Assembly (NCBI RefSeq): GCF_002920535.1 | Contig: NZ_PQSS01000001.1 | Span: 186,001 to 250,000, forward strand | Source: Streptomyces sp. Ru71 | Lineage (GTDB): Bacteria; Actinomycetota; Actinomycetes; Streptomycetales; Streptomycetaceae | DNA length: 64,000 bases | Direction of reading: 5' to 3' | Shown here: positions 1 to 64,000 of the stretch, piece after piece | How the letters are laid out: each line of letters opens with the position of its first letter | How positions within the stretch are numbered: the stretch's first letter is position 1 | The notes under the pieces: model-generated | Seen by the model: the letters and a program-made list of their open reading frames with translations, nothing else | What the model was told of the DNA's origin: nothing | Databases searched by the model: none | Made by a program: the position numbers and the translations under genes

Positions 1-1
1 C

Positions 2-1024
2 GACTCGCTGCTGCACGTCGCGCACGGAGCCGACGCGGTGTGCTTCTTCCAGTGGCGCCAGTCCGCGGCCGGAGCCGAGAAGTACCACTCCGCGATGGTG
101 CCGCACGCCGGCGCGGACAGCGACCTCTTCCGCGCGGTGAGCGACCTCGGCGCCACCCTGAAGGCGCTCGCCCCCATCGCGGGCAGCGAGCGCGAGCCCG
201 CCCCGGTCGGCATCCTCTACGACTGGGACTCATGGTGGGCCAGCGAGCAGGACTCCCACCCCACCTCCCTGCTCCACTACCGCCAGGAAGCACTCGACTG
301 GTACTCCGCCCTCCTGGCCCTCGGCATCCGCGCCGACCTCGTCACCACACGCGGCGACCTGCACCGCCACCGCGTGCTGATCGCCCCCGTGCTGCACGTC
401 GTCCCGGCCGACCTGGCCAAGACCCTCACCCGGTACACCGAGCAGGGCGGCCACCTCGTCACCACCTACTTCTCGGGCATCGTCGACGAGAACGATCACG
501 TATGGCTCGGCGGCTACCCGGGTGCCCTGCGCGACCTGCTCGGCATCCGCATCGAGGAGTTCGGCCCCCTCCTCGACGGCGACACCGTCGCACTCGACGG
601 TCCGGCGACCGGCAGCCTGTGGACCGACCGGATCACCGTCACCGCCCCCGAGACCGAGGTGCTCTGCCACTACCGCTCCGGCGAGTGCGCGGGACGCCCC
701 GCCGTCACCCGGCGCCCGACGGGCAGCGGCTCGGCCACCTACGTCTCCACCCGGCTCGGCCCGCACGGCCTCACCTCGCTCCTGCCACGCCTGCTGGAAC
801 CGGCCGGCGTCCACAGCGAACTGCCGCCCGAAGCTCGCGGACAGGTCGAGACGACGGTGCGCCGCGCCGCCGACGCCCGCTTCCTCTTCCTCGTCAACCG
901 CACCGACGGCACCGTCACCGTGCCCGGCCTCACCGGAGACGCACTCCTCGGCACGCTGAGCACCGACGGCACCCTCACCCTCGGCCCCCGCGCCGTCGCC
1001 GTACTGCGACAGCCCTCGGCCTGA
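2..1024 (+). CDS. GH42 beta-galactosidase, C-terminal part (5' truncated by window)
   Basis: The reading frame is open from base 2, so the gene begins before the window and about 340 C-terminal residues are visible. The first residues, SLLHVAHGADAVCFFQWRQS, are typical of the end of the GH42 TIM barrel, where the enzyme handles terminal beta-D-galactosides. After it come the Rossmann-like trimerisation domain (around GILYDWDSWW and the ADLAKTLTRYTEQGGHLVTT stretch) and a small C-terminal beta domain (LFLVNRTDGTVTV). Both catalytic glutamates fall upstream and cannot be checked. The downstream neighbour is a beta-1,6-galactanase, so arabinogalactan-derived galacto-oligosaccharides are a likely substrate (inference). 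Confidence 0.88.
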   Translation, partial: DSLLHVAHGADAVCFFQWRQSAAGAEKYHSAMVPHAGADSDLFRAVSDLGATLKALAPIAGSEREPAPVGILYDWDSWWASEQDSHPTSLLHYRQEALDWYSALLALGIRADLVTTRGDLHRHRVLIAPVLHVVPADLAKTLTRYTEQGGHLVTTYFSGIVDENDHVWLGGYPGALRDLLGIRIEEFGPLLDGDTVALDGPATGSLWTDRITVTAPETEVLCHYRSGECAGRPAVTRRPTGSGSATYVSTRLGPHGLTSLLPRLLEPAGVHSELPPEARGQVETTVRRAADARFLFLVNRTDGTVTVPGLTGDALLGTLSTDGTLTLGPRAVAVLRQPSA

Positions 1025-1038
1025 ACCGGACCCTGGCT

Positions 1039-1066
1039 CCTCGGCACGGCACCCGCCGTGCCGAGG
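1039..1066 (+). terminator. Hairpin terminator after the GH42 gene
   Basis: A perfect 12-bp inverted repeat (CCTCGGCACGGC at 1039-1050, GCCGTGCCGAGG at 1055-1066) with a 4-base loop lies 15 bases after the GH42 stop. There is no T-tract, as is common in Streptomyces. A smaller CCCGCC-ATG-GGCGGG hairpin follows at 1081-1095. Confidence 0.7.
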
Positions 1067-1139
1067 ACCGATCCCTCCTGCCCGCCATGGGCGGGAGAGC
1101 CCACCACAGCGCGACCACTCTTCAGTTGGGAGCACACCG

Positions 1140-3185
1140 ATGGCACGCCGCACCCGCAGCAGACAGCTGCTCACCGCCGCCGCCCTCACGGCCCTGGCCA
1201 CCGGGGCCGCCCTGGTCTCCGCCCCACCCCACCCCGCACAGGCGGCGGACATCCCCTCCGTCACCGTCCGGCTCGACCCCTCCTACCAGCAGCAGCCGTT
1301 CGAGGGCTGGGGCACCAGCCTCGCCTGGTTCGCCAACGTCACCGGCGGCTACCCGCAGGAGATACGGGAGAAGCTCGCCGCACTCCTCTTCGACGACGAC
1401 GGCCTCGGCCTGAACATCGCCCGCTACAACATCGGCGGCGGCAACGCCCCCGACGTCAAGGACTACCTGCGTGCGGGAGGCGCCGTCCAGGGCTGGTGGA
1501 AGGCGCCCGCCGGCACCACCCGTGCGGACACCGACTGGTGGAACGCCGACGATCCGGCCGACTGGAACGAGGACGCCGACGCCACCCAGCGCTGGTGGGT
1601 CGACCGCATCAAGAACGACATCACCCACTGGGAGACCTTCAGCAACTCCCCGCCCTGGTTCATGACCGTCTCCGGCTACGTCTCCGGCGGCTTCAACGCC
1701 ACCGCCGACCAGCTCAAAGCCGCATCGGTGAACGACTACGCCGCCTACCTGGCCGGTGCCACCGAACGGCTGGAGAAGGCGCACGGCATCAAGGTCAAGA
1801 CCGTCGACCCGTTCAACGAGCCCAACACCCCCTACTGGAGCACCCGCCTCGGCGCGGACGGTCAGCCCGTCGGCGGCCGTCAGGAGGGCGCCCACATGAG
1901 CCCCGAGCTGCAGCGCACGGTGCTGCAGGCCCTGGCCCCGGCGCTGCGCGAGGCGAAGACCGGCGCACGGATCTCCGCGATGGACGAGACCAACCCCGGC
2001 ACCTTCGCGCAGAACTGGAGCGCCTACGCCCCCCAGGACCGGGCCGTCGTCGGGCAGATGAACGTGCACACCTACGGCACCGGCCAGCGCACGACCGTAC
2101 GGGACCTCGCCAAGGCGGCCGACAAGCCGCTGTGGATGAGCGAGGTGGAGGGCGACTGGGGCGACGGGCAGAGCTTCACCGACATGCGTCCGGGCCTCGG
2201 CCTCGCCCAGCACATCGTCGACGACCTGCGCGAACTGGAGCCCCGCGCCTGGGTGTTCTGGCAGCCCGTCGAGGACTACGACAACATGAAGCCCGGCGGC
2301 GAGTCCGCCAAGGGCGGCAACTGGGGCGAGATCCAGATCCCCTTCAGCTGCACCTCCTCGGACACGCTCGGCACCTGCCCGATCCGCACCAACACCAAGT
2401 TCGACACCGCGCGCAACTTCACCCACTTCATCAAGCCCGGTGACCGGCTGATCAAGGTGAACGACACCTCCAGCGCCGCCGCCGTGACCAAGGACGGCAG
2501 CGGTGCCTCCCTGGTGCACGTCAACAGCACGACCTCGGCGCGAAGCGTCACCCTCGACCTGTCCGGGTTCCGCAGCATCAGCCCCGGCGCCACCGTCACC
2601 CCCGTCGTGACCAGCGCCGACGGCAGGCTCGCGGTGCGGGACGCGGTCGAGGTCGAGAACGGCCGGGCCACCTTCACCGTGCCCGCCCAGTCCGTGACCT
2701 CCTTCGTCGTCAAGGGAGTGTCCGGCGTCGCCGGGGACGCGCCCCTGCTGCGCAAGGGCCACACCTACACCTTCACCGGCGTGCAGAGCGGCAAGGCGGT
2801 CACCGTGGCGGGCGACGGCACCAAGCTCGTCATCGGGACGCCCGACGGCTCAGCCGCCCAGCGGTGGCGGCTGAGCCGGATCCGGCCCGGCAGCGGTGTC
2901 ACCGACCGCTACGTCTTCACCAGCGCCGTCGACGGCAAGCGCCTGGCCGTCCGGGACGACGTGCCGGTCGCCGAGCCCGACACCGGCCGCCGCGACCCGG
3001 CGGCCGAATGGATCGCCTCCACCACCGGCGACGGCACCTGGACCCTCGTCAACGCCGCCGGCGGACGCCTTCTGGAAGTCGGCGGGCAGGCCACCGGAGA
3101 GGGCGCCGCGGTCACCACCTGGCCGCCCAACTCCGGCTCCAACCAGCGCTGGACGCTCACGGACGTGACACCGGCACACGGTTAG
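1140..3185 (+). CDS. Secreted GH30 endo-beta-1,6-galactanase-like enzyme with C-terminal beta-trefoil-like domain
   Basis: A 681-aa secreted enzyme. The N-terminus has a twin-arginine-like or Sec signal (RTRSRQ then a hydrophobic run to AQAAD). The catalytic domain (about 40-400) shows GH30 hallmarks: FEGWGTSLAWFAN, GLNIARYNIGGG, the acid/base E227 in DPFNEPN and the nucleophile E335 in WMSEVEGDWG. Next comes the usual GH30 beta-sandwich (about 430-530). Residues 540-680 carry ricin-type QxW-like signatures (AQRWRL, NQRWTL), so probably a carbohydrate-binding beta-trefoil. Closest known function is the Streptomyces endo-beta-1,6-galactanases acting on arabinogalactan side chains; specificity is inferred. 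It sits 77 bp upstream of a GH43 gene on the same strand. Confidence 0.85.
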   Translation: MARRTRSRQLLTAAALTALATGAALVSAPPHPAQAADIPSVTVRLDPSYQQQPFEGWGTSLAWFANVTGGYPQEIREKLAALLFDDDGLGLNIARYNIGGGNAPDVKDYLRAGGAVQGWWKAPAGTTRADTDWWNADDPADWNEDADATQRWWVDRIKNDITHWETFSNSPPWFMTVSGYVSGGFNATADQLKAASVNDYAAYLAGATERLEKAHGIKVKTVDPFNEPNTPYWSTRLGADGQPVGGRQEGAHMSPELQRTVLQALAPALREAKTGARISAMDETNPGTFAQNWSAYAPQDRAVVGQMNVHTYGTGQRTTVRDLAKAADKPLWMSEVEGDWGDGQSFTDMRPGLGLAQHIVDDLRELEPRAWVFWQPVEDYDNMKPGGESAKGGNWGEIQIPFSCTSSDTLGTCPIRTNTKFDTARNFTHFIKPGDRLIKVNDTSSAAAVTKDGSGASLVHVNSTTSARSVTLDLSGFRSISPGATVTPVVTSADGRLAVRDAVEVENGRATFTVPAQSVTSFVVKGVSGVAGDAPLLRKGHTYTFTGVQSGKAVTVAGDGTKLVIGTPDGSAAQRWRLSRIRPGSGVTDRYVFTSAVDGKRLAVRDDVPVAEPDTGRRDPAAEWIASTTGDGTWTLVNAAGGRLLEVGGQATGEGAAVTTWPPNSGSNQRWTLTDVTPAHG

Positions 3186-3262
3186 CCCCGGGTGACAGCA
3201 CAGGCCCGGCCGCCCGTGTCCCGCGCGGTCGGGCCGCCCCATCTCACCGGAAGGAATCGCCC

Positions 3263-4654
3263 ATGCCCCACCCAGCTTCCCGCCGCACGCCGACCGCCCG
3301 GGCGGTCCCCTGGCTGTCGATGTGCCTGCTCGCCCTTATGGTCGGCGCCGCGCCGGCGCAGGCCCGGACCGCTGACGGGCCGCCGGTGCCGGCACGGCAC
3401 GACGCGCTCACCGCCGACCGCGAGAAGGTGACCGAGGCCGCCGCCGCCCTGACGGTCTGGGACGCCGACGACATCCGCGGCAACATCACCCTGCCGGCCA
3501 CCGGCCGCCACGGCACGCTGATCGAGTGGAAGTCGAGCGACAGCAGGACCGTCACCCCGACGGGAGAGGTCCACCGTCCCCCCTACGGCGACCGGGCCCG
3601 CACTGTGCGGCTGACGGCCACCGTCCGCCTCGGCCACGTCCAGGCCAAGCGCGGCTTCGAGCTGACGGTGCGGCCCCTGCCGAAGCAGGAGCCGTACCAG
3701 GGCTACCTCTTCGAGTACTTCACCGGCGAGGGCCGCTCCGACGGCGAGCAGATCCACTCCGCGGTCAGCCGCGGCGACGATCCCCTGCACTGGGACGAGC
3801 TGAACGGCGGCAAGCCGGTCCTCACCTCCACCCTCGGCGACAAGGGTGTGCGCGACCCCTTCGTCATCCGTTCCCCCGAGGGCGACAAGTTCTACCTCAT
3901 CGCCACCGATCTGAAGATCTACGGCAACGGCGACTGGGACGCGGCCCAGCGCACCGGCAGCAAGTACCTGGAGGTCTGGGAGTCCACCGACCTGGTCCAC
4001 TGGTCGGAGCAGCGCCATGTCAAGGTGTCCGACGACACCGCCGGCAACACCTGGGCGCCCGAGGCGTACTGGGACGACTCCCTCGGCGCCTACGTCGTGT
4101 TCTGGGCGTCCAAGCTGTACGACCCGGCCGACACCGCCCACACGGGCGGCAGCTACAACCGCATGATGTACGCCACCACCCGCGACTTCCGCACCTTCTC
4201 CGCGCCGCGCGTGTGGAAGGACCCCGGTTACTCGGTGATCGACTCCACCGTCGTCAAGGACGGTGACACCTACTACCGGTTCACCAAGGACGAGCGGAAC
4301 AACACCTCCTCCACTCCGTGCAGCAAGTTCATCATCGAGGAGAAGTCCACCCGGCTGCTGAACACCGACTGGGACTTCGTCTCGGAGTGCATCGGCAAGG
4401 GTGACGAGGTCCGCCCCGGCATCAGCCGGGGCGAGGGACCCACCGTCTTCAAGTCGAACACCGAGAACAAGTGGTACCTGTTCATCGACGAGTTCGGCGG
4501 CCGCGGCTACGTCCCCTTCGAGACCACCGACCTCGCCTCCGGCAGGTGGACCATGTCCAGCGGATACCAGCTTCCCGCCAGCCCCCGGCACGGCACCGTC
4601 CTGCCCGTCACCCAGGCGGAGATGGACCGGCTGCGCGCATCCCTGGGAGCCTGA
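3263..4654 (+). CDS. Secreted GH43 family glycosidase with N-terminal bacterial Ig-like domain
   Basis: A 463-aa secreted protein. ATG 3263 was chosen because AAGGA precedes it and a signal peptide follows at once (VPWLSMCLLALMVGAAPAQA). Residues 47-138 form an Ig-like domain of the kind found beside GH43 domains (LTVWDADDIRGNITLP, IEWKSSDSRTVTPTGEV). The five-bladed propeller shows the general base D198 in VRDPF, the general acid region TWAPEAYW (E267) and VIDSTVV. GH43 members act mostly as arabinofuranosidases, xylosidases or exo-beta-1,3-galactanases. With GH42 and GH30 next to it, arabinogalactan is the most likely target (inference). Confidence 0.83.
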   Translation: MPHPASRRTPTARAVPWLSMCLLALMVGAAPAQARTADGPPVPARHDALTADREKVTEAAAALTVWDADDIRGNITLPATGRHGTLIEWKSSDSRTVTPTGEVHRPPYGDRARTVRLTATVRLGHVQAKRGFELTVRPLPKQEPYQGYLFEYFTGEGRSDGEQIHSAVSRGDDPLHWDELNGGKPVLTSTLGDKGVRDPFVIRSPEGDKFYLIATDLKIYGNGDWDAAQRTGSKYLEVWESTDLVHWSEQRHVKVSDDTAGNTWAPEAYWDDSLGAYVVFWASKLYDPADTAHTGGSYNRMMYATTRDFRTFSAPRVWKDPGYSVIDSTVVKDGDTYYRFTKDERNNTSSTPCSKFIIEEKSTRLLNTDWDFVSECIGKGDEVRPGISRGEGPTVFKSNTENKWYLFIDEFGGRGYVPFETTDLASGRWTMSSGYQLPASPRHGTVLPVTQAEMDRLRASLGA

Positions 4655-4671
4655 CCGGGAAGCTGCCCCCG

Positions 4672-4702
4672 CGCCGTGACCGGCGTCCAGCCGGTCACGG
4701 CG
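4672..4702. terminator. Bidirectional terminator between convergent genes
   Basis: A perfect 13-bp stem (CGCCGTGACCGGC at 4672-4684, GCCGGTCACGGCG at 4690-4702) with a 5-base loop lies between the converging GH43 gene and the beta-helix gene and can serve both. Confidence 0.75.
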
Positions 4703-4709
4703 TCAGCCG

Positions 4710-7250
4710 TCAGGGGAACTGGACCACCTTCGACGGGACGGTGCTCGTGCCCGAGGTCGGGGCGCCGGTGTCGTTGACGACGTGGGCGTACTGGCCCATG
4801 CCGCCCAGCGAGATCACCAGCAGGTCGTGCATCCTGATCCCCGGCTTGACCGGGACCTGGAAGCCGTGGGCCTGCACGATCGACGGGTCGGCCGTGTAGT
4901 TGCAGTAGCTGCCCAGACCCCACGCCTCATGGGTGGTGACGGTGTCGGCGACCTTGTAGGCCGCGTAGCCGACGATGCCGTCGTGGGTGATGGCGGCGGC
5001 GTTCGGGGCGTCGTACGCCTTCTCGTTCTGGAAGAAGATCGTGCGCCCGCGCTCTCCGTTCCAGTAGACGTCGTACTTGTTGAAGTGCTCGACGAAGAGA
5101 CCCGTGGCGAGCACGTCGTTGCCGTTGACGCGCAGGCCGTAGTCGGCCCGGTTGGTGTTCCAGCCGACGCCGCTGCCGTGGTCCGCGCGCCAGATCCAGG
5201 TGTGGTCGATCACCGTGTTGTTGCTGTTGACCACCACGGAGTTGGTGGCGAGGCCGGGGCCGGCGCCGCCGATGCGGATGAACACGTCCTGCATGGTGAT
5301 GGGATCGGCGGAGTGGTCGGCGGTGGAGCCGGGCGTGCCGATGCGCAGCAGTGTGTCGGAGTTGACCGGGCCCGCGTCGATGAGGAAGCCGGCGAGCCGC
5401 ACTCCGTCGACGTCGGCCACGTGCATCGCGTCGATGCCGTTGTCCGGGACGAGGGTGGCCAGGCCCAGACCGAGGACGACGGTGCCCGGCCGGGTGACGT
5501 CGATGGTCTGGTCGAGGTGGTAGACACCGGGGGTGAACAGCAGGTTGAGGCCCTGGGCGAGGGCCTGGTTGATGGTGGCCGCGGTCGCGCCCGGCTTGAC
5601 GACGTAGAACTGGCCCAGCGGCAGGGACGTGCCCGCGTTCGCCGGCCAGGAGACGCCTCGGGCGTTGGTCCGCTTGGCCGGGACGAACACCTTGTACGTG
5701 GAGCCGTCCAGGTAGAGGAAGGGCTTCTCGCGGGAGACGGGAGTGGTGTCCAGGGTGGTGTAGGGGCCGCTGTCGAAGTTGGTGGCGGGGGCGCCCTGGA
5801 CGCCGGTGAAGGTCATGTTCCACACGCCGTTGGTCCAGCCGCCGACCGAGCTGTCACGGGTGTACCACTGCTGCTGGGAGTAGGGGCCGACGGTACCGTC
5901 GATCCTGGAGTCGGCGATGTAGCCGCCGGAGGCCCAGCCGTAGCCGTTGGGCGCCAGGTTGAGTCCGCCCTTGACGTGGATGCGGCGGAACGGGGCGGCC
6001 TGTGCCACGGCCCAGCGGTCGGTGCCGTTGGAGGGCGTGATGGCGAGGTTCTCCGCCGAGCGCCAGAAGTTCTGGGTGGCGTTGCCGTTGAACCAGCCCG
6101 CGTCGACGGTGATGTCACCGTTGATCTGGGTGTCGTCGGGGTTCAGACCGAGGCCGGAGATCGAGGTGTAGAAGCCGACCTGGGCGTTGATGCCGTTGTA
6201 AGTGCCCGGCTTGAGCAGGAACTGGTAGCGGCCGGTGCCGAACTGGTTCGACTCCTGCTGGGCGAAGACCTGGTCGAACTTCTGCTGGAGGCCCGGGGTG
6301 GAGGGGTCGACGACGATGACGTTCGGGCCGAGGTCGCCGCCGCCCTGGACGGGCGGGACGCCGGTGGTGCCGGTGTGCACCGCGACCTCCCACAGGGAGT
6401 ACCCGTAGCCGGTGCCGCGCGCGGTGCCGTAGATCCGTACGTACCGGCCGGAGCCGCTGACGTCGTACGACGCCGTGCCGCCGCTCGCGCCGGTGACGCT
6501 CTTGAGCGTGCTCCAGCTCTGCCCGTCGGACGAGGCCTGGATCTGGAAGTCCTTGCCGTACGCGGCCTCCCAGTTCAGGTCCACCTTGCACAGGTCCTGC
6601 ACGGAACCGAGGTCGACCTGGATCCACTGCGGGTCGGCCGCCTGGCTGGACCAGCGGGTGGAGGTGCTGCCGTCGAAGGCGGCCGAGGCGGGGGTGCCGG
6701 CGTTCTCCGTGGAGGAGGACGAAGCGGGCCTGCCCTGCGCGGAGTTGGCGGTGCCGCAGGTCGGCTGGGTGCCGCCCGTGGAGCCGAAGACCTGGAACTC
6801 CCAGAGGGAGTAGCCGTAGGAGGTCGCGCGGTGCACGCCGAGCATGCGCACATAGCGGCCCTGTCCGGATACGGCCAGCGTGTCGAGGCCGCCGTCCCCG
6901 CCGGTCACGGACTTCAGGTCCGTCCAGGTGGTGCCGTCCTTCGAGATCTGGACCTTGTAGTCCTTGCCGTAGGCCGTCTCCCAGTTTAGCACCACCTGGG
7001 TGACCGAGGCCGTGGCCCCGAGGTCGACCTGGAGCCACTGGTCGTCGGTGGCGGCCGAGGACCAGCGCGTCCCCGTGTTGCCGTCCACCGCGTAGGCGGC
7101 GGGGGTGCCGGCGTTCTCCTGGGAGGACGCGGTGACCGTCCTGCCTTGGGACAAGGGGGTCTCGGCTGCGGATGCCGACGGGTGGGAGAGGGGGAGGGCG
7201 CTCAGCGCGGCCGTGGTGGCGAGCGCGAGGCCCAGGGATCTGAGTCTCAT
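4710..7250 (-). CDS. Secreted protein: two CBM32 (F5/8C) modules plus right-handed beta-helix domain
   Basis: An 846-aa secreted protein of unassigned catalytic activity. Signal peptide 1-28 (ending SASAAE). CBM32 module 1 covers about 30-155 (TRWSSAATDDQWLQVDLG; GRYVRMLGV; YGYSLWEFQVFG) and module 2 about 165-295 (TRWSSQAADPQWIQVDLG; YGYSLWEVAVH). From about 310 onward the many short beta strands with N/G turns (HVKGGLNLAP, MHVADVDGVRLAGFLI, VVVNSNNTVIDHTWIW) indicate a pectate-lyase-like parallel beta-helix, perhaps two tandem helices as in GH55. Similar proteins are often mislabelled adenylyl cyclase; I see no cyclase motif. It is divergent from a CBM32 glycosidase, and its first CBM32 closely resembles that neighbour's. 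Confidence 0.8.
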   Translation of the reverse strand: MRLRSLGLALATTAALSALPLSHPSASAAETPLSQGRTVTASSQENAGTPAAYAVDGNTGTRWSSAATDDQWLQVDLGATASVTQVVLNWETAYGKDYKVQISKDGTTWTDLKSVTGGDGGLDTLAVSGQGRYVRMLGVHRATSYGYSLWEFQVFGSTGGTQPTCGTANSAQGRPASSSSTENAGTPASAAFDGSTSTRWSSQAADPQWIQVDLGSVQDLCKVDLNWEAAYGKDFQIQASSDGQSWSTLKSVTGASGGTASYDVSGSGRYVRIYGTARGTGYGYSLWEVAVHTGTTGVPPVQGGGDLGPNVIVVDPSTPGLQQKFDQVFAQQESNQFGTGRYQFLLKPGTYNGINAQVGFYTSISGLGLNPDDTQINGDITVDAGWFNGNATQNFWRSAENLAITPSNGTDRWAVAQAAPFRRIHVKGGLNLAPNGYGWASGGYIADSRIDGTVGPYSQQQWYTRDSSVGGWTNGVWNMTFTGVQGAPATNFDSGPYTTLDTTPVSREKPFLYLDGSTYKVFVPAKRTNARGVSWPANAGTSLPLGQFYVVKPGATAATINQALAQGLNLLFTPGVYHLDQTIDVTRPGTVVLGLGLATLVPDNGIDAMHVADVDGVRLAGFLIDAGPVNSDTLLRIGTPGSTADHSADPITMQDVFIRIGGAGPGLATNSVVVNSNNTVIDHTWIWRADHGSGVGWNTNRADYGLRVNGNDVLATGLFVEHFNKYDVYWNGERGRTIFFQNEKAYDAPNAAAITHDGIVGYAAYKVADTVTTHEAWGLGSYCNYTADPSIVQAHGFQVPVKPGIRMHDLLVISLGGMGQYAHVVNDTGAPTSGTSTVPSKVVQFP

Positions 7251-7288
7251 GCGGGTCCCTGCGGGTGGGGGTGGACGAGTGTGCTTAG

Positions 7289-7305
7289 TTCAAGGCTTGA
7301 GTTAA
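7289..7305 (+). promoter_or_regulatory. Candidate operator containing TGAGTTAA, upstream of the beta-helix gene
   Basis: TTCAAGGCTTGAGTTAA holds the perfect dyad TCAAG-G-CTTGA (7290-7300) and the overlapping palindrome AGTTAACT (7300-7307). It lies about 40-55 bases upstream of the minus-strand start. A sequence matching at 13 of 17 positions occurs at 15616-15632 before the sugar-binding lipoprotein gene, so a common regulator is plausible. An 8-bp inverted repeat CAAGCCCC/GGGGCTTG (7327-7334, 7346-7353) and TACTTGAAGTA (7372-7382) lie in the same intergenic stretch. Confidence 0.4.
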
Positions 7306-7409
7306 CTAGTGATGTCGTTCGCGTGACAAGCCCCCGGTGCGTAAAGGGGCTTGAGAACACGGTGAGTTCACTACTTGAAGTAAGCCGAAAGAAAATCGTC
7401 CCCGGCGCC

Positions 7410-7438
7410 TTGACCGTTGCATGACCACCGGGCATGGT
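7410..7438 (+). promoter_or_regulatory. Predicted promoter of the CBM32 GH-A glycosidase
   Basis: TTGACC (7410-7415) and CATGGT (7433-7438) are separated by 17 bases, a reasonable HrdB-type -35/-10 pair. It places the transcription start inside or next to the palindrome at 7441-7454. Confidence 0.4.
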
Positions 7439-7440
7439 TC

Positions 7441-7454
7441 GGAGAGCGCTCTCC
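7441..7454. promoter_or_regulatory. LacI-type operator palindrome GGAGAGCGCTCTCC
   Basis: A perfect 14-bp palindrome centred on CG. It matches the known CebR box of Streptomyces (TGGGAGCGCTCCCA) at 10 of 14 positions, including the whole GAGCGCTC core. It sits just downstream of a predicted -10 and 95 bases before the GTG start of the glycosidase, a roadblock position expected for a LacI repressor. The LacI gene at 15871-16914 is a candidate regulator (inference). Confidence 0.6.
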
Positions 7455-7548
7455 CGCCGTCGAACGGGATCCCCGGGGGTCGGCGAAGCACACGGCCCTC
7501 ACCTCAGCGCAGGCGCCCCCTTCGGCAACCAACCCGTCAGGAGCCCCC

Positions 7549-9732
7549 GTGCCCAGACCACCCGTCACCCTTCCCCCACCCCGGCACCGAGCGGGCGGAG
7601 CCCTGCTCGCACTCGGCGCCCTCCTCGCCTCCTCGCTCACCACCCTCGCGCTCGCCCCGGGCGCCCACGCGGCCGACACCCTGCTGTCCCAGGGCCGCCC
7701 CGCCACCGCCTCCTCCCAGGAAGGTGACGGCTACGCGCCTGCCGCCGCGGTGGACGGCAACCTCACCACCACCCGCTGGGCCAGCCAGTGGAGCGACCAG
7801 CAGTGGCTCCAGGTCGACCTGGGACAGCAGGCCAGTCTGAGCCGCGTCGTCCTGACCTGGGAGGCCGCCTACGGCAAGGACTACGCGATCCAGGCGTCCG
7901 ACAACGGCACCGACTGGCGCACCCTGAAGACCGTGACCGGCGGCGACGGCGGCACCGACGACCTCGCCGTGTCCGGGGCCGGCCGCTACGTCCGTATGCA
8001 GGGCATCACCCGCGCCGGCGGATACGGGTACTCCCTGTGGGAGTTCCAGGTCTACGGCACCGCCGGCGGCACCACCCCGCCGCCCTCGTCCGGCGGGGCC
8101 GTCAAGGTCGAGGGCAGCAAGGGAAACTGGCGGCTCACGGTCGGCGGGCAGCCCTACACCGTCAAGGGAGTGACATGGGGCCCGGCGATCTCGGCCGCCC
8201 CGGCGTACATGCCGGACGTGAAGGCGATGGGCGCCAACACGATCCGCACCTGGGGCACCGACGCCTCCACCAAGCCGCTCCTGGACAGTGCGGCCGCCAA
8301 CGGCATCCGCGTCATCAACGGCTTCTGGCTCCAGCCGGGCGGCGGACCGGGCTCCGGCGGCTGCGTCGACTACGTCACGGACACCACGTACAAGACCAAC
8401 GCGCTCACCGAGTTCGCCAAGTGGGTGGACGCCTACAAGAGCCACCCCGCCACCCTGATGTGGAACGTCGGCAACGAGTCGGTCCTCGGGCTCCAGAATT
8501 GCTACAGCGGCAGCCGGCTGGAGGCACAGCGCAACGCCTACACCGGCTTCGTCAACGACGTCGCGAAGAAGATCCACAGCATCGACCCCGACCACCCGGT
8601 GACCTCCACCGACGCGTGGACCGGAGCCTGGCCCTACTACCAGCGCAACGCGCCCGACCTCGACCTGTACGCGATGAACTCGTACAGCAATGTGTGCAAG
8701 GTCCGTCAGGACTGGATCGACGGCGGCTACACCAAGCCGTACATCATCACCGAGACCGGCCCGGCGGGGGAGTGGGAGGTCCCGGACGACGTCAACGGCG
8801 TCCCCGACGAGCCCACCGACGCGCAGAAGGCCGACGGGTACACCAGAGCGTGGAACTGCGTCACCGGCCACCAGGGCGTCGCCCTCGGCGCCACCCTCTT
8901 CCACTACGGCATCGAGCACGACTTCGGCGGCGTCTGGTTCAACCTCCTGCCCGACGGTCTGAAGCGGCTGTCGTACTACGCCGTCAAACGGGCCTACACC
9001 GGTACGAGCGCCGTCGGCAACACACCCCCGCTCATCAGCGGCATGACCGTCAGCCCGGCCTCCTCCGCCCCGGCCGGCGACGAGTTCACCGTGCACGCCG
9101 ACGTCCGCGACCCCGACGGCGACCCGGTCACCTACAAGATCTTCCTCAGCGGCAACTACGCCAGTGGCGACAAGAGCCTCGTCCCGGCGCAGTGGCGCTC
9201 CACCGGCAACGGGAACTTCGCCGTCACCGCCCCGCAGAAGCTCGGCGTGTGGAAGGTCTACGTCCAGGCCGAGGACGGGCACGGCAACGCCGGCATCGAG
9301 ACCAGGTCCGTGAAGGTCGTGGCGCCGCCGGTCGGCGGCACCGACCTGGCGCTGAACCGTCCCGTCACCGCCTCCTCCTTCCAGCCGTCCTACGGCGACT
9401 GCCCCTGCACACCGGAACTGGCCGTCGACGGCCGCGCCGACACCCGCTGGGCCAGCGACTGGAGCGACCCGCAGTGGATCCAGGTCGACCTCGGCGCCGC
9501 CAAGGCCCTGCGCACGATCCAGCTCGTCTGGGACCCGGCCTACGCCAAGGCGTACACGGTGCAGGTCTCGGACGACGCCACCACCTGGCGTCCGGTGTAC
9601 TCCACGACCACCGGTGACGGCGACGTCGACACCCTCGGCGTATCGGCCACGGCCCGATACGTCCGCCTCCAGCTGACGGCGCGTGGCACCGGCTGGGGCT
9701 ACTCCCTGCACGAGATCGGCATCTACGGCTGA
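7549..9732 (+). CDS. Secreted clan GH-A (GH2-like TIM barrel) glycosidase flanked by two CBM32 modules
   Basis: A 727-aa secreted enzyme. The GTG at 7549 is preferred over an ATG at 7417: it has an AGGAG sequence nearby, the signal peptide follows, and the LacI palindrome then lies outside the gene. Domains: signal peptide to about 40 (GAHAAD), CBM32 about 40-165, GH2-type TIM barrel about 180-490 with acid/base E310 (WNVGNES) and probable nucleophile E402 (ITETGP), an Ig/cadherin-like module about 500-595 (VRDPDGDPVTYKIF), and a second CBM32 about 600-727. The GH2 N-terminal beta-sandwich is absent. Substrate unknown; a plant or fungal polysaccharide is likely from context. Confidence 0.8.
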   Translation: MPRPPVTLPPPRHRAGGALLALGALLASSLTTLALAPGAHAADTLLSQGRPATASSQEGDGYAPAAAVDGNLTTTRWASQWSDQQWLQVDLGQQASLSRVVLTWEAAYGKDYAIQASDNGTDWRTLKTVTGGDGGTDDLAVSGAGRYVRMQGITRAGGYGYSLWEFQVYGTAGGTTPPPSSGGAVKVEGSKGNWRLTVGGQPYTVKGVTWGPAISAAPAYMPDVKAMGANTIRTWGTDASTKPLLDSAAANGIRVINGFWLQPGGGPGSGGCVDYVTDTTYKTNALTEFAKWVDAYKSHPATLMWNVGNESVLGLQNCYSGSRLEAQRNAYTGFVNDVAKKIHSIDPDHPVTSTDAWTGAWPYYQRNAPDLDLYAMNSYSNVCKVRQDWIDGGYTKPYIITETGPAGEWEVPDDVNGVPDEPTDAQKADGYTRAWNCVTGHQGVALGATLFHYGIEHDFGGVWFNLLPDGLKRLSYYAVKRAYTGTSAVGNTPPLISGMTVSPASSAPAGDEFTVHADVRDPDGDPVTYKIFLSGNYASGDKSLVPAQWRSTGNGNFAVTAPQKLGVWKVYVQAEDGHGNAGIETRSVKVVAPPVGGTDLALNRPVTASSFQPSYGDCPCTPELAVDGRADTRWASDWSDPQWIQVDLGAAKALRTIQLVWDPAYAKAYTVQVSDDATTWRPVYSTTTGDGDVDTLGVSATARYVRLQLTARGTGWGYSLHEIGIYG

Positions 9733-9763
9733 CGGCCGTCCCACCACACAGGCAGGAGATCCC

Positions 9764-10852
9764 ATGAGAGCGAGTCCGAAACGACTTCCCGCAGTCCTCC
9801 TCGGCACCGCCCTGGTCGCCGGCGCGCTCGGCGTCGGCACCATCGCCTCGGCCACGACCGACACGGGTGCCGGCGACCCGGCGGTGGCATCCGCCGCGCA
9901 CACCGGGCACACGATGGCGGTGTCCACCCAGGCGTCCGGTGACGACCCGGACGGTGACGGCTACATCCCGGCGGTTCCGCAGGTCACCGGCGTCACCCCG
10001 TCCACGGCCACCCCGCCGTCCCGCTACTTCCACGAGTTCCAGGCCAACTGCTCGGTCACCCACACCGCACCGGACGACCCGATCGTCTACCCCGGGCAGC
10101 CCGGGAAGTCCCACGACCACACCTTCATGGGCAACACCTCGACCAACGCCTCCAGCACCACGGCCTCCCTCGACGGCGGCGCCACCACGTGCAAGGCACC
10201 CGCCGACGCCTCGGGATACTGGATGCCCTCGCTGTACAACGGCGACCAGAAGATCCTGCCCGTCGGCCCCCAGACCATCTACTACAAGTCCGGCGTCACC
10301 GACTACACCAGCGTGCGGCCCTTCCCCAAGGGGCTGCGGTTCGTGGTCGGCAACCCGATGCAGACCGCCGACGAGTTCCGTCACCACCGCGGCTTCGTCG
10401 AGGGCTGGGAGTGCGGCGACAGCTACTTCAACGTCGACTTCCCCGCCACCTGCCCGAGCCGGCCCGACGTCCAGCTGAACATCCGCTTCCAGGCGCCCAG
10501 TTGCTGGGACGGCAGGTACCTGGACACGCCGGACCACAAGAGCCACATGGCCTACCCGGTCGTCAAGCCCGGCACCAACGACAACATGTGCCCCGCCGAC
10601 CACCCGGTCGCGCTGCCGATGATCGAGTTCAAGATGGCGTTCCCGGTCAACGGCGACATGTCCCGGGTGCGGCTGGCCAGCGGCCGTGGCTACTCCTTCC
10701 ACTACGACTTCTTCAACGCCTGGGAGGACCGCACCCTCAAGGCCCTGGTCGACCACTGCATCGTCGGCGGCCTGCAGTGCGACGCCCGCGGCTACGACCA
10801 GACGCACCCGGAGGCGGGTGCGGCACTGAACACCGACTACCGGCTGCCCTGA
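9764..10852 (+). CDS. Secreted DUF1996 domain protein
   Basis: A 362-aa secreted protein. ATG 9764 follows GCAGGAG and starts a signal peptide (LPAVLLGTALVAGALGVGTIASA). The mature part carries the DUF1996 pattern: FHEFQANCSVTHTAPDDPIV, SHDHTFMGN, SGYWMPSLY, GWECGDSYFNVDFPATCPS, CWDGRYLDTPDHKSHMAYP and FHYDFFNAW, with conserved histidines and several cysteines likely paired in disulfides. The family is common in fungi and actinomycetes, often near secreted hydrolases, but its biochemistry is not established. It follows the GH-A glycosidase by 31 bases, so the two are probably co-transcribed. Confidence 0.82.
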   Translation: MRASPKRLPAVLLGTALVAGALGVGTIASATTDTGAGDPAVASAAHTGHTMAVSTQASGDDPDGDGYIPAVPQVTGVTPSTATPPSRYFHEFQANCSVTHTAPDDPIVYPGQPGKSHDHTFMGNTSTNASSTTASLDGGATTCKAPADASGYWMPSLYNGDQKILPVGPQTIYYKSGVTDYTSVRPFPKGLRFVVGNPMQTADEFRHHRGFVEGWECGDSYFNVDFPATCPSRPDVQLNIRFQAPSCWDGRYLDTPDHKSHMAYPVVKPGTNDNMCPADHPVALPMIEFKMAFPVNGDMSRVRLASGRGYSFHYDFFNAWEDRTLKALVDHCIVGGLQCDARGYDQTHPEAGAALNTDYRLP

Positions 10853-10870
10853 GCGCCGCTCGCAGCAAGC

Positions 10871-10913
10871 GGCCCGGTCGTTCCCGTCAGAGGCGGGGAC
10901 GACCGGGCCTTTT
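10871..10913. terminator. Strong intrinsic terminator
   Basis: Stem GGCCCGGTCG (10871-10880) pairs with CGACCGGGCC (10900-10909) and extends inward by about six more pairs. TTTT follows at 10910-10913. It separates the converging DUF1996 and GH1 genes. Confidence 0.85.
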
Positions 10914-10941
10914 GCGATCCGGGCGCGGACGGCGGGACCGG

Positions 10942-12303
10942 TCAGCCGGTCGCGGCCCCCTCACGGTGCGCCCGGATCAGCTCCGCGTACCGGCGCCCGC
11001 TCGCCTTCACGGTGCGCTTCTGCGTGGCGTAGTCGACGTGGACCAGGCCGAAACGCTTGTCGTAGCCGTAGGCCCACTCGAAGTTGTCGAGCAGGGACCA
11101 GGCGTAGTACCCGGCGAGCGGGGCGCCCTTGCGCAGGGCCCGCGCGCAGGCCGCCACGTGCTGCTCCAGGTAGCGCACCCGGCCGGGGTCGTCGACCGTG
11201 CCGTCGGGACCGACGGTGTCGGCGAACGCCGAGCCGTTCTCGGTGACGTACAGCCGGCGGATGCCGTAGTCGTCGGTGAGCCGCATCAGCAGGCTCTCCA
11301 GACCGTCGGCGTCGATCTGCCAGTCCATGCCCGTGCGGGGGACGTCGGGCAGCCGCACCTCGCGGGCGTACGGGACCGGCCCGTCCGGGTCGTCGGCGAC
11401 CGTGGCCGGGAAGTAGTAGTTCAGCCCGTGCCAGTCCAGGGGCGCGGCGATGGTCTCCGCATCGCCCGCCCGCTCCGGCAGGTCGACGCCGTACAGCTCG
11501 CGCATGTCGGCGGGGAAGCCGCGGCCGTGGACGGGGTCCAGCCACCAGCGGTTGATGTGGCCGTCCATCCGGGTGGCCGCCGCGACGTCCTCGGGCCGGG
11601 TGGAGGCCGCCACGACGGGGGAGTGGTTGGTGACGAGGCCGATCCGGGCGCCGGGGAAGGCCGCCCGGAGCGCCTGCGTGGCCAGGCCGTGGCCGAGCAG
11701 CAGATGGTAGGAGGCGCGGACGGCGGCGGTCAGGTCGGTCAGGCCGGGCGCCATCCGGCCCTCCAGGTGGCCGATCCACGCCGAGCACAGGGGCTCGTTG
11801 AGGGTGGACCACTGGGTGACCCGGTCGCCCAGGCGCTCGGCGACGACGGAGGCGTAGCGGGCCAGGTGCTCGGCGGTGGCGCGCTCGGTCCAGCCGCCCC
11901 GGTCCTGCAGCGCCTGGGGCAGGTCCCAGTGGTAGACGGTCACATTGGGGGTGATGCCGGCCGCGAGCAGGCCGTCGACGAGCCGGTCGTAGAAGTCCAG
12001 CCCCTTGGTGTTGACCGGGCCGTCGCCGTCCGGCACCACCCGGGGCCAGGCGATGGACAGGCGGTAGGCGTTCGTGCCCAGCTCTCGCATGAGCGCGATG
12101 TCCTCGGGCCAGCGGTGGTAGTGGTCGCAGGCGATGTCGCCGTGGTCGTCGTTGTCGATCTTTCCGGGAGTGTGGGAGAAGGTGTCCCAGATGGACGGCG
12201 AGCGGCCGTCCTCGGCGACGGCTCCCTCGACCTGGTAGGCGGATGTGGCGGTGCCCCAGACGAAGTCGCGCGGGAAGGCGGCGAGGTCGGTCGAGTCGGA
12301 CAC
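10942..12303 (-). CDS. GH1 beta-glucosidase/beta-glycosidase (cytoplasmic)
   Basis: A 453-aa protein, normal length for GH1, with no signal peptide. GTG 12303 is chosen because the family N-terminus starts there ([19 protein letters not shown]). Acid/base E170 (STLNEP) and nucleophile E355 (YVTENGSA) are present, as are NYY and [13 protein letters not shown], which line the -1 and aglycone sites. It hydrolyses imported beta-linked di- or oligosaccharides to monosaccharides. It is the last gene of a LacI-controlled ABC importer operon with the same order as cebEFG-bglC of Streptomyces, although I cannot show that cellobiose is the substrate. Confidence 0.9.
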
Positions 12304-12337
12304 GGAGAACCTTTCGGAAGGCGACGGGGGAGGGGCG

Positions 12338-13210
12338 CTACTTGACCGCGCCCGCGGTGAGACCCGCGACGAGGTAGCGCTGGAGCAGGAGGAAGCCGGC
12401 GACCACCGGGACACTGACCACGAGCGAGGCGGCCATGATCTGGTTCCAGTAGACGTCGTTGAGCGTGGAGTAGCCCTGCAGGCCCACGGCCAGGGTGCGG
12501 GTGGCGTCGTTGGTCATGACGGAGGCGAAGAGGACCTCGCCCCAGGCGGTCATGAAGGCGTAGACGGCCACCGCGACGATGCCGGGGATCGCGGCGGGCA
12601 CGACCACCCGCAGCAGGGCGCGCAGCGGTCCGCAGCCGTCCACCAGCGCGGCCTCGTCCAGGTCCCGCGGCACCGAGTCGAAGTACCCGATGAGCATCCA
12701 GATGGAGAACGGCAGCGAGAACGTCAGGTAGGTGAGGATCAGACCCCCGCGCGAGCCGAACAGGGCGATGCCGGTGGCGTTGCCGATGTTGACGTAGATC
12801 AGGAACAGCGGCAGCAGGAACAGGATGCCCGGGAACATCTGCGTGGACAGCACGGTCACCGTGAACACCCGCTTGCCGCGGAAGTCGTGACGGCTGACCG
12901 CGTACGCGGCGAACACAGCGATGACCACCGAGCAGACCGTGGCCGTGCCCGCCACGATCAGCGAGTTGGTGAAGTAGTGGGCCAGCGGGACGGTGGACCA
13001 GATGTCGATGTACGGCCGGATCGTCAGCCCGCTGGGCAGCCAGCGGAACTTCCCCGAGACGTCCTGCAGGGGCTTGAGCGAGCTGGAGACCATGACGTAC
13101 ACGGGCAGCAGCACGAAACCGCTGAGCAGCGTCAGGACGATCCGCCGGGACCACAGGAACGAGCGCGGCGGCGCCATGGGCGAGCGCGGCGCGGGCGCGG
13201 TGCTAGACAT
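12338..13210 (-). CDS. Sugar ABC transporter permease (MalG type)
   Basis: A 290-aa CUT1-family inner-membrane permease with six predicted transmembrane helices. The EAA loop that contacts the ATPase is visible ([34 protein letters not shown]). The C-terminus [11 protein letters not shown] is typical of MalG-like subunits. It overlaps the preceding permease gene by 8 bases, which suggests translational coupling. No ATPase gene lies in the operon. Confidence 0.9.
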
Positions 13211-14216
13211 CGGCCGTCTTCCTCCCCCGGGAAGTGAGCAGCAGGTACACGCCCGTCACCACGAGCAGGAAGAGCAGCAGCAGGACGGACATGGCCGAGC
13301 CGGTGCCGAAGTTCCAGGTGACGAACGACGACTGGTAGATGTGGATGGAGATGAGGTCGGCCGCCTGTGGCGCGGCCTTGCCGAACAGGACGTACGGCGT
13401 GTTGAAGTCGTTGAACGTCCACAGGAACAGCACCAGCACCAGCACCTGGTTGACCGGGCGCAGGGAGGGCAGCGTGATGCGGCGGATCTGCTGCCACATC
13501 CCGGCGCCGTCCAGGGCGGCCGCCTCGTACAGCTCGCCCGGGATGTTCTGCAGCCCGGCCATCACGGTGAGGAAGGCGAACGGCCAGCCCTTCCACACCG
13601 AGACGGTCAGCAGGGCGTAGAAGCTGTTGTCGCCGATGAGCCAGAAGGAGGGCCGGTCGGTGAGATGCAGCTGGTCGTGCAGGATGTGGTTCACCGCGCC
13701 GTTGTCGTGCTGGAACATGAACGCCCAGGTGATGACCGCCGCGTAGACGGGCAGCGCGTACGGCACCAGGAACAGGGCGCGCAGCAGGCCGCGGCCGCGG
13801 AAGGTGTCCTGCATGTAGATCGCGGCGGCCGTGCCGAGCAGCCAGCACAGGCCCACCGACAGCAGGGTGAAGGCGCAGGTGACGAGGAAGGAGTGCAGCA
13901 GCGCCTCGCCGACGGGTCCGTCGAAGTCCACGGACAGGCGGTAGTTGTCGAAGCCGGACCAGGGGGCGCTGCCCCAGTCGCGGATGAAGAACTGGGTGAG
14001 TTGCTTGAAGCTCATGGTGATGCCGATGACCATCGGCACCAGGTGCACGAGCAGTTCGAGCAGCAGGGCGGGCAGCAGGAGCAGGTAGGGCAGCGAGATA
14101 CGGCGGATCCGCCCGGTGCGGCGGCGGGGGCCGCGCGCCGCACCGGGGGAGCTCTTGTGCACCGCCCGGGTACCGGACTCGGGGACAGTGGTCGTCATCA
14201 GGGTGTCCTGGCTCAC
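13203..14216 (-). CDS. Sugar ABC transporter permease (MalF type)
   Basis: A 337-aa CUT1 permease: basic cytoplasmic N-terminus, about six membrane helices beginning at SLPYLLLLPALLLELLVHLVP, and the EAA loop (NIPGELYEAAALDGAGMWQQIRRITLP). GTG 14216 overlaps the TGA of the binding-protein gene in a GTGA arrangement. It pairs with the MalG-type subunit to form the channel. Confidence 0.9.
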   Translation of the reverse strand: MSQDTLMTTTVPESGTRAVHKSSPGAARGPRRRTGRIRRISLPYLLLLPALLLELLVHLVPMVIGITMSFKQLTQFFIRDWGSAPWSGFDNYRLSVDFDGPVGEALLHSFLVTCAFTLLSVGLCWLLGTAAAIYMQDTFRGRGLLRALFLVPYALPVYAAVITWAFMFQHDNGAVNHILHDQLHLTDRPSFWLIGDNSFYALLTVSVWKGWPFAFLTVMAGLQNIPGELYEAAALDGAGMWQQIRRITLPSLRPVNQVLVLVLFLWTFNDFNTPYVLFGKAAPQAADLISIHIYQSSFVTWNFGTGSAMSVLLLLFLLVVTGVYLLLTSRGRKTADV

Positions 14217-15526
14217 TGCGCCGGCATCTGCTGCTGCGCCTTGGCCAGCTTGGCCTTGACCGACTCGGTGGTCACCTCACGGCCGGCCGCCGCGTCGGCG
14301 AACAGCTCCTTGACGGCGGTGCCGACCGCCGTCTCGAACTGGGACTCGTCGGCCACCTGGGGCAGTGCCTGGGCGCTGGTGGCGAGCGTCTGCCGCAGCA
14401 CCGCGGTGGCCTGGGAGTTGAACGCCGGGTCCGACTGCGCGGCCTTGACCGGCGGTATCGACCCGTAGGCGGTGTTGAGGATCTTCTGCTCCTCGTCACT
14501 GGTCATGAACTTCACGAACCGCGTGGCGCCGTCGAGGTTGTGGGTGTTCTTGAAGACGGCCATGTTGATGCCGGCGACCATGGAGTTGACCTGTGCTCCG
14601 GTGCCGGGGCTGCCCGACTGCACGGGCGCGGGGGCCACGCCCCAGTCGGAGTCCTTCATCCCGAGCGACTTGAACGTGGCGGAGGCGGTCTGCCACAGCA
14701 CCATCGCCGTCTTGCCCTTGGCGAAGTCGCTCAGCGACTGGTTCTGCGCGTACTCGGCGTTGCTCGGGTTGACGACCTTGTCCTTGGCCATGAGATCGAC
14801 GTACTGCTTGACCGCGGCCACCGCGCCGTCACTGGTGAAGTCGGGCTTGCCGTCCTGGGTGAAGAAGTCCGCGCCGTGCTGCTTGGCGAGGACGAAGACC
14901 TGGTGGATGTTGTTGGACAGGTTCGAGCCCTCGGCGCCCAGGCCGTTCTTCCCCTTGGCCTCGATCTTCTTGCCGTCGGCGACCAGTTCGTCCCAGGTGG
15001 CCGGCGGCTTGGTGATGCCGGCCTCGGCGAACAGCTGCTTGTTGTAGTAGAGGGCGTACGCCATCGAATACAGCGGCACCGCCGCCGGGTCCTTGCCCGG
15101 CGTGCCGGTGGAGCCGAGGGCCGAGTCGACGAAGCGGTCCCTGCCGCCGATCTTCGCGAAGTTCTGCGCGTCCCAGGGCAGCAGGGCGCCGGTCGCCTGG
15201 AGCGAGGCGGACCAGGTGTTGCCGATGTTCAGCACGTCGGGGCCCTGGCCGGAGGTGGTGGCGGTGAGGATGCGGTTGAGCAGGTCGGACCAGGGGACGA
15301 CCTCCAGCTTGACCTTGATGCCGGTCTGCTTCTCGAACTTGTCGAGCTCGGGCTGGAGGACCTTCTTGTCGACCTCGATGCTGGCGCCCTGGTTGGAGGC
15401 CCAGTACGTCAGTGTCTTGGGCGAGTCGTTGGACCCGCCGCCGGCCGAACCGCCGCCGCAGGCGGTGGCCGTGAGAGCGAGCGACAGGGTGACGGCACTG
15501 ACGGCCGCGGCTCTGAGGGTGCGCAT
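14213..15526 (-). CDS. Sugar-binding lipoprotein of ABC importer
   Basis: A 437-aa extracellular solute-binding protein, family 1. ATG 15526 follows an AGGAG and starts a lipoprotein signal (VTLSLALTATACGGG; lipobox LTATAC). Family hallmarks: LTYWASN, EKQTGIKVKLEVVPWSDL, GPDVLNIGNTW, AVPLYSMAYALYYNK and KGKTAMVLWQT. It captures an oligosaccharide for the two downstream permeases. The GH1 enzyme at the end of the operon points to a beta-linked oligosaccharide. Confidence 0.9.
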   Translation of the reverse strand: MRTLRAAAVSAVTLSLALTATACGGGSAGGGSNDSPKTLTYWASNQGASIEVDKKVLQPELDKFEKQTGIKVKLEVVPWSDLLNRILTATTSGQGPDVLNIGNTWSASLQATGALLPWDAQNFAKIGGRDRFVDSALGSTGTPGKDPAAVPLYSMAYALYYNKQLFAEAGITKPPATWDELVADGKKIEAKGKNGLGAEGSNLSNNIHQVFVLAKQHGADFFTQDGKPDFTSDGAVAAVKQYVDLMAKDKVVNPSNAEYAQNQSLSDFAKGKTAMVLWQTASATFKSLGMKDSDWGVAPAPVQSGSPGTGAQVNSMVAGINMAVFKNTHNLDGATRFVKFMTSDEEQKILNTAYGSIPPVKAAQSDPAFNSQATAVLRQTLATSAQALPQVADESQFETAVGTAVKELFADAAAGREVTTESVKAKLAKAQQQMPAQ

Positions 15527-15870
15527 GGCTCCTGGTGTCCCTTCCCGGGAATGGAGAGCCGTGAAGGTGTCACCGGAGCCGACCCCGTTCGGCACCGAAG
15601 CCCCCCATGGCTTAATTTAAAACGTGAGTTAAGCCAGGTGGTGAGGGTGCCGTCAAGAGTCGGCGCAGCACTTGACCCGACGGCGAGGGCACAGGGGGAG
15701 GCCCGGGTGGCGGCGCCCGACGGCCGCACGGCACGTGACCTGCGAAGAGGGGATCGGGCGGCCGTATTGCAACAGTTGTATTTCGGCGGGCAGATCAGCC
15801 GCCGGGCCAGGGGCCGGCGCCCGGCGCGACCGGTGCTCCCTGGCAAGGCGTCAGACGCGGGACCGGGGGT
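15527..15870 (-). promoter_or_regulatory. Intergenic control region of the ABC-GH1 operon (344 bases, no gene)
   Basis: It separates the LacI gene from the operon it presumably controls. It holds the 29-bp inverted repeat at 15608-15636 (listed separately), the palindrome TTCCCGGGAA at 15542-15551 in the 5' untranslated region, and CAACAGTTG at 15770-15778 within an AT-richer patch. There is no CebR-type GAGCGCTC core here. Any of the three could be the LacI operator. Confidence 0.45.
15608..15636. promoter_or_regulatory. 29-bp inverted repeat upstream of the binding-protein gene
   Basis: TGGCTTAA (15608-15615) and TTAAGCCA (15629-15636) are perfect 8-bp arms around a 13-base AT-rich spacer, about 80 bases before the ATG. 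Symmetry and position fit a repressor or activator site. Its right part shares TGAGTTAA with the site at 7298-7305. Confidence 0.6.
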
Positions 15871-16914
15871 TCATGCCGAGTCCCGTGTGACCAGCTCCGG
15901 GTCGAAGACGACCGCGGTCGGCTCCGTGCGCTCACCTCGGATGTGTTCGTCCAGGAGGCGTGCCATCTCCTGGGCCATCCGCTCCACCGGCTGACGGACC
16001 GAGGTCAGCGCAGGCCGGCAGGCCGCGGCCACGCCGCTGTCGTCGAAACCGACCACGGCGACGTCGTCGGGCACCCGTCCACCGCGCTCCTGGAGCAGCC
16101 GGCAGACGCCCTCGGCCATGAGATCGTTGGCCGCGAAGACGCCGTCCACATCGGGGTGCCGGGCGAGCAGCGCGTCCATGGCCTCCGCGCCGCCGGCCAG
16201 GGTGAAACCCCCCTCGACGAAGGGCACGTCCGTCAGCCCGGCCTCGGTCAGCGCCGCACGGAAACCTGCCAGCCGCTCCCGGCCGGCAGACACGTCCAGC
16301 GGTCCGGTCACCGTGGCCGGCCTGCAGCATCCACGCGCCAGCAGGTGCCGCGCCGCGAGCCGGCCGCCGGCCCGGTTGTCCACGTCGACGTGGCTCAGCG
16401 GCACCGGCCGGGCCGGCCGGGCGAACAGCACAGCGGGCAGCCCCGCCTCGGCGAGCAGGGCGGGCAGCGGGTCGTCCGCATGCGTGGAGACGACGAGCGC
16501 CCCGTCGGCCCGGCCCTGCCGCAGAAAGGTGAGCACCTCGCGCCGGTCGTCGGCCGATTCGGCGAACATCAGCACCGGATGCATCGAGCGCGGCCGCAGG
16601 AAGCCGACGACTCCGCCGACCACGCGTCCGAAGAAGGGGTCCGTGAAGACCCGGGCGGCAAAGGCGTCGCGGGTGTCGTCGTCCGCGACGTCTCCCACCC
16701 CCGACACCACGAGGGCGACGGTCTCGGTACGCCGGATCACCAGCGACCGGGCGGCCCGGTTGGGGGCGTAGCCGGTCACTTCGATCGCCCGGTGCACGAT
16801 CTCGCGGAGCGCCGGATCGACGTTGCGCACACCGTTCACGACCCGGGAAACCGTCGCCCGGGACACCCCCGCCTCACGAGCGACGTCCTCCAGAGTCGGT
16901 GTCTGTCTGCCCAT
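15871..16914 (-). CDS. LacI family transcriptional regulator
   Basis: A 347-aa repressor. The N-terminal HTH (TLEDVAREAGVSRATVSRVVNG) and hinge helix (ALREIVHRAIEVTGYAPNRAARSLV) are canonical. The periplasmic-binding-like effector domain shows GVFAANDLMAEGV, VPDDVAVVGFDDSGVA and PALTSVRQPVERM. It lies directly upstream of, and in the same direction as, the binding protein-permease-GH1 operon, so a local sugar-responsive repressor role is very likely. Effector unknown. Confidence 0.92.
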   Translation of the reverse strand: MGRQTPTLEDVAREAGVSRATVSRVVNGVRNVDPALREIVHRAIEVTGYAPNRAARSLVIRRTETVALVVSGVGDVADDDTRDAFAARVFTDPFFGRVVGGVVGFLRPRSMHPVLMFAESADDRREVLTFLRQGRADGALVVSTHADDPLPALLAEAGLPAVLFARPARPVPLSHVDVDNRAGGRLAARHLLARGCCRPATVTGPLDVSAGRERLAGFRAALTEAGLTDVPFVEGGFTLAGGAEAMDALLARHPDVDGVFAANDLMAEGVCRLLQERGGRVPDDVAVVGFDDSGVAAACRPALTSVRQPVERMAQEMARLLDEHIRGERTEPTAVVFDPELVTRDSA

Positions 16915-17098
16915 GCCCGCACCTTAACGGCGGGCCGAAAACACCGTACAGAGGCGGACGTCGCACGGAGCAGGGCGCTCAGGCCGCCGGCGGCGCGCGC
17001 AGGCTGCTGCGACGGCGAACACGCCGGTCGCGCGTGCCGAGCGACATGCCGGGACGGCAGGGAAGGCGCCGCCGTACAGGGCGGCTACGCGCACGGCG

Positions 17099-17740
17099 TC
17101 AGTGCGAGACCGCCCATTGCACCCCGTGGTGCCGCGGCGTCTCGATCTCGTCGAGCAGCGCCACCGCGAGGTCCTGATGCGAAATCCGCCCCTGCCCCAC
17201 CAGCGAACCGATCGCGCTCGTGTAGCGTCCGGTGACCTCCGCCTGCTCGTTCAGGTCCATCGGGGGAACCACCATCAGCCAGTCGAGCTCGGTCGCGGCC
17301 GTCCGCAGCAGTTCGAACTCCGCGACATGCCCCTGTGAGAACACCCGGTACTCGTCGGGGAACTCCGGGCCGTCCATCACCCGCACACCCGGCGAGGTCT
17401 CCAGCGTCGACGCGATGCCCAGCACCAGCAGCCGCCTCACCCCCGCCCGTCCGAGCCCGTCGACCAGGGCGCGCGCGGCAGCCGTGAAGTACTCCTCGGC
17501 GGGAAGGTCCAACCGCACCGAGGCATTCACGGCCGCGTCGTGCCCCGCCGCGGCCGTCGCCACCGACTCGGCATCCGTCACGTCGCCCCGCACCACGGTC
17601 ACCGCGTCGGACGCGCCGAGTTCCGCGTACTTGCCGGGGTCCCGCACCACCGCCGTCACCGTGTGCCCGCGCCGCACCGCTTCGGCCACCGCCGCACGCC
17701 CCACGCGTCCGCCCGCCCCGAAGATGACTACCTTGCTCAT
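17099..17740 (-). CDS. NAD(P)-dependent epimerase/reductase-like protein (NAD(P)H-binding, NmrA/SDR-like)
   Basis: A 213-aa soluble protein with an N-terminal Rossmann motif (VVIFGAGGRVGRAAVAEAVRRGHTVTAVVRD) and the DVTDAESV motif that follows beta 3. It is short for an SDR and lacks a clear YxxxK, so it belongs to the atypical NAD(P)H-binding group. Substrate unknown. It is divergent from an HxlR regulator with a 94-bp shared promoter region, an arrangement typical of redox-responsive HxlR control. Confidence 0.8.
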   Translation of the reverse strand: MSKVVIFGAGGRVGRAAVAEAVRRGHTVTAVVRDPGKYAELGASDAVTVVRGDVTDAESVATAAAGHDAAVNASVRLDLPAEEYFTAAARALVDGLGRAGVRRLLVLGIASTLETSPGVRVMDGPEFPDEYRVFSQGHVAEFELLRTAATELDWLMVVPPMDLNEQAEVTGRYTSAIGSLVGQGRISHQDLAVALLDEIETPRHHGVQWAVSH

Positions 17741-17834
17741 GGTTCCTCCCTTGGGCCGCCCGTTCGGGCCTGGTGCAGGACAGTAGGCGGACGGTGTCCG
17801 GTTACTTCAACGGAACCTGCTCTATCGTCGGGCT

Positions 17835-18197
17835 ATGAGTGCGCCTCTGAACGCCGACATGTTCGACCCGTACTGCAGTCACCACATGCCCATCCGGGTC
17901 GGCGACAAGTGGAGCGGCATGATTCTGCGCTGTCTTGAGGAAAGCCCGCGCAGGTTCACCGAGTTGAAGGTGCCCCTCAAAGGCGTCGCCCCGAAGGTGC
18001 TGACCGAGACGCTGCGTGCGATGGAGCGCGACGGCTGGATCACTCGCACCGCGTACGACGAGAACCCGCCGCGAGTGGAGTACGCGCTCACCGAGCTGGG
18101 GCGTTCACTGCTCGGCCCGATGGACGCCGCCTGCGCGTGGGCGCGCGAACACCTCGACCAACTGCGGCGCGTCGAGGGCCGTAGGCGCTCGGTCTGA
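17835..18197 (+). CDS. HxlR family transcriptional regulator
   Basis: A 120-aa winged-helix protein: CSHHMPIRVGDKWSGMILRCLEESPRRFTELKVPLKGVAPKVL, then the wing TRTAYDENPPRVEYALTELGRSLL. One cysteine (C16) lies N-terminal to the helix-turn-helix, where redox-sensing HxlR proteins keep theirs. The intergenic region contains GGTTACTTCAACGGAACC with 4-base inverted ends, a possible operator for both divergent genes. Confidence 0.9.
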   Translation: MSAPLNADMFDPYCSHHMPIRVGDKWSGMILRCLEESPRRFTELKVPLKGVAPKVLTETLRAMERDGWITRTAYDENPPRVEYALTELGRSLLGPMDAACAWAREHLDQLRRVEGRRRSV

Positions 18198-18287
18198 ACC
18201 GGTGAACGCCGTGCGTGGTGCCCGCAGGCTCTTCTCAGGGGCCCATGGAGCCGGCTGTTAAGCTGTGAGTGACCTGGACCGTGTAAC

Positions 18288-18331
18288 AAGGAGTCGCAGA
18301 CGTGGTGGGTGACGACGACATCTCCGGGTGA
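18288..18331 (+). CDS. Predicted 9-aa leader peptide with its RBS, upstream of the ABC-F gene
   Basis: A strong AAGGAG (18288-18293) lies 8 bases before tandem GTG codons at 18302 and 18305. The frame reads VVGDDDISG and stops at TGA 18329-18331. The coding part is 18302-18331. It ends 15 bases before a large hairpin and 129 bases before the ABC-F start. Antibiotic-stalled ribosomes on such leaders control ABC-F genes such as vga(A) and lmrC, so an attenuation role is inferred. Confidence 0.55.
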
Positions 18332-18345
18332 GATCCGGATCTGAC

Positions 18346-18384
18346 GGCCACCGGACGCGCTGAAGAAGCGCCGCCGAGGTGGCC
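18346..18384 (+). promoter_or_regulatory. Attenuator-like hairpin in the ABC-F leader
   Basis: Outer arms GGCCACC (18346-18352) and GGTGGCC (18378-18384) enclose an inner stem GCGCT/AGCGC (18357-18361, 18367-18371) with a GAAGA loop. There is no T-tract, but Streptomyces terminators often lack one. A perfect palindrome AGATCCGGATCT (18331-18342) overlaps the leader stop and could form a competing structure. Confidence 0.5.
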
Positions 18385-18460
18385 CGTTCGTCGTACCCCT
18401 GCACTCCACATCTGCCCGGGGCGGAGCTGTCTTCGCCCCCAGCTCTCACGAGGTCACACC

Positions 18461-20095
18461 ATGTCCGACGCCACCGTCGTCTGCTCGAACCTGTCGTTCT
18501 CCTGGCCCGACGACACCCCTGTCTTCCACGACCTGTCGTTCGCCCTGACCACCGGCCGCACGGGCCTGGTCGCCCCCAACGGTGCCGGCAAGAGCACCCT
18601 GCTGAAGCTGATCACCGGCGAACTCAAGCCCGCCACCGGCTCGGTGTCCGTCAGCGGCACGCTCGGCTATCTGCCGCAGAGCCTCCCCCTGACCGGCGAC
18701 CTCACCGTGGCCGAAGTCCTCGGCGTCGCCGCGGTGATCCGTGCGCTGGACGCCGTCGAGTCGGGGGACGTGAGCGAGGAGCACTTCACCACCATCGGCG
18801 ACGACTGGGACATCGAGGAGCGCACCCGGGCCCAACTCGACCGCCTGGGCCTCGCCGGCCTCGCCCTCGACCGCAACCTGAGCACACTCAGCGGCGGCCA
18901 GGTGGTCCAGCTCGGCCTCGCCGCGCAACTGCTCAAGCGACCGGACGTCCTGCTGCTCGACGAGCCGACCAACAACCTGGACCGCGACGCCCGGCACAAG
19001 CTGTACGACGTACTGGCGGACTACAGCGGGCTGTTGCTGCTGGTCGCGCACGACCGAGCCCTGCTCGACCGCATGGACGGCATCGCCGAGCTCGGCAGCA
19101 GCCAACTGCGTTTCCACGGCGGCAACTTCACCGCGTACGAGGAGGCCGTGCGTGCCGAGCAGGAGGTCGCCGAGAAGAATGTCCGCAACGCCGAACAGGA
19201 GCTGAAGCGGGAGAAGCGGGAGCTGCAGCAGGCCCGCGAACGCGCCGAGCGCCGCGCCGGCAACGCCGCCCGCAACCTCAAGAGCGCCGGACTGCCACGC
19301 ATCTTCGCCGGCAACATGAAGCGCGGCGCACAGGAGTCCGCGGGCCGGGCCGGCCAGATGCACGCCTCCCGCGTCGGCGAGGCCAAGGCCCGCCTCGACG
19401 AGGCCGGGCGCGCGCTGCGTGACGAGCAGCGCATCACCCTGGAGCTGCCCGACACCCAGGTGCCGGCGGGGCGCAACCTCTTCCTCGGCTCGGGGATGCA
19501 GGTCCGGCACGACGGCAAGGACGTGTTCACCGGCGGAGGCGTCGACCTCTCCGTACGCGGACCCGAGCGCATCGCGCTGACCGGCCCCAACGGCTCCGGC
19601 AAGACGACCCTGCTAAGGCTGATCACCGGCCAACTCTCCCCGGTCAGTGGGGAGATCGCACGTGGCGAGGGCCGCATCGCCTATCTCTCGCAGCGCCTGG
19701 ACCTGCTGGACCTGGACCGCACCGTGGCGGAGAACTTCGCCGCGTTCGCGCCCGAGCGGCCCGACGCGGAACGGATGAACCTGCTCGCGCGTTTCCTGTT
19801 CCGCGGCTCCCGGGCGCACCTGCCCGTCGGTGTGCTCTCCGGCGGCGAACGACTGCGGGCCACCCTCGCCTGCGTCCTGTGTGCGGAACCGGCCCCCCAT
19901 CTGCTCCTGCTCGACGAGCCGACCAACAACCTCGACCTGGTCAGCGTGGGCCAGCTGGAGAGCGCGCTCAACTCCTACCGGGGCGCCTTCATGGTCGTCA
20001 GCCATGACGACCGGTTCCTCGCCGAGATCGGCGTGAGCCGCTGGCTGCGCCTTGCCGAGGGAGCGCTCGTGGAGACCGGGGCGCCCGAGGTGTGA
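18461..20095 (+). CDS. ABC-F family ATPase (antibiotic resistance / ribosome protection type)
   Basis: A 544-aa soluble protein with two ABC domains and no membrane segment. Domain 1: Walker A APNGAGKST (38-46), signature LSGGQ (143-147), Walker B LLLDEP (164-169). A charged, coiled-coil interdomain linker follows (about 225-330, rich in EQELKREKRELQQAR). Domain 2 has GPNGSGKTT, LSGGERLRATL and LLLLDEPTNN. ABC-F proteins bind the ribosomal E site and displace antibiotics or rescue stalled ribosomes. The size resembles the Streptomyces LmrC/TiaA type, but I cannot assign the antibiotic. The long leader with a short ORF and hairpin supports drug-induced attenuation. Confidence 0.9.
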   Translation: MSDATVVCSNLSFSWPDDTPVFHDLSFALTTGRTGLVAPNGAGKSTLLKLITGELKPATGSVSVSGTLGYLPQSLPLTGDLTVAEVLGVAAVIRALDAVESGDVSEEHFTTIGDDWDIEERTRAQLDRLGLAGLALDRNLSTLSGGQVVQLGLAAQLLKRPDVLLLDEPTNNLDRDARHKLYDVLADYSGLLLLVAHDRALLDRMDGIAELGSSQLRFHGGNFTAYEEAVRAEQEVAEKNVRNAEQELKREKRELQQARERAERRAGNAARNLKSAGLPRIFAGNMKRGAQESAGRAGQMHASRVGEAKARLDEAGRALRDEQRITLELPDTQVPAGRNLFLGSGMQVRHDGKDVFTGGGVDLSVRGPERIALTGPNGSGKTTLLRLITGQLSPVSGEIARGEGRIAYLSQRLDLLDLDRTVAENFAAFAPERPDAERMNLLARFLFRGSRAHLPVGVLSGGERLRATLACVLCAEPAPHLLLLDEPTNNLDLVSVGQLESALNSYRGAFMVVSHDDRFLAEIGVSRWLRLAEGALVETGAPEV

Positions 20096-20133
20096 CCGGT
20101 CGGACCGGTGACGAACCTTGCACGTCACCCACG

Positions 20134-20152
20134 TCACCTGTCAAGATGGTGA
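20134..20152. promoter_or_regulatory. CGNR-box 1 (19-bp inverted repeat) at the regulator's own start
   Basis: TCACCTGTCAAGATGGTGA. The same motif occurs at 21035 and 23685. The candidate promoter TTGCAC (20118-20123), 18 bases, CAAGAT (20142-20147) would start transcription at about the GTG 20154. The box therefore covers the -10 and the transcript would be leaderless, which suits autorepression. Confidence 0.65.
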
Positions 20153-20153
20153 T

Positions 20154-20717
20154 GTGAATCTTGACCATGTCTTCGTGTGCGGACACCCGGCGCTCGACTT
20201 CGCGGCCACGCTGCGCGCCCGGCGCTCGACCCGGTTCGAGATGTTCGCGACGCCGCAGCGTCTCACCGCCTGGTATGTGGAGTCCGGGCTCGTCGACGCC
20301 ATCACGCCCGGCGCGGAGGACGACGTCCGGGAGGCGATCGGTGTGCGCGAGGCGATCTACCGCCTCGTCACCGATCGCCGCCTCGGAGAGGAGTTCGACC
20401 GGGAGGCGCTCGCGGTGCTGAATGCCGCCGCGCGGCGGGAGCCGGTGACGCCGCAGCTCACTCTGAGGGGCCGGCACACCGACGCGACGCCCGGGCAGGC
20501 CCTGGCCACCGTCGCCCGGCAGGCCGTCGAACTGCTCAGCGGTCCGGACGTCCCGCTGCTGAAGGAGTGCGGCAACCCCGAGTGCACGCGGGTCTACATC
20601 GACCGCTCGCGGGGCATGCGGCGGCAGTGGTGCGGCATGGAGTCGTGCGGCAACAAGATAAAGTCGGCGGCCTACCGCGCCCGCAAGAAGACGGCACCCG
20701 CCGCGGCCGGGGGCTGA
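20154..20717 (+). CDS. CGNR zinc-finger (ABATE domain) putative transcriptional regulator
   Basis: A 187-aa protein. GTG 20154 is chosen because the family N-terminus begins there (VNLDHVFVCGHPALDFAATLRARR). No ribosome binding site precedes it, which suits a leaderless mRNA. The ABATE domain fills about 1-130. The C-terminal CGNR zinc finger reads LKECGNPECTRVYIDRS, then QWCGMESCGNKIK, with four metal-ligand cysteines and the basic tail AAYRARKK. The family is thought to be stress-responsive DNA-binding regulators. Three identical-type 19-bp boxes nearby make it the best candidate for the local regulator (inference). Confidence 0.85.
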   Translation: MNLDHVFVCGHPALDFAATLRARRSTRFEMFATPQRLTAWYVESGLVDAITPGAEDDVREAIGVREAIYRLVTDRRLGEEFDREALAVLNAAARREPVTPQLTLRGRHTDATPGQALATVARQAVELLSGPDVPLLKECGNPECTRVYIDRSRGMRRQWCGMESCGNKIKSAAYRARKKTAPAAAGG

Positions 20718-20746
20718 CCGGCCGGGCGGGTCGAGTCGAACGGCGT

Positions 20747-20941
20747 CTACAGCCCCAGGTCGAGGGCCAGGCACGAGTAGTACTTCCAGGAGCCCTGGGG
20801 ATCGTACGAGGCGCCGGCCCTGCGAGGACCGCCCGCCACCTCTTCGGTCATGTCCTCGAAGCGAATGCGCTCCGGAAGCCTGCCGAACCGCGCGCGCCGC
20901 GCCGCTGCCGCGGCGGTGTCGGGTCCGAGTTCGTTCTGCAT
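20747..20941 (-). CDS. Small hypothetical protein, 64 aa
   Basis: Not recognised. It has a strong GGAGG 7 bases before the ATG, and a CGNR box 94 bases upstream, so it looks like a real gene. No signal peptide or membrane segment. The N-terminal half is Ala/Arg-rich and probably helical (TAAAAARRARFGRLPERIRFEDM). The C-terminal 20 residues are different in character: aromatic, with one Cys and a hydrophobic end (QGSWKYYSCLALDLGL). This leader/tail contrast recalls RiPP precursors, but no maturation enzyme of a known RiPP class is adjacent. It converges on the CGNR gene with a 29-base gap. Confidence 0.6.
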   Translation of the reverse strand: MQNELGPDTAAAAARRARFGRLPERIRFEDMTEEVAGGPRRAGASYDPQGSWKYYSCLALDLGL

Positions 20942-21034
20942 GGTCCGTCCTCCACTTCGTCGGGTGATCCGTGTCTCGCCGGGCGGCTCGGCGTCTGCCG
21001 CCGCACTGGACGTCTACCAGCGTCCACCCTGCCA

Positions 21035-21053
21035 TCACCAGTCAAGATGGTGA
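21035..21053. promoter_or_regulatory. CGNR-box 2 (19-bp inverted repeat) upstream of the 64-aa gene
   Basis: TCACCAGTCAAGATGGTGA, perfect 6-bp arms TCACCA/TGGTGA around a 7-base spacer. On the minus strand it contains TTGACT, a good -35 hexamer, directed towards the small gene. Confidence 0.65.
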
Positions 21054-21089
21054 CTTTAGGGTGAGGGTGTGCCGGGACACCTGCGGCCG

Positions 21090-22532
21090 TCAGACGGTGA
21101 TGGTCTTGTACTCGGTGTAAGTGCCGAGACCCACCGCGCCGTACTCGCGACCGATCCCACTGGCCTTGAAGCCACCGAACGGGCCGTCGAAGGCGACGGG
21201 AGCGCCGTTGACCGTGACGGTACCGGCGCGGATGCGGCGGGCGACCGCCAGGGCGTGCTCCTCGTCGCCGGACCACACGCCGCCGGACAGACCGTACGGG
21301 GAGTCGTTGGCGATGCGTACGGCGTCGTCCTCGTCTGCGTAGGCGATGACGACCAGAACCGGGCCGAAGATCTCCTCCTGCGCGATGCGCATCGAGTGGT
21401 CCACGTCGGCGAACACGGTGGGGGTGACGTAGTTGCCCTTCTCCAGGCCCTCGGGGATCCGCGGGCCGCCCGTGACCAGGCGGGCGCCCTCCTCGATGCC
21501 GAGCTGGATGTAGGTACGTACCCGCTGCTGCTGGTCCGGGCGGATCATCGGGCCGATGAACGTGTCGGGGTCGCTCGGGTCGCCCACCTTCAGCGACTCG
21601 ACCAGCTCCTTCAGCGCCGTGACGACCTCCTCGTACCGGCTGCGCGGCGCGAGGATCCGGGTCTGCGCGATGCACGACTCGCCGTTGTTGAGCAGGGAGG
21701 CGAACTTCAGGCCCGCGACGGCCCGGCCGATGTCGGCGTCCGGCAGGATGACGGCGGCGGACTTCCCGCCCAGCTCCAGACTGACCCGCTTGAGCTGCTC
21801 CCCGGCGATCGCGGCGATCCGGCGGCCGGCCCGCGTCGAGCCGGTGAAAGCGATCTTGTCGACGTCCCGGTGCGAGACCAGGTACTCGCTGGTCTCCCGG
21901 TCGGCGGGCAGGACACTGATCACGCCTTCGGGCAGGCCCGTCCGCTCCAGCAGCCCGGCCAGGAATCCCATGCTCAGCGAGTTCTCCGGGGACACCTTCA
22001 GGACCACGGAGTTGCCGGCGGCGAGAGCCGGGATGATCTTCGAAGTGGCCGAGGAGAACGGCGAGTTCCACGGGATCACGGCCGCGACGACACCGACCGG
22101 CTCACGGCGCACCACACTGCGTACCGGTGACGCCGGGTCGGAGGGAGCGAGCCTCTCCTCCCAGGCGAACTCCTCGGCCGCCTTCAGGTAGGCGTTCGCC
22201 TGCCGGGTGAGGCCTGGCTGTCCGGCGCGGGTGAACCAGAGCGCCGAGCCGTTCTCCAGCGAGACCAGACGCGCGACGTGCTCGGCATTCTCCTCGCGCA
22301 GGGTGTTGAACCGCCGTAGGAGCGAGATGCGTTGGTCCGGCGGGGTGGTGCGCCACACGCCCGCGTCGAAGGAGGCTCTCGCGGCGGCCACGGCCCGGTC
22401 GATGTCCGGCGGCTGCGCCTGGGCGGTGCGGCCGATGAGGGACTGATCGTGCGGCGAGACGAGGTTGTGGAGCGCCGGGTCGCTCGGCTCCGTCCAGGAG
22501 CCCCCGATGAAAAGCCGGTCGTAGACGATCAC
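21090..22532 (-). CDS. Aldehyde dehydrogenase (NAD(P)+)
   Basis: A 480-aa ALDH superfamily enzyme. GTG 22532 has an AGGAG 8 bases upstream and matches the normal family start (YDRLFIGGSW). Catalytic C287 (NNGESCIAQTRIL), general base E253 (LELGGKS), oxyanion N156 (IPWNSPF), K179 and the NAD-binding FTGSTRAGRRIA are all present. It oxidises an unidentified aldehyde to the acid in the cytoplasm. It lies 31 bases downstream of an alpha/beta hydrolase gene on the same strand, so a two-gene operon is likely. Confidence 0.92.
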   Translation of the reverse strand: MIVYDRLFIGGSWTEPSDPALHNLVSPHDQSLIGRTAQAQPPDIDRAVAAARASFDAGVWRTTPPDQRISLLRRFNTLREENAEHVARLVSLENGSALWFTRAGQPGLTRQANAYLKAAEEFAWEERLAPSDPASPVRSVVRREPVGVVAAVIPWNSPFSSATSKIIPALAAGNSVVLKVSPENSLSMGFLAGLLERTGLPEGVISVLPADRETSEYLVSHRDVDKIAFTGSTRAGRRIAAIAGEQLKRVSLELGGKSAAVILPDADIGRAVAGLKFASLLNNGESCIAQTRILAPRSRYEEVVTALKELVESLKVGDPSDPDTFIGPMIRPDQQQRVRTYIQLGIEEGARLVTGGPRIPEGLEKGNYVTPTVFADVDHSMRIAQEEIFGPVLVVIAYADEDDAVRIANDSPYGLSGGVWSGDEEHALAVARRIRAGTVTVNGAPVAFDGPFGGFKASGIGREYGAVGLGTYTEYKTITV

Positions 22533-22563
22533 GCGTTCTTCTCCTGGGGTCGTCGGGGCGCCG

Positions 22564-23631
22564 TCAGAGGTGGTCGGCGTCGACGACGGCCTGCGTGAAG
22601 GCGGACGGTGCCTCCTGCGGCAGGTTGTGGCCGATGCCGGGGAGCGTGCGGTGCTCATACGGGCCCGTGAAGTGGTCGCGGTAGGCGGAGCCGTCGCCGG
22701 GCGGGGTGAAGGGGTCCAGGGCGGGGTCGAGAGTGATCGTGGGCACCTGGATGGGCGGCCGGGCGGCGAGCAGGGCCTCGTGGCGACGGTAGCGCGGCTC
22801 CGTCTCGATCAGACCGATGCGCCAGCGGTAGTTGTACAGGACGATGGCCGCGTAGTCGGGGTTCCTGAACGCCTCGGCCGTGCGTGCGAAGGTCGCGTCG
22901 TCGAAGTCCCAGGTGGGCGAGACGAGAGTCCACACGTAGCGGCACAGGGCGATGCGCTCGTCGACGTTCTCCATCGCCTTCTTGCCGCGCTCGGTGGCGA
23001 AGTACCACTGGTACCACCACTTGTGCTCGACGGCCGCCGCGGCGGGCTCCTGCTGTGCCTTGACGTCGGTGATGAGGTAACCACCGGTCGAGACGAGGCA
23101 TTTGACGCGCTCGGGCCACAGCGCCGCGACGATGTCGGCGGTACGCGAACCCCAGTCGAACCCGGCGAGCACCACCTTGTCGATCTTGAGGGCGTCCATC
23201 AGGGCGATGATGTCGAGCGCGACGGCGGACTGCTCGGCGGTGCGGGGCGTACGGCGGGACAGGAAGCGTGTGGTGCCGTGGCCGCGCAGATAAGGAACGA
23301 TGACGCGGTACCCCTGGTCGGCGAGGAGCGGGGCGACGTCGACGTAGCTGTGGATGTCGTAGGGCCAGCCGTGCAGGCACAGGACGACCGGGCCGTGCGC
23401 CGGCCCGACTTCCGCGTAACCGATGTCGAGGACACCGGCCTTGATGTGCTTGAGCGGGCCGAAATCGGTGTGGGTGACGGCGGGCGGGGTGGGTGCCGGT
23501 GCGCCGCCCGGAGCAGGTGAGTCCGTCGGGCCGCTCGCGGCGGACGCGAGGGACTGCAGGCCGGTCAGTGAGGCCGCGGCCGCGCCCGTACCCAGACCGA
23601 GAGCCTTCGCCAGCGTGCGCCTGTTGATCAC
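22564..23631 (-). CDS. Tat-exported alpha/beta hydrolase, epoxide-hydrolase/haloalkane-dehalogenase-like
   Basis: A 355-aa protein. GTG 23631 follows a GGAGG and begins a Tat-like signal (NRRTLAKALGLGTGAAAASLTG). The catalytic fold begins at about residue 60. The oxyanion motif is LHGWPYDIHSY. The nucleophile elbow is GFDWGS with D159, so an Asp nucleophile as in epoxide hydrolases and dehalogenases rather than the Ser of esterases. The final catalytic His is likely in PGIGHNLPQ. Its CGNR box lies 54 bases upstream. With the ALDH downstream, conversion of an epoxide- or halide-derived compound is conceivable (inference). Confidence 0.85.
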   Translation of the reverse strand: MINRRTLAKALGLGTGAAAASLTGLQSLASAASGPTDSPAPGGAPAPTPPAVTHTDFGPLKHIKAGVLDIGYAEVGPAHGPVVLCLHGWPYDIHSYVDVAPLLADQGYRVIVPYLRGHGTTRFLSRRTPRTAEQSAVALDIIALMDALKIDKVVLAGFDWGSRTADIVAALWPERVKCLVSTGGYLITDVKAQQEPAAAAVEHKWWYQWYFATERGKKAMENVDERIALCRYVWTLVSPTWDFDDATFARTAEAFRNPDYAAIVLYNYRWRIGLIETEPRYRRHEALLAARPPIQVPTITLDPALDPFTPPGDGSAYRDHFTGPYEHRTLPGIGHNLPQEAPSAFTQAVVDADHL

Positions 23632-23684
23632 GAGAAATCCCTCCGTCGCGGCCGGTGATGGGAAGACCTTCACACAGGAATGCG

Positions 23685-23703
23685 TCACCAGTCAAACCGG
23701 TGA
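23685..23703. promoter_or_regulatory. CGNR-box 3 (19-bp inverted repeat) upstream of the hydrolase-ALDH pair
   Basis: TCACCAGTCAAACCGGTGA, the third copy of the motif. On the minus strand it includes TTGACT, again as a likely -35, directed towards the hydrolase gene. Operator overlap with the -35 implies repression. Confidence 0.65.
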
Positions 23704-23907
23704 CGCGGTGAATGGATCGGAAAATGGGCGGAGTTCGTCACCGCGCGGGGTCCGTCAGCTTGTGGGGTCAAGGGCGTTCACCTCGCTGAGCTGGCGTTAC
23801 CGTTTCAACGGGTGATGACGGTCTGGGTGTCCGCGAGTTGAGGCAGGCACCGGAACCTTCGCCCCAGGGCGGTCACCCAGGCTGTCGCTGCGCTAGGTTG
23901 ACCGGTC

Positions 23908-24600
23908 ATGGACTCGGCTTCTCTGCTGCACCACCTGCACGATGAGCTCGACGCGTTCCGCGCCTGCCTCGACGGTGATCTCTCCCTGCCGATCGAGCAC
24001 TGCGGTGGCTGGACGTTGCACGACCTGGCCGAACATCTGGGCAGCTCGAACCTCTGGGCGGCAGCGGCAGTCACGGAGCAGCACGGCGACCACCCGGCGA
24101 CCTCGGCCCCGCGCGATCCGGCTGAACTGAGGCAGTGGTTCGAGGGAACGTCACAGACCCTGCTCAAGGCTCTGGGCAGGGACCCCGCTTCGCGCGCCTG
24201 GACGTTCCATCCGCCGCACACGGTGGGGTTCTGGCAGCGACGCCGCGCGTTGGAGGCGCTCGTGCACCGGTGGGACGCCGAGCACGCACAGGGCGGCGCG
24301 CGACCGCTGGATCCCGTACTCGCGGGGGAAGGCGTGGCGGAGGTCTTCGACACGATGGCGCCGAGGCAGATAGCACGCGGCAGAGCGCGCCCACCGCTGA
24401 GCGCATTGCGGCTGGAGGCCACGGACCTCGGAGCATCCTGGACGTACGGCCCTGGAAGCCCTGTCGCCACGCTCGCCGGGCCGGCGGAGCAGCTCTTGCT
24501 CCTGCTGTGGGGTCGGATGCCCGTCACCCACGAGACATACACCTGGCGCGGAGACCAGCAGGCGGGCCTGAACATCCTGGCCGGCACGCTGACGCCCTGA
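23908..24600 (+). CDS. Maleylpyruvate isomerase family mycothiol-dependent enzyme (DinB_2/MDMPI_N)
   Basis: A 230-aa cytoplasmic protein of the actinobacterial TIGR03083 type. The N-terminal four-helix metal-binding bundle shows LHDELDAFRACLDGDLSLPIEHCGGWTLHDLAEHLGSSNLWA and, later, RRRALEALVHRWDAEHA, whose histidines would bind the metal. The C-terminal domain (about 150-230) contains ATDLGASWTYGPG and LLLLLWGR. Family members use mycothiol in isomerisation or conjugation; the substrate is not evident. It is monocistronic as far as can be seen. Confidence 0.85.
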   Translation: MDSASLLHHLHDELDAFRACLDGDLSLPIEHCGGWTLHDLAEHLGSSNLWAAAAVTEQHGDHPATSAPRDPAELRQWFEGTSQTLLKALGRDPASRAWTFHPPHTVGFWQRRRALEALVHRWDAEHAQGGARPLDPVLAGEGVAEVFDTMAPRQIARGRARPPLSALRLEATDLGASWTYGPGSPVATLAGPAEQLLLLLWGRMPVTHETYTWRGDQQAGLNILAGTLTP

Positions 24601-24629
24601 CGCAGGTCTTTCGGGGTGTCGCCAGTCCG

Positions 24630-25280
24630 TCACTTCACTTGCGCACGCGGAGTTCCGGTGCCGCGCCTGTCATCCACCTCGATGGCCAGATCCGGCCACA
24701 CCTGCGCCAGACGCTCGCACCGGCCCCGCATCGACACCCCTGTCGTGCGCAAGGGGCCGTCCGGTCGGAAGTGGACGAGGGTCCCGGTGGTGCCGTCGGC
24801 CTCGACAGGCTCCAGGTCGGTGACCGGGACGCCGTACTCGTAGCGTTGGGTCCAGGCACCGTCGACGCGGCGGTTGGTGTGGACGAGCCATTCACTGAGC
24901 GCCGCCACCACGGACATGCCCCGACGCGGACGGCCGTCCGGAAGCCGTTCCGCCTCTGGATGGTCGAAGAACCGGAGATCCTTCGACGCCATGATGGGCT
25001 TCTTGACGATCCGACCGTGCTCGTCCTCACGGGTGTCAGTGCCGCGCCCGTCATCTGCCACGGACAAGGATCCATCCGGCCAGAACGTGACGAGGCAGCG
25101 TCCACCGCCCCTGCAGGATGCCTCGTCAGCGGCGTACGCGAGCACCTCCAGGAGGAGATGCCACGGGCCGCCCGGCGCGAACTCCTCCGGGGCCTGTCGT
25201 ATGGATGCCAGATGATCCAGATCGACCGCGCCGGACCAGTCGTGCGTCGTGTTGACCCAGGAACCGCTTGAGACGTCCAT
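24630..25280 (-). CDS. Stand-alone GHKL ATPase domain protein (GyrB N-terminal-like)
   Basis: A 216-aa protein. ATG 25280 gives the N-terminus MDVSSGSWVNTTHDWSG. The Bergerat fold is recognisable: helix with LLLEVLAYAADEA (N-box position), the glycine motif VADDGRGTDTREDEHGRIVKKPIMASKDLRFFDHP resembling the gyrase DNGRGIPV loop, and RRGMSVVAALSEWL resembling the GyrB helix after the ATP lid. The length stops near the end of the ATPase domain, so no transducer, TOPRIM or DNA-gate part is present. It is not a functional topoisomerase subunit; role unknown. Confidence 0.75.
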   Translation of the reverse strand: MDVSSGSWVNTTHDWSGAVDLDHLASIRQAPEEFAPGGPWHLLLEVLAYAADEASCRGGGRCLVTFWPDGSLSVADDGRGTDTREDEHGRIVKKPIMASKDLRFFDHPEAERLPDGRPRRGMSVVAALSEWLVHTNRRVDGAWTQRYEYGVPVTDLEPVEADGTTGTLVHFRPDGPLRTTGVSMRGRCERLAQVWPDLAIEVDDRRGTGTPRAQVK

Positions 25281-25386
25281 CAGGCAATCATCCCGTCCTC
25301 GGACCCGACCTTGTCGGGCACAGGATGTCGGGTCCGGCACGGTGGGTCCTTCCTAACGTGAGTGATCGAAAGGGAAGGGGACCGGG

Positions 25387-26253
25387 ATGCTGGAGCGGCT
25401 CAACCAGGCCATGGAGCACATCGAGTCGCACCTCGACCAGCCGATCGACGTGGCTGATCTCGCGCGCATCGCCGTGATGTCGGAGTATCACTTCCGTCGG
25501 CTGTTCTCCGCGCTGGCCGGCGTCCCGCTGTCGGAGTACATCCGCCGCAGGCGGCTCACCGTGGCGGGCGCCGAAGTGCTCGCCGGTGAACGGACGCTGC
25601 TGGACGTCGCCGTGCGCTACGGCTACAGCTCGGGAGAAGCCTTCGCCCGGGCGTTCAGAGCGCTCCACGGTGTGGGTCCGGGCGAGGCCCGGCGGACCGG
25701 TGCGGCTCTGCACTCCCAGCCCCGGATGTCCTTCCGGCTCATCATCGAAGGGAGCAGCAGTATGCGATACAGGATCGTGGACAAGCAGGAGTTCCGTGTG
25801 GTCGGCAGGAAGGCCCGTGTCCCGCTCGTCCATGAGGGGGTCAACCCGGCGATCGCCGAGTTCATCCGGGGCATCGGCCCGGAGACGCTGGAGCGCATCA
25901 CGGCGCTGTCCGACCAGGAGCCGGCGGGAGTCGTCGGGGTGAGCGATCAGCTCGATCCCAGCCGGGCGGAAGGGACCGAACTCGACTACTACCACGGCGT
26001 GGTGACCGGCGCTGAAGCACCGGCGGACCTGGACGTCCTCGACGTTCCGGCCGGGACGTGGGCCGTGTTCGAGAACTCCGGCCCGTTCCCGTTGGCGCTC
26101 CAGCACCTGTGGCGGGACGTGTTCACACAGTGGTTCCCGTCGAACCCGTATCAGAGCAGGCCGGGGCCTGAGATCCTGCGGGTGAGCCTGTCGCAGGACA
26201 AGGCCGAGGCGGACGCCACGCTGTGGATTCCCGTGGAGCGATCCGCCGTCTGA
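25387..26253 (+). CDS. AraC family regulator with GyrI-like effector domain
   Basis: A 288-aa protein. The double HTH is at the N-terminus (LNQAMEHIESHLDQPIDVADLARIA, MSEYHFRRLFSALAG; then ERTLLDVAVRYGYSSGEAFARAFRALHGVGPGEAR). The GyrI/SoxS-inducible-like effector domain covers about 125-288 (YRIVDKQEFRVVGRKARVPL, DLDVLDVPAGTWAVFENSGPFP, GPEILRVSLSQD). Rob/SoxS-type proteins with this architecture sense small hydrophobic drugs. ATG 25387 follows an AAGGGGA sequence. Confidence 0.9.
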   Translation: MLERLNQAMEHIESHLDQPIDVADLARIAVMSEYHFRRLFSALAGVPLSEYIRRRRLTVAGAEVLAGERTLLDVAVRYGYSSGEAFARAFRALHGVGPGEARRTGAALHSQPRMSFRLIIEGSSSMRYRIVDKQEFRVVGRKARVPLVHEGVNPAIAEFIRGIGPETLERITALSDQEPAGVVGVSDQLDPSRAEGTELDYYHGVVTGAEAPADLDVLDVPAGTWAVFENSGPFPLALQHLWRDVFTQWFPSNPYQSRPGPEILRVSLSQDKAEADATLWIPVERSAV

Positions 26254-26266
26254 GCGGGGCACGGTG

Positions 26267-26304
26267 CGTGCGGTGGCCCGGGTCTCGGTCCGGGCCACCG
26301 CACG
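26267..26304. terminator. Bidirectional terminator
   Basis: A perfect 15-bp stem (CGTGCGGTGGCCCGG at 26267-26281 with its complement at 26290-26304) and an 8-base loop sit between the convergent AraC and MBL-fold genes. Confidence 0.8.
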
Positions 26305-26330
26305 ACTGCCTGCGAGGGCGTCACTTCGGT

Positions 26331-27128
26331 TCAGAGAACCACCTCTTCGCCCAGGGCCGGGGTGAGGACCTTATAGGGCTCGCCGGATGCGGCGTCGAGG
26401 AAGCGGGCGAGTTCGTCGGGCTGGGTGGTGTAGAAGCCCTCGGCGTGGAAGCCGTCGTAGTGGATCGGGATCGCGGTCCTCGCCTGGAGGAGGCGGGCGG
26501 CGACGGCGGCTTGCCGGGCGTCGAGCGTGGACGGGTAGGGGCTCGGCGGCAGGCAGTGCGGGAAGCAGACGGTCGGGCCGTTGATGGGTGTGAGGACGGC
26601 GTCGAAGGGGCCGTAGCGGTGGGCGGCACGCCACCAGTAGCCGTGGTACATCGTGTCGCCCAGGTGGATCACACGGGTGCCGTCGGCCTCGACGGCCCAG
26701 GAGACCTGGGGGTCGCCGATGGTGTCCACGGCGGGCACGGCCGCGATGGTGAACGGGCCGATGGTGGTGGTCTCCCACAGGCCCATGGCCCGGCGCGGGA
26801 GACCGTGAGCGGTGAGCTCGGCCTCCGCTTTGAGCGTCCAGAGGTTCTCGTGGTCGTCGCCGCCGAAGGACTCGGGATGCAGGACCGTCCCGCCAGGGCG
26901 CAGGGCGCGGGCCAGGGCACCGGCGTCGGTGTGGTCGCGGTGCAAGTGGGTGCACAGGCCGGCGAGCACGTGTCCTTCCGTGCGGGGCGGCACGACCTTC
27001 GGCAGCGGCACCTCCGACAGTGACGTTCCCTCCAGGACGCCTTGCGGCCGTCCGAGCAGGTCGATGACCAGACTCTCGCCCTGCGCCTCAAGTTCCACTC
27101 CGGCCCAGCCCAGCCAACGGATACGCAT
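26331..27128 (-). CDS. MBL-fold metal-dependent hydrolase (UlaG-like)
   Basis: A 265-aa cytoplasmic protein. The N-terminus IRWLGWAGVELEAQGESLVIDLL is typical of UlaG/YwqH-like MBL proteins. The metal-binding HxHxDH is present in LCTHLHRDHTDAGA; further ligands are expected in VIHLGDTMYHGY and AIPIHYDGFHAEGF. The product could be a lactonase or phosphodiesterase; specificity is unknown. It is divergent from a TetR gene with 76 bp between the starts, so probably the target of that repressor. Confidence 0.87.
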   Translation of the reverse strand: MRIRWLGWAGVELEAQGESLVIDLLGRPQGVLEGTSLSEVPLPKVVPPRTEGHVLAGLCTHLHRDHTDAGALARALRPGGTVLHPESFGGDDHENLWTLKAEAELTAHGLPRRAMGLWETTTIGPFTIAAVPAVDTIGDPQVSWAVEADGTRVIHLGDTMYHGYWWRAAHRYGPFDAVLTPINGPTVCFPHCLPPSPYPSTLDARQAAVAARLLQARTAIPIHYDGFHAEGFYTTQPDELARFLDAASGEPYKVLTPALGEEVVL

Positions 27129-27154
27129 GCGTACGCCCTCTCATGGATGTTTAC

Positions 27155-27191
27155 CGTACGATCGTTCGCCAAAATAGCAGACGTACGATCG
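27155..27191. promoter_or_regulatory. Paired CGTACGATCG repeats: likely TetR operators
   Basis: CGTACGATCG occurs at 27155-27164 and again at 27182-27191, 27 bases apart, in the short divergent region. Each contains CGTACG, a perfect palindrome. The first is followed by T, completing ACGATCGT. The spacing of about two and a half helical turns fits two repressor dimers controlling both promoters. Confidence 0.6.
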
Positions 27192-27204
27192 CTAAGATGA
27201 GGGC

Positions 27205-27819
27205 ATGAGGAAATCGGCCGAGGAGGCCCGGCGCACCCGGGACCGCATCGTCGAAGTCGCAGTGACCCAGGCGTCCAGCCTGGGTCTGTCCGGCCTGACC
27301 ATCGGCGGGCTGGCGGGGGCGCTCGACATGAGCAAGGCCGGCATCGTCGGCCCCTTCGGTTCCCGGACCGACCTGCAACTCGCCGCTCTGGAGCGGGCGG
27401 TGGGGATGTTCACGGAGGCGGTGGTGGCGCCCGGCCGCGCCGCGCAGCCGGGCCTGCCGTGCCTGCGCGCCGTGATCGACGCCTGGTGCGCCTATCTGGC
27501 CGACAGCCCGTTCCCCAACGGCTGCTTCGTCACGGCGGCCTCGTGCGAGCTCGACGGGCAGCCCGGTGAGCTGCGCGCCCGCCTGCACGACGCGGTGACC
27601 CGCTGGCGGCGCTTCCTCGCCGAGCAGATCGCCGCCGCGCAGGCCGCCGGCGACCTCGACCCGGAGCTGGATCCCGAGGATCTGGTGTCCATGCTGTCGG
27701 GCCTCGCCATGGCCGCCAACCAGGAGATCCAGCTCCTCGGCGACGACCGCGCGGCAGCCCGCGCCCACCGCCTCATGCGCTCCGCTCTGGCCAACCACCG
27801 CCCGGGGCCGGCCGTTTGA
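27205..27819 (+). CDS. TetR/AcrR family transcriptional regulator
   Basis: A 204-aa repressor. The HTH is RRTRDRIVEVAVTQASSLGLSGLTIGGLAGALDMSKAGIVGPFGSRTDLQLAALERAV, followed by a C-terminal ligand-binding domain of the TetR_C_16/YvdT type (CLRAVIDAWCAYLADSPFPNGCFVTAASCELDGQPGELR). It probably represses itself and the divergent MBL hydrolase through the repeats in between. Confidence 0.9.
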   Translation: MRKSAEEARRTRDRIVEVAVTQASSLGLSGLTIGGLAGALDMSKAGIVGPFGSRTDLQLAALERAVGMFTEAVVAPGRAAQPGLPCLRAVIDAWCAYLADSPFPNGCFVTAASCELDGQPGELRARLHDAVTRWRRFLAEQIAAAQAAGDLDPELDPEDLVSMLSGLAMAANQEIQLLGDDRAAARAHRLMRSALANHRPGPAV

Positions 27820-27883
27820 GTTCACCTCCCGTCAACTTCCGCAGCGTGGACACGTTCAGAGGACCGTTTCCTACACTCACCGG

Positions 27884-28108
27884 GTGAACAACTACACGTG
27901 CACCCACTGCGGAACGGTCGGTCTGATGGAGGGCTTCATCGAAGACGCCGGTGAGCACTCGCGCGGGTACGCGCGCTGGATCGAGGGCGCGCTGGAGCGG
28001 GGGATCTTCGGGGGTGCCAAGCGGTTGGGGCGGCCCCGCCGGCAGATAGAGGCCTACCGCTGCCCCAAGTGTGGACACCTGGAACTCTTCGCCACCGGAG
28101 AGGTGTAG
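27884..28108 (+). CDS. Small zinc-ribbon protein, 74 aa
   Basis: GTG 27884 starts a 74-aa protein with two CxxC knuckles, YTCTHCG at the N-terminus and YRCPKCGH near the C-terminus, which together can bind one zinc. The middle (GYARWIEGALERGIFGGAKRLGRPRRQ) is basic and could contact nucleic acid or membrane. Conserved-looking but of unknown function. It follows the TetR gene on the same strand by 64 bases. Confidence 0.75.
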   Translation: MNNYTCTHCGTVGLMEGFIEDAGEHSRGYARWIEGALERGIFGGAKRLGRPRRQIEAYRCPKCGHLELFATGEV

Positions 28109-28340
28109 TCGCGGCGGCCTGGTTTCCTGGCGCCGCTCGCGTCGGCCCTGATCCTCGAACGCGCACCGTGTCTGGAGGACGCCACCCCGCCGAGTCAAAG
28201 GTATGCACATGCCGGAATTGTCCTAACGGGGTGTGTGAGGCATGGGGAGCGGGTACGCGCGCCGTCTGACCGTGCCCGCACCGCCACTGTCGAGAAGAAC
28301 AGGGCGACGCGGGCCTGGCGTGAAGGAGGAGATCGTGCAG

Positions 28341-28634
28341 ATGACGCGACGCATGGCGATGGCCGGCGCTGCCACGGTGATGGCCGCAGGTGCCCTGGCG
28401 GTGGGCAGCGGTCCCGCGACAGCCGCCACTACCTCGACACCCGAGCACCACCCGGCCGCCGAGGTGCCGGGTGGCAGGGATCACTCCCACGACCGACACC
28501 ATGCCGCCCGGCAGCCCACGGACCCGTGGATCAAGGACCAGCTGACGACCTTCTACCCGTCGTCCACCAGCCGGCTCGCGGTCTTCGACCCCTGGGTCAA
28601 GGACCAGCTGGCACTGTTCGAGAAGGGCACCTGA
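28341..28634 (+). CDS. Small secreted protein with two DPW[I/V]KDQL repeats
   Basis: A 97-aa protein starting at ATG 28341 (AAGGAGGA 10 bases upstream); GTG 28335 is an alternative. A signal peptide runs to ATAA (MAMAGAATVMAAGALAVGSGPATA). The mature part is about 70 residues, first His-rich (HHPAAEVPGGRDHSHDRHHAAR). It then has two near-identical elements, TDPWIKDQLTTF and FDPWVKDQLALF, separated by 16 residues. No cysteines. It is not a chaplin or a recognised enzyme; a surface or envelope structural role is possible but unproven. Confidence 0.7.
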   Translation: MTRRMAMAGAATVMAAGALAVGSGPATAATTSTPEHHPAAEVPGGRDHSHDRHHAARQPTDPWIKDQLTTFYPSSTSRLAVFDPWVKDQLALFEKGT

Positions 28635-28699
28635 CGACACCCCCGCCACCCAGGGTGACGACACATGCTGCCTCGGTGTCGGTCAGGCACGGGTGGTGA

Positions 28700-29635
28700 T
28701 CAGCACGGGAGAACCCAGTCCGGCGTCCATGTGCCGGCGGCGCCGTGGCCGGCCGCTGTGGCCGCGAGGTGGGCGCGCAGGGTCGCCAGCGCCGGGTGGG
28801 GGTTGTCGCGGCGCCACAGGAGCGAGTGCGGATAGACGGGGGTCGGGTCGGTCACAGGGATGCGGCGCAGGCCGTGGCCGGCGGGCCAGACGAGACGGGT
28901 CTGCGCGCCCATGAAGGTGGCGAGGGCCGGGGTGTCGGCGATGGTGTCGAGCAGCGCGTCGGAGCCGAAGTTGGGCCCGGTCGCCTCGATGGTGAGGCCG
29001 AACTCGGCGACGAGGTCGTCGTAGTAGGCGGCCCACTCGGTGCCGGGGACGACGCCGGGCATCCAGATCCGGTGGTCGGCGAGCCGGGCGAGCGGCACCG
29101 ACCGGGCGCCCGCCAGCGCGTGGCCGGGGCCGGTGAGGAGCTGGAGCGGCTCGTCGAGCACCCGGACGGACTCGATGTCCTCGGGAAGGGGCCGGCCGGG
29201 CGCGGCGACGGCGCGGAAGGACGCGTCGATCTCCCCGGAGCGGAGGGCGCTGACGGCCGTCTCGATGTCGAACAGCCACACCACGTCGAGCTCGATCTCG
29301 GGGTGCGCGCGGTGGAAGCCGCGCATCAGGCCCGACGCGGCGCCGCGGGAAGCGATCACGTCCACGCGCAGCGGACGGTGACCGGGGCGCACGGAGGCGA
29401 CCGCGCGCTCGGCGATGCGCAGCAGTTCACGCGCGTGGGGCAGGAACGCCTGCCCGTCGATGGTGAGCTCGGCGCCGCGCGCGGTGCGGGTGAACAGCCG
29501 CACGCCGAGGTGGCGTTCCAGCGCGGCGATGCGCTTGGAGACGGCCTGCTGGGTGACCGCCAGCTCGGCGGCGGCCTCCTGGAACTGGCCCGCGTCGGCG
29601 GCGACGACGAAGGTCCGGACGGTGTCGAAGTCCAC
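28700..29635 (-). CDS. LysR family transcriptional regulator
   Basis: A 311-aa LTTR with GTG start at 29635. The N-terminal winged HTH reads DTVRTFVVAADAGQFQEAAAELAVTQQAVSKRIAALERHLGVRLFTRT. The effector domain (about 90-300) includes VDVIASRGAASGLMRGFHRAHPEIELDVVWL. The divergent neighbour at 29713 is hypothetical, so the target is not obvious. Confidence 0.9.
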   Translation of the reverse strand: MDFDTVRTFVVAADAGQFQEAAAELAVTQQAVSKRIAALERHLGVRLFTRTARGAELTIDGQAFLPHARELLRIAERAVASVRPGHRPLRVDVIASRGAASGLMRGFHRAHPEIELDVVWLFDIETAVSALRSGEIDASFRAVAAPGRPLPEDIESVRVLDEPLQLLTGPGHALAGARSVPLARLADHRIWMPGVVPGTEWAAYYDDLVAEFGLTIEATGPNFGSDALLDTIADTPALATFMGAQTRLVWPAGHGLRRIPVTDPTPVYPHSLLWRRDNPHPALATLRAHLAATAAGHGAAGTWTPDWVLPC

Positions 29636-29712
29636 GTCGTCAGCCTAGGGGACGACCGCTCGGCGTCCGTGGTGTGGCAGAGCCCGGAGCCGGGTTCGCC
29701 GCGGGCAGCGCG

Positions 29713-30348
29713 ATGATCGACGCCCGCTCCCTGTCCTACGCTGGTGTGGTGGGTGTGGGGATAGAGGTGCTGATCGTGGACTGGCCGCGGGTCGAGGCGG
29801 CAGCGCCGGGGGACCGGGAAGAGCTGCTGATCGACGCCGCGTTCGGAGAGGCGTACAGCGACGACCTCTTCGAGCACGGCTGGTCCTGGTCCACCCGGCC
29901 GGATGAGGACTGGTACGGCAGATACGCCCTGCGGAACACGTTGGGCTCGTACAAGCCGCACTTCTGGGCCGGTCATCGCTGGGACCACATGCGCGACCAC
30001 GTCGAGCCGACGGTGCGCGACGTCGTGGACCGGTTCGCCGACGCGTTGTTCTGGCACGGTCTGGAGGACACCACGGGGGTCGCCTCGGAGCTTCCGGAGC
30101 GGCCGTGTCCCTGGAAGGCGGACCTTCTGCTGTGGTGTCCGCCCCAGGACGTGCCGCTGATCGCCGGCTGGTGGCGGCAGGCGTCACCGCAACTGGAAGC
30201 CCTGCGCGAGCCGTTCACCCGGCACGCCGCCGAGCCAGGCGGATGGATCACGACGTTCGAGTCCTTCGCCGACTTCCTCACCGACTGGGGAGAGGTGGTC
30301 ACGGAAGCGGAGCGTCGCGGCTGGGGCATCGTCGGCCTGCGCTGCTGA
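29713..30348 (+). CDS. Hypothetical protein (about 211 aa)
   Basis: No recognised family. The start is uncertain: ATG 29713 is listed, but GTG codons at 29746, 29749, 29755 and 29767 are in frame, and the last has a GGGGATA sequence before it. The protein is acidic and Trp-rich (HGWSWSTRPDEDWYGRYALRNTLG, HFWAGHRWDHMRDHVEP, IAGWWRQASPQLEALREPFTRH). There is no signal peptide or membrane helix. Composition and codon use match neighbours, so a real native gene is likely. Confidence 0.6.
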   Translation: MIDARSLSYAGVVGVGIEVLIVDWPRVEAAAPGDREELLIDAAFGEAYSDDLFEHGWSWSTRPDEDWYGRYALRNTLGSYKPHFWAGHRWDHMRDHVEPTVRDVVDRFADALFWHGLEDTTGVASELPERPCPWKADLLLWCPPQDVPLIAGWWRQASPQLEALREPFTRHAAEPGGWITTFESFADFLTDWGEVVTEAERRGWGIVGLRC

Positions 30349-30392
30349 CCGCCGCCTGCGGTCACGGTCACCTGGCCGGATAACTTGCTGCC

Positions 30393-30866
30393 ATGGCAGA
30401 CGTCTATGAACTCTCCCTCGCTCTGAACCTGCGCGGGGAGCTCTCCGAGGAAGAGCTCGCAGAGCTTCGGTGGCACCTCGGGCAGGGTCCCGAGCCGGAG
30501 ACTCTTCGCATCGTGCCCGCGTTCCCGGCAGTCGTGGAGGATGACCGCGGCGAGCCCGTCATCATCGACGACCCCGTTCCTCTGCTGAGCGGACACGGCG
30601 CGGCGTGGAAAGTGGACGGAGCCCTCGTCTCTGCGCTGGTACCCCCGGAAGACGGCCGTCACGGCACATGGGCCCTGACCATACGGCAGGAAATCCACCC
30701 CGATGACTTCGACAGCACCGGTGAACTGCTCAGTTGGCTGGCCACGAAAGCGGATGACCGGCACCGAGCTGCCACCGGCGAGGTCCGCATTGGCTGGACC
30801 AGGTTCTATGAATCGGACACGTTCGAGCCGCTGATGGTGCGAGACGGTCAGGTCGTGTGGCCGTAG
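30393..30866 (+). CDS. Hypothetical protein, 157 aa
   Basis: Not recognised. Starts MADVYELSLALNLRGELSEEELAELRWHLGQG and ends EVRIGWTRFYESDTFEPLMVRDGQVVWP. A soluble alpha/beta protein with a beta-rich C-terminal half. No catalytic motif is visible. It lies 44 bases after the previous hypothetical gene on the same strand, so the two may be co-transcribed. Confidence 0.65.
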   Translation: MADVYELSLALNLRGELSEEELAELRWHLGQGPEPETLRIVPAFPAVVEDDRGEPVIIDDPVPLLSGHGAAWKVDGALVSALVPPEDGRHGTWALTIRQEIHPDDFDSTGELLSWLATKADDRHRAATGEVRIGWTRFYESDTFEPLMVRDGQVVWP

Positions 30867-30898
30867 AGAGCCCGGCAGAGCAGATCAGCCCAGAACGA

Positions 30899-31834
30899 TC
30901 AAGGTCTTGCGCGGCCCGGCTTCGAACGGGCCGGAACGGGCGCATAGGGGCGGGTGCGGACAAGCTCGTGGGTGAGGCCGGTGAAGGCACGGGCGGCGGC
31001 GCTTCGGTAGGCGTCGGTGCGGGTGAGCAGTGCGACGGTGCGGTCGGGCAGAGACGGATCGAGGGGGACGGGGGTGAGGTGGGGATGGTCGTGGGCGATG
31101 GCGTCGGGGAGGACGGTGGCCAGACTGGTGCGCTGAACGATTTCGGTGAGGGTCTGGATGGAGTTGGCCTCCACGAGGGTGCGGGGGCTGATGCCGTGCT
31201 GGGCGAAGTAGTCGTCGATATGGCTGCGGGTGGCGAAGTCGCCGCTGAGCAGGGCCAGTTGCATCCGCACCAGGTCTCCGACGGGCAATGCGCGGTGATC
31301 GCCGGCCGCATGGCGGGTGCTGGTGACGAGCGTGAGGGTTTCGCTGAACAGTTCGGTGGCGGTGATGCCGGGCAGGTGTGAGCCGGTGAAGGCGATGCCG
31401 AGGTCGAACTCGTCGGCCAGCAGGCCGGCTTCGATGCGGTCCTGGGTCGTCTCCCGCAGCGTCAGGGTGATGCCGGGGTGGCGGGTGTGGAACTCGGCCG
31501 CGAGCGGGCCGGTGAGGTAGGCGGTGAAGGTGGGGGTGACGGCCAGGCGCAGCCGGCCGCGGCTGAGGTCGTGCACATCGTGTACGGCGCGTTCGGCGGC
31601 GGCGAGGTCACGCAGCGCGCGGCGGGCGTGATGGACGTATGCCTCGCCGGCGTCGGTGAGGCGCACCGTGCGTTCGGTTCGGTCCAGTAGCTGCACGCCC
31701 ACGATCCGCTCCAGCTGCTTGATCTGCTGGGAGAGCGTGGGCTGGGAGATGTGCAGCTCTTCGGCGGCGCGGGTGAAGGTGCCGTTCTCGGCCACGGCGA
31801 GCAGATAGCGCAGATGACGCAGTTCCAAGCCCAT
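30899..31834 (-). CDS. cynR: CynR-like LysR regulator of the cyanate operon
   Basis: A 311-aa LTTR; ATG 31834 matches the family start (MGLELRHLRYLLAVAENGTFTRAAEELHISQPTLSQQIKQLERIVGVQLLDRT). The effector domain contains LRLAVTPTFTAYLTGPLAAEFHTRHPGITLTL, similar to CynR/CbbR-type proteins. It is divergent from carbonic anhydrase and cyanase genes, exactly the cynR-cynTS layout of E. coli, where CynR activates cynTS when cyanate is present. The name is given on synteny plus family. Confidence 0.87.
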   Translation of the reverse strand: MGLELRHLRYLLAVAENGTFTRAAEELHISQPTLSQQIKQLERIVGVQLLDRTERTVRLTDAGEAYVHHARRALRDLAAAERAVHDVHDLSRGRLRLAVTPTFTAYLTGPLAAEFHTRHPGITLTLRETTQDRIEAGLLADEFDLGIAFTGSHLPGITATELFSETLTLVTSTRHAAGDHRALPVGDLVRMQLALLSGDFATRSHIDDYFAQHGISPRTLVEANSIQTLTEIVQRTSLATVLPDAIAHDHPHLTPVPLDPSLPDRTVALLTRTDAYRSAAARAFTGLTHELVRTRPYAPVPARSKPGRARP

Positions 31835-31857
31835 GGAGCAACTATAGGTGTGGGCTA

Positions 31858-31872
31858 TAAGCCCTAGGCTTA
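31858..31872. promoter_or_regulatory. Dyad TAAGCC-CTA-GGCTTA: likely CynR binding site
   Basis: A perfect 6-3-6 inverted repeat in the cynR/cynT intergenic region, flanked by CTATA elements (31842-31846, 31855-31859 and 31886-31890). AT-rich dyads of this size are characteristic of LysR regulator recognition sites. Confidence 0.6.
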
Positions 31873-31962
31873 GCAAGTCTTGGACGCTATAGCGACAGGT
31901 CATGCATGGTGGATTTCGCCGGCCCGGTGAGGGCGGGCAATCCCACGAAAGGGAGTGACCCC

Positions 31963-32556
31963 ATGCATGATCTCGCCGAGGGCGTCGCGCGGTTCCAGCG
32001 GGACGTCTTCCCGGCCAAGGACGGCCTGTTCGCCCGCCTCGCCGGTCAGCACACCCCGCACACGCTGTTCATCGGCTGCTCGGACGCCCGCGTCGTCCCG
32101 GAGCTCATCACCGACAGCGAGCCGGGCGAGCTGTTCGTCATCCGCACAGCAGGCAACCTCGTGCCTGCCTACAGCCCGGGCCCGGACGGGGTCACGGCGA
32201 GCATCGAGTACGCCGTCGCCGTCCTGGGTGTGCGGGACATCGTGGTGTGCGGGCACTCGGCCTGCGGCGCCATGACCGCCCTCGCCCAGCGGCACGACCT
32301 GTCCGGCGCCTCGGCGACAGCGGACTGGCTGCGGCATGCCGATGCCGCCCGGGCCCGCGTCGCCTCCGCCGGCGACATCGACGCCCTCGTACGGCACAAC
32401 GTGCTCGCCCAGCTGGCAAACCTGGCCACGCACCCCTCGGTGGCCCGGGCCCTGGCGGAGCGGGACCTCACCCTGCACGGCTGGATCTACGACATCCCCA
32501 CCGGCCGCGTCACGGCACTCGACTCCGCCGGCCACCCTGCCGCCATGGCGGCCTGA
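31963..32556 (+). CDS. cynT: Beta-class carbonic anhydrase of the cyanate operon
   Basis: A 197-aa enzyme; ATG 31963 follows AAAGGGAG. Zinc ligands and active site are complete: C39 (GCSDAR with the D41/R43 dyad), H98 and C101 (VVCGHSACGAM). It interconverts CO2 and bicarbonate; in E. coli CynT keeps bicarbonate, a co-substrate of cyanase, from being lost as CO2. Divergent from cynR and 114 bases before cynS, so co-transcribed. Confidence 0.92.
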   Translation: MHDLAEGVARFQRDVFPAKDGLFARLAGQHTPHTLFIGCSDARVVPELITDSEPGELFVIRTAGNLVPAYSPGPDGVTASIEYAVAVLGVRDIVVCGHSACGAMTALAQRHDLSGASATADWLRHADAARARVASAGDIDALVRHNVLAQLANLATHPSVARALAERDLTLHGWIYDIPTGRVTALDSAGHPAAMAA

Positions 32557-32670
32557 CCTCCCGGTCTTCCCCGCATCGCCCCGAGGTGTCGCGGGTTTCG
32601 GGTTCACCCCACCGCCGTCGTGCGCGCACGTGTATGCGGCATCACCAGCCGACGAAAGGAACCACTTCTC

Positions 32671-33141
32671 ATGGTGCACGCACAGTTCGACCCCACCGCC
32701 CGCCAGGCCCTCGCCGTCAAGGCGGTCGATGCCAAGACCCGCAAGAACCTGACCTGGGAGCGGATCGCCGACGCATCCGGTCTGTCGGTGGCCTTCACCA
32801 CCGCCGCCGTCCTCGGTCAGCACGCCCTGCCCGAGCAGTCGGCCAAGGCCGTCGCGGAGCTGCTGGACCTGGACGCGGACGCGGTGACGCTGCTGCAGAC
32901 CATCCCCACCCGCGGCTCGATCCCCGGCGGCATCCCCACCGACCCGACGATCTACCGCTTCCACGAGATGCTCCAGGTCTACGGCACCACCCTCAAGGCC
33001 CTCGTCCACGAGCAGTTCGGTGACGGCATCATCTCCGCCATCAACTTCAAGCTCGATGTGAAGAAGGTCGCCGACCCCGAGGGCGGCGAGCGCGCGGTCA
33101 TCACCCTGGACGGCAAGTACCTGCCGACCAAGCCCTTCTGA
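32671..33141 (+). CDS. cynS: Cyanate hydratase (cyanase)
   Basis: A 156-aa protein, the same length as E. coli cyanase. Catalytic R96, E99 (YRFHEM) and S122 ([12 protein letters not shown]) fall at the same residue numbers as in the E. coli enzyme. It decomposes cyanate with bicarbonate to ammonia and CO2. ATG 32671 follows GAAAGGA. The N-terminal HTH-like domain ([28 protein letters not shown]) and C-terminal dimerisation tail (GKYLPTKPF) are complete. Confidence 0.97.
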
Positions 33142-33190
33142 ACGGACCGCTCGGAGGAGGAGCGAGTCCCTTCAAGAGGTGACCGCCGGA

Positions 33191-33832
33191 TCACCGGTAC
33201 GGCACGACGGTCGTGGTGACGCGGGTCAGGGCCGGCCGGCGGGGCACCGAGCCGAACCCGAACCGCACGGGCGGGTCGACGGGCGTCATGGTGCCGAGAT
33301 CGCGGGCATCGAAGGCCGCCGACAGCCCGGTGATCGGCCACAGCCCGCCGGCGCCGTACCACTCGCGCCGCCCGGGCACCGCACTGCCGCGGGTCCGCAC
33401 GCCGCGCAGCAGCAGCCGGGCGCACGGGTCCGTCAGCACCGCCCACGCCTCACTGCGGGCGATCGGGCCCGGCACGGCGGCGAGGACCAGCCCCAGTGGT
33501 CCTGGCCGACCGACTGTGAAGCGCAGCTCAAGCGGCGGCGCGGTCACCGCCCAGACCGCACTCGTCATGACCACGTCGACGGATACGACGCGCACCGTGT
33601 CGAAGAGGTAGGTGCCGCGGACGAAGTCGGCGACGCGCCGCGTGGGCGCCAGCAGGAGCCGCTCGCCGTCGGCCCGCTCGATCATCACGTCGCTGAAGGG
33701 GCCGAACGGCGAGCGCGGCCAGTGGCCCAGCACGATCCGGGTCCCCGAGGAGGTGCCCGCACCCGCGATCCAGCCGTCGAAGCGCAACCCCGCCCGCCGG
33801 CCGGTGCGGCCCTGCCTGCGACTCATCCGCAT
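33191..33832 (-). CDS. Conserved hypothetical protein, about 213 aa
   Basis: The start ATG 33832 (or 33826) is chosen because the sequence upstream is low-complexity Arg/Gly-rich. The body is beta-rich (LRFDGWIAGAGTSSGTRIVLGHWPRSPFGPFSDVMIERADGERLLLAPTRRVADFVRGTYLFDTV), a pattern seen in uncharacterised Streptomyces proteins. No signal peptide, and no catalytic motif I recognise. It lies downstream of the DUF2071 gene on the same strand. Confidence 0.65.
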   Translation of the reverse strand: MRMSRRQGRTGRRAGLRFDGWIAGAGTSSGTRIVLGHWPRSPFGPFSDVMIERADGERLLLAPTRRVADFVRGTYLFDTVRVVSVDVVMTSAVWAVTAPPLELRFTVGRPGPLGLVLAAVPGPIARSEAWAVLTDPCARLLLRGVRTRGSAVPGRREWYGAGGLWPITGLSAAFDARDLGTMTPVDPPVRFGFGSVPRRPALTRVTTTVVPYR

Positions 33833-33906
33833 GCTCCGTCGCGGCTCACCCGCACGCTCCGACGCCGCCGTCGCGCGACCGGTCGGCAGGGGAGTGGGCC
33901 CCCTCG

Positions 33907-34614
33907 TCAGCGACACGGCCGGGAGGGCCCGAGCCGTACATGTCTGACCCCTTCCGAGAAGTGCACCACGGGCTCGCCGACCGGCGCCGGGAGACCGGCC
34001 GTGCTGGTCAAGGTCTCTTCGAGCGCCTCGATGGAAGCGGTCCGCAGCGGCCAGGGCTCGTGCTCGACCGGCGTCTGCCACAGCATGCCGTACTGGCGTG
34101 AGTAGCACCGCCACCGCGAGGTCAGCCACACGTCCCGTTCCGTGGGCGTGATCGGATCACCAGGACGGACGACGAGCCGGTAGGAGACCTCACCGCCCCA
34201 TCTGGAGCCCTTGTACGAGATGACGTCCGCGTCCGCGGAGATGTTCAGCGATCCCTGGTGGTACGGCACGCCGACCACCCATGCCGCGAGCATCAGCGGG
34301 AAGGCCACCTCGATGGACAGGAACCACAGCCCGTCCCGGCCGTCCCGGTGCCGGACGTAGGTCCGCAGGTTGGTCTCCGCGAACGTCGGGAGCCCCGGCA
34401 GCGCGGAGGGCACGCCGGGCGGTCGGACGTCGGCCATGACGAACGGGGTCAGGCTCACCCAGGCGGCGCCGTCGTACTCGTCGACCAGCAGTTTTGGGGG
34501 CAGCAGGGCCTGCACCGCCTGCGGTGGGAACGGCCAGTGGACGAACGTCTGCCGCAGCCAGGCGGCCCGCAGTGCGGGGATCCGCACCCGCTGCTCCGCT
34601 CCATAGGCGACCAC
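33907..34614 (-). CDS. YqjF-type DUF2071 protein
   Basis: A 235-aa protein with the DUF2071 pattern: QTFVHWPFPPQAVQALLPPKLLVDEYDGAAWVSLTPFVM, then FAETNLRTYVRHRDGRDGLWFLSIEV and YSRQYGMLWQTPVEHEPWPL. The fold is acetoacetate-decarboxylase-like but activity is unknown. Cytoplasmic; no signal peptide. Confidence 0.85.
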   Translation of the reverse strand: MVAYGAEQRVRIPALRAAWLRQTFVHWPFPPQAVQALLPPKLLVDEYDGAAWVSLTPFVMADVRPPGVPSALPGLPTFAETNLRTYVRHRDGRDGLWFLSIEVAFPLMLAAWVVGVPYHQGSLNISADADVISYKGSRWGGEVSYRLVVRPGDPITPTERDVWLTSRWRCYSRQYGMLWQTPVEHEPWPLRTASIEALEETLTSTAGLPAPVGEPVVHFSEGVRHVRLGPSRPCR

Positions 34615-34707
34615 CAGCCCTGCGTTCCCCGCCCTCGACCGGCAAAACGCCGCGGCCGACCCCGGCAGCGTCCTGACGAGGACGGCTGCCCGGCCAGGCA
34701 GGCGGGG

Positions 34708-35292
34708 TCAGTGGGTTTCGCCGTCCGGCGCGTGATGGTGTGCCGAGGCTTCCGCGACCTGCTTGAGCGCCGAGGCGGTCGCCTGGTCACCGACCTTGGC
34801 GGGCTGCTCCTGGACGTGCTCTTCGTGGCCGTCGCGGTGGAAATGGGACGGCGCCAGCCTGTCGCCCGCGCCGGGGGGCTCCGCGGCGGCATCGGGGGAG
34901 GTCACAGGCACCGGCCCGGGCCCCTCGGCCCCGGCCGCAGTGGGCTCTGTCCCCGCCCCTGCCGCCTGACCCTCGCTGTCGGCGTCCTGGGAACCCCCGG
35001 TTCCCAGGCCCGCATCTTCCCGCGCGCTCCGTTCGGGACGCGGCTGGGTCAGCCAGGCGACGGCCGCACCGGCGAGAGCCACCGGCCACTCCACGACTCC
35101 CGCGACGCCGAGCACGCCGGCGCCGGTGTAGACGGCCAGCCGACGGCCGCGGGGTGAGATCGCTCCGATCCGGTCCAGCGCGTCATCGGTGAACCTGCTC
35201 ACCTGCTCGGCTCCCGGCAGGCGGCGGAGCCCGGAGGTGACGGCCCCCAGCGGCTGGAGAAGACCCGACGGACGGGTTCCGACCTGGCTCAT
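34708..35292 (-). CDS. Hypothetical membrane-associated protein with His-rich C-terminus
   Basis: A 194-aa protein from ATG 35292 (an ATG at 35331 is possible). Residues about 45-78 form one or two hydrophobic segments (RRLAVYTGAGVLGVAGVVEWPVALAGAAVAWLTQP). The C-terminal half is low-complexity, acidic and Pro/Ala/Gly-rich, ending in HHHAPDGETH with further histidines (HFHRDGHEEHV). The pattern suggests a membrane anchor with a disordered tail, perhaps metal-binding. No function can be assigned. Confidence 0.6.
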   Translation of the reverse strand: MSQVGTRPSGLLQPLGAVTSGLRRLPGAEQVSRFTDDALDRIGAISPRGRRLAVYTGAGVLGVAGVVEWPVALAGAAVAWLTQPRPERSAREDAGLGTGGSQDADSEGQAAGAGTEPTAAGAEGPGPVPVTSPDAAAEPPGAGDRLAPSHFHRDGHEEHVQEQPAKVGDQATASALKQVAEASAHHHAPDGETH

Positions 35293-35410
35293 TTCGAACT
35301 CCTCCCGCGCGTGGACGAGCGGCGGCTTCATCTTCCCAGTGTCACACTCACCGGGTCGGGCCGAGGCGCGCGGTCTGGGGTGCGCAGCACGCGGAAACCG
35401 TCGAGGATGC

Positions 35411-35845
35411 TCAGTCCAGACAGAACTCGTTGCCCTCGACGTCCTGCATCACGATGCAGGACTCGTTGACTCCATCGGCAGGCAGGAGGCGCACACGCGC
35501 GGCGCCGAGCGCCACCAGTCGTGCGCATTCGGCCTCAAGCGTGGCCAGCCGCTCCTCACCCACGAGCCCGGTGCCGGCCCGCACACAAAGATGCACGCGA
35601 TTCTTGACGACCTTGCCTTCGGGAACGCGCTGGAAGTACAGCCGCGGGCCCACACCCGTGGGATCCATGCATACGAACCAGGCACCCTGCTCCTCGGGCG
35701 GCAGCGAGCGCTTGAAATCGTCCCAGGTGTCGAAGCCCTCCGGAGGCGGCGGTACGACGTACCCCAACACCTCGCACCAAAAGCGCGCGACGCGCTCAGG
35801 TTCCGCGCAGTCGAAGGTGACCTGAAACTGCCTGATCGTTGCCAT
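35411..35845 (-). CDS. VOC (glyoxalase-like) family protein
   Basis: A 144-aa protein. ATG 35845 gives the family start (ATIRQFQVTFDCAEPERVARFWCEVLGYVV). The C-terminal half has RVHLCVRAG and MQDVEGNEFCLD, which place the metal ligands H and E of the second beta-alpha-beta-beta-beta unit. This actinobacterial subgroup is uncharacterised. Single gene. Confidence 0.85.
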   Translation of the reverse strand: MATIRQFQVTFDCAEPERVARFWCEVLGYVVPPPPEGFDTWDDFKRSLPPEEQGAWFVCMDPTGVGPRLYFQRVPEGKVVKNRVHLCVRAGTGLVGEERLATLEAECARLVALGAARVRLLPADGVNESCIVMQDVEGNEFCLD

Positions 35846-36020
35846 CGCGCCACGATAGCAGGGGCTTTCTGTCCCCCATTTCCCGCTCAGAACAGGCACG
35901 TTGGCGACACAAGGGGTGTTGCCCGCCCTTCCCTACCAGACCGCCGCCGCCGGAAAATCCGATGGGCGGTGTCGTCATGGGCGGCTACCGTCCGCAACGG
36001 AACCCAGGGGGGAGAAGCTG

Positions 36021-36665
36021 GTGCGCCCAGTGCTGTTGGTGGACGTGGACGGACCGTTGAACCCGTTTGCCGCGAAGCCGCAGCGTCGCCCCGAGGGCTA
36101 TCAGACGCACCGCTTGCTGACCCCTCGCTGGCAGGCCGCCGAACGACGCCGGCTCACGGCGTGCGGGCTTCCGAACAAACCCGTGAAGCCGTTGCGGGTG
36201 TGGCTCAACCCGGCTCACGGTCCGGCGCTGGTCGCGCTTCCCTTCGACCTGGTGTGGGCGACCACGTGGGAGGAGGAAGCCAACGCCTTCGTCGCACCGG
36301 TCCTGGGATTGCCCCAGCTGCCCTTCATTCGCTGGCCGTCCCCGCGGCCCGCGCCCGGGGACGGTGTGTTCTGGAAGACGCCTGCGATCGTCGCCTGGGC
36401 CGGAGGCCGTGCGTTCGCCTGGGTCGACGACGAGATCACGGAGGCGGATCGCAGCTGGGTGGAGACACACCACGACGGTGCCGCCCTGCTGCACCGGGTC
36501 GACCCACGGCGCGGCCTCACCGTCAGTGACTTCGCCGCGCTGGCGGCATGGGCGAACGGCCTTGGTCACCGTACGGGGAGTCCTACCAGCGACCCCACTG
36601 TCCACCCTCCGGCGGAGCGGTTGATCGCCGGAGGCGAAGTCCGCCGGAAAAAGTTCCGGCGGTGA
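36021..36665 (+). CDS. HAD-like protein, putative phosphatase/hydrolase
   Basis: A 214-aa protein. GTG 36021 follows GGGGGGAG. The N-terminal motif VLLVDVDGPLNPF is HAD motif I (DxDG), with the second Asp as general acid. Motif IV is likely AWVDDEIT. The intervening FDLVWATTWEEEAN fits motif II (T after a hydrophobic strand). Substrate unknown. Confidence 0.72.
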   Translation: MRPVLLVDVDGPLNPFAAKPQRRPEGYQTHRLLTPRWQAAERRRLTACGLPNKPVKPLRVWLNPAHGPALVALPFDLVWATTWEEEANAFVAPVLGLPQLPFIRWPSPRPAPGDGVFWKTPAIVAWAGGRAFAWVDDEITEADRSWVETHHDGAALLHRVDPRRGLTVSDFAALAAWANGLGHRTGSPTSDPTVHPPAERLIAGGEVRRKKFRR

Positions 36666-36746
36666 TGTCGAGAACGGCTCCTCGGCTCCGTCCCCGGTGT
36701 GAACGCGACCAGAATGGGTCGCACGAGAACCGAGGAGATGCCCACC

Positions 36747-37154
36747 ATGGCCAAGTACCTGCTGCTCAAGCACTACCGTGGCGCTCCGGCCGCCGTCAAC
36801 GACGTGCCGATGGACCAGTGGACCCCCGAGGAGGTCTCGGCCCACATGCAGTACATGCACGACTTCGCGGCCCGGCTGGAGAAGACCGGCGAGTTCGTCG
36901 ACGGGCAGGCGCTCGCCCCCGAGGGGACCTGGGTCCGCTACGACGGCGAGGGGCGTCCGCCGGTCACCGACGGGCCGTTCGCCGAGACCAAGGACCTCAT
37001 CGCCGGCTGGATGGTGATCGACGTCGACAGCCACGAGCGCGCCGTCGAGCTGGCCGGGGAACTGTCGGCCGCCCCCGGGGCGGGCGGGAAGCCGATCCAC
37101 GAGTGGCTTGAGGTGCGTCCGTTCCTGGCCGCGCCGCCTACCATCACCGAGTGA
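36747..37154 (+). CDS. YCII/DGPF-domain protein, partner of the ECF42 sigma factor
   Basis: A 135-aa protein with the defining VTDGPFAETKDLIAGW motif. Start ATG 36747 is preceded by GAGGAG; ATG 36738 is possible. DGPF proteins are the conserved neighbours of ECF42 sigma factors and are among their targets in Streptomyces. It overlaps the sigma factor start by 4 bases (GTGA), so the two are translationally coupled. Confidence 0.9.
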   Translation: MAKYLLLKHYRGAPAAVNDVPMDQWTPEEVSAHMQYMHDFAARLEKTGEFVDGQALAPEGTWVRYDGEGRPPVTDGPFAETKDLIAGWMVIDVDSHERAVELAGELSAAPGAGGKPIHEWLEVRPFLAAPPTITE

Positions 37155-38308
37155 CGACACCGATGGACGAGGCCCTGCTCCGCAGCCTCACCCCGAGTGT
37201 GCTCGCCGTTCTCGTCCGCCGCGGAGCAGACTTCGCGGCGGCCGAGGACGCCGTGCAGGAGGCGCTGGTCGAGGCGGTCCGCGTCTGGCCCGCCGAGCCG
37301 CCGCGCGATGCGAAGGGCTGGCTGGTCACCGTGGCCTGGCGCAAGTTCCTCGACGCCACCCGCGCGGACACCGCCCGCCGGCGGCGCGAGGACCTCGTGG
37401 ATCAGGAACCGGCCCCCGGACCCGCGCCCTCGGGGGACGACACGCTCCAGCTCTACTTCCTGTGCGCCCACCCGTCGCTGACACCGTCGTCCGCGGTCGC
37501 GCTCACGCTCAGGGCGGTCGGCGGGCTGACCACCCGCCAGATCGCCCAGGCCTACCTGGTGCCCGAGGCGACCATGGCGCAGCGCATCAGCCGGGCCAAG
37601 CGCACGGTCTCGGGCGTGAGGTTCGACCAGCCCGGCGACGTCGCGACCGTGCTGCGCGTCCTCTACCTGGTCTTCAACGAGGGCTACGGCGGCGACGTCG
37701 ACCTCTCCGCCGAGGCCATCCGGCTCACCCGGCAGCTCGCCGGTGCCATCGACCACCCCGAGGTGTCGGGGCTGCTCGCCCTCATGCTGCTGCACCACGC
37801 CCGCCGTGCCGCCCGGACCGCGCCGGACGGCAGTCTCGTGCCCCTCGCCGAGCAGGACCGAAGCCGGTGGGACACCGGGCTGATCGCGGAGGGCGTCGAG
37901 ATCCTGCAGGCGGCCCTCGCCCGTGACCGGCTGGGCGAGTTCCAGGCGCAGGCCGCCATCGCGGCACTGCACGCGGACGCGCCCAGGGCCGAGGAGACCG
38001 ACTGGGTGCAGATCGTCGAGTGGTACGACGAGCTCACCCGTCTGACCGACAGCCCCGTCGTCCGGCTCAACCGGGCGGTCGCCGTCGGTGAGGCCGACGG
38101 TCCGCGCGCCGGCCTGGCGGCGCTCGCGGAGCTGGACCCGGCGCTGCCCCGCCACACCGCGGTGGCGGCGTACCTGCACGAGCGGGACGGCGACCCGACG
38201 ACGGCGGCGCAGCTGTACGCGGAGGCGGCCCACAAGGCAGCCAACCTCGCCGAACGCGACCACCTGACGCGCCAGGCCGCCCGGCTCAACGCCCTCCGGC
38301 GCGGCTGA
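37151..38308 (+). CDS. ECF42-group RNA polymerase sigma factor with C-terminal TPR-like extension
   Basis: A 385-aa protein. Sigma2 is at about 15-85 (RRGADFAAAEDAVQEALVEAVRVWPAEPPRDAKGWLVTVAWRKFLDATRADTAR) and sigma4 at about 105-160 (LTPSSAVALTLRAVGGLTTRQIAQAYLVPEATMAQRISRAKRTV). The extra 200 residues (YLVFNEGYGGDVDLSAEAIRLTRQLA onwards) form the helical TPR-like domain typical of ECF42 and replace an anti-sigma factor in control. Its 3' end overlaps the converging GH13 gene by 23 bases. Confidence 0.92.
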   Translation: MTTPMDEALLRSLTPSVLAVLVRRGADFAAAEDAVQEALVEAVRVWPAEPPRDAKGWLVTVAWRKFLDATRADTARRRREDLVDQEPAPGPAPSGDDTLQLYFLCAHPSLTPSSAVALTLRAVGGLTTRQIAQAYLVPEATMAQRISRAKRTVSGVRFDQPGDVATVLRVLYLVFNEGYGGDVDLSAEAIRLTRQLAGAIDHPEVSGLLALMLLHHARRAARTAPDGSLVPLAEQDRSRWDTGLIAEGVEILQAALARDRLGEFQAQAAIAALHADAPRAEETDWVQIVEWYDELTRLTDSPVVRLNRAVAVGEADGPRAGLAALAELDPALPRHTAVAAYLHERDGDPTTAAQLYAEAAHKAANLAERDHLTRQAARLNALRRG

Positions 38309-40010
38309 CACGCCTGCGGTGCACGCGGGCCTCCCAGGGAGCCAGCGTCAGTGACGTCTTCAGCGGCTCGGCATGCTCGACGTTGCCGAGGAGCAGCTCG
38401 GCGTCCTCCCAGCCGCCGGGGAGGAGGATGTGCGCGGGGTCGCCGGTGAAGTTGCCGAGGACGAGGAGTTCGGTGTCCCCGTGCCGCCGGGTGAAGGCGT
38501 AGACGCGCTCGTCGTCCTGGAGCAGCGGAGTGAAGTCGCCGTGGGCCACGGCCGGTTCGGTGTGCCGCAGCGCGATCAGACGCCGGTAGTAGTGGTAGAC
38601 GGAGCCGCTGTCCGCGATGGCCGTCGCGGCGTTGATCTCCTGGTGATTGGGCTGGACGGGGATCCAGGGCTCGCCCGTGGTGAAGCCGGCGTGGGGGGAG
38701 TCGTCCCACTGCATGGGAGTGCGCGCGTTGTCCCGGCTCATGGCCCGCAGCCCGGCGAGCACGTGCTCCGGGTCCTCGCCGGCGGCGACGGCGTGGGCGT
38801 AGTGGTTGAGCGACTCGATGTCCCGGAAGTCGTCGATCGAGGTGAACGCGGCGTTGGTCATGCCGAGTTCCTCGCCCTGATAGATGTAGGGCGTGCCGCG
38901 GTGCAGGTGCAGGACGGTGGCGAGCATGGTGGCCGACCGCACCCGGTGGCGCGGGCTGTCGTCGCCGAAGCGGGAGACGATGCGGGGCTGGTCGTGGTTG
39001 TTCCAGTAGAGGCTGTTCCAGCCGGTGTCGTTGAGCCCGGCCTGCCAGCGGCCGAGGGAGGCTTTGAGGTCGCGCAGGCGCAGCGGCCGCACGTCGAACT
39101 TGCCGTTGCCGTGGTCGAGTCCGACGTGTTCGAACTGGAAGACCATGTCGACCTCCGCACGCGCGGGGTCGGTGAACAGCTTGGCCTCCTCGACCGTCAC
39201 CCCGGGCATCTCGCCCACCGTCAGCAGACGGTCCCCGCGGCCGGCGAAGACCTCGCGGTGCATCTCCTGCAGGTACTCGTGGATGCGGGGGCCGCAGACG
39301 TAGAAGGGCGATCCGTCTCCGTACCGGCTGCCCTCGGGCATGTGGCCGTCCGGCAGCGCGGGGTCCTTGGAGACGAGGTTGATGACGTCCATGCGGAAGC
39401 CGTCGACGCCCCGGTCGAGCCACCAGCGCATCATGGCGTACACCGCCTGCCGGACCTCGGGGTTCTCCCAGTTGAGGTCGGGCTGTTTGCGGGAGAACAG
39501 GTGCAGGTAGTACTCGCCGCTGTGGGCGTCGTACTCCCAGGCCGGGCCGGAGAAGAACGAGCCCCAGTTGTTCGGTTCGGCGCCCGGGGCGCCGGGCTGC
39601 ATGCCGGGGCGGGCGGGCCGCCACCAGTACCAGTCGCGCTTGGGGCTGTCGGGGCCGCTGCGGGACTCGACGAACCAGGGGTGCTCGTCCGAGGTGTGGT
39701 TGACGACGAGGTCCATGACCAGCTTCATGCCGCGGTCGTGGACGGCCGCCAGCAGCTCGTCGAAGTCGTCGAGGGTGCCGAAGACCGGGTCGATGTCCTG
39801 GTAGTCGCTGATGTCGTAGCCGTTGTCGTGCTGCGGCGAGGGATAGACGGGCGACAGCCACAGCACGTCGACACCGAGGCCGGCCAGGTGGTCCAGGCGG
39901 CCGGTGATGCCCGGCAGGTCGCCGATGCCGTCGCCGTTGCTGTCGGCGAAGCTGCGGGGGTAGATCTGGTAGACGACGGCCGTCGTCCACCACGGGTGTG
40001 TCTCGGTCAC
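38286..40010 (-). CDS. GH13 alpha-glucosidase (cytoplasmic)
   Basis: A 574-aa enzyme. GTG 40010 overlaps the permease stop by 4 bases (GTGA). The (beta/alpha)8 barrel has region I DLVVNH, nucleophile D208 (GFRMDVIN), acid/base E267 (TVGEMPG) and transition-state D340 (NNHDQPR). The calcium/B-domain loops match oligo-1,6-glucosidase and sucrose-type alpha-glucosidases. As the last gene of an alpha-galactosidase/ABC operon it would cleave the glucosyl bond left after galactose removal, for example sucrose from raffinose (inference). Confidence 0.9.
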   Translation of the reverse strand: MTETHPWWTTAVVYQIYPRSFADSNGDGIGDLPGITGRLDHLAGLGVDVLWLSPVYPSPQHDNGYDISDYQDIDPVFGTLDDFDELLAAVHDRGMKLVMDLVVNHTSDEHPWFVESRSGPDSPKRDWYWWRPARPGMQPGAPGAEPNNWGSFFSGPAWEYDAHSGEYYLHLFSRKQPDLNWENPEVRQAVYAMMRWWLDRGVDGFRMDVINLVSKDPALPDGHMPEGSRYGDGSPFYVCGPRIHEYLQEMHREVFAGRGDRLLTVGEMPGVTVEEAKLFTDPARAEVDMVFQFEHVGLDHGNGKFDVRPLRLRDLKASLGRWQAGLNDTGWNSLYWNNHDQPRIVSRFGDDSPRHRVRSATMLATVLHLHRGTPYIYQGEELGMTNAAFTSIDDFRDIESLNHYAHAVAAGEDPEHVLAGLRAMSRDNARTPMQWDDSPHAGFTTGEPWIPVQPNHQEINAATAIADSGSVYHYYRRLIALRHTEPAVAHGDFTPLLQDDERVYAFTRRHGDTELLVLGNFTGDPAHILLPGGWEDAELLLGNVEHAEPLKTSLTLAPWEARVHRRRVSRAGGR

Positions 40011-40867
40011 TTCAGGGAACCTCGCATTACTCCGGAGATCACCCAGCGCTGGGCGAAGACGTACACGATGAGAACGGGCGCCAGAGCCATCAGATACGAG
40101 GCGAAGGCCACCGTGTAGTCGGTGTTGAACTGCCCCTGGAAGATGAACTGCGCGAGCGGCAGGGTCTGCGCGGAGGGGTCGGAGAGGACGACCAGTGGGA
40201 GCAGGAAGTCGTTCCAGGCCCACAGGCAGGTGAGGATGCCGACGGTGGCGTTCATGGGGGCGAGCAGGGGGAAGATGACCCGCCAGAAGATCGTCCAGGT
40301 GCCGGCGCCGTCGGTGCGGGCGGCTTCCTCCAGCTCCTTCGGCACCGACCGCAGGAAGCCGACGTACAGGAAGATGTTGAAGGCCAGTCCATAGACGACG
40401 TACAGCAGGATCAGTCCGGCCTGGTTGTCCAGGCCCAGCACGGCGGTCTGCTTGACGACCGGGAGCATGATGATCGGGAACGGCACGAACAGGGCCGAGA
40501 CGAAGTAGTAGTACAGCCCTTTGAAGAACCTGCGGTGCATGTTGCGGGCGATGGCGTACGCGACCAGGGAATTGGTCAGCAGGGTGAGCAGCACGGCGCC
40601 CACGGTGATCAGCGCGCTGTTCATCAGCGCCGAGGGGAAGTGGGTGAGTTTCCAGGCGTCGGAGAAGTTCGCCCAGCGGATCTCGTGGGGCAGGCCGAAG
40701 CCCGAGCCGCCCAGCTGGTCGGGGGTCTTCAGGGCGGTGACGACGGTGAAGTAGAGCGGAACGATCACCGTCAGGGACAGGACGGCCATCAGGGCCGTCA
40801 GCCACCAGTTGACGCGGGGCCTGCCGGGCCGGGGGCGGGCGGCGGGACGGGGGACGGTGGCAGACAT
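40007..40867 (-). CDS. Sugar ABC transporter permease (MalG type)
   Basis: A 286-aa CUT1 permease with six membrane helices and the EAA loop (RSVPKELEEAARTDGAGTWTIFWRVIFPLLAP). ATG 40867 overlaps the preceding TGA by one base. C-terminus YVFAQRWVISGVMRGSLK is classic for the type. Confidence 0.92.
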   Translation of the reverse strand: MSATVPRPAARPRPGRPRVNWWLTALMAVLSLTVIVPLYFTVVTALKTPDQLGGSGFGLPHEIRWANFSDAWKLTHFPSALMNSALITVGAVLLTLLTNSLVAYAIARNMHRRFFKGLYYYFVSALFVPFPIIMLPVVKQTAVLGLDNQAGLILLYVVYGLAFNIFLYVGFLRSVPKELEEAARTDGAGTWTIFWRVIFPLLAPMNATVGILTCLWAWNDFLLPLVVLSDPSAQTLPLAQFIFQGQFNTDYTVAFASYLMALAPVLIVYVFAQRWVISGVMRGSLK

Positions 40868-41799
40868 CAGACGCTCCCCTCGCGGCGCTGGAGAACGCGC
40901 AGCTGGAATATCGAGATCACGACGATGCAGAGGAAGAACACCACGGCGTTGGCCGTCTGGTAGGCGTACTCGCCGCCGTTGAGACCGCCGGTGTAGATGA
41001 GGTAGGCGACGGAGGTGGTGGAGGTCCCGGGGCCGCCCTGGGTGAGGGCGGTGATGTGGTCGAAGACCTGGAGGAAGTTGCGCATGGCCAGGACCATGTT
41101 GATGGTCACGAACGGTCCGATGAGGGGCAGGGTGACGGACCGGAAGCGCTGCCAGGCACCGGCCCCGTCGAGGGTGGCGGCCTCGTACAGCTCCTCGGGG
41201 ACGGTCTGCAGACCGGCCAGGTAGATGATGATGTTGAAGGCGACGGCCTGCCATACGGCGAGGATCACCACGCCCACCCAGGCCAGGTCCGGGTCGGCGA
41301 GGATGCTCGTGCTCAGGGCGCCGATGCCCAGTTTCTGTGCGATGTAGGGGAGGGAGTTGGAGAAGAAGTAGTTGAAGACATAGCCGACGACGAGGATGGC
41401 CAGCACGTTCGGTATGAAGAACACGCCGCGCAGGGTGTTGCGGAAGCGGATCCTGCCGTTGAGGCCGAGGGCGACGGCCAGCGCGATGAGGTTCGTCAGT
41501 ACGGTCGCGACGACGGCGAACTGGAAGGTGAAGAGGTAGCTGTCCCAGATGCGGTTGTCCTGGAACAGGTTGAGGTAGTTGTCCAGCCCCACGTAGTGGT
41601 AGCGGCCGTAACCGGCGTAGTTGGTGAGGCTGTAGTAGATCCCCTGCAGCACCGGGAAGGTGTGGAACAGCAGGAACAGGGCGAGCGCGGGAATCACCAT
41701 CAGGTAGAACGCCCCGCCCTTGGGGCGTGGCAGCAGGCGTCTGCGCCGGGTGCCGGTGCTCGCGGAGGGGGAGCGGGGCGGAGCTGTCAGCGTGGTCAT
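40867..41799 (-). CDS. Sugar ABC transporter permease (MalF type)
   Basis: A 310-aa CUT1 permease: FYLMVIPALALFLLFHTFPVLQGIYYSLTNYAGYG start, six helices, EAA loop QTVPEELYEAATLDGAGAWQRFRSVTLPLIGP. It sits 22 bases after the binding-protein gene. The operon has no ATPase; the shared Streptomyces MsiK type is the likely energiser. Confidence 0.92.
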   Translation of the reverse strand: MTTLTAPPRSPSASTGTRRRRLLPRPKGGAFYLMVIPALALFLLFHTFPVLQGIYYSLTNYAGYGRYHYVGLDNYLNLFQDNRIWDSYLFTFQFAVVATVLTNLIALAVALGLNGRIRFRNTLRGVFFIPNVLAILVVGYVFNYFFSNSLPYIAQKLGIGALSTSILADPDLAWVGVVILAVWQAVAFNIIIYLAGLQTVPEELYEAATLDGAGAWQRFRSVTLPLIGPFVTINMVLAMRNFLQVFDHITALTQGGPGTSTTSVAYLIYTGGLNGGEYAYQTANAVVFFLCIVVISIFQLRVLQRREGSV

Positions 41800-41821
41800 C
41801 GTCTTCCTCCTTCGGTGGCTG

Positions 41822-43063
41822 TCACACCCGGCGCTTGAGCGCCTTGGTGTACTCGCTGTCGAGGGTCCGCAGGAACGCGGCCTGGTTGCCGTCGATGATG
41901 AACTGCTGGACGACCGCTTCCAGCATCACCGCCCGGGGGATCTGGTGGTCGACGAAGCCGGTGATCCGGTTCCGGGCCACGTACGGCATGACCGGTAGGA
42001 GTGCCGGATCGGAGGGCGCGGTGCCCTTCAGCGGTGGAATGGCGCTCTGCTCCGCGGCGTACGCGCTCACCACGTCGGGCCGCATCAGATAGTCGATGAA
42101 CTCCATCGACTCCTCGGGGTGTCTGGGGTGGCGGCCCATGGTGAGTGCCACGTCCACTCCGGACACCAGACGGGTCGACCCGGGGTCGTCGCCGGCCGGG
42201 AGGGGGAACAGGCCGATGCCGAAGGCCGGCTTGTACGCCTTGACGGGGGGCAGGGCGTAGCTGCCCTGCACGTACATGGCCGCCTTGCCCTTGGCGAACG
42301 CCTCGTTCGCGGCGTTGTAGTCGCGGGAGAAGGTGTCCTTCTGGGTGTAGCGGTAGATCTCCTTGAGCTTCCGCGCGGTCTCGGGGTACTGCGCGGCAAA
42401 GCTCGTCCGGCCCGCCTTGCGGGCCTTCCAGAAGTCGGCGGGCGTGAGATTGGCGGCGAGCTGGTTGAAGGGCGGCAGTGAGGTCCAGGCGTCCTTGAGG
42501 GATCCGTAGAAGGGGGTGACGCCGGCCTTGCGGAAGGTGGCGGCCGCCGCGATGAGGTCGTTCCAGGTGCGGGGGACCGCGACCCCGTACTGGGCGAACA
42601 GCGCCTTGTTGTAGAGGACTCCGCTGGCGTTGGAGGCGAAGGGCAGCCCGTTGAGTTCGCCCTTGCCGCCGCTGCCGAGATCGCTCAGCACCTTCTTCAC
42701 GCCGGGCAGGATCTGCTGAGCGGCCTTGGTACGGGAGAAGTCGTAGAACACCCCGGCGGAGGCCAGTTCGCCGAACGTGCTGTTGCCGTTGAGGGAGATG
42801 ACGTCGGGGATGTCGTCCTTCACCAGCCGGGTGCGGATCGCTGTCTCCGGTGACGGGACGTGGTGCTGCTCGACCCTGATGCCGGGGTGTTCGGCCTCGA
42901 AGCCGGCGATGAGCTTGTCGAACGTTGCGACGGCCTCCGGCTTGAACTGGAAGAAGTCCAAGGTCACCGTGTGGCCGCCCGTCGACGGCAGGCCGGCGCA
43001 GGCGCTCAGCAGCACGGCGGCCAGGCCGACGGCGACAAGGCCTCTGAGTCCGGTGCGGATCAT
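41822..43063 (-). CDS. Sugar-binding lipoprotein of ABC importer
   Basis: A 413-aa family 1 solute-binding protein. ATG 43063 follows AGGAG. The lipoprotein signal is LVAVGLAAVLLSACAG with lipobox LLSAC. Hallmarks: VTLDFFQFKPEAVATFDKLIAGFEAEHPGIRVEQHHV, IPDVISLNGN, FAKGKAAMYVQGSYAL. It binds an oligosaccharide; flanking alpha-galactosidase and alpha-glucosidase genes suggest raffinose, stachyose, melibiose or similar. Confidence 0.92.
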   Translation of the reverse strand: MIRTGLRGLVAVGLAAVLLSACAGLPSTGGHTVTLDFFQFKPEAVATFDKLIAGFEAEHPGIRVEQHHVPSPETAIRTRLVKDDIPDVISLNGNSTFGELASAGVFYDFSRTKAAQQILPGVKKVLSDLGSGGKGELNGLPFASNASGVLYNKALFAQYGVAVPRTWNDLIAAAATFRKAGVTPFYGSLKDAWTSLPPFNQLAANLTPADFWKARKAGRTSFAAQYPETARKLKEIYRYTQKDTFSRDYNAANEAFAKGKAAMYVQGSYALPPVKAYKPAFGIGLFPLPAGDDPGSTRLVSGVDVALTMGRHPRHPEESMEFIDYLMRPDVVSAYAAEQSAIPPLKGTAPSDPALLPVMPYVARNRITGFVDHQIPRAVMLEAVVQQFIIDGNQAAFLRTLDSEYTKALKRRV

Positions 43064-43083
43064 GCGTGTCTCCTGTCGGGGCG

Positions 43084-45240
43084 TCAGACGCGGTGTGCTT
43101 CGAGGAGGACGGCGCGCTCCGGGTACTGAGCGGGGGCCTGGATGCCGGCGGTCATCAGGACGTGCCCGGGCAGTTCCACCCGGTCGCTGTGCCACCAGGG
43201 GAGCGGGAAGCCGGTGGGGCCCTCGGGCCGGTCCCCGGGTGCGAGCGGGGACAGCCGGTAGAGCGCGTCGGGGTCGAGGCCGGGCAGCCGGACCCGGCCG
43301 GGCGGAGACTGCACGCTGGTCGCCGTCTGGACGAGGGCGTAGACCGCCCGGGACCGGTCGGGGGCGACGACCCCGTGCAGCCACAGGGCCGGGTCGTGGT
43401 GGTCGGCGTGGACGACGGTGCCCGTGTGCAGCAGCGGCCGCAGCCGCTTGTACGCCGCGACCCACTCCGCGAGGCGGGCCCGCTCCTCGGGGGAGGCGAG
43501 GGTGAGGTCCCACTCGATGCCGAAGTGCCCGAAGAGGGCTGTCGCCGCACGGAAGTCGAGGGTGTGGGCCCGGCCGGTGGTGTGGGCGACGGGGGAGGCG
43601 ACATGGGAGCCGAGGAGTTCGGGCGGCAGGAGCAGGCCGGTCCAGCGCTGGATCTGCTGGCGTTCCAGGGCGTCGATGCAGTCACTGGTCCACACCCGGT
43701 CGGTGCGCTCCAGGATGCCCAGGTCGATGCGGCCGCCTCCGGAGGAGCAGGACTCGATCTCCAACTCGGGGTGCAGCGACCGCAGTTCGTCGATGAGCCG
43801 GTACACGGCTGCGGTCTGGGCGTGCACCCCGGCCGTCCCGCGCGGGCTGTGTCCCGCCTCGACCAGATCCCGGTTGTGGTCCCACTTGATGTAGCCGATG
43901 CGGTACTCGGTGACCAGGGCGTCCAGGCGCTCCAGGAGGTAGGCGTACGCCTCCGGGTGGCCGAGGTCGAGGACCTGCTGGTGCCGGGCGGCCGGCGGGG
44001 TGCGGCCGCCCGTGGCCATGATCCACTCGGGGTGGGCGCGGGCGAGGTCGGAGTCCGGGTTGACCATCTCCGGCTCGAACCAGAGGCCGAACTGCATGCC
44101 CAGCGCGTGCACATGGTCCACCAGCGGGTGCAGCCCGTCGGGCCAGACGTCCTTGTCGACGTACCAGTCGCCGAGCCCGGCGGTGTCGTCCCGGCGGCCC
44201 CGGAACCAGCCGTCGTCCAGGACGAAGCGCTCCGCGCCCACCTCGGCGGCGGCGTCGGCGAGGGCCTTGAGCTTGTCCAGGTCGTGCCGGAAATAGACGG
44301 CCTCCCAGGTGTTGAGGGTGACGGGACGCGGAGAACGAGGGTGGTGCGCGCGGTCGCGCAGGTAGCCGTGAAAGCGTGCGGCCAGCTCGTCGAGTCCGGT
44401 GCCGTGGGAGCCGTAGATCCAGGGCGAGGCGTAGGACTCGCCGGCGGCGAGCCGTACCTCGCCGGGCAGCAGGCTTTCCCCGCCGCCGAGCAGGCGCACG
44501 CCCGCCGGGGTGCGCTCGGCCAGTGAGCGATGGTTCCCGCTCCAGGCGACGTGCAGGCCCCACACCTCACCGGTGCGGAAGCCGAAACCGCTCTCGCCCG
44601 CGACGTGCACGAGCGTCGCGTCGATCCCGGTGCGGCCGCGCCAGTTCTCCCGCAGATGGGTCCCGAGGGTGAACTCGTGCCGTTGCGGCGCGCGCTCGCG
44701 CAGATGCCGGCCGGTCAGGTCGAGCAGTTCGGTGGCCTGGCCGGGAACGGGCAGGGTCAGCAGCAGGCCGTCCAGGGTGTACGGGCGCTCGCCCGTGTTG
44801 GTGAGGGTGGCCCGCTGCCGTACCAGGCCCGAGCGGGTGACCTCGATGTGCAGCGTCAGCGCGAGTTCCGCCCGGTCGTCGACGGCGTCCACGGTCAGCC
44901 GGTGCGCCACCGGGCCGTCGCCGGCCTCGGGGCGCACGGAGCGGACCCGGAAGGCGGTGGAGAAGTCCTCACCCTCGCGGTGCCCGGTGAGCCCGGGGGT
45001 GCCGAGCCAGCCGGCGGACTGCTGGGGCAGGACGCTGAGGGGCACCGGCTCGTCGAGCGAGCACGACATGACCTGCGCCGCGTCCGTGAGGGCCAGGTGG
45101 GCCAGGGCGTCGGCGGAGAGGTCGCCGAGATCCGCGCCCCAGTGCAGGACCCGGGGCAGCAGATCGCCGGTGCAGTCCAGGACCAGGCTCGTGCCGGCGG
45201 CGCGGAAGTGGAGGTGGTCGTCATGAAGACGCTCGGCCAT
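43084..45240 (-). CDS. GH36 alpha-galactosidase
   Basis: A 718-aa cytoplasmic enzyme of normal GH36 length. The N-terminal beta-supersandwich covers about 1-300. The barrel has nucleophile D454 (YIKWDHNRDL), acid/base D520 (VWTSDCIDA), the ESCSSGGGRIDLG motif and LDDGWF. It removes terminal alpha-galactose from oligosaccharides. It is the first gene of a five-gene operon with a binding protein, two permeases and a GH13 alpha-glucosidase, divergent from a ROK repressor. Confidence 0.93.
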   Translation of the reverse strand: MAERLHDDHLHFRAAGTSLVLDCTGDLLPRVLHWGADLGDLSADALAHLALTDAAQVMSCSLDEPVPLSVLPQQSAGWLGTPGLTGHREGEDFSTAFRVRSVRPEAGDGPVAHRLTVDAVDDRAELALTLHIEVTRSGLVRQRATLTNTGERPYTLDGLLLTLPVPGQATELLDLTGRHLRERAPQRHEFTLGTHLRENWRGRTGIDATLVHVAGESGFGFRTGEVWGLHVAWSGNHRSLAERTPAGVRLLGGGESLLPGEVRLAAGESYASPWIYGSHGTGLDELAARFHGYLRDRAHHPRSPRPVTLNTWEAVYFRHDLDKLKALADAAAEVGAERFVLDDGWFRGRRDDTAGLGDWYVDKDVWPDGLHPLVDHVHALGMQFGLWFEPEMVNPDSDLARAHPEWIMATGGRTPPAARHQQVLDLGHPEAYAYLLERLDALVTEYRIGYIKWDHNRDLVEAGHSPRGTAGVHAQTAAVYRLIDELRSLHPELEIESCSSGGGRIDLGILERTDRVWTSDCIDALERQQIQRWTGLLLPPELLGSHVASPVAHTTGRAHTLDFRAATALFGHFGIEWDLTLASPEERARLAEWVAAYKRLRPLLHTGTVVHADHHDPALWLHGVVAPDRSRAVYALVQTATSVQSPPGRVRLPGLDPDALYRLSPLAPGDRPEGPTGFPLPWWHSDRVELPGHVLMTAGIQAPAQYPERAVLLEAHRV

Positions 45241-45486
45241 GCGGGAATCCTTGAGGGGAGAGAGAAAGCCCCGGCACCCGTGGCAGGGGTGGGGAGGCGA
45301 GCTGTTCGACTCGTGGAAACTTTCAGCGCGGAAGCATTGCTGCGTCAACCCCTCGGAAACACTCTCTTTCTGCGGCTGTAACACCGGGGAGGAGAGGGCC
45401 ATTGTTTTCGTTGTGGAAGTAACGGCGGGGTGTGTGGGATGCTGAGCCTCGCCTGCCGAGCGTCACTACCCGCGGAGGACCACCCG
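45241..45486. promoter_or_regulatory. Divergent control region between alpha-galactosidase operon and ROK gene
   Basis: This 246-base stretch is AT-richer than its neighbours. It contains three elements with GAAA/TTTC half-sites: GAAACTTTC (45316-45324, palindromic), GGAAACACTCTCTTTC (45355-45370) and TTTTCGTTGTGGAAG (45405-45419). Repeated half-sites in the shared promoter are consistent with ROK repressor operators. No gene is seen inside. Confidence 0.5.
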
Positions 45487-46653
45487 GTGGATGCCACCTC
45501 AGCACCGTCGACCCTGATGACCGGCCCCAGCCGCGCCGTCGCCCTGGAAGTGCTGTTGCGCGGGCCGGTCTCCCGCAGCGAGATAGCCCGCCGCCTGGAC
45601 CTGTCGGCCGGAAGCCTCACCCGGCTGGCCAAGCCGCTGGTCGACCACGGTCTGCTCGTGGAGGTGGACGCCGGCGGCGATCCCGAGTCCGGGACCGTGC
45701 GCCGGACCCGGCCCCTGGACATCAACCCCGCCGCCCACCATTTCATCGGCGCCAAGGTGACCGGCGACGACGTCCACGCCGTCCTCACGACGATGCGCGC
45801 CGGCGTCGTCGCCTCCGCGCACACGCCGCTGCCCGGCCGGGACCCTGCCTCGGTCGTGGCCGCCGTGCGCGAGCTGACCGGACAGCTCACCGCCGAGCAT
45901 CCGACGATCAGCAGGGTCGGCGTCAGCCTCGGTGGACGCGTCATGGACCACACGACCGTCACGGAAGCGCCCTTCCTCGGCTGGTCCCAGGACGTCCCCC
46001 TCGGCAGCCTCCTCGCCGACGCGCTCGGCACTCCCGTCACGGTCGACAACGACCTGCTGGCGCTCACCCGGGCCGAGCACTGGTTCGGCGCCGCCCGAGG
46101 CCACGACCGCTTCGCCGTCATCACCATCGGCGCCGGTGTGGGCTACGGCCTGGTCATGCACGACACCATCGTCGACACCCCGGACGTCGGCGTCGGACTG
46201 CTCGGGCACTGCCCCCTGGACCCGATGGGCCCGCTCTGCCCCAGCGGACACCGGGGCTGCGCCACGGCCATGCTCTCCGAGCACTCCATCCGCGCCGCCG
46301 TCTCCGTCGGACTGTGCCGCCCGGTGACCTACGACGAGTGCCTGGACCTGGCCGCCGACGGTGACCCGGTCGCCACAGCCGTCGTCACCGCCTCCGGACG
46401 CGCCCTCGGCCGCCTCCTGGCCGCGGTCGCCAACTTCACGCTCGTGCAGAAGATCGTGCTCACCGGGGAGGGCGTACGCCTGGCCGAAGTGGCCCGTTCC
46501 GCCGTGGACGAGGGCATCCACGCCGACCGCGCCCAAAGGGCCGTCCCGCTCGACGTGGACGTCCAGCACAGCGACTTCACCCACTGGGCCCGCGGCGCGG
46601 CCGCCACCGCCATCCAGACCTACGTCCTGGGCGACGCTCCGGCCTCGGGCTGA
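45487..46653 (+). CDS. ROK family transcriptional repressor
   Basis: A 388-aa protein. GTG 45487 has a GGAGG 8 bases upstream (an ATG at 45430 is possible). The N-terminal winged HTH (RAVALEVLLRGPVSRSEIARRLDLSAGSLTRLAKPLVDHGLLVE) precedes the ROK sugar-kinase-like domain (VTVDNDLLALTRAEHWFG; ITIGAGVGYGLV). The ROK zinc motif is LCPSGHRGC, where the usual CxCGxxGC middle Cys is Ser. Divergent from the alpha-galactoside operon, which it very likely controls. Confidence 0.9.
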   Translation: MDATSAPSTLMTGPSRAVALEVLLRGPVSRSEIARRLDLSAGSLTRLAKPLVDHGLLVEVDAGGDPESGTVRRTRPLDINPAAHHFIGAKVTGDDVHAVLTTMRAGVVASAHTPLPGRDPASVVAAVRELTGQLTAEHPTISRVGVSLGGRVMDHTTVTEAPFLGWSQDVPLGSLLADALGTPVTVDNDLLALTRAEHWFGAARGHDRFAVITIGAGVGYGLVMHDTIVDTPDVGVGLLGHCPLDPMGPLCPSGHRGCATAMLSEHSIRAAVSVGLCRPVTYDECLDLAADGDPVATAVVTASGRALGRLLAAVANFTLVQKIVLTGEGVRLAEVARSAVDEGIHADRAQRAVPLDVDVQHSDFTHWARGAAATAIQTYVLGDAPASG

Positions 46654-46676
46654 CGACCGATGAGAGGAGCCGACGT

Positions 46677-47414
46677 ATGGCACTGGTCCTGGTGACCGGG
46701 GCGTCGACGGGACTGGGTCTGGCGACCGTGACCGCGCTCGCCGACGCGGGGCACGACGTCGTCCTGCACGCCCGCCACGCCCGCCACGCCGGCCGCGTCG
46801 AGGACCGAGGCGTGCTCGACCGGATGCGCGAGGTCGTCTACGGCGATCTGTCGCGCCTGGACGAGACGCTTCGCGTGGCGGAGCGGGCCGACGCGATCGG
46901 GCGCTTCGACGCGGTCGTCCACAACGCGGGCGTGCTGCACGGCCCGGACGTGCTCGCCGTCAACGTGGTCGCACCCTACGTCCTCATGGCGGCGATGACA
47001 CCGCCGAGGCGCTCGATCTGCCTGAGCAGTTCCATGCACCTGTCGGGATCGACGCGGCTGGACCCCGAAGCCCTCGTCGGCCGCCGCGGCACGTACTCGG
47101 ACAGCAAGCTCTACGTCACGGCCCTGGCGATGGCCCTCGCCGCTCGGTACCCGGATCAGATGGCGCACGCCGTCGATCCCGGCTGGGTGCCGACCCGCAT
47201 GGGAGGGCCTTCCGCGCCGGACGATCTCGACGAGGGACACCGCACCCAGGAGTGGCTGGCGACCGCCGAGGAGGAGGAGATCACCCCGCGCTCCGGAGGC
47301 TACTGGCATCACCGCCGTACCCGCCGGCCTCACCGGGCCGCACTCGATGCCCGGTTCCAGGACGCGCTCATCGGCATGCTCGAAGGACACACCGGTCTCA
47401 CTCTTCCGTCCTGA
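46677..47414 (+). CDS. Short-chain dehydrogenase/reductase
   Basis: A 245-aa SDR with the cofactor motif TGASTGLG, NAG (VVHNAGVL), catalytic Ser (ICLSSSMH) and YSDSK (Y-x-x-x-K). The residue after beta 2 is HARH, which favours NADP(H). It follows the ROK gene by 23 bases on the same strand, so they may be co-transcribed, but the link to sugar metabolism is unclear. Confidence 0.88.
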   Translation: MALVLVTGASTGLGLATVTALADAGHDVVLHARHARHAGRVEDRGVLDRMREVVYGDLSRLDETLRVAERADAIGRFDAVVHNAGVLHGPDVLAVNVVAPYVLMAAMTPPRRSICLSSSMHLSGSTRLDPEALVGRRGTYSDSKLYVTALAMALAARYPDQMAHAVDPGWVPTRMGGPSAPDDLDEGHRTQEWLATAEEEEITPRSGGYWHHRRTRRPHRAALDARFQDALIGMLEGHTGLTLPS

Positions 47415-47482
47415 CCCCCGCACCGCCACCAGCCTCCTCGCGGGCCTGGCCCGGCAACGGGACGGCAGGGCAGCGTGGGGTG

Positions 47483-49288
47483 TCACGTGGACGGCCGGCG
47501 ACGGGCCCGGCCGGGCGGAAGAGCGGCGCGGACCGTCGTGATGACGGCCGTGACCGCCATCAGGAACAGCAGGATGCGGAACGCGTAGCCGAGGGCGTTC
47601 GCGTGCAGCAGGCTGTTCAGGGCCACGAGGGCGAAGCCGAGCCCGCCCGCGATGACGGGCATGCGGCCGACCGGGTTCCGCACCAGGACCAGGACCGCGC
47701 CGATGGCGAGCACCGCCGTGAGGAGCAGGAAGAGCACCGTCTGGAGCACCCCCGAGGCGTAGGTCGCCATGCCCGCGTCGACGGCCTGGCCGGCGGAGAA
47801 TGGGACGCCGGCCGCCGCGAACAGGGTCAGCAGGGCCGGTGCGACGGTCCCGGCCCTGACGACCGGCTCCGGGACCGCCTGCGGGCCGCGGCACCACCGG
47901 GCCGTGGACGGGCGGAGGGCCGCGACCACCGCCGTCACCGCGGCGACGGCCGTCAGAGGGCCGACGACATGGGCGATCATGACGACGGTCTGCGGCCCGT
48001 CCGCGACCTCGTACTGCAGGGCGGCGCTCAGCCCGTGCAGCGCGGTCGCGACGCCCGCCACCGCGATCGTCCGACGACCGGGCAGCCTGCGGCGCAACAG
48101 CAGCCCCACCCCCAAGCCGAGCGCCGCCGACTCGGCCAGGCCCAGCAACAGGTTTCCGACGAGCAGCCCGATGGGTGCACCAGGGTCTGTCAGATAGGTG
48201 ACGCTCAGGGAGATCATGTACACCAGCGGCGGCAGGCAGGTCAGCGCCGCCGCCATGGCGACGGTCGCGGACCGGCGCGCGTCGAGGCCGGTCTCGCCCG
48301 GCCCGTGGCTCGTGACGGGGAGGGTCGGCGGGGCGACGTCGATCCGCTCGGTCGACGCGGTCGTGGCGGCGGTCGGCTCAGGGCGACCCTGGTCGAGCTG
48401 ACGGGTCGTCATCTCCGGGCGGTCCGACTGCCCGGTCGTCGGCTCCGGGCGGTCCAGCCGTCGCAGGGCCGCCGCGACCTGCGCCGCGCTGTCGTGCCGG
48501 CTGCCGGGGTCCTTCTCCAGCAGTCGCAGGACCAGCGCGTCCCAGTCGGCCGACAGGCCCGGCGCGAGGGAACCGGGCGCGGGCGGGGTGTCGGTGAGGT
48601 GGGCGCTGAGATAGCCCAGGGTGTCGGGCGCCTCGAAGGGCAGTCGGCCGGTGAGGAGTTCGAAGAGCACGCAGCCCAAGGCGTACAGGTCGCTGCGGGG
48701 TTCGGGGCGGCCGCGTGCCTGCTCGGGGGCCATGTAGGGCGGGGTGCCGACGATGAAGCCGGTCTGCGTCAGCCGGTCCGTGGTGGCGTACGGGTCGGCC
48801 GCCCGCGCGATGCCGAAGTCCAGCACCTTCACGTCGCCGGAGCCGGTCACCATGATGTTCGAGGGCTTGACGTCCCGGTGCATGACCCCGGCCGCGTGTG
48901 CCTCGGCCAGTGCGTCGGCGACCTGTGAGCCCCAACGCGCCGCGTCCCCCGGGGTGATGCCGCCGCGGCGCAGCAGGGCGTCGAGGCCTTGGCCGCGCAG
49001 CCGTTCCATGACGAGGAAGGGCGTCGCCCGTCCTTCCACGTTCGCCTCGCCGACGTCGTGCAGGGTCACGATGCGGGGGTGCTGGAGCCGGGCGGTGAGC
49101 CGTGCCTCGCGCAGGAAGCGGGCCCGGGCGTCGGTGGCGTGGCTGCCACCGCCGGAGAGCAACGAGATGAGCTTCACCGCGACGTGCCGGTCCAGCCGCT
49201 CGTCCCGGGCCTCCCACACCTGGCCCATACCGCCTTCGCCGAGCGGCTCCACGAGCCGGTAACGGCCTCCCAGTAGCTGGTCCCGCAC
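47483..49288 (-). CDS. Membrane Ser/Thr protein kinase with polytopic C-terminus
   Basis: A 601-aa protein, GTG start. The Hanks-type kinase domain covers 10-270: G-loop GEGGMGQVWEARD, K39, HRDVKPSN with D139, DFG 157-159, and GTPPYMAPEQARG. A Thr/Pro-rich linker (about 275-335) follows. Residues about 345-595 hold six or more hydrophobic helices (for example GLLVGNLLLGLAESAALGLGVGLLL, VLQTVLFLLLTAVLAIGAVLVLV). There are no PASTA repeats. The kinase faces the cytoplasm and the multipass part may sense a membrane or periplasmic cue. Divergent from a secreted subtilase. Confidence 0.92.
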   Translation of the reverse strand: MRDQLLGGRYRLVEPLGEGGMGQVWEARDERLDRHVAVKLISLLSGGGSHATDARARFLREARLTARLQHPRIVTLHDVGEANVEGRATPFLVMERLRGQGLDALLRRGGITPGDAARWGSQVADALAEAHAAGVMHRDVKPSNIMVTGSGDVKVLDFGIARAADPYATTDRLTQTGFIVGTPPYMAPEQARGRPEPRSDLYALGCVLFELLTGRLPFEAPDTLGYLSAHLTDTPPAPGSLAPGLSADWDALVLRLLEKDPGSRHDSAAQVAAALRRLDRPEPTTGQSDRPEMTTRQLDQGRPEPTAATTASTERIDVAPPTLPVTSHGPGETGLDARRSATVAMAAALTCLPPLVYMISLSVTYLTDPGAPIGLLVGNLLLGLAESAALGLGVGLLLRRRLPGRRTIAVAGVATALHGLSAALQYEVADGPQTVVMIAHVVGPLTAVAAVTAVVAALRPSTARWCRGPQAVPEPVVRAGTVAPALLTLFAAAGVPFSAGQAVDAGMATYASGVLQTVLFLLLTAVLAIGAVLVLVRNPVGRMPVIAGGLGFALVALNSLLHANALGYAFRILLFLMAVTAVITTVRAALPPGRARRRPST

Positions 49289-49591
49289 CGCCGGGCCTCC
49301 TCGTTCCGCCCCCGCCGGGATCGCCCCGGCCCCCCACGCCCTCCCGGATCATGCCGCGCCTGCGCACCTCGTACAGGCGATCTGCAGAAACTCCACAAAC
49401 CGCGGCCGCCCGCGTCGCGCCCCGGGACCGCTGCTGACACTCCGCCAACCCGCCCCGACGGCTGTCGCTGAGCCGGGTCCGACCACCGAAGGGGGGTACC
49501 GCACGCCTTCGATAGACCGTTCGATACCGTGTCGCCTTCTTACGCACGATCACGCGGGCAATCTCCCCTGTCCGCTTCCCCATGGAGCGAC
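49289..49591. other. 303-base intergenic region between kinase and subtilase genes
   Basis: It contains the divergent promoters, with no gene or clear operator. CGATAGACCGTTCGATACCG (49509-49528) carries a repeated CGATA, and TCTTACGCACGATCACG follows. CCCATGGAGCG before the subtilase ATG supplies a weak GGAG ribosome binding site. Confidence 0.5.
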
Positions 49592-52363
49592 ATGAAGCGA
49601 CCTATATGGTCCACCTTTGTCATGGCCTTGATAGCCGTGACCTTCGGTGCCATACCGGCCCACGCCGCACCGGTGCCGACCGAATCGGCACCCCCGGCGA
49701 CAGCCGACCCCGTCGACCCGGCCCTCGGCCACAAGGTGGCCGACGGCGGCACGGTCCGGGTCAACGTCCTCACCAGGAGCCGTTCCGACCTGCCCGCCGC
49801 CGCTCGCGCCGGCAAGACGGGCAAGGCTCTGCAGACCCTGTCCACCCTGCCCGTGACCACGCTCCGCGTGGACAAGGCCGGTCTGCAGAAGCTGGCCGCT
49901 CAGCCCGGTGTCGTGAGCGTCACCGAGGACGAGGCCGCGTCCCCCGGCCTGGATTCGACCATTCCGGTCGTCGGCGCGGACAAGACCGTCGCCGCGGGCA
50001 AGAACGGCGCCGGCACCGCGGTGGCCGTCATCGACACCGGCGTCGCCGTCCACCACCCCTTCCTCGGGGGCCGGGTGATCGCCGAGGCGTGCTTCTCGAC
50101 CAACGACTCCGCCGCCGGTGACACCAGCCTGTGCCCCAACGGCACCGAGCAGCAGGAGGGATCGGGCTCGGCGGACGTGGAGACCGGCCCCTGCGCGGGG
50201 ACGCACCTGTGCGATCACGGCACCCATGTCGCCGGCATCGCCGCCGGCAACGGGCAGGGCCTGACCGGAGCCCCCAAGACCGGTGTCGCCCCCGGCGCCG
50301 ACATCATCGCCATCCAGGTGTTCCACAAGAACAGCACCGAAGGCGTCTGCGGCGTCGGCAAGGCGCCGTGCGTGAAGGCGTACGAGAGCGACCAGCTGGC
50401 GGGCCTGGAGAAGGTCCTGCAGCTGCGCCAGTCCGGCCTGCCGATCGCATCGGCCAACATGAGCCTGGGCACGGGCACCGGCTACTACCAGTACTGCGAC
50501 ACGGACATCCGCAAGCCGGTCATCGACAGCCTGCGCGCCGCCGGTGTCGCCACGGTCGTCGCCGCCATGAACAACGCCTACACCGCCGCGGTGGGCGCTC
50601 CCGCGTGCATCTCCTCGGCCGTCGCGGTGGGCAGCACCACCGACGACGACCAGCTGTCCTCCTTCACCAACCGGGGCCCGCTGCTGGACCTCTTCGCCCC
50701 GGGCAGTGACGTCGTCTCCTCGATCCCGGGCAACGCCTACGTCTCCTACAACGGCACCTCCATGGCGACTCCGCACGTGGCGGGCGCCTTCGCCGTGCTC
50801 CGGCAGGCGTACCCCCGGGCGAGCGTCGACGAGTTGGAGTCGCTCCTGAAGGCGACCGGAAAGCCCATCGCCAACGGCAACGGCACCACTCCGCGCATCC
50901 GGCTCGACCGGGCGGTGAAGCCGCAGATCACGGACTTCAACGGCGACGGCGTGGAGGACACGGCCGTCGGGGACCCGAAGGCGACCGTCGGCGGCGACGC
51001 CAAGGCCGGCGTGGTCCGCGTGGTGTACGGCGGCGGCAAGGGCACCGCCGAGATCAACCAGGATGTCCGCGTCGTGTCGGAAGGCGCCGAGCCGAACGAC
51101 TCGTTCGGCGAGAACCTCGCCACCGTCGACTACGACGACGACGGCTACACCGACCTCGTGGTGGGTGTCCCGTCCGAGGACGTCGGCACGGTCACGGACG
51201 CCGGATCGGTCCAGGTCTTCTACGGCGCCGCGGGCGGCCTGTCCACGGGCAAGGCGCCCCTCAACCTCGTCCAGGGCAGCGGCGAGGGCTCGATCCTCTC
51301 CTCGGCCCCCGAGGCCGGCGACCGCTTCGGTGCCGCCGTCGCCGCCGGTCGCACCACCGGCGGTGAGCCGTACCTGGTGATCGGCGTGCCCGGCGAGGAC
51401 CTGGGCACGGTCACCGACGCCGGCAGCGCCCACTATCTGCGGGGCAGCATCAACGTCGCCCTCCACCAGGACAAGCCGGGCGTGGACGGTACCGCCGAGG
51501 CCGGCGACAAGTTCGGCTCGGCCGTCGCGGCCTCCGCGAACCACATCGTCATCGGCTCGCCCGGCGAGGCGATCGGCACCCTGGCCAACGCGGGCGGCGT
51601 GCAGATCTTCAAGCACGACCTGAGCGCCGACGGCATCCCCACCCCGCTCCAGGGCATCAGCCAGGACGACGACTTCGTCTCCGGCGCGTCCGAGGCGGGC
51701 GACCAGTTCGGCGCGTCCGTGGCGGCCGTCGCCTACGCCCCCTCCGCCACGTCCGCCGCGACCGACACCGTCTTCGCGGTGGGCTCCCCCGGTGAGGCCC
51801 TGACAGTCGGCACCAGCAGCGTCAGCCAGGCCGGCGCCGTCCAGTCCTTCCGTGTCACCGGCGCCGGTGCCGTCACCCAGGCCGCCAATTTCAACGCCGA
51901 GGTCGCCAACGTCCAGGGCTCGGCCGAGACCGGCGACAAGTTCGGCCAGAAGGTCGCGCTCGCCAACCTGGCCCCGCACGATCCGGCCAGCGCGAGCACC
52001 CTCGTCCTCGCGGTCGGCATCCCCGGTGAGGACGTCGGCACCACCGCGGACGCGGGCGCGGTGCAGACCTTCTACCCGTTCGGCGCTCCCGGTGACACCG
52101 ACTTCTGGCTGGAGGCCGGCAACGCCTCCGGTCTGGCCGGCACCCCGACGGCCGGCCACGCCATCGGCAACTACCTCGGAGTGACGGCCTCGCGGCTCTA
52201 CGTCGGTGTGCCCAACAGCGCGCCCTACGGCATCGCCCAGGCCGTGCCGTGGAGCAACGCCACCGGCGGACGTACCGGCGCGACCGGCACGGTGACCGTG
52301 TACCAGCCGGGCCAGAACGGCCTCCCGGCCGCGGGCGGCGGTTTCGGCTCGTCGATCGGCTGA
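49592..52363 (+). CDS. Secreted S8 family serine peptidase (subtilase) fused to FG-GAP repeats
   Basis: A 923-aa protein; ATG 49592 starts a clean signal peptide (FVMALIAVTFGAIPAHA). An inhibitor-I9-like propeptide lies at about 45-115 (TVRVNVLTRS, VVSVTEDE). The catalytic triad is D148 (AVIDTG), H209 (DHGTHVAG) and S390 (NGTSMATPHVAG), with N in SMNNAY-like MNNAYTA as the oxyanion region. From about 435 to 900 there are at least seven FG-GAP/VCBS-like blades (DFNGDGVEDTAVGDP, DYDDDGYTDLVVGVPSEDVGTVTDAGSVQVFYG, repeated GIPGED and AGDKFG), forming a calcium-binding beta-propeller. A secreted protease with an adhesion or substrate-binding propeller. Confidence 0.93.
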   Translation: MKRPIWSTFVMALIAVTFGAIPAHAAPVPTESAPPATADPVDPALGHKVADGGTVRVNVLTRSRSDLPAAARAGKTGKALQTLSTLPVTTLRVDKAGLQKLAAQPGVVSVTEDEAASPGLDSTIPVVGADKTVAAGKNGAGTAVAVIDTGVAVHHPFLGGRVIAEACFSTNDSAAGDTSLCPNGTEQQEGSGSADVETGPCAGTHLCDHGTHVAGIAAGNGQGLTGAPKTGVAPGADIIAIQVFHKNSTEGVCGVGKAPCVKAYESDQLAGLEKVLQLRQSGLPIASANMSLGTGTGYYQYCDTDIRKPVIDSLRAAGVATVVAAMNNAYTAAVGAPACISSAVAVGSTTDDDQLSSFTNRGPLLDLFAPGSDVVSSIPGNAYVSYNGTSMATPHVAGAFAVLRQAYPRASVDELESLLKATGKPIANGNGTTPRIRLDRAVKPQITDFNGDGVEDTAVGDPKATVGGDAKAGVVRVVYGGGKGTAEINQDVRVVSEGAEPNDSFGENLATVDYDDDGYTDLVVGVPSEDVGTVTDAGSVQVFYGAAGGLSTGKAPLNLVQGSGEGSILSSAPEAGDRFGAAVAAGRTTGGEPYLVIGVPGEDLGTVTDAGSAHYLRGSINVALHQDKPGVDGTAEAGDKFGSAVAASANHIVIGSPGEAIGTLANAGGVQIFKHDLSADGIPTPLQGISQDDDFVSGASEAGDQFGASVAAVAYAPSATSAATDTVFAVGSPGEALTVGTSSVSQAGAVQSFRVTGAGAVTQAANFNAEVANVQGSAETGDKFGQKVALANLAPHDPASASTLVLAVGIPGEDVGTTADAGAVQTFYPFGAPGDTDFWLEAGNASGLAGTPTAGHAIGNYLGVTASRLYVGVPNSAPYGIAQAVPWSNATGGRTGATGTVTVYQPGQNGLPAAGGGFGSSIG

Positions 52364-52402
52364 CCGCGACGGCGACCCGGACCTGACCGGACGCACCTGT
52401 GA

Positions 52403-52437
52403 GTGAGGCCCCGGAGGATCCCCCTCCGGGGCCTCAC
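52403..52437. terminator. Strong bidirectional terminator
   Basis: A perfect 15-bp stem (GTGAGGCCCCGGAGG at 52403-52417 with its complement at 52423-52437) and a 5-base loop separate the subtilase gene from the converging small secreted-peptide gene. Confidence 0.85.
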
Positions 52438-52462
52438 CCGTTCCGGTCACGGCGGTGTCGCA

Positions 52463-52612
52463 TCAGACGTTGTACGTGATCGTCCGCACGGTCGGCGCGG
52501 TGGCGGGGTCCACGGTGTCGGCCTCGGCGGCGGTCGCGGAGCCGGCGAGCAGCGCGAGAACGGCGGCGAGCCGCGCGACCCGGCGCAGGGTGCTTCTTCG
52601 AGGGCGTCTCAC
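52463..52612 (-). CDS. Tiny secreted peptide, 49 aa (possible gene remnant)
   Basis: GTG 52612 follows a GGAGGGG. The product is a signal peptide (STLRRVARLAAVLALLAGSATAAEA) plus about 18 residues ending TVRTITYNV. The end resembles the first strand of endonuclease/exonuclease/phosphatase proteins (RTITYNV), which normally continue for 250 residues. It is therefore either a truncated remnant of a secreted nuclease-type gene or a real short peptide. A good ribosome binding site and an upstream inverted repeat at 52632-52658 suggest it is still expressed. Confidence 0.5.
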   Translation of the reverse strand: MRRPRRSTLRRVARLAAVLALLAGSATAAEADTVDPATAPTVRTITYNV

Positions 52613-52631
52613 GTCCGCCCCTCCATTCAGA

Positions 52632-52658
52632 GAAGATCGGGTCAGCGTAACGATCTTC
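52632..52658. promoter_or_regulatory. Inverted repeat GAAGATCG/CGATCTTC upstream of the tiny peptide gene
   Basis: Perfect 8-bp arms (52632-52639 and 52651-52658) around an 11-base spacer, 20 bases upstream of the GTG at 52612. It could be an operator or a hairpin in the leader. Confidence 0.5.
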
Positions 52659-52672
52659 GAGAACGGGTCGGC

Positions 52673-52703
52673 TTGCGCTGGAGTGCACTCCAGGTCGTAG
52701 CGT
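52673..52703 (+). promoter_or_regulatory. MerR-type promoter with palindromic operator for the aldo/keto reductase
   Basis: TTGCGC (-35, 52673-52678) and TAGCGT (-10, 52698-52703) are separated by 19 bases, the abnormal spacing that MerR activators correct. The spacer holds most of the perfect 16-bp palindrome CTGGAGTGCACTCCAG (52678-52693). No MerR gene lies in the window, so the activator is encoded elsewhere. Confidence 0.72.
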
Positions 52704-52844
52704 CGCAGACACCGCGACGCGCGAGGCCCGATTCGCCCGGTGTCTCCCACGGGATGCCGGGCGCCGCAATCCGTTGCTAGATGGATGAGGGCCTTGTGCC
52801 GTCCGAACGATGAACGAGTTGTGCACGAAAGGCTGGGACACGTC

Positions 52845-53834
<990 letters not shown>

Positions 53835-53871
53835 CCGGGCCGCCGGCGTCACCGTCGTCCGATCGTCGAGG

Positions 53872-54519
53872 TCAGTCCTTTCGCCCGGTCGCGGCGACGG
53901 TGACACCGAGGCCGATCATGGCGAGCCCACCGACCCCGCCGACCAGCGAGAGCCGCCGCGGCGAGCGGGCGAACCAGTCGCGCGCGGTGGCCGCGGCCAG
54001 GCCCCAGACGGTGTCGGAGGCGAGGGCGATGGCGTTGAAGACGAGACCGAGCAGGAGCATCTGCACGGCGACATGCCCCTGCTCGCGGTCCACGAACTGC
54101 GGCAGCACCGCCGCGAAGAACACGATGGTCTTGGGGTTGGTCACACCGACCGCGAACCCTTCCAGGAAGGTTCGCAGACCGCCGTGCGCCACGCCCTCCC
54201 CGGCGAACGAGGCCCGCAGCGAACCACGTTCACGCCACGCCTTGACGCCGAGGTACACCAGGTAGGCGGCCCCCGCCAGCTTGAGCGAGGTGAACACGAG
54301 TACCGAACGTTCCACGACGGACCCGATACCGAAGGCCACAGCCACGATCAGCAGGTAGGCGCCGAGCGTGTTGCCCACGACGGTGGTCAGCGCGGCTCGC
54401 CGCCCCTGCGCCAGCGCCCGCCCGACCACGAACAGCACGCTGGGGCCGGGGATCACGATCAGCAGGAACGACATGGCCGCGAAGGCGAGCAAACGGTCGG
54501 TGGACACCATGTGACTCAT
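53872..54519 (-). CDS. LysE/RhtB family amino acid exporter
   Basis: A 215-aa inner-membrane protein with six predicted helices. The family hallmark LLIVIPGPSVLFVVGRALAQGRRAAL is present, as is VGVTNPKTIVFFAAVLPQFVD. ATG 54519 or 54510 (two in-frame) is the start. It likely exports an amino acid or a derivative by proton antiport. Confidence 0.9.
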   Translation of the reverse strand: MSHMVSTDRLLAFAAMSFLLIVIPGPSVLFVVGRALAQGRRAALTTVVGNTLGAYLLIVAVAFGIGSVVERSVLVFTSLKLAGAAYLVYLGVKAWRERGSLRASFAGEGVAHGGLRTFLEGFAVGVTNPKTIVFFAAVLPQFVDREQGHVAVQMLLLGLVFNAIALASDTVWGLAAATARDWFARSPRRLSLVGGVGGLAMIGLGVTVAATGRKD

Positions 54520-54635
54520 GCAAGCACGGGAAGGTCCGGCCCCTCCAGCCGTTTCTCGACCGGCCGGCCTCTGCACCAGTGGGGGCGCGGGGCCTCGGGG
54601 GCGCCAGGCCGCCCCCCCCGGGCGGGTCGGTGCCG

Positions 54636-55403
54636 TCAGCGATGCCGATCCGGGCGCAAGGAGACGTAGAGGCGAGTGCCCTGCGGTCGGTAACCGACGC
54701 GCTCGTAGACGCGGCGGGATCCTTCTCCGGAGTACTCCAGCCACACTGATCCGGCCCCCTGGGCGAACATCGCCTCGGTGAGCGTGGCGGTTACCGCGGC
54801 GGCGATGCCGCGGCCACGGTAGGCGGGGCGGGTGCCGACGCCGGACAGCTCTGCGGTGCCCTCGGCCGACGGGGAGCAGGACGCCCCGCCGACGATGCCG
54901 GCCCGCGGGTCGCGGACGAAGCGCACCGCTCCGCCGCTCTGCTGGGTGCGGCGCAGCCGGGCCGCACCCTGTGCGGAGGGTGCGAAGACGCCACCGAACG
55001 CCTCGGCGAGTGCGGCATCGAGCTCGGTGAACTCTTCGTCGGTGGTCGGGCACCGTACGTGCGGGGAGTGCGCGGACGAGGGGAGGGCCAGGGTCTGGGG
55101 TGTGCAGACGAGGTATTCGTGCACCGCCTCGATGCCGAAACCGGCCGCCCGCAGGGCCGGTGCCACGGCAGGGGCCGCTTGCGGTGCGAACTCCAGCCGG
55201 GGCAGCAGACCCCGCTCCCGGAAGACCCCGATCAGCGCCCTGACGTCCCGCTCCGTCGGCTTGGCAGCGGGCAGCGGGGTCGCGTAGTTGAGGTAGGGGC
55301 TGTCGGTATCAGGGGTGAAGCCCGCGACGAAGCCACCGGTCTCGATGACCACGGGACGGCGGCGGAGGTTGGCGACGGCAAAGCTCTGGACCTGGATGTC
55401 CAT
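54636..55403 (-). CDS. GNAT family N-acetyltransferase
   Basis: A 255-aa protein, ATG 55403. The GNAT core is C-terminal: AGIVGGASCSPSAEGTAELSGVGTRPAYRGRGIAAAVTATLTEAMFAQGAGSVWLEYSGEGSRRVYERVGYRPQGTRLYVSL, with the acetyl-CoA pyrophosphate loop RGRGIA. The N-terminal part (about 1-120) is degenerate, suggesting a double-GNAT architecture. Substrate unknown. Confidence 0.87.
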   Translation of the reverse strand: MDIQVQSFAVANLRRRPVVIETGGFVAGFTPDTDSPYLNYATPLPAAKPTERDVRALIGVFRERGLLPRLEFAPQAAPAVAPALRAAGFGIEAVHEYLVCTPQTLALPSSAHSPHVRCPTTDEEFTELDAALAEAFGGVFAPSAQGAARLRRTQQSGGAVRFVRDPRAGIVGGASCSPSAEGTAELSGVGTRPAYRGRGIAAAVTATLTEAMFAQGAGSVWLEYSGEGSRRVYERVGYRPQGTRLYVSLRPDRHR

Positions 55404-55671
55404 GACGGGTGTTGACCTCACGAAGTCTCTGGGAAAGCCCGTAGTTCGGGGCACGGGAGTGTGGCGGTGCGTCAGGCACCGCTTCGTGGGGCCGCCGTCG
55501 AGGGACAGCGTGACAGGCCGAGGCTGCTGCGGAGCAAGCGCTCAGGACCGACGGCGGCCACTGATGGACGCCGAGAACATTGGCTTCGTTCCTCACCGTG
55601 AGCAGGTCTGCAAGATCGCAGAACACGGCACACTGTTCCACGACCTACCGGAGCGGGCAAGCGATTTCACA
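55404..55671. other. Intergenic region without a recognised gene (268 bases)
   Basis: Read on both strands, no convincing coding, RNA or terminator feature is visible between the GNAT gene and the next minus-strand gene. The region presumably carries the GNAT promoter. Confidence 0.4.
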
Positions 55672-56145
55672 TCAGGGTCCATTGAAAGACGCCTGCCGGG
55701 CAAGGAACTCCTCGAACGCCGCCTTCTGCCGTGGATCCATGAAGCCTTGGCGGACATCGCGGGCCTTTTCCTGGAGCCAGTGGGCCTCGGCGGGGTCCAG
55801 TAGCTCGGCGACCACCACGCCTTCGCGAGCAACCGCCGTGCGCCCTCCCACGCGAAGACGAAAAAGCGTGAACGCGCCGAACTCCGCCGGGTGGGCCAGC
55901 TCCGGCTCCTCCGCCGCAGTCCCGGTCTCTTCCCCAGCGTCACTCATCGGGTAGGCCGTGGGGGCCCAATGCTCCCAGAGCGCGAGCGTGGCCGCGGGCA
56001 CCAAGACCGCGCGTTCCGCCTCGTCACGTCCCTCCCACCTGAACGTGACGGTGATGGGCTCGCCGACCGCCTCGGCCAGCCCGAGCACCCTCTCCATCTC
56101 ATCGTTGATCGGGTGATCCACCACTACGTCGATCTGAATTCCCAT
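55672..56145 (-). CDS. Hypothetical protein, 157 aa
   Basis: Not recognised. ATG 56145 starts MGIQIDVVVDHPINDEMERVLGLAEAVGEPITVTFRWEGRDEAERAVLVPAATLALWEHW. A soluble, acidic protein with a beta-rich first half and an amphipathic C-terminal helix (HWLQEKARDVRQGFMDPRQKAAFEEFLARQ). It has no signal peptide. Codon use is like its neighbours, so it is probably a real gene. Confidence 0.6.
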   Translation of the reverse strand: MGIQIDVVVDHPINDEMERVLGLAEAVGEPITVTFRWEGRDEAERAVLVPAATLALWEHWAPTAYPMSDAGEETGTAAEEPELAHPAEFGAFTLFRLRVGGRTAVAREGVVVAELLDPAEAHWLQEKARDVRQGFMDPRQKAAFEEFLARQASFNGP

Positions 56146-56441
56146 GGTGCCCGAGGCTACTGACCGTCGGACTCCCCCCTCCTGAACGGACCGTACGACC
56201 AAGTTGAGACGCCCGAGCAGGGGCTGTGCGCCGGGGGATCCTCCGCCATGCGGCCATGCGCGATGCCCTCACCCAGCCCCGCCAAACCACCCCAACGAGT
56301 GACCCGGAGACGTTCACAACTCCTTTACGTGCTGGCTGATTTGTGACTGTGCTGTGTGCGTCGCCACGAGGAAGATGTGGCTGCTTTGTGGGTCGTTGCA
56401 GTTCAAGCCGGTTGCCGCGGGAAGGGTCGGGGGCGAGGCCG
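56146..56441. other. Divergent upstream region of the giant SpvB/RHS gene (296 bases)
   Basis: It carries the start regions of the two divergent genes. TTTACGTGCTGGCTGATTTGTGACTGTGCTG around 56320-56355 is locally AT-richer and is the most likely promoter area for the RHS gene. No palindrome was found. Confidence 0.4.
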
Positions 56442-59400
56442 ATGACGGGTGGGGTACGCAGACATCGCTGGGCAGACAGATTCAGGCGGGCCCCATGGGC
56501 CCGCGGCAGGGGGCCGGCGCTGCTGCTGGCCCTCGCGCTGCCGCTCTCACTGGTCTCGGCCAGTGAGCTGACCGGCTCGCCGCGCACCGCGCCGACGGCC
56601 GCCGTCGTCCCGGCGCTCGGCGGCTGTGTGCCGGGCAAGCAGGCCAGGGCCAAGAACGCGGCCGTGGCGCCGTCGACGACCTGGGTCAACCCCGACACCG
56701 GGGTGACCAAGAGCGTCGCCCGCGACGGCGCCGAGGTGACGCTCGCGCCCGAGGCGGTGTCCGAACCCACCGAGGTCGGCATCGAGCCGCTGGACGCGAC
56801 CACCCTGCCGGAGCTCGGCGCCGGCATGGAGAACGTCACCAAGGGGCCGCAGGGCTACCGCTTCACCCCCACCCCGCACACCTTCGAGACCGGCATCACC
56901 GTCTCCCTGCCCTACGACCCCGACGCGCTGAAGAGCGCCGGGCACACCCCGGGCGACATCCGGACCTTCTACTTCGACGAGGCCGGCAGCTGCTGGCGGG
57001 CGCTGGAGCGCATCTCCGTCGACGAGGACAAGCACGTCGTCGTCTCGCGCACGAACCACTTCACCGACATGGTGAACGCCGTGGTCACCGCCCCCGAGGG
57101 CCCCGAACAGATCTCCTCCGACCCCAACCAGATCAAGAACATCCAGGCCGCCTCCCCGGTCACCGGCGTCAACCAGATGGCCGCCCCGACCGCCAACAAC
57201 CAGGGCGACGCCCGGCTCTCCTACCCGCTCGAACTCCCCGACGGGCGAGCCGGCCTGGCGCCGTCGCTGGCGGTGGAGTACACCTCGTCGGCCGCCGAGA
57301 GCTGGCTCGGCAGCGGCTGGGACCTGTCCGTCCCGTCGATATCCGTCGAGACCCGCTGGGGCGTGCCCCGCTACGACGCGGCCCGCGAGACCGAGACGTA
57401 CCTCATGGGCGGCGACCAGCTGACGCCCCTCGCCCACCGAGGGACGCCCGGCCCGCGCAGCACCGGCGAGAAGGTCTTCCACGCGCGGATCGAGGGCGGC
57501 TTCGAGCGCATCGTGCGCACCGGGACCTCGCCCGCCACGTACGGCTGGGAGGTCACCGACAAGTCCGGTGTGCGCTACCTGTACGGAGGCGAGGGCGCCA
57601 CGCTCGCCGACGACGCCGGCAACATCTTCTCCTGGGCCCTGCGCGAGGTACGCGACCCGCACGGCAACACCGTGCGCTACAGCTACGCCCTGGTCCGGGA
57701 CGCGGGAGTGGCGGGCGGCACCGTCGCCGGCCGCAACCTGTACGTGCAGAAGATCGCCTACACCGGGCACGGCGACACCGACGGGCCCTACACGGTGACC
57801 TTCGTCCGCGACCGGGACCTGGGCGAGGCCCGGCGGCCCGACGTGTCCATCGACGCGCGCGGAGGATTCAAGCGGGTCACCGCCGACCTGCTGCGCCGCA
57901 TCGACGTCCGCTTCCAGGACAAGCCCGTCCGCTCCTACGAACTCGCCTACACCACCGGCGCGTTCGACAAGACGCTCCTGAAGTCCATCGCCCAGCTCGA
58001 CGCGGACGGCAAGGAGTTCAACCGCCACCGGTTCGACTACTTCGACGACATCCGCGACGCCAAGGGCGCCTACGAGGCCTTCGCCAAGGTCGACTGGACC
58101 TCGCCGGACGACAACGTCCGCAACAGCGCCGTGAACACCGTGAAGCCGGGTGCCGGCGAGGCGGGCGCCCTGCACGGCAACACCTCCACCAGCGTCGGCG
58201 GCCACCTGTACGTCGGCTACGGCACCAGCCCCTCCAAGAACGGCTCCGTCGGCGTCAAGGCCGGCTACAGCAGGTCCGGCGACGAGGGGCTCCTCTCCCT
58301 GGTCGACGTGGACGGCGACAGCCTGCCGGACAAGGTGTTCAAGCAGGGCGGCGGTTTCGTCTTCCGCAAGAACCTCTCCCGGCCGGGAGGCGAGCCGAGG
58401 TTCGCCTCCGCCACCACCCCGCTGCGCAACCTGCCGGGCATCCTCAGCGAGTCCGCCAACTCCCTCACCGTCGGCATCGAGGGCTATCTGGGCGTGGCGG
58501 CGCAGCTGGACTACGTCGACACCGTCTCCACCACCAAGCGGTACTTCAGCGACGTCAACTCCGACGGCATCGTGGACCTCGTCGACGGCTCGTCCGTGCG
58601 CTTCGGCCGCGTCGACACCGACGGCACCGTGGAGTACGGCCCCGCCTCGCAGACCCCGGTGCCGATCGGCGCCGGCCAGGTCGACACCGACGGGCTGCTG
58701 CCCGACTACGCCGCCGAGCGCGAGCGGCGCATCGACTCCTCCCCGCTGGTGGACACGCTGCGCCGGTGGACGGCGCCCTACGACGGCACCGTCCGCGTCA
58801 CCGGCACGGTCACGCTCCAGAAGTCCGACGAGCAGCCGGAGTTCGCCCAGCCCGACGGCGTACGCGTCGCCGTGCAGCACGAGGGCCGCGAGCTGTGGTC
58901 CAAGCACATCGAGGCCGTCGACGAGACCGCGTACACCCCCGAAGGCGTCGACGCCATCGAGGTCAAGCGCGGCGAACGCCTCTACTTCCGGGTCGGTTCC
59001 GTCTTCGACGGCGCCGGTGACAAGGTCGCCTGGGACCCGACGGTCACCTACACCGGCTTCGAGGCCACCGACGCCAACGACCTGCCGCTGCACTCCTACA
59101 CCGCGTCCAAGGACTTCACCCTGGCCGGCCGTGCCGGCAGCGTCGAGGCCCCGGTCGACGGCACCCTCCAGCTGACCGGTGATGTGACGAAGAAGGCCGC
59201 GACCACCGACGACGTCACCGTCCAGATCCTCCAGAACGGCACGCCGGTCGTCGAGAAGACCATCGGCGCCGCCGAGACCGGCACCTTCCCGGCCGGCACC
59301 ACGGTCCACGTCACCAAGGGCCAGAAGCTCCAGTGGCGGATCCGCTCCGACTCACCCGTCGACGTCACCGCCTTCGCATGGGCGCCGCTCGCCCGCTACA

Positions 59401-62400
59401 CCGAGGCCGAGGGCGTGCCCGCACCGGCCGGCGACGACGCGCAGCCGCTGCAGTTCCGGCCGCCGTACGACATCGACACCTATGTGCCCTCCGGCCCGGC
59501 CGGCGTCCAGCAGCCCTTCACGTCCCCCGGCGGCACCTTCACCGCCACCGCGTCCGTGACGGCGGCCGAGAACACCACGGGCCGGCTGGTGCTCACCGTC
59601 AAGAAGCACGGGGCGCTCCTGGCGAAGAAGGCCTTCGACATCGGCGAGACGCCGTCCGTCGAGGTGACGGCCCCGGCCGGCGAAGCCCTGTACGCCGACA
59701 TCACCGCGGCCTCGCCCGAACTCGCCGCGAAGATCCACAGTGCCGAAGTCACCGTGAACGGCGGCCCGTCCGTGCCGGCCACCGTGCACGCGCCCACCGC
59801 CGAGGGCGTCTTCGGGCGCCTGTACCGCGGCTGGTCGTACGCCGGCTACAACGGCAACCGCGACCGCGCCGGCCAGCCGATCAAGCAGGACGACCTCACC
59901 GAGGACAAGATCAAGGAGAACCTGCCCTCGGACGTGGACCCGGACCGGGACCGCGACGCCTTCGAGAAGAACCCGAAGATCACCCCGCCCACCGCCGTGC
60001 CCTTCGCCCCGGACACCGAGCACGGCCGCTGGGGATCGGGGGAGTACACCTGGGCGGCGGCCTCCACGGCCTCCAGCTCACGGTTCGGTGGCCAGACTAT
60101 CGGCCTGCCCACCGCCGCGTCCCTGGCCTCCGCGTACGCCGTGCCCCGTATGTCCCACTCGCAGCAGATCTCGCTGACCGGCTCGGTCGGCGGCGGCATC
60201 GGCAGCGTCGGCGGCAGCGTCGCCCTCGGCACCGCGCGCGGTGAGCTCGACTACCTCGACATGAACGGCGACGGCTTCCCGGACGTCGTCGGCGCGGGCG
60301 GCGTCCAGTACACCGACCCGACCGGCGTCCTCGGCGCCACCCGCGGCTCCGTCCCCGGCGGTGCGGTGCGCGCCTCCGACACCAAGAGCGGCAACGCCAG
60401 CGCGGGCAGCGCGGCCCGCACCATCGCCACCGGCCGGGGCCAGGCCGCCCCGCCGGGCTGGGGCACCGCCGACACCTCCTCGTCCGGCAACGACATGCCC
60501 CCGCTCGGCATCGGCGGCAACCTCGGCGGCAACACCGCCGACGCCTCCTACGACCTGATCGACATCAACGGCGACGGCCTGCCCGACCGCGCCTACGAGG
60601 ACGGCCGCGTCGCCCTCAACCTCGGCTACCGCTTCGCCGCGCCCGAACCCTGGCCCGGCGGGAAGATCAACGAGGGCCGGGGCACCACCGCAGGCCTGAA
60701 CATCGGCTTCAACACCGACTTCTACGGCTTCGGCGGCGGCGCCTCCTTCCAGCAGCAGTCGTCCTCGACGAAGAGCTCGCTGGCGGACCTCAACGGCGAC
60801 GGCCGTGTCGACCGCGTCTTCGCCGGCAACCCGGTGCGGGTCGCGCTCAACACCGGCTCCGGCTTCGCCGCACCCGTCCCCTTCCTCGGCTCCCTGGACG
60901 GGATCAACTCCGACTCCAACGCCCAGCTCGGCGGCGGCGTCTACGTCACCGTCCCCATCTGCTTCGTCGTCGGCTGCCTGATCATCAACCCGGGCGTCAA
61001 CGTGTCCACGGGCGCCTCGCGCGCCGAGCAGATGATCCGCGACATCGACGGTGACGGGCTCGCCGACCACCTCGCCTCCGGCAAGGACAACGAGCTGGTC
61101 GTGGCGTCCAACCGCACCGGTCGCACCAACCTGCTCAAGACCGTGACCCGGCCGCTCGGTTCGCGCATCGACCTGAGCTACACGCGCGACGGCAACACCT
61201 ACGACCAGCCCGGCTCCCGCTGGCTGCTCACCGGCACGAAGGTCCACGACAACCTGCCTGGCGACGGGCCCGACAGCCAGGCGTCCACCTTCTCCTACAA
61301 GGACGGCAAGTACGACCGCCTGGAGCGCGAGTTCCTCGGCTACAAGACCGTCACCAGCACCCAGCTGACCGAGGACGGCAAGCCGTACCGCAGCACCGTC
61401 CGCGAGTACGACACCCGCGGCCACGCCGCCCGCGGCCTGCTCACCCGCGAAGCGGTCACCGACGCCAAGGGTGCCCTGTTCACCGAAACCGTCAACACCT
61501 ACACCCTGAAGCCGGTGTTCACCGGCTCGGTCTACCCGAGCCTTGAGCGCACCGAGGCCCGCTGGTACGACGGCGAGGGCGGCACCACCCCGCGCAAGAC
61601 CACGTCCACCGAGATGAGCTACGACGACCTCGGCAACCTGGTGCGCAAGGTGGATTACGGCGAACCCGGCGCCGCCGACGACGTCGAGACGAAGACGGTC
61701 TACACCGACTGCACCGACACCCACATCGTGGGCATCGGCCGCACGGTGGAGGTCCGCGGCGGCGGGAAGCTCATGCGCTCGCGCGACGCCGAGGTCGACT
61801 GCACCACGGGTGACGTCACCCGGCACACCGCGCACCTGGAGGGCGGCGCCGAAGCCGTCACCGACCTCGCGTACAACCCCGACGGCACCCTGAAGTCGAT
61901 CACCTCGCCCGAGAACCACCGGGGTCAGCGCTACCAGCGCACCTACACCTACGACGAGCCGACCGGCACCCACGCCACGTCGATCGAGGACAGCTTCGGC
62001 TACCGCTCCACCGCCTCCTACGACCTGCGCTTCGGCCTGCAGACCGAGTCCACGGACATCAACGGCCAGAAGACCGTGTCCGAGTACGACGCGGTGGGCC
62101 GGCTCACCGCCGTGACCGGCCCGCACGACCAGGGCGCCGGCCGGCCCACGATCGCCTTCGCCTACCACCCGCAGGCGCCCGTCCCGTACGCGGTCACCCG
62201 CCACCTGGACCGGGACGCCACGGGCGCGGTGAAGGACGACACGATCGACACCGTCACCTTCACCGACGGAGTGGGCCGCGTCGTCCAGACGAAGAAGGAC
62301 GCCACCGTCGGCGGCAAGGACGTGATGACCGTCTCCGGCCGTGTCGTCTTCGACGCCCTGGGCCGCACGGTCGAGCAGTACTACCCCGTCACCGAGCCCA

Positions 62401-64000
62401 AGGGCGATGCGGGCACCGTCTTCAACACCGCCTTCGACACCGTCCGCCCCACCACCCACACCTACGACGTGCTCGACCGCAGGCTGCGCACCGCGCTGCC
62501 GGACGGCACGTCCACGTCGGTGGCGTACGGCTTCGGGGAGGACCGCGCGGGCGCCCTGCAGTTCGAGACGGTGTCCACCGACGCAAAGGGCAACCGCACC
62601 ACCGCCTACAGCGACGTGCGCGAGCAGCAGACCGCCATCCGTGAGCCCGGCGCGAAGACCGGCGACGCGCCGATCTGGACCTCCTACGCCTACGACCCGC
62701 TGGGTGAGGTGCTCAAGGTCACCGACGACCACGGCAACGTCACCACCTCCGCCTACGACAACCTGGGCCGCCGCACCGTCGTCGACTCGCCGGACGCCGG
62801 GCGCACCGTCACCGGCTACGACCCGGCCGGCAACGTGATCCGGGAGCAGACCGCCAACCTGGCCGCCAAGAACCAGGCCATCGCCTACACCTACGACTTC
62901 GACCGGGTGACCGCGATCAGCCACCCCGTCTTCACCGGCAACGACGTCCACTACACCTACGGCGCACCGGGCGCGGACGACAACGCCGCGGGCCGGGTCA
63001 CCAAGATCGAGGACGCCGGCGGCGAGGTGACACGCAAGTACGGCCCGCTCGGCGAGGTCACCGAGGAAACCCGCACCCTGCCCGGCCCCGGCCCGCACGT
63101 GCGCACCTTCACCACCGCCTACCGCTACGACAGCTTCAACCGCATGCTGACCCTGACCTACCCCGACGGTGAGCGGCTGTCCTACACCTACGACAGCGGC
63201 GGCCAGGTCAGCGCCGCCGCCGGCACCAAGAACGGCTTCGACTACAGCTACGTCCGGTCGATCACGTACGACAAGTTCGGCGACCGCGCGGCACTGGAAC
63301 TCGGCAACGGCACCCGCACGACCTTCACCTACGGCGCCGAGGACCGCCGCCTGGCCACCCTCAGCTCCACCCTGCCGACCGGTTCCACCTTCCAGAACAT
63401 CGGCTACGCCTACGACGCCAACGGCAACCTCACCGGCCAGAAGAACAACACCCAACTCCCCGCCGACACACCCAAACTGGGCGGCCCCACGGAGCAGACC
63501 TACACCTACGACAACCTGAACCGGCTGACCGGCGCCACCGGCTCCTTCCAGTTCATGGCGAACAAGACCGACCGCTACACGTACGCCACGTCGTACGACA
63601 CGATCGGCAACATCACCGCCAAGGACCAGCACCACGGCATCGTCGTGGGCGGCGGCCACGAGCAGGTCCAGAAGGACACGACGTACGAGCAGAGCTACAC
63701 GTACGGCGCCGACCGCCCGCACGCCCCGTCCGTGATGGGCCGGCAGACCCTCACCTACGACGCGAACGGCAACCTGACCGACAGCGTGTCGTCCGCGCCG
63801 GGCAGGCCGCGCCGCCAGCAGATCTGGGACGAGGAGAACCGCCTGGCCTGCGTCCACGACACGACCAAGAACCAGGACATGCCGCAGGATCCGTCCTCCT
63901 GCAACCAGCCCGGCAAGCCCCCGTCGGTCCGCTTCACCTACGACGACCAGGGCACCCGGATCGTCAAGGACGGCGCCCAGACCACCCTCTACCCGAACCA
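56442..64000 (+). CDS. Giant secreted SpvB/FG-GAP/RHS protein, Tc-toxin B-C-like (3' end beyond window)
   Basis: The frame is open from ATG 56442 to the last base: at least 2,519 residues. A basic N-terminus and hydrophobic run (GRGPALLLALALPLSLVSAS) form a signal peptide or anchor. The SpvB-like domain is about 250-460 (GDARLSYPLELPDGRAGLAPSLAVEYTSSAAESWLGSGWDL). FG-GAP/VCBS elements follow (VDVDGDSLPD about 620; DVNSDGIVD about 702; DMNGDGFPD about 1270; DINGDGLPD about 1372; DLNGDGRVD about 1447; DIDGDGLAD about 1532). The TcdB-middle-like segment is about 1580-1750, then many YD/RHS repeats (YDPLGEVLKVTDDHGNVTTSAYDNLGR, YDANGNLTGQ). The C-terminal core and toxin tip are not in the window. 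Confidence 0.9.
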   Translation, partial: MTGGVRRHRWADRFRRAPWARGRGPALLLALALPLSLVSASELTGSPRTAPTAAVVPALGGCVPGKQARAKNAAVAPSTTWVNPDTGVTKSVARDGAEVTLAPEAVSEPTEVGIEPLDATTLPELGAGMENVTKGPQGYRFTPTPHTFETGITVSLPYDPDALKSAGHTPGDIRTFYFDEAGSCWRALERISVDEDKHVVVSRTNHFTDMVNAVVTAPEGPEQISSDPNQIKNIQAASPVTGVNQMAAPTANNQGDARLSYPLELPDGRAGLAPSLAVEYTSSAAESWLGSGWDLSVPSISVETRWGVPRYDAARETETYLMGGDQLTPLAHRGTPGPRSTGEKVFHARIEGGFERIVRTGTSPATYGWEVTDKSGVRYLYGGEGATLADDAGNIFSWALREVRDPHGNTVRYSYALVRDAGVAGGTVAGRNLYVQKIAYTGHGDTDGPYTVTFVRDRDLGEARRPDVSIDARGGFKRVTADLLRRIDVRFQDKPVRSYELAYTTGAFDKTLLKSIAQLDADGKEFNRHRFDYFDDIRDAKGAYEAFAKVDWTSPDDNVRNSAVNTVKPGAGEAGALHGNTSTSVGGHLYVGYGTSPSKNGSVGVKAGYSRSGDEGLLSLVDVDGDSLPDKVFKQGGGFVFRKNLSRPGGEPRFASATTPLRNLPGILSESANSLTVGIEGYLGVAAQLDYVDTVSTTKRYFSDVNSDGIVDLVDGSSVRFGRVDTDGTVEYGPASQTPVPIGAGQVDTDGLLPDYAAERERRIDSSPLVDTLRRWTAPYDGTVRVTGTVTLQKSDEQPEFAQPDGVRVAVQHEGRELWSKHIEAVDETAYTPEGVDAIEVKRGERLYFRVGSVFDGAGDKVAWDPTVTYTGFEATDANDLPLHSYTASKDFTLAGRAGSVEAPVDGTLQLTGDVTKKAATTDDVTVQILQNGTPVVEKTIGAAETGTFPAGTTVHVTKGQKLQWRIRSDSPVDVTAFAWAPLARYTEAEGVPAPAGDDAQPLQFRPPYDIDTYVPSGPAGVQQPFTSPGGTFTATASVTAAENTTGRLVLTVKKHGALLAKKAFDIGETPSVEVTAPAGEALYADITAASPELAAKIHSAEVTVNGGPSVPATVHAPTAEGVFGRLYRGWSYAGYNGNRDRAGQPIKQDDLTEDKIKENLPSDVDPDRDRDAFEKNPKITPPTAVPFAPDTEHGRWGSGEYTWAAASTASSSRFGGQTIGLPTAASLASAYAVPRMSHSQQISLTGSVGGGIGSVGGSVALGTARGELDYLDMNGDGFPDVVGAGGVQYTDPTGVLGATRGSVPGGAVRASDTKSGNASAGSAARTIATGRGQAAPPGWGTADTSSSGNDMPPLGIGGNLGGNTADASYDLIDINGDGLPDRAYEDGRVALNLGYRFAAPEPWPGGKINEGRGTTAGLNIGFNTDFYGFGGGASFQQQSSSTKSSLADLNGDGRVDRVFAGNPVRVALNTGSGFAAPVPFLGSLDGINSDSNAQLGGGVYVTVPICFVVGCLIINPGVNVSTGASRAEQMIRDIDGDGLADHLASGKDNELVVASNRTGRTNLLKTVTRPLGSRIDLSYTRDGNTYDQPGSRWLLTGTKVHDNLPGDGPDSQASTFSYKDGKYDRLEREFLGYKTVTSTQLTEDGKPYRSTVREYDTRGHAARGLLTREAVTDAKGALFTETVNTYTLKPVFTGSVYPSLERTEARWYDGEGGTTPRKTTSTEMSYDDLGNLVRKVDYGEPGAADDVETKTVYTDCTDTHIVGIGRTVEVRGGGKLMRSRDAEVDCTTGDVTRHTAHLEGGAEAVTDLAYNPDGTLKSITSPENHRGQRYQRTYTYDEPTGTHATSIEDSFGYRSTASYDLRFGLQTESTDINGQKTVSEYDAVGRLTAVTGPHDQGAGRPTIAFAYHPQAPVPYAVTRHLDRDATGAVKDDTIDTVTFTDGVGRVVQTKKDATVGGKDVMTVSGRVVFDALGRTVEQYYPVTEPKGDAGTVFNTAFDTVRPTTHTYDVLDRRLRTALPDGTSTSVAYGFGEDRAGALQFETVSTDAKGNRTTAYSDVREQQTAIREPGAKTGDAPIWTSYAYDPLGEVLKVTDDHGNVTTSAYDNLGRRTVVDSPDAGRTVTGYDPAGNVIREQTANLAAKNQAIAYTYDFDRVTAISHPVFTGNDVHYTYGAPGADDNAAGRVTKIEDAGGEVTRKYGPLGEVTEETRTLPGPGPHVRTFTTAYRYDSFNRMLTLTYPDGERLSYTYDSGGQVSAAAGTKNGFDYSYVRSITYDKFGDRAALELGNGTRTTFTYGAEDRRLATLSSTLPTGSTFQNIGYAYDANGNLTGQKNNTQLPADTPKLGGPTEQTYTYDNLNRLTGATGSFQFMANKTDRYTYATSYDTIGNITAKDQHHGIVVGGGHEQVQKDTTYEQSYTYGADRPHAPSVMGRQTLTYDANGNLTDSVSSAPGRPRRQQIWDEENRLACVHDTTKNQDMPQDPSSCNQPGKPPSVRFTYDDQGTRIVKDGAQTTLYPN

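What the first reader, a model, noticed from the sequence alone, without database searches (positions are those of the whole stretch)
20134..23703. Three copies of a 19-bp inverted repeat define a mini-regulon around a CGNR zinc-finger regulator
Seen directly: TCACC[A/T]GTCAA[G/A][A/C][T/C]GGTGA occurs at 20134-20152, 21035-21053 and 23685-23703, each just before a different transcription unit: the CGNR/ABATE regulator itself, a 64-aa peptide gene, and a hydrolase-aldehyde dehydrogenase pair. In two copies the box overlaps a TTGACT -35 on the coding strand. In the regulator copy it covers a CAAGAT -10. Inference: the CGNR protein is an autoregulated repressor of a small detoxification or signalling module. 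DNA sites for this regulator family are, to my knowledge, poorly described.
Basis: partly seen in the sequence, partly recalled or inferred. Interest (0 to 1): 0.8.

Follow-up and report, generated by a model that had tools for sequence, protein, structure and literature searches.

The report
Operator code of CGNR zinc-finger regulators
A 19-letter mirrored DNA box occurs three times around the gene of a little-studied zinc-finger protein in a likely Streptomyces genome, and nearly the same box stands right before that gene in dozens of related bacteria, so it is likely the switch by which the protein would turn down its own gene and a few predicted clean-up genes.

Summary
In detail: the three 19-mers are where reported, are the only exact copies in the 8.2-Mb genome, and chance gives 0.06 per window. 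In 70 of 81 loci (80 relatives plus the window) the box, with at most one mismatch, lies at -20 to -2 from the CGNR start codon, over the predicted -10 of a leaderless promoter. In 295 genomes of the genus the box tracks the gene (89 of 92 box-bearing genomes; 3 of 192 genomes without the gene; reversed-pattern control 0 of 295). Relatives carry larger predicted regulons (peptide, hydrolases, OsmC, MsrA), often with boxes paired 40-42 bp apart.

The unexpected part is wider: 54 of 118 distinct CGNR genes across Actinobacteria have a related dyad (ACC...GGT, spacing 9 or 16-19) or the half-site ACC-N-GTCAA before them, far above controls; proteobacterial ones show ACC-N19-GGT, and single looser examples occur in Deinococcota and Bacillota. 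I found no operator for this family in the open-access library searched.

Binding, repression and the inducing signal are inferred, not shown. Autorepression is likely; peroxide or electrophile sensing is a guess.

The parts
20134..20152 (+). box 1 (O1): predicted operator of the CGNR gene, TCACCTGTCAAGATGGTGA
   Evidence: same place in relatives
20093..20111 (+). second, degenerate box (O2), TGACCGGTCGGACCGGTGA, 3 mismatches to TCACCNGTYAANNNGGTGA, 41 bp upstream of O1; overlaps the stop codon of the ABC-F gene
   Evidence: sequence; partner sites at 40-42 bp recur in relatives
20118..20123 (+). predicted -35 TTGCAC of the CGNR promoter, 18-bp spacer
   Evidence: sequence; TTGC present in most rows of the upstream listing
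20142..20147 (+). predicted -10 CAAGAT inside box 1; A and T at box positions 13-14 in 81 of 81 regulator copies, against 17% and 20% in 64 target copies
20154..20717 (+). ABATE + CGNR zinc-finger regulator, 187 aa, GTG start, predicted leaderless
21035..21053 (-). box 2, 93 bp before the 64-aa peptide; TTGACT (21040-21045) on the peptide strand
20747..20941 (-). 64-aa conserved small protein, C-terminus SYDPQGSWKYYSCLALDLGL, predicted target
   Evidence: 219 proteins at E<=0.001 including itself, 14 aligned; box before 26 of 29 relatives' genes
23685..23703 (-). box 3, 53 bp before the hydrolase; TTGACT -35 at 23690-23695, predicted -10 GAAGGT 23666-23671, spacer 18
22564..23631 (-). alpha/beta hydrolase with a twin-arginine-like leader (motif recalled), predicted target
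   Evidence: box before 26 of 29 relatives' genes
21090..22532 (-). aldehyde dehydrogenase, second gene behind the hydrolase; predicted co-transcribed

Best explanation
The three boxes are likely operator sites of the CGNR zinc-finger protein encoded beside them, which would act as a dimeric autorepressor: it is predicted to cover the -10 of its own leaderless promoter and the -35 of the peptide and hydrolase promoters. Shown by sequence: the box positions, their fixed place before CGNR genes, the co-occurrence with the gene, the partner box 40-42 bp away in many relatives, and the TTGAC inside the box with a -10-like element 17-18 bp on in six of seven box-side gene groups. Inferred: that the CGNR protein binds the box, that binding represses, that paired boxes are bound together on one DNA face, and that a ligand or stress signal sensed by the ABATE domain (perhaps a peroxide or electrophile, judged from the target genes) releases it. 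The box looks like the local form of a wider CGNR operator: half-site ACC-N-GTCAA facing GGT, at spacing 9 (this subfamily) or 16-19 (others), with outer bases that differ among subfamilies.
For: Chance excluded (reversed-pattern control 0 in all 295 genomes). Fixed place -20..-2 before the CGNR start in 70 of 81 loci at <=1 mismatch, weaker in the rest. Co-occurrence 89/14/3/189, Fisher 5e-56; 215 of 218 boxes in genomes with the CGNR gene (threshold E<=1.6e-33 chosen). In nine genomes (G009, G073, G118, G123, G124, G138, G156, G180, G289) the only exact box lies 1-10 bases before the matched part of a CGNR gene just 41-46% identical to this one. Genes in the 80 loci with a box of <=2 mismatches within 260 nt upstream (which recounts): peptide 26/29, hydrolase 26/29, OsmC 16/16, unnamed 142-aa gene 11/11, MsrA 7/8, second hydrolase 7/8, molybdopterin oxidoreductase 24/26, tannase-like 27/37; ABC-F neighbour 0/49; all predicted genes of score >=30 there, targets included, 213/1031. 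Partner boxes (<=3 mismatches) at offsets 40, 41, 42: 11, 18, 40 cases, 0.25 per offset at 60-120 (a pair of strong sites counts twice). Promoter-element overlap. Family-wide: ACC-N17-GGT 20 vs 0.95 expected and N9 8 vs 1.15 among 118 distinct CGNR genes; ACCNGTCAA in 27/118 CGNR upstreams vs 9/721 other upstreams and 0/48 downstream regions; either sign in 54/118; outside Actinobacteria ACC-N19-GGT in 7/17 vs 0.04 expected. A second paralog in this genome (L125) has its own dyad GAACCGGCTAAGNNGGTTC, found only at its own promoter, two copies 42 bp apart.
Against: No binding or expression data. Orthologous sequences are not independent, so p-values overstate. 14 of 103 genomes with the gene have no exact box, 3 genomes have a box without it. 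76 of 118 distinct CGNR genes show no fully symmetric dyad at spacings 9 or 16-19, and 64 show neither dyad nor half-site. By the control of 721 other upstreams, N9 is only a moderate excess (8 against 2.3 per 118), and CCG-N16-CGG, an arm not tested by shuffling, also counts 12 of 118. The -10 signal is modest (mean score 1.26-1.27 at spacers 17-18, 0.47-1.02 elsewhere); the ABC-F group shows none, and the peptide promoter in this window has no good -10. The GTCAA core is also conserved in regulator copies where it cannot be the -35, so its match to TTGAC may be partly incidental. Box orientation differs among genes: toward TTGAC for peptide, OsmC and 142-aa gene, the other way for MsrA (6 of 7) and molybdopterin oxidoreductase (21 of 24). 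For tannase-like and molybdopterin genes the core is often GTTAA or GTTGA. A baseline of 213 of 1031 genes with a loose box shows that these neighbourhoods are rich in boxes whose gene assignment can be ambiguous.
Confidence: 0.77

Rival explanations
1. The CGNR protein binds the boxes but acts as an activator, or as repressor of its own gene and activator of the targets (box overlapping the -35, class-II style).
For: In the targets the box sits on the -35, a place used by class-II activators (recalled); peptide, OsmC and 142-aa targets carry the box in the opposite orientation to the regulator.
Against: The TTGAC in the box is itself a near-consensus -35, which an activated promoter would not need; the regulator copy covers -10 and reaches the start codon, where binding and polymerase would exclude each other; second boxes of OsmC and 142-aa genes lie downstream of the predicted -10.
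Confidence: 0.17
2. Another regulator binds the boxes and the CGNR gene is only one of its targets.
For: No binding data exist; one recurring box-side family is a regulator (BTAD type, in 3-4 of 81 loci).
Against: The box stays before CGNR genes down to 41-46% identity (the neighbourhoods there were not examined); many distant CGNR genes have dyads of the same design before their own starts; of 18 box-side gene clusters seen in at least two loci, the only regulator families I recognised are CGNR itself and BTAD (clusters 12, 14, 16 and 17 remain unidentified or unscanned).
Confidence: 0.06
3. The box is a conserved promoter or start-codon element of leaderless genes, not a protein operator.
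For: In regulator copies it spans -10 to start codon.
Against: Target copies mostly lie 50-120 bp from their genes and lack the -10 constraint; both 5-bp arms are conserved in each; spacing classes and 40-42 bp pairing have no promoter meaning.
Confidence: 0.03
4. Chance or repeat artefact.
For: Short sequence, GC-rich arms.
Against: (reversed pattern 0 of 295).
Confidence: 0.005

Closest known systems
Jann_2411 (PDB 3h0n), founding structure of the ABATE / CGNR zinc-finger family (PMC2954205, passages read)
   Same: Same two domains; the paper proposes a dimeric, signal-dependent transcription regulator with a DNA-binding treble-clef zinc finger
   Different: The passages read name no DNA site, target or operator; Jann_2411 has CQNR and this protein CGNK at the naming motif
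TetR/LacI-type local autorepressors (recalled)
   Same: Works like them: small, probably dimeric one-component regulator with an inverted-repeat site over its own promoter and those of neighbours
   Different: No helix-turn-helix found; the DNA reader would be a treble-clef zinc finger; sites come in 40-42-bp pairs and in spacing classes within one family
OhrR-OsmC/Ohr peroxide regulation (recalled)
   Same: An OsmC-family gene and MsrA are among box-bearing genes in relatives
   Different: OhrR is a MarR-family protein; the regulator here is CGNR, and peroxide sensing is untested

Membership tests
ABATE/CGNR zinc-finger family | ABATE domain PF07336 | tested here: met
   E 2.7e-29, 102.8 bits vs cut-off 24.4, full profile
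ABATE/CGNR zinc-finger family | CGNR zinc finger PF11706 with four cysteines | tested here: met
   E 1.6e-17, 63.5 bits vs 24; CGNPEC...WCGMESCGNK; the motif reads CGNK
ABATE/CGNR zinc-finger family | Dimer, DNA binding | not testable with these tools
   dimer reported for Jann_2411 (PMC2954205, passages)
ABATE/CGNR zinc-finger family | ACC...GGT dyad before the own gene (proposed here as a family trait, not a published criterion) | tested here: met
   box 1; in the family 54 of 118 genes have a dyad or half-site, 7 of 17 outside Actinobacteria have ACC-N19-GGT
TetR/LacI/MarR-type repressors | helix-turn-helix DNA-binding domain | tested here: not met
   only ABATE and zf-CGNR found by Pfam; works like one, is not one
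autorepressor (mode of action) | site overlaps own core promoter | tested here: met
   box 1 over predicted -10, A13 and T14 in 81 of 81 loci; the promoter itself is predicted
autorepressor (mode of action) | loss of the protein raises own and target transcription | not testable with these tools
   needs a deletion strain

The most novel reading that the evidence does not exclude
All over the bacteria, CGNR zinc-finger proteins are autorepressors that read one shared operator code: half-site ACC-N-GTCAA facing GGT, in a compact class (9 bp between ACC and GGT) and a long class (16-19 bp) that follows the zinc-finger subfamily, with the outer two base pairs as the specificity letters and with pairs of sites four helical turns apart. 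This opens a whole uncharacterised regulator family to regulon prediction from sequence.
Probability: 0.65. Interest if true: 0.82.

Novelty: new variant of a known kind. Interest (0 to 1): 0.72.

Why it matters
The CGNR family has had a structure since 2009 and a guess at a role, but I found no DNA site for it in the library searched. This genome alone has nine CGNR genes; the family was found in 105 of 296 sampled genomes of the phylum and on plasmids of Proteobacteria, Deinococcota and Bacillota. A common operator makes each member directly testable by gel shift, lets regulons be predicted by pattern search, and offers a non-HTH bacterial zinc-finger reader whose specificity seems to vary in a readable way.

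Tried and rejected
Other CGNR paralogs of this genome as readers of the same box: L125 has a different dyad and L120 another, CAACCGGATAACATCAGTACACCGGTTG; four (L119, L121, L124, L126) had none by the dyad test and two (L122, L127) were dropped by my parse, so they are untested. The ABC-F neighbour as a target: box within 260 nt in 0 of 49 (the 1 of 50 was a slicing artefact of my script at a locus end); the symmetric TCACCAGTTAAACCGGTGA boxes about 300 bp before it lie closer to the divergent molybdopterin gene. A residue-to-base code for the outer pair (for example CGNK with TC/TG): looked at, too few cases; proteins without CGNK that have TG or TC exist (L223, L245), so dropped. Spacing class against the zinc-finger residue after D-x-S-[RK]: N9 0 of 8 have N, N16-19 26 of 35, family background 83 of 118 (Fisher 1.7e-4); this may be shared descent, some listed dyads look like chance, and L139 (SKN) has an N8 dyad. 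VOC (glyoxalase) genes: box in only 2 of 14. Peptide-CGNR co-occurrence across genomes: never obtained. No structure prediction was run.

Rows dropped before counts: searches used 118 of 139 CGNR loci (L119-L257): 14 failed my zinc-finger parse (some are true members with CGAR-type motifs, some are cut by contig ends), the other 7 were duplicates or short. One search used 17 of the 27 non-actinobacterial rows listed (one of ten Pantoea; all others except H40); 40 of 200 records were listed there. Start codons of unannotated ones were estimated from the tblastn match, and for L301 the estimate is out of frame; L295/L302 and L292/L293/L304 are close relatives, so the 7 of 17 are not independent. 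One search's target matrix used 64 copies with GTCAA/GTTAA core and a gene only on the TTGAC side. One search left out one gene each of OsmC, 142-aa, ABC-F and aldehyde dehydrogenase too near a locus end. Gene starts in the 80 loci come from my own simple gene finder or tblastn.
Full report
What was claimed and what is there. The three 19-mers are real and exactly placed. In the window no further copy appears even with three mismatches, against 0.06 expected; in the whole genome the relaxed pattern TCACCNGTCAANNNGGTGA has only these three exact copies, and the single 1-mismatch site falls inside a predicted reading frame. The neighbouring genes are an ABATE + zf-CGNR protein, a 64-aa protein without Pfam or NCBIfam match, an alpha/beta hydrolase with a twin-arginine-like leader (motif recalled) and an aldehyde dehydrogenase.

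Anatomy of the regulator promoter. The conserved protein starts at GTG 20154 (listing of 80 relatives). Box 1 (20134-20152) ends one base before it and contains CAAGAT (20142-20147); TTGCAC at 20118-20123 stands 18 bp upstream. In 81 of 81 loci box positions 13 and 14 of the regulator copy are A and T, as a -10 needs; in 64 target copies they are A 17% and T 20%. This is what a box doing two jobs, operator and -10, would look like. A second degenerate box lies at 20093-20111, 41 bp upstream, across the stop codon of the ABC-F gene.

Anatomy of the targets. Seen from the target genes the core reads TTGAC, and a -10-like hexamer scores highest on average at 17-18 bp from it (mean 1.26 and 1.27 over seven gene groups; other spacers 0.47-1.02). 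Six of the seven groups (hydrolase, peptide, OsmC, 142-aa, second hydrolase, tannase-like) score at least 1.5 at 17 or 18; the ABC-F group does not (0.7 and 0.3) (sequences). In the window this holds for the hydrolase (TTGACT-18-GAAGGT) but not well for the peptide. Orientation is strict for peptide (25 of 26), OsmC (16 of 16) and the 142-aa gene (10 of 11), looser for the hydrolase (21 of 26), and opposite for MsrA (6 of 7) and molybdopterin oxidoreductase (21 of 24).

Conservation and co-occurrence. A scan of genome contigs gave 80 loci with CGNR relatives at 77-92% identity (184 stretches encode relatives, the best 80 were kept). At the fixed place -20..-2, 70 of 81 (with the window) have the box with at most one mismatch to TCACCNGTYAANNNGGTGA and the rest a weaker form. 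Among 295 genomes of the genus 92 have 218 exact boxes and the reversed pattern has none. Of these 92, 89 have a CGNR protein at E<=1.6e-33; of the 203 without a box 14 have one; Fisher p 5e-56 (typed; threshold set after viewing). Species share ancestry, so the p-value is nominal. In nine genomes the only exact box lies 1-10 bases before the matched part of a CGNR gene of 41-46% identity; their neighbourhoods were not examined.

A larger regulon in relatives. In the 81 loci 224 further boxes (at most 1 mismatch; symmetric ones counted in both orientations) were found; by my simple gene finder 1 of 224 lies well inside a gene. Genes with a box of up to two mismatches within 260 nt upstream, recounted: peptide 26 of 29, hydrolase 26 of 29, OsmC 16 of 16, 142-aa gene 11 of 11, MsrA 7 of 8, second hydrolase 7 of 8, molybdopterin oxidoreductase 24 of 26, tannase-like 27 of 37; aldehyde dehydrogenase 5 of 13, all in the orientation that belongs to a divergent neighbour; VOC 2 of 14; ABC-F 0 of 49; all predicted genes of score 30 or more, targets included, 213 of 1031. 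Around 268 strong sites, partner sites with up to three mismatches pile up at 40, 41 and 42 bp (11, 18, 40 counts, pairs of strong sites counted twice); no other offset between 19 and 120 reaches 6, and the mean at 60-120 bp is 0.25. That is about four helical turns, consistent with paired dimers on one DNA face (inferred).

Family-wide operator. A second CGNR paralog of this genome (L125) has CAACCGGCTAAGGTGGTTC one base before its ATG and GAACCGGCTAAGCCGGTTC 42 bp upstream, and within two mismatches no other site in the genome. That suggested a common design, ACC-N9-GGT. I therefore collected CGNR genes across the phylum. In 118 distinct genes, symmetric xyACC-Nn-GGTy'x' upstream of the gene peaks at n=17 (20 vs 0.95 in shuffles), with 8 at 18, 5 at 16, 5 at 19 and 8 at n=9 (vs 1.15); no shuffle reached more than 6 at any n. 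ACC-N17 is the top count among all 64 three-base arms; the next is CCG-N16 with 12, for which no shuffles were made. In 721 upstream regions of other genes of the 80 loci n=17 occurs 6 times and n=9 14 times (0.98 and 2.3 per 118), so by that control n=9 is a moderate excess and n=17 a large one. The half-site ACCNGTCAA is in 27 of 118 CGNR upstreams, 9 of 721 controls and 0 of 48 downstream regions; 26 of 28 occurrences are on the coding strand. 42 of 118 have a symmetric dyad at 9 or 16-19, 54 of 118 a dyad or the half-site, 64 neither. Outside Actinobacteria, 17 plasmid-borne CGNR genes gave ACC-N19-GGT in 7 (0.04 expected) and N18 in 2; these are from Pantoea, rhizobia, Paraburkholderia and Cupriavidus. 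The single Deinococcus and Mesobacillus genes have looser AAC...GTT dyads, Ensifer has ACCTGTTAAACAGGT (n=9) just before its ATG without outer symmetry, and Rhizobium sp. Y9 and Sinorhizobium sp. K101 show none. Two of the 17 (Pantoea, Paraburkholderia) stand divergent to an alpha/beta hydrolase. The code is common, not proven universal.

Mechanism. Most likely the protein binds as a dimer (dimer reported for Jann_2411, passages of PMC2954205), shuts its own promoter by covering -10 and start, and shuts targets by covering -35, until an unknown signal frees it. The gene content in relatives (OsmC, MsrA, hydrolases) and the aldehyde dehydrogenase here point to peroxide or electrophile stress; that step is a guess. 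An activator role at targets stays possible (0.17).

Known or new. Searches in the open-access library returned one paper devoted to the family, PMC2954205 (passages read). The rest I saw only as listings with the start of abstracts (one search listed 40 of 46, 15 of 543); PMC3485107, PMC4260502 and PMC9976334 use the words 'CGNR zinc finger' once each and PMC6985099 names COG5516 twice, and I opened none of these. No operator or regulon for a CGNR protein was seen; subscription journals are mostly not in that library.

Noticed in passing
20747-20941: The 64-aa protein belongs to a family of 219 found proteins (itself included; 120 listed, named ones nearly all Streptomyces) with an almost invariant C-terminal GSWKYYSCLALDLGL and an LPERIRFEDMTEE segment in 14 aligned members; no Pfam or NCBIfam match. 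It could be a processed or signalling peptide.
   Followed up: partly
18461-20095: ABC-F protein just over the NCBIfam cut-off for ribosomal-protection-like ABC-F (383 vs 380 bits) directly upstream of the regulator; a relative lies within the locus in about 50 of 80 relatives (49 counted, 1 at a locus end).
   Followed up: partly
24630-25340: 236-aa ORF with no Pfam match whose NCBIfam matches are all to the N-terminal part of DNA gyrase subunit B / topoisomerase IV subunit B (best E 1.4e-14): perhaps a stand-alone GyrB-like ATPase piece.
   Followed up: no
L026, L029, L042, L060, L062, L063, L067: Bax-inhibitor-like membrane protein genes in 7 loci carry a box in forward orientation 114-200 bp upstream; in 5 of 7 it is the variant TCACCTGTCAGAGTGGTGA.
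   Followed up: no
L300, L305, L306: CGNR genes of Rhizobium and Shinella have GTAACG-N18-CGTTAC dyads; in L305 and L306 they are divergent to EamA transporter genes: perhaps another specificity class.
   Followed up: no
G222:C5:484611-485111: A second CGNR copy with an exact box before it; the match begins only at residue 29 of this protein.
   Followed up: no
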